A DNA stretch of 7,442 nt. Origin: Nitrospinota bacterium (GTDB lineage Bacteria; Tectomicrobia; Entotheonellia; J063). Each line of letters starts with the position of its first letter. Within the stretch, counting starts at the first letter, position 1. The notes beneath the pieces were generated by a model. It made no database searches. It was given only the letters and a program-made list of their open reading frames with translations, and was not told the DNA's origin. Where the stretch lies: the NCBI GenBank assembly GCA_003696125.1, contig RFHZ01000843.1, positions 1-7,442 of the forward strand, in the 5' to 3' direction. Position numbers and translations under genes: made by a program. Shown here in pieces: positions 1 through 7,442 of the stretch.

Positions 1-311
1 AAGATCCCATGACGCACACCGGGGGGAATATGAACCACGGTATGGGGCTCTACCAGATGCCTGACCCCATCCAGCTCCACGATCCCTTTCCCCTGCAGGA
101 TATAGTAGATATTCTCCGCGACCTCATGCACATGCACTTCGGCGTAGCCTCTCGGCTGATAGCTGGAGATTCGAAAATCAAAGTAGCGGGTATGGGCATT
201 GGTAGGGTGCACGAGGAGCTTGGAAAAGGCCTGGAAATGGCCCGGCGGAAGCTCCCAAAAGGCTTCCTCGGCCCGCATCACCTTGGGTTGCGGTTTGTCT
301 TGGGCACTCAT
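1..311 (-). CDS. Cupin-domain protein, C-terminus cut by window edge
   Basis: The 103 visible codons begin at an ATG preceded by AAGGAGG (AAGGAGGAAGC-ATG), so the start is well supported. The protein opens MSAQDKPQPKVMRAEEAFWE. A cupin fold follows. Motif 1 is G-YAEV-H60-V-H62-EVA-E66 with NIYYILQGKG behind it. Motif 2 begins at HIPPGVRH (H101) just before the window ends. H60, H62, E66 and H101 match the usual metal ligands (three His, one Glu) of a cupin. This is a small single-domain cupin of the kind that binds Mn, Fe, Ni or Zn and either catalyses a reaction on a small molecule or senses one. The substrate cannot be read from the sequence. There is no signal peptide, so it is probably cytoplasmic. 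It is the last gene seen in a run of minus-strand genes, but 209 bp and a palindromic repeat separate it from the gene upstream, so it may have its own promoter. I found no clear promoter hexamers. Confidence 0.85.
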   Translation of the reverse strand, partial: MSAQDKPQPKVMRAEEAFWELPPGHFQAFSKLLVHPTNAHTRYFDFRISSYQPRGYAEVHVHEVAENIYYILQGKGIVELDGVRHLVEPHTVVHIPPGVRHGI

Positions 312-388
312 GCTTCCTCCTTAATAACTATGACCAACACTTTGAACACTTTTCTGTTCCCAGAACGCAGCGCTGTCTCCAGGTCTAC

Positions 389-458
389 ACCGCCGAGGAC
401 GCCGGGTGCGCAGAGTTTTTTGCTCATCTATCTCCGTGCCCTCTGCGGGCTCGGCGGT
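389..458. repeat. Imperfect palindromic intergenic repeat (27-bp arms)
   Basis: Two 27-bp arms, 389-415 and 432-458, are inverted copies matching at 20 of 27 positions. The outer nine bases (ACCGCCGAG / CTCGGCGGT) pair perfectly, and the loop is 16 nt and T-rich on the plus strand. The arms carry GCAGAG/CTCTGCG words like those of dispersed 'ctctgcg...ctgcggt' intergenic palindromes found in many environmental bacterial genomes (from memory, not searched). The element fills the spacer between the small exported protein and the cupin. It lacks a T-run after the stem in the direction of transcription, so it is not a standard intrinsic terminator. It may still protect a transcript 3' end or be a relic of a mobile palindrome. 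The rest of the 312-520 spacer shows nothing definite. Confidence 0.6.
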
Positions 459-520
459 AAAAAGGTTTTCCGGTCACGCATGACCTCAAGATGACTCAGG
501 GTACAAAAGGGGGAGGACCT

Positions 521-994
521 TTATTCCCGGATCGTATGAATATCGATGGCAACAAGGAGACGATCCCTGGGCAGGGAGCTGAGATCCAGACTCTGGCGTT
601 TTAGCATGGCCTGTACCCTCTTCACCTCGCTGGGATCCAGCTCAAAGGCGGTACCATCCCGAAAATCGATGCCCAGCCATATCCCTCCCACCCAGAGGGT
701 GCCCATGCCTAAAGGGACATAACCGGCACTCCACCCCTTGCCACGACGGTTGATCATCACCAGCACCGGCGGATATCCCTCCTGTGCAAAGCGGAGCACC
801 AGGGAGGAGGATTGAGATGGCAGGAGAAGGGCGACCGGGGTGTCGGCCAGGGGAACAGGCTGCACCGTTATCCCGGGAGGGAGAGTAGAGATGGCGAGAT
901 TCTGCCGGCCAGGATTCCCTCCACAGGCCCAAACTCCTGTGACCTGCCCTCCTGTGCCTAACAGGATGAGGAGGACTATCGTGGATCGCAGCAT
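521..994 (-). CDS. Small exported protein of unknown function, possible lipoprotein
   Basis: 157 residues. The open frame extends further upstream, but the start chosen at 994 gives MLRSTIVLLILLGTGGQVTGVWA followed directly by CGG. That is a charged tip, a hydrophobic core and a cleavage site. The start has an upstream AGAGAAGGTG-type ribosome site and lies outside the preceding gene. Cleavage before the Cys at 24 would leave CGGNPGRQN as the mature end. The VWAC sequence is close to a lipobox but has Trp at -2, so a lipoprotein is possible and simple Sec cleavage equally so. The mature part has a proline-rich stretch (LPPGITVQPVPLADTP), then beta-rich segments (LVLRFAQEG, VLVMINRRG, VGGIWLGIDF), then a helical tail containing SEVKRVQAMLKRQ. 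I recognise no family. It starts 43 bp after the livF stop on the same strand with no terminator between, so the two are probably co-transcribed. A link to transport is inference only. Confidence 0.7.
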   Translation of the reverse strand: MLRSTIVLLILLGTGGQVTGVWACGGNPGRQNLAISTLPPGITVQPVPLADTPVALLLPSQSSSLVLRFAQEGYPPVLVMINRRGKGWSAGYVPLGMGTLWVGGIWLGIDFRDGTAFELDPSEVKRVQAMLKRQSLDLSSLPRDRLLVAIDIHTIRE

Positions 995-1037
995 CGATAC
1001 ACCTTCTCTCCAGGAGATTAGAGGGGATTTCTTATGC

Positions 1038-1739
1038 TTAGACCCCCAGGTAGCGGTAGCGGATGGCGGGATTCGCTTCCAGTTCGGCTGACGTCCCACT
1101 CCAGACCACCCGTCCTTTCTCCACTATATAGTGCCGATCCGCAATGCGGGTCAGCGCATGTACGTTTTTATCGATGATCAGGATCGATTGCCCGGCAGCC
1201 TTGAGACGTTCCAGGCAGCGCCAGATCTCGGCCCGCACCAGGGGAGCGAGTCCTTCGGTGGCTTCATCCAGGATCAGGAGGCGAGGATTGGTCATCAGAG
1301 CGCGTCCGATGGCCACCATCTGCTGTTCCCCACCGGAAAGCTGGTTTCCCAGGTGATGCTCTCGCTCTGCCAGAATCGGAAACAGGTCATAGATCTGCTC
1401 CAGGGTCCAGGGATGGGGACTGTGACTCCGGTTAGCGGCCGTGGCGATCAGGTTCTCCCGTACCGTCAGGTTGGGAAAGACCTGCCGTCCTTCCGGCACC
1501 AGCCCTATGCCAAGCTGGGCAATACGATACGGGGGGAGGGTGCGGATTTCGCGCCCGAGAAAGGTGATCGACCCGGTACGGGCCGGCGTCAATCCCAGGA
1601 TCGAGCGCACCGTGGTTGTCTTCCCCATCCCGTTCCGGCCGATGAGAGCCACCATCTCCCCTTCCTGCACCGCCAGGCTCATGCCGAACAGCACTTGGCT
1701 GGTACCGTAGTACGTCTCGATCGCCTCGACTTTCAGCAT
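1038..1739 (-). CDS. livF: Branched-chain amino acid-type ABC transporter ATPase (LivF family)
   Basis: 233 residues, the normal length for LivF. These ATPases power high-affinity uptake of branched-chain amino acids, amides or related compounds, working at the inner face of the membrane with LivG, two permeases and a binding protein. Motifs in order: Walker A GRNGMGKTT (34-42), Q-loop near Q86 (EGRQVFPNLTV), signature LSGGEQQ (134-140), Walker B LLILDEATEG (154-163, D158/E159), then the typical LivF end ADRHYIVEKGRVVWSGT. The region after Walker B reads IIDKNV, where LivF more often has VEQNV. An in-frame stop just upstream leaves the ATG at 1739 as the start, with AAAAGGA a few bases away. 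No livG, livH, livM or binding-protein gene adjoins it, so it is an orphan copy here. It has its own promoter and a leader of about 125 nt. The exact substrate cannot be inferred. Confidence 0.93.
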   Translation of the reverse strand: MLKVEAIETYYGTSQVLFGMSLAVQEGEMVALIGRNGMGKTTTVRSILGLTPARTGSITFLGREIRTLPPYRIAQLGIGLVPEGRQVFPNLTVRENLIATAANRSHSPHPWTLEQIYDLFPILAEREHHLGNQLSGGEQQMVAIGRALMTNPRLLILDEATEGLAPLVRAEIWRCLERLKAAGQSILIIDKNVHALTRIADRHYIVEKGRVVWSGTSAELEANPAIRYRYLGV

Positions 1740-1871
1740 GGTTCCTTTTGACTATGACCTCCCTCTCGCAGCCCGTTCCTGTGTACAGGGTGCTCCCTAT
1801 TCCGCAGGATTTAAGCTTCGATCCCGTCTTCTCGCAGGCATTTCCGTAGGCAGGCAAAGCCTTTCTAAGCC

Positions 1872-1901
1872 AGTATAACGTCAGTGATATCGGCATGTCA
1901 A
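1872..1901 (-). promoter_or_regulatory. Sigma70-type promoter for livF
   Basis: On the minus strand a perfect -35 TTGACA (1896-1901) and a -10 TATACT (1872-1877) are separated by 18 bp. The predicted transcription start is near 1865, giving a leader of about 125 nt before livF. The -35 overlaps the T-run of the terminator of the upstream aminotransferase gene. Based on hexamer match and spacing only. Confidence 0.7.
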
Positions 1902-1940
1902 AAAGAGGGGCCTATCCATACCTCGAATGGATCAGGCCCC
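1898..1940 (-). terminator. Intrinsic terminator of the aminotransferase gene
   Basis: Reading the minus strand, GGGGCCTGATCCAT (1940-1927) pairs with ATGGATAGGCCCC (1919-1907) with a single bulge and a 7-nt loop. TCTTTTTGA follows. The hairpin starts 30 nt after the aminotransferase stop codon, as expected for a rho-independent terminator. Confidence 0.85.
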
Positions 1941-1969
1941 AGCCGGGTCGCTAAAAGAGGGACTCCGAT

Positions 1970-3334
1970 TTACGCCTTGCCCGGCACCACCGCCTCGATC
2001 GATTCGCGGATGATCTGCACGATGCGATCGATCTGCTCATCGGTGGTGACCAGAGGAGGGGCGAGACAGATCACGTCATCTCGCACGCGGGTAAAGAGCC
2101 CGCGTTTAAACATCTCCTGCCGTACCCGTTCTCCTACTTTCTCGGAAGGAGCGAACTGCTTCTTGGTCTCCCGGTCGGCTACCAGCTCTACCGCGGCCAT
2201 CAGCCCCAAACCCCGGACCTCACCGACCGCTTTGAAGTCATAGAGGGTCTTGAGACCGTTCAGCAGGCGTTCCCCTGCTACTGCTGCCCGCTCGACCAGT
2301 CCCTCTTTCTCGATGATCTCGAGATTTTTCAGGGCCACCGCACAGCAGGTCGGATGGCCAGAATAGGTATAAGCATGCATCCAGCGCTTGTCCGGTGGCA
2401 CACTCTGCAGCACGTCTCGCACCTCATCCGACACCATGATTCCTCCCAGGGGCAGGTACCCGCTGGTCACCCCCTTGGCAAAGGACATGATATCCGGTTC
2501 CACATTCCAGTGGGTGAGGGCAAACCATTTTCCGGTCCGGCCAAAGCCGGTGATCACCTCATCAGCGATGAAGAGGACATCATACTTCGAGCAGATCTCC
2601 CGTACACGCGGGAAGTAATCATCCGGGGGAACGATCACCCCACCGGCTCCCTGCACCGGCTCGGCGATAAAGGCTGCCACCGTGTCTGGTCCTTCCCGCA
2701 GGATGGCCTCTTCCAGGAGCCGGGCCGCAGCCTGGCCGATCGTCTCCCCCTCCTTGGCCTTGTCAAAGTAGTACTGGTAGGGGGGATCGATATGCACGAA
2801 GTTAGGGACCCGCGGCTCAAACATGGTCCAGTACTTGGGCATACCGGTCGCACTCATGGCGGCCAGCGTGACCCCATGATAGGCGTAGTAGCGAGAGATG
2901 ATCTTTACCTTGTCCGGTTTCCCCTTGGCTTTCCAGTAAAAGCGGGCTGTCTTAAAGGCGCTCTCGTTCGATTCGGCCCCACCACTGGTGAAGTAGACCG
3001 TGTTGAGGCTGGGATAGGCGATCTCACTGAGACGTTTTGCCAGTTGAATGGCCGGGATATTAGACGATCCGGTATAGGAGGAACAATAGGCCAGGGTGCT
3101 CATCTGTTCCTCTGCTGCCCTGGCCAGCTCTTTCCGTCCATGCCCGACATTGACATTCCAGAGGCCACCGAGTCCATCGATGAACTCCCGGCCGTTCACA
3201 TCCCGCATGATCGCCCCTTCTCCTTTCACCCAGATCTGCGGTTCAACGTGATCCGCCGGGTGATGCAGGGGATGAATCAGGTGAGCCTGATCTTCCCTGG
3301 TGAGATCCACTGCACTGATTTTGGCCATGCTCAT
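1970..3334 (-). CDS. Class III PLP-dependent aminotransferase (omega-transaminase type)
   Basis: 454 residues, full length for the family. The start ATG at 3334 (MSMAKISAVD) has a strong AAAGGAGG site 7 nt upstream. The enzyme moves an amino group between an amino donor and an oxo acid, usually pyruvate, using pyridoxal phosphate in the cytoplasm. Visible features: GGLWNVNVGHG with W59 in the substrate pocket; TSGGAES (116-122) and YHG (152-154) for cofactor phosphate and ring; E225 in AEPVQGAGG; D258 in FIADEVITGFGRTG, which binds the pyridine nitrogen; K287 in SFAKG, the Schiff-base lysine; TYSGHP (323-328), phosphate contact from the other subunit; and RGLFTRVRDD, which holds the likely carboxylate-binding arginine (R416). 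The motif pattern resembles beta-alanine/taurine/putrescine-pyruvate transaminases rather than ornithine or glutamate-semialdehyde enzymes, but the true donor is not determined. All key residues are present. The gene lies 171 bp downstream of the DUF255 gene, and a terminator follows it. Confidence 0.93.
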   Translation of the reverse strand: MSMAKISAVDLTREDQAHLIHPLHHPADHVEPQIWVKGEGAIMRDVNGREFIDGLGGLWNVNVGHGRKELARAAEEQMSTLAYCSSYTGSSNIPAIQLAKRLSEIAYPSLNTVYFTSGGAESNESAFKTARFYWKAKGKPDKVKIISRYYAYHGVTLAAMSATGMPKYWTMFEPRVPNFVHIDPPYQYYFDKAKEGETIGQAAARLLEEAILREGPDTVAAFIAEPVQGAGGVIVPPDDYFPRVREICSKYDVLFIADEVITGFGRTGKWFALTHWNVEPDIMSFAKGVTSGYLPLGGIMVSDEVRDVLQSVPPDKRWMHAYTYSGHPTCCAVALKNLEIIEKEGLVERAAVAGERLLNGLKTLYDFKAVGEVRGLGLMAAVELVADRETKKQFAPSEKVGERVRQEMFKRGLFTRVRDDVICLAPPLVTTDEQIDRIVQIIRESIEAVVPGKA

Positions 3335-3403
3335 ACATCTGCCTCCTTTCTGTGAAAAACCTCAAACACTCCCAACCAAAGAACTCAGCCTCACATCAAA
3401 ACA

Positions 3404-3451
3404 TCAGGCGTTTGCCGTACCTGTAAGGTGAAACACCGACCTGATAGGCAA
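3404..3451 (-). other. Possible structured leader upstream of the aminotransferase
   Basis: Two 5-bp inverted pairs cross each other: TCAGG (3404-3408) with CCTGA (3440-3444), and TTGCC (3412-3416) with GGCAA (3447-3451). A small GGTG-AAA-CACC hairpin (3427-3437) lies inside. In RNA this could form a pseudoknot or two alternative folds about 70-120 nt before the aminotransferase start. The helices are short, no known riboswitch is recognisable, and the promoter was not identified, so this is weak. The rest of the 3335-3505 spacer shows only the ribosome binding site. Confidence 0.2.
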
Positions 3452-3505
3452 CGCATGATACAGAGAGGCATGACCTCCTGCCGCGATACGTGTGCTCTCG
3501 TCGAA

Positions 3506-5569
3506 TCACTCCCTGTCAGGCTGGAGGAGCGAGAGCAGATCAGACACCGTGGTTACCGGTGGCGAACAGGCAAAATTCTGGCAGACATAGGCCGTTGTCT
3601 TCCCCTCCACCTGTCCCTTCCCGGCAAGGAGAGGAGACGGAGAGGACTCCTCGGGTGAAGCCAGTGTGAGCACCCGATTCGGGAGATAACACCGGTTGAT
3701 CGCCTCCAGCATCTCCCGTGTTTCTGGAGCCTCTCGCTTGCCCAGCAGCACGATCTCCTGCGGGGTGCGGAGATAGAAATCGAGAGCGCAGAGGAGGTTA
3801 CCGTATCCAAAGGGCTGCTCCTCCATCTGGGTGCGTACCAGTCGCAGGACCTGTTCGGCCTGTTGCAGGTAGCGTTCCTCCCCGGTATAGTAATGGAACC
3901 AGAGGAGGTTGTGCACTGCCACCGAATTCCCGGAGGGGATGGCGTGATCGTACGCCGTCTTGGGCCGGGTGAGCAGTGGCTCATGGTCACGACCGGTAAA
4001 GAAGAAGCCTCCCTGCTCTCCATCCCAGAAGAGCTCGATCATGGCCTGATGCAGGGTATGCGCCAGGTCGAGGTAACGGGGGACAAAGGTCGCTTCATAG
4101 GCATCGATCAACCCACGGACGAGGAAGGCGTAGTCATCGAGATACCCGTTCAGCTTGGCCACCCCGTCTTTATACACGGCCAGCAGGCGTCCCTGCTCAT
4201 AGAGATGGGTGGTGAGAAAATCGACGGTACGGCGGATATCCCCGGCGTACACCTCGTCACCAAAAAGCCTGTACGCATCGGCCAGGGCAGAGAGCATCAA
4301 CCCGTTCCAGGCGGTCAGGATCTTCTCATCCCGAAACGGCCTGACCCGGGCCTCGCGGGCAGTGAAGAGCCGTTTTTTCCCTTCCTCCAGGATCTGGGCT
4401 ACGGTCTCGGGAGAGAGCTGGAACTGCCGGGCGGTCTGTTCCAGGGAGGCATTAATGTGCAGGATATTCTGTCCCTGCTCGAAGTTCCCCCCTTCGGTCA
4501 CACCGTAGTGATGGCAGAAGATCTCACCCGCTTCCGGGCCGAGGAGCTGGAGGATCTCTGCCTTCTGCCAGAGGTAAAACTTCCCCTCTTCCCCTTCGCT
4601 ATCCGCATCCTGGGTGGCATAGAATCCTCCTTCCGGGTGGAGCATTTCCCGACGCAGATAGGCCAGCGTTTCCAGTATCACCCGACGGAAGAGCTCGTCG
4701 CGGGTCAGGCGATAGGCATCACCATAGACCGGTAACAGGAGTGCATTATCGTAGAGCATCTTCTCAAAGTGGGGTACCAGCCACTGGCTATCGACCGCAT
4801 AGCGGTGGAATCCGCCTCCCAGTTGGTCATAGATCCCACCGCAGGCCATCTTGCGCAGGGCCAGCAGAGCCAGGTCACGATAAGTCTCGTTCTGGGCGGC
4901 ATGGGAGTAGCGGAGGAAGAGGGCGAGATTCATCGGATTGGGAAACTTGGGTTGCTGGCCAAATCCTCCATTGACCGTGTCAAAGTAGTTGAGCAGCTTG
5001 CGGACCGCATTCTCGATGATGGAGCGGTCCAGCGGGTATCCTACATCCCGCAGGGTATTGATCCGTTCCAGCCCCTCCATCACCTGCATGACGGTATGCT
5101 CCACATCCTCTTTCCGTTCACGATAGTGCTGGGCCACAGCCAGCAGCACCCTGGGAAAGCCGGGACGTCCAAACCGGTCCTCGGGCGGGAAATAGGTTCC
5201 CCCGTAAAACGGCTTCTGATCAGGGGTAAGGAACATGGTCAGCGGCCATCCCCCTCCCTGCCCGAACATCTGCACCACGTTCTGATAGATCTGATCGAGG
5301 TCTGGTCGCTCCTCCCGATCGACCTTGATGTTGACAAAATAGCGATTCATGAGCTCGGCAATCCGGGGATTCTCAAACGATTCGTGCTCCATGACGTGAC
5401 ACCAGTGACAGGCAGAGTACCCGATGCTGAGCAGAATCGGTTTATCTTCTCTCCGTGCCTTCTCCAAGGCCTCAGGTCCCCAGGGATACCAGTCGACCGG
5501 GTTGTGGGCATGCTGGCGAAGGTACGGGCTGGTTTCATGAATCAAACGGTTGGTATAGGCATGGGACAT
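3506..5569 (-). CDS. DUF255 / YyaL-type thioredoxin-domain protein
   Basis: 687 residues, the usual length for bacterial YyaL-like proteins, which are relatives of animal SPATA20/SSP411. The start ATG at 5569 follows AGGGGGA. The N-terminal thioredoxin-like domain (about 1-165) begins with the family hallmark [18 protein letters not shown], then [16 protein letters not shown] with the CxxC pair C54 and C57, then [14 protein letters not shown] and [12 protein letters not shown] with FYGGTYFPP. The remainder is an alpha/alpha-barrel domain like that of six-hairpin glycosidases and epimerases. Its blocks include [62 protein letters not shown] and [15 protein letters not shown]. The tail [14 protein letters not shown] is also typical. 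The biochemical function of the family is not established. A redox or sugar-linked role is only suggested by the folds. There is no signal peptide, so it is probably cytoplasmic. The frame is intact and has its own promoter-like sequence. Confidence 0.93.
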
Positions 5570-5617
5570 GCAGTTCCCCCTTTTTCTCTAGAGCTTCTCT
5601 CCGAACTTTGCCTCTTC

Positions 5618-5647
5618 AGTATACCGGAAGCCGGGGAGCTTTGGCAA
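5618..5647 (-). promoter_or_regulatory. Sigma70-type promoter for the DUF255 gene
   Basis: On the minus strand, -35 TTGCCA (5642-5647) and -10 TATACT (5618-5623) are 18 bp apart, the same spacing and -10 as the livF promoter. The predicted transcription start is near 5611, about 40 nt before the ATG at 5569. Hexamer match only. Confidence 0.6.
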
Positions 5648-5661
5648 ATGCAATTCGAGCG

Positions 5662-5720
5662 CTCTGGGAGAGAATCATCTCCTGCCCAACAAGAGAAAGG
5701 TGAGGATATCCTCTCCAGAG
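5662..5720. repeat. Inverted repeat with inner 12-bp palindrome
   Basis: CTCTGGGAGAG (5662-5672) pairs with CTCTCCAGAG (5711-5720) with one bulge, enclosing 38 nt. A perfect palindrome GAGGATATCCTC (5702-5713) overlaps the right arm. It lies just after the cysteine-repeat gene and just upstream of the -35 of the DUF255 promoter. With no T-run after it in the minus direction, it is not a standard terminator. It could be a transcript 3' stem or a binding site. Confidence 0.35.
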
Positions 5721-5737
5721 AAGTGGGATAATCGTGG

Positions 5738-6067
5738 CTATTGTGTTCGCCGGCAGATGCTGGCGTTATTGGGCCCGATCCCGATTCCCCAGGGACACTC
5801 GATCCGGTGCGTTACCCCTACGGTGGCAAAGCCGAGCGGACAGGGACCACACACGGTGATGTTGCGATTGACCGGGAGACGCCGACAGATGCTGGCGTTG
5901 TAGTGATCGATCCCGATGCCAGAGGGACAGTCCAGGCTGTGGGTGACCCCGACCTGGGCAAAACCAGAGGGACAGGAGCCACACACGGTCAGGATGCTTT
6001 GCCATCCAGTCACAGGGGTGAAGGAGGTAAGTAAAGTCAAAGTGATGAGAAGGAGAACAGAGCGCAT
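5738..6067 (-). CDS. Small exported eight-cysteine protein, two 44-residue repeats
   Basis: 109 residues from the ATG at 6067. A GTG at 6070 is directly adjacent, but AAGGAG sits 3 nt from the GTG and 6 nt from the ATG, which favours the ATG. Residues 1-21 (MRSVLLLITLTLLTSFTPVTG) look like a Sec signal peptide. The rest is two tandem repeats of 44 residues (22-65 and 66-109), with 27 of 38 core positions identical. Each follows TVCGxCPxGFAxVGVTH, then a CPxGIGI block ending NASICRR, with cysteines spaced C-x2-C-x14-C-x13-C (C29, C32, C47, C61 and C73, C76, C91, C105). In an exported protein these would most simply form disulfides. Each repeat has two CPxG half-motifs, hinting at an older internal duplication. 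I do not recognise the family. Metal binding or a structural or adhesive role are guesses. The gene is divergent from the creatininase gene and has a promoter-like sequence. Confidence 0.75.
   Translation of the reverse strand: MRSVLLLITLTLLTSFTPVTGWQSILTVCGSCPSGFAQVGVTHSLDCPSGIGIDHYNASICRRLPVNRNITVCGPCPLGFATVGVTHRIECPWGIGIGPNNASICRRTQ
5741..6004 (-). repeat. Two tandem 132-bp coding repeats
   Basis: Units 5741-5872 and 5873-6004 encode the two 44-residue repeats of the cysteine-rich protein. The shared word CAGATGCTGGCG occurs at 5754 and 5886, exactly 132 bp apart. Over 110 aligned positions from 5748 and 5880, 83 match (about 75%) with no gaps. The best-kept parts are the cysteine and CPxG codons, which is what an in-frame duplication followed by selection on the protein would leave. 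Confidence 0.85.
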
Positions 6068-6137
6068 CACACTCTCCTTAAGCTCAAAACCGAAGAGGCT
6101 CTTTTATCCTCTGCCAGATAGAGTTTCTTTTCCTATT

Positions 6138-6166
6138 ACTATACCCTGCCTTCCATGCCGAGTCCA
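6138..6166 (-). promoter_or_regulatory. Candidate promoter for the cysteine-repeat gene
   Basis: On the minus strand, -35 TGGACT (6161-6166, four of six consensus bases) and -10 TATAGT (6138-6143, five of six) are 17 bp apart. The predicted transcription start is near 6131, giving a leader of about 64 nt. Confidence 0.5.
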
Positions 6167-6249
6167 TAGAAAAACGTCGCCTGCCAGAGCACCCATCCCT
6201 GGCCCGCTTGTCCTTGAGGCCTCTTCTGACCAGGTATTACCGGAAGGTT

Positions 6250-6267
6250 ACCGCCGAGCCTGCGGAG
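6250..6267 (+). repeat. Partial copy of the 389-458 palindrome arm
   Basis: ACCGCCGAGCCTGCGGAG here matches the minus-strand arm starting at 458 at 16 of 18 positions. The word ACCGGAA lies just upstream in both places, followed by TTACCGCC. No second arm is clear here, so this may be a decayed or truncated copy, or a chance GC-rich match. Confidence 0.3.
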
Positions 6268-6279
6268 AATTCATCGCGA

Positions 6280-6308
6280 TTGACACAGCCGGCTCTGCCC
6301 GCTATAAC
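6280..6308 (+). promoter_or_regulatory. Sigma70-type promoter for the creatininase gene
   Basis: A perfect -35 TTGACA (6280-6285), a 17-bp spacer and a -10 TATAAC (6303-6308, five of six). The predicted transcription start is near 6315, giving a leader of about 76 nt before the ATG at 6391. One of the best promoter matches in the window. Confidence 0.75.
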
Positions 6309-6333
6309 TGGGGTATTCTCATAAACGCTGTTG

Positions 6334-6352
6334 CTGCGTGCCTGGCACGCAG
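6334..6352. promoter_or_regulatory. 19-bp palindrome in the creatininase leader
   Basis: CTGCGTGCC-T-GGCACGCAG is a perfect inverted repeat around one central base. It lies roughly 20-38 nt after the predicted transcription start and about 40 nt before the start codon. It could be an operator for a dimeric repressor or form an RNA hairpin (7-bp stem, 5-nt loop). No T-run follows, so it is not a terminator. Confidence 0.45.
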
Positions 6353-6390
6353 AGGGACATGAGCTGACCGTATAGGGAAAGGAGAGATGC

Positions 6391-7212
6391 ATGGCATTAC
6401 CCAAATTCTTTCTGGGAGAGATGACCTGGCCGGAGATTCGCGAGGTGGTAAAGGAGGACCGGGTGGCTGTGGTGCCGGTAGCCACCTATGAAGACCACGG
6501 CCATCACCTCCCGATCGATACCGACGTGCTCCTCTGCACCGAGGTGTGTCGTCGCACTGCAGAACGGTTCCGGGAAGAGATCGTCCTGGTCCCTCCCATT
6601 ACCCACGGGTACAGTCCACATCACATGGACTTTCCCGGTACCCTGACCATTGATGGCCACACCTTTATCAACTACGTCCTCGATATCTGTAAGAGTCTCG
6701 CTCACCACGGCTTCAAACGCATACTGCTGGTCAACGGGCACGGGAGCAATACCCCCTTCCTCGAAGTGGCGGCGCGGTTGACCATCATTGAAACCGAAGG
6801 GAAGGTCCTCTGCGGGGCGGTCAACTACTGGGCCCTGGGGAAGGTACGGCAGGTAGCTGCCCAGATCCGGGAGACCGAACTGGGAGGGATGAGCCATGCC
6901 TGCGAATTTGAAACCTCCCTGTACCTGGCCTTAAAACCGGAACTGGTCGATATGAGCAAGGCGACAAGGGAGATGTCCTACCCCTCGAAAAGCCTGGTCA
7001 CCGATCTGACCGGGGGAAGACCCCCTGACGCCTCTCATCTCGTCATGATGCCCTACTGGAGTACCTTTTCCTCCAGTGGAGTGCGGGGGGATGCCACCAA
7101 GGCGACCAGAGAAAAAGGGGAGAAGTTTCTCGCCGCTGCCATCGAAGGGCTGATCGAGCTGGTAAGGGAGGTGCGACAGTGCCCCATTCGTCCCCGGGTC
7201 GATCATCACTGA
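6391..7212 (+). CDS. Creatininase-family amidohydrolase
   Basis: 273 residues, typical for the family. The start ATG at 6391 has AAGGAG 6 nt upstream. Family members are cytoplasmic two-metal enzymes that open cyclic amides or cleave amide and peptide bonds. They include creatininase, the FAPy deformylase ArfB and the mycofactocin peptidase MftE. Visible motifs: VPVATYEDHGHHLPIDTD, giving probable metal ligands E34, H36 and D45; PPITHGYSPHHMDFPGTLTI; VNGHGSN with H117; and GGMSHACEFETSLYLAL with E172 as a likely further ligand. The family's HGxHLPxxTD core is complete. Creatininase itself has a Glu two residues after the His of its NGH motif. Here that position is Ser119, so true creatinine hydrolysis is less likely and the substrate is unknown. 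An 82-bp gap separates it from the aldo/keto reductase on the same strand, so they may be partly co-transcribed. It is divergent from the cysteine-repeat gene. Confidence 0.92.
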   Translation: MALPKFFLGEMTWPEIREVVKEDRVAVVPVATYEDHGHHLPIDTDVLLCTEVCRRTAERFREEIVLVPPITHGYSPHHMDFPGTLTIDGHTFINYVLDICKSLAHHGFKRILLVNGHGSNTPFLEVAARLTIIETEGKVLCGAVNYWALGKVRQVAAQIRETELGGMSHACEFETSLYLALKPELVDMSKATREMSYPSKSLVTDLTGGRPPDASHLVMMPYWSTFSSSGVRGDATKATREKGEKFLAAAIEGLIELVREVRQCPIRPRVDHH

Positions 7213-7235
7213 AGCGCAGGGAGCGAGAAATCCAC

Positions 7236-7262
7236 TTGACTTGGGGCGCGCTTTCGTATATG
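7236..7262 (+). promoter_or_regulatory. Weak candidate promoter for the aldo/keto reductase
   Basis: TTGACT (7236-7241) is a good -35. The nearest -10 is TATATG (7257-7262) at a short 15-bp spacing, with TATGGA at 17 bp as an alternative. There is no terminator after the creatininase gene, so read-through is also possible. Confidence 0.35.
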
Positions 7263-7294
7263 GAATAGGGAAACGCTGCCGGGGAGTAAGTAGG

Positions 7295-7442
7295 ATGCGC
7301 TATCGGCTGTTAGGGCGGACCGGATTACGGGTCTCTGAAATCGGGATGGGGACGTGGGCGCTGGGAGGTGCCAGGCACGGACACAGTTATGGTCCGATCG
7401 ATGATCGCGAGGCACTCAAAGCGGTGGCACGAGCAGTAGAGC
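7295..7442 (+). CDS. Aldo/keto reductase, N-terminal part only
   Basis: The first 49 codons are visible and the gene runs off the window. The start ATG at 7295 has GGGGAG 8 nt upstream. The protein opens MRYRLLGRTGLRVSEIGMGT, then WALGG and YGPIDDREALKAVARAVE. This is the standard first strand and helix of the (beta/alpha)8 barrel of NAD(P)H-dependent aldo/keto reductases, which reduce aldehydes and ketones or oxidise alcohols in the cytoplasm. The catalytic Asp-Tyr-Lys-His tetrad would lie beyond the window edge, so activity and substrate cannot be judged. The segment ARHGHS between WALGG and YGP seems slightly longer than usual. Confidence 0.88.
   Translation, partial: MRYRLLGRTGLRVSEIGMGTWALGGARHGHSYGPIDDREALKAVARAVE

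Follow-up and report, generated by a model that had tools for sequence, protein, structure and literature searches.

A predicted exported, apparently lineage-restricted protein of two cysteine-rich repeats with signs of purifying selection between its copies

We examined whether a small cysteine-rich open reading frame, described in an earlier note as an exported repeat protein under selection, is a genuine gene, and what its product may do. The window (the whole stretch of DNA that was analysed) is a 7,442-base contig; the assembly is fragmented into 990 contigs, with a completeness of 95 and a contamination of 8. A neighbouring gene encodes a DUF255/DsbH-type protein with 59-61% identity to its own class and 47% or less outside it. 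Since this protein is closest to its own class, there is no obvious sign of the contig being a contaminant. The other neighbours are ordinary (cupin, LivF-type ABC ATPase, class-III aminotransferase, and creatininase), and an Rfam scan of the window found nothing. An operon with the DsbH-type gene was rejected as functional evidence: the two genes are separated by a 168 bp gap that contains a promoter-like TTGCCA-18-TATACT, and visual inspection showed no signal peptide on the DsbH-type protein. The window also carries a second small exported orphan of 157 aa (521-994, minus strand), which has a signal-peptide-like start (MLRSTIVLLILLGTGGQVTGVWACGG...), no match in Pfam, and weak matches in NCBIfam (E 0.12) and PHROGs (E 0.028). 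The features of the cysteine-rich gene are listed in Table 1.

Table 1. Coordinates in the window of the cysteine-rich gene and its parts.
Feature	Position	Strand	Remarks
Exported cysteine-rich protein ORF (predicted export)	5738..6067	minus	ATG to TAG stop, 109 aa
Shine-Dalgarno AAGGAGA	6073..6079	minus	5 nt 5' of ATG; read from sequence
Signal-peptide-like N-terminus, residues 1-21	6005..6067	minus	MRSVLLLITLTLLTSFTPVTG; hydropathy; -3/-1 rule by eye
Unit 1 core, residues 26-63	5879..5992	minus	LTVCGSCPSGFAQVGVTHSLDCPSGIGIDHYNASICRR
Linker between units	5861..5878	minus	LPVNRN
Unit 2 core, residues 70-107	5747..5860	minus	ITVCGPCPLGFATVGVTHRIECPWGIGIGPNNASICRR

The translated product (109 residues) reads MRSVLLLITLTLLTSFTPVTGWQSILTVCGSCPSGFAQVGVTHSLDCPSGIGIDHYNASICRRLPVNRNITVCGPCPLGFATVGVTHRIECPWGIGIGPNNASICRRTQ. 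Its cysteines are located at residues 29, 32, 47, and 61 in unit 1 and at residues 73, 76, 91, and 105 in unit 2. The spacing is 2,14,13 in both units (C-x2-C-x14-C-x13-C), 11 residues separate the last cysteine of unit 1 from the first of unit 2, and the unit cores are identical at 27 of 38 residues, in agreement with the earlier description of two repeats with identical cysteine spacing. Self-comparison at the repeat offset gave 27 identities vs. 16 or fewer in 20,000 shuffles; at the DNA level, the repeat extends over 118 nt with 75% identity and a spacing of 132 nt. The repeat length of 44 residues given earlier is correct as the period, but unit 2 has only 40 residues because the protein ends there. 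Every C and CPxG position is kept in both units, while the intervening loops differ (SLD/RIE, DHY/GPN), and a conserved His in VTH (GVTH) lies ahead of the third cysteine in each unit. What had been called strict conservation of the Cys, Gly, and CPxG positions is thus real within the protein, but it compares two copies in one gene, not homologues. Three N-x-S/T sequons are also present (N57, N69, and N101; window 5765-5899), two of which belong to the conserved NASIC of each unit. Just downstream of the gene there is a near-palindrome, GGTGAGGATATCCTCTCC, at window 5699-5716.

The N-terminus reaches a hydropathy of 2.38 (12-residue window), and from this segment the protein is predicted to be Sec-exported, with probable signal peptidase cleavage near G21/W22 (-3/-1 rule applied by eye). 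The mature part would be ∼9.3 kDa with a pI of 8.5, six Arg, no Lys, and eight Cys; all of the cysteines, an even number, fall within it.

The cysteine-rich ORF is a genuine gene. When the six frames over the ORF were scored for synonymous codon usage against four neighbouring genes as the reference, only the annotated frame scored above zero. The 38-codon cores of the two units differ at 30 nucleotides, distributed over codon positions 1, 2, and 3 as 7, 5, and 18, which corresponds to a dN of 0.21, a dS of 0.82, and a dN/dS of ∼0.26 (NG86). These differences change 11 amino acids, vs. 17.9 expected by random placement; none of 5,000 random placements gave as few amino-acid changes, and 43% of the placements created a stop. 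Given the third-position excess and the small number of amino-acid changes between the copies, purifying selection has acted on the protein since the unit was duplicated, and the earlier note had supposed such selection; conservation between species is a separate matter. It could be argued that the ORF is spurious or decaying and the repeat a DNA duplication in noncoding sequence, since homologues were not found in the collections searched, GC2 is unlike that of the larger neighbours (0.56 vs. 0.38-0.44), and the codon score is lower (0.13 vs. 0.22-0.28), but a Shine-Dalgarno sequence with an ATG, the single positive frame, and the substitution pattern between the units render this argument hardly credible. 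Homologues were not found in the collections searched, yet purifying selection is seen; an orphan of this kind can be recognised as a real gene by selection between its own internal copies.

The search for relatives was carried out at several ranges. No homologue was detected in the same genome beyond the one copy, or by sequence search in four relatives of the class, and no counterpart was seen beside the DsbH-type genes of these four relatives. In one of them (L019, G003 contig 3, 5964-8011) the DsbH-type gene appears as two adjacent matches in different frames (residues 5-166 and 167-682), i.e., a frameshift or an assembly error. Among up to ∼1,200 genomes (relatives, the class, the phylum, and the phyla of four other search centres) no convincing homologue was found, and none was found in viral, phage, and plasmid collections. 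A scan of 84,980 species genomes for exact eight-residue peptides, which rules out close relatives only, gave no relative either. Matches in three genomes were discarded: the one in G032 is weak (31% identity) with an internal stop, and those in G749 and G821 are chance matches in a frame different from the merR/HspR-like and ClpB-like genes there. A literature search found nothing relevant. We concluded that the protein is a real and apparently lineage-restricted orphan relative to the collections searched, in which its phylum is represented by five genomes.

AlphaFold2 runs on the single sequence gave models of low confidence (pLDDT 51 with the signal peptide and 56 without it; pTM ∼0.35). 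Both runs nevertheless agree on three strands per unit, and the positions of these strands correspond. Foldseek searches with these models detected no significant fold match. We tentatively favor an exported tandem of two three-stranded, disulfide-braced units with a binding or structural role outside the cytoplasm; the export and the strands are predicted, and we infer the disulfides and the role. The small basic protein would leave the cytoplasm through Sec and lose its signal peptide to signal peptidase, and the mature chain would fold into two tandem compact beta units, in which TVCG, GFAxVGVT, and ASICRR form the strands. Within a unit, the four cysteines would form two disulfides that brace the loops with the CPxG turns. 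No catalytic-looking residues were seen in the protein, so that the protein would most likely bind a partner or serve as a structural component (in the periplasm, on the surface, or in the medium). The coding frame, the selection, the hydrophobic N-terminus, and the translation start signals favor this explanation, as do the even number and equal spacing of the eight mature-part cysteines, the recurrence of the three strands in both predictions, and the retention of the C and CPxG positions between differing loops; the low confidence of the models counts against it.

VKOR was not found in the same genome or in the class. This result makes disulfide formation less settled, and metal binding is the foremost alternative: each unit might bind a metal ion (zinc or copper) by four Cys or by Cys and the conserved His, and the product would be an exported metal-binding or buffering protein. 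The C-x2-C pair and the VTH ahead of the third cysteine in both units also fit a metal site, and the orphan status of the protein leaves no covariation on cysteine pairing. However, exported proteins in an oxidising environment seldom hold a metal by thiols alone, no metal-binding Pfam model was matched, and the window is devoid of metal transport or resistance genes. We consider metal binding possible, but unlikely.

A less probable alternative is a small peptide, basic, cysteine-rich, and beta-sheeted, that would be secreted as an antimicrobial or a weapon of competition, with a defensin-like action on other cells. The mature composition is suggestive (basic pI, Arg without Lys, eight Cys), and alpha-defensins were the only weak single-unit fold matches that covered the whole target. 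These matches are at noise level, though (E values of ∼7 or worse, and a Z score of 2.7 for 32 residues of a low-confidence model), the protein is only mildly basic, its cysteine number and spacing are unlike those of defensins, and there is no adjoining immunity, processing, or export gene.

Searches of NCBIfam and PDB sequences with the cysteine-rich protein gave nothing meaningful. In PHROGs, a single family without an assigned function was matched weakly (E 0.012), and this match did not recur with two shuffled controls. The single lead in Pfam was PF23091 (TNFR_ELAPOR1_6th) at 18.4 bits (E 0.002), below the cut-off of 33.2 bits. As a control, nine copies were prepared in which the mature part was shuffled except for the C, P, and G residues. 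Eight of the nine matched PF23091; four of these exceeded 18.4 bits, the highest reaching 26.2, and a fifth scored nearly the same as the native protein (18.1). Since shuffles that keep C, P, and G score as well, the match reflects the composition of the C-x2-CPxG skeleton, not homology, and a TNF-receptor relationship was rejected. That the units are degenerate TNF-receptor/ephrin-receptor-like modules (ELAPOR1, GCC2/GCC3), of eukaryotic origin or drawn from an ancient shared pool, is therefore very unlikely despite the E value and the similar C-x2-CPxG-x11-C order. Within Pfam, NCBIfam, PHROGs, and PDB, the earlier statement that the protein matches no known domain holds, and no confident match to a described domain was obtained.

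The 44-residue unit may be an undescribed small domain family of a sparsely sampled phylum, with its own fold and its own disulfide or metal pattern. This is a candidate drawn from one gene of one genome, and we regard it as doubtful, though not far-fetched. Of the earlier interpretation, purifying selection and, within the libraries searched, the lack of a known domain were supported; the new domain is unproven, as no homologue was found, the models are of low confidence, and nr, AlphaFold DB, and metagenomes were outside the search that defines the orphan status. If the unit is truly a new domain, a phylum represented by five genomes would contribute a small scaffold that is rich in disulfides or binds metal.

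Three kinds of known proteins invite comparison. Alpha-defensins are small, basic, secreted, three-stranded, and disulfide-rich, as the protein is predicted to be, the likeness coming from weak model matches at noise level, but they are eukaryotic and contain six cysteines in defensin spacing, compared to four per unit here. The modules of PF23091 and PF07699 (Ephrin_rec_like) share C-x2-C-P-x-G followed by ∼11 residues to the next Cys, and they are extracellular and in tandem like the proposed protein; TNF-receptor-like and ephrin-receptor-like modules have six cysteines each and three disulfides, whereas the units here have four and are without the second C-x2-C pair. Small exported cysteine-rich orphans of bacteria have a signal peptide, low mass, an even cysteine number, and a restricted distribution. 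The protein, with its predicted signal peptide, resembles them in these respects and is probably one of many such lineage-restricted orphans, a familiar kind, from which it differs by its clear internal duplication and its unlisted motif.
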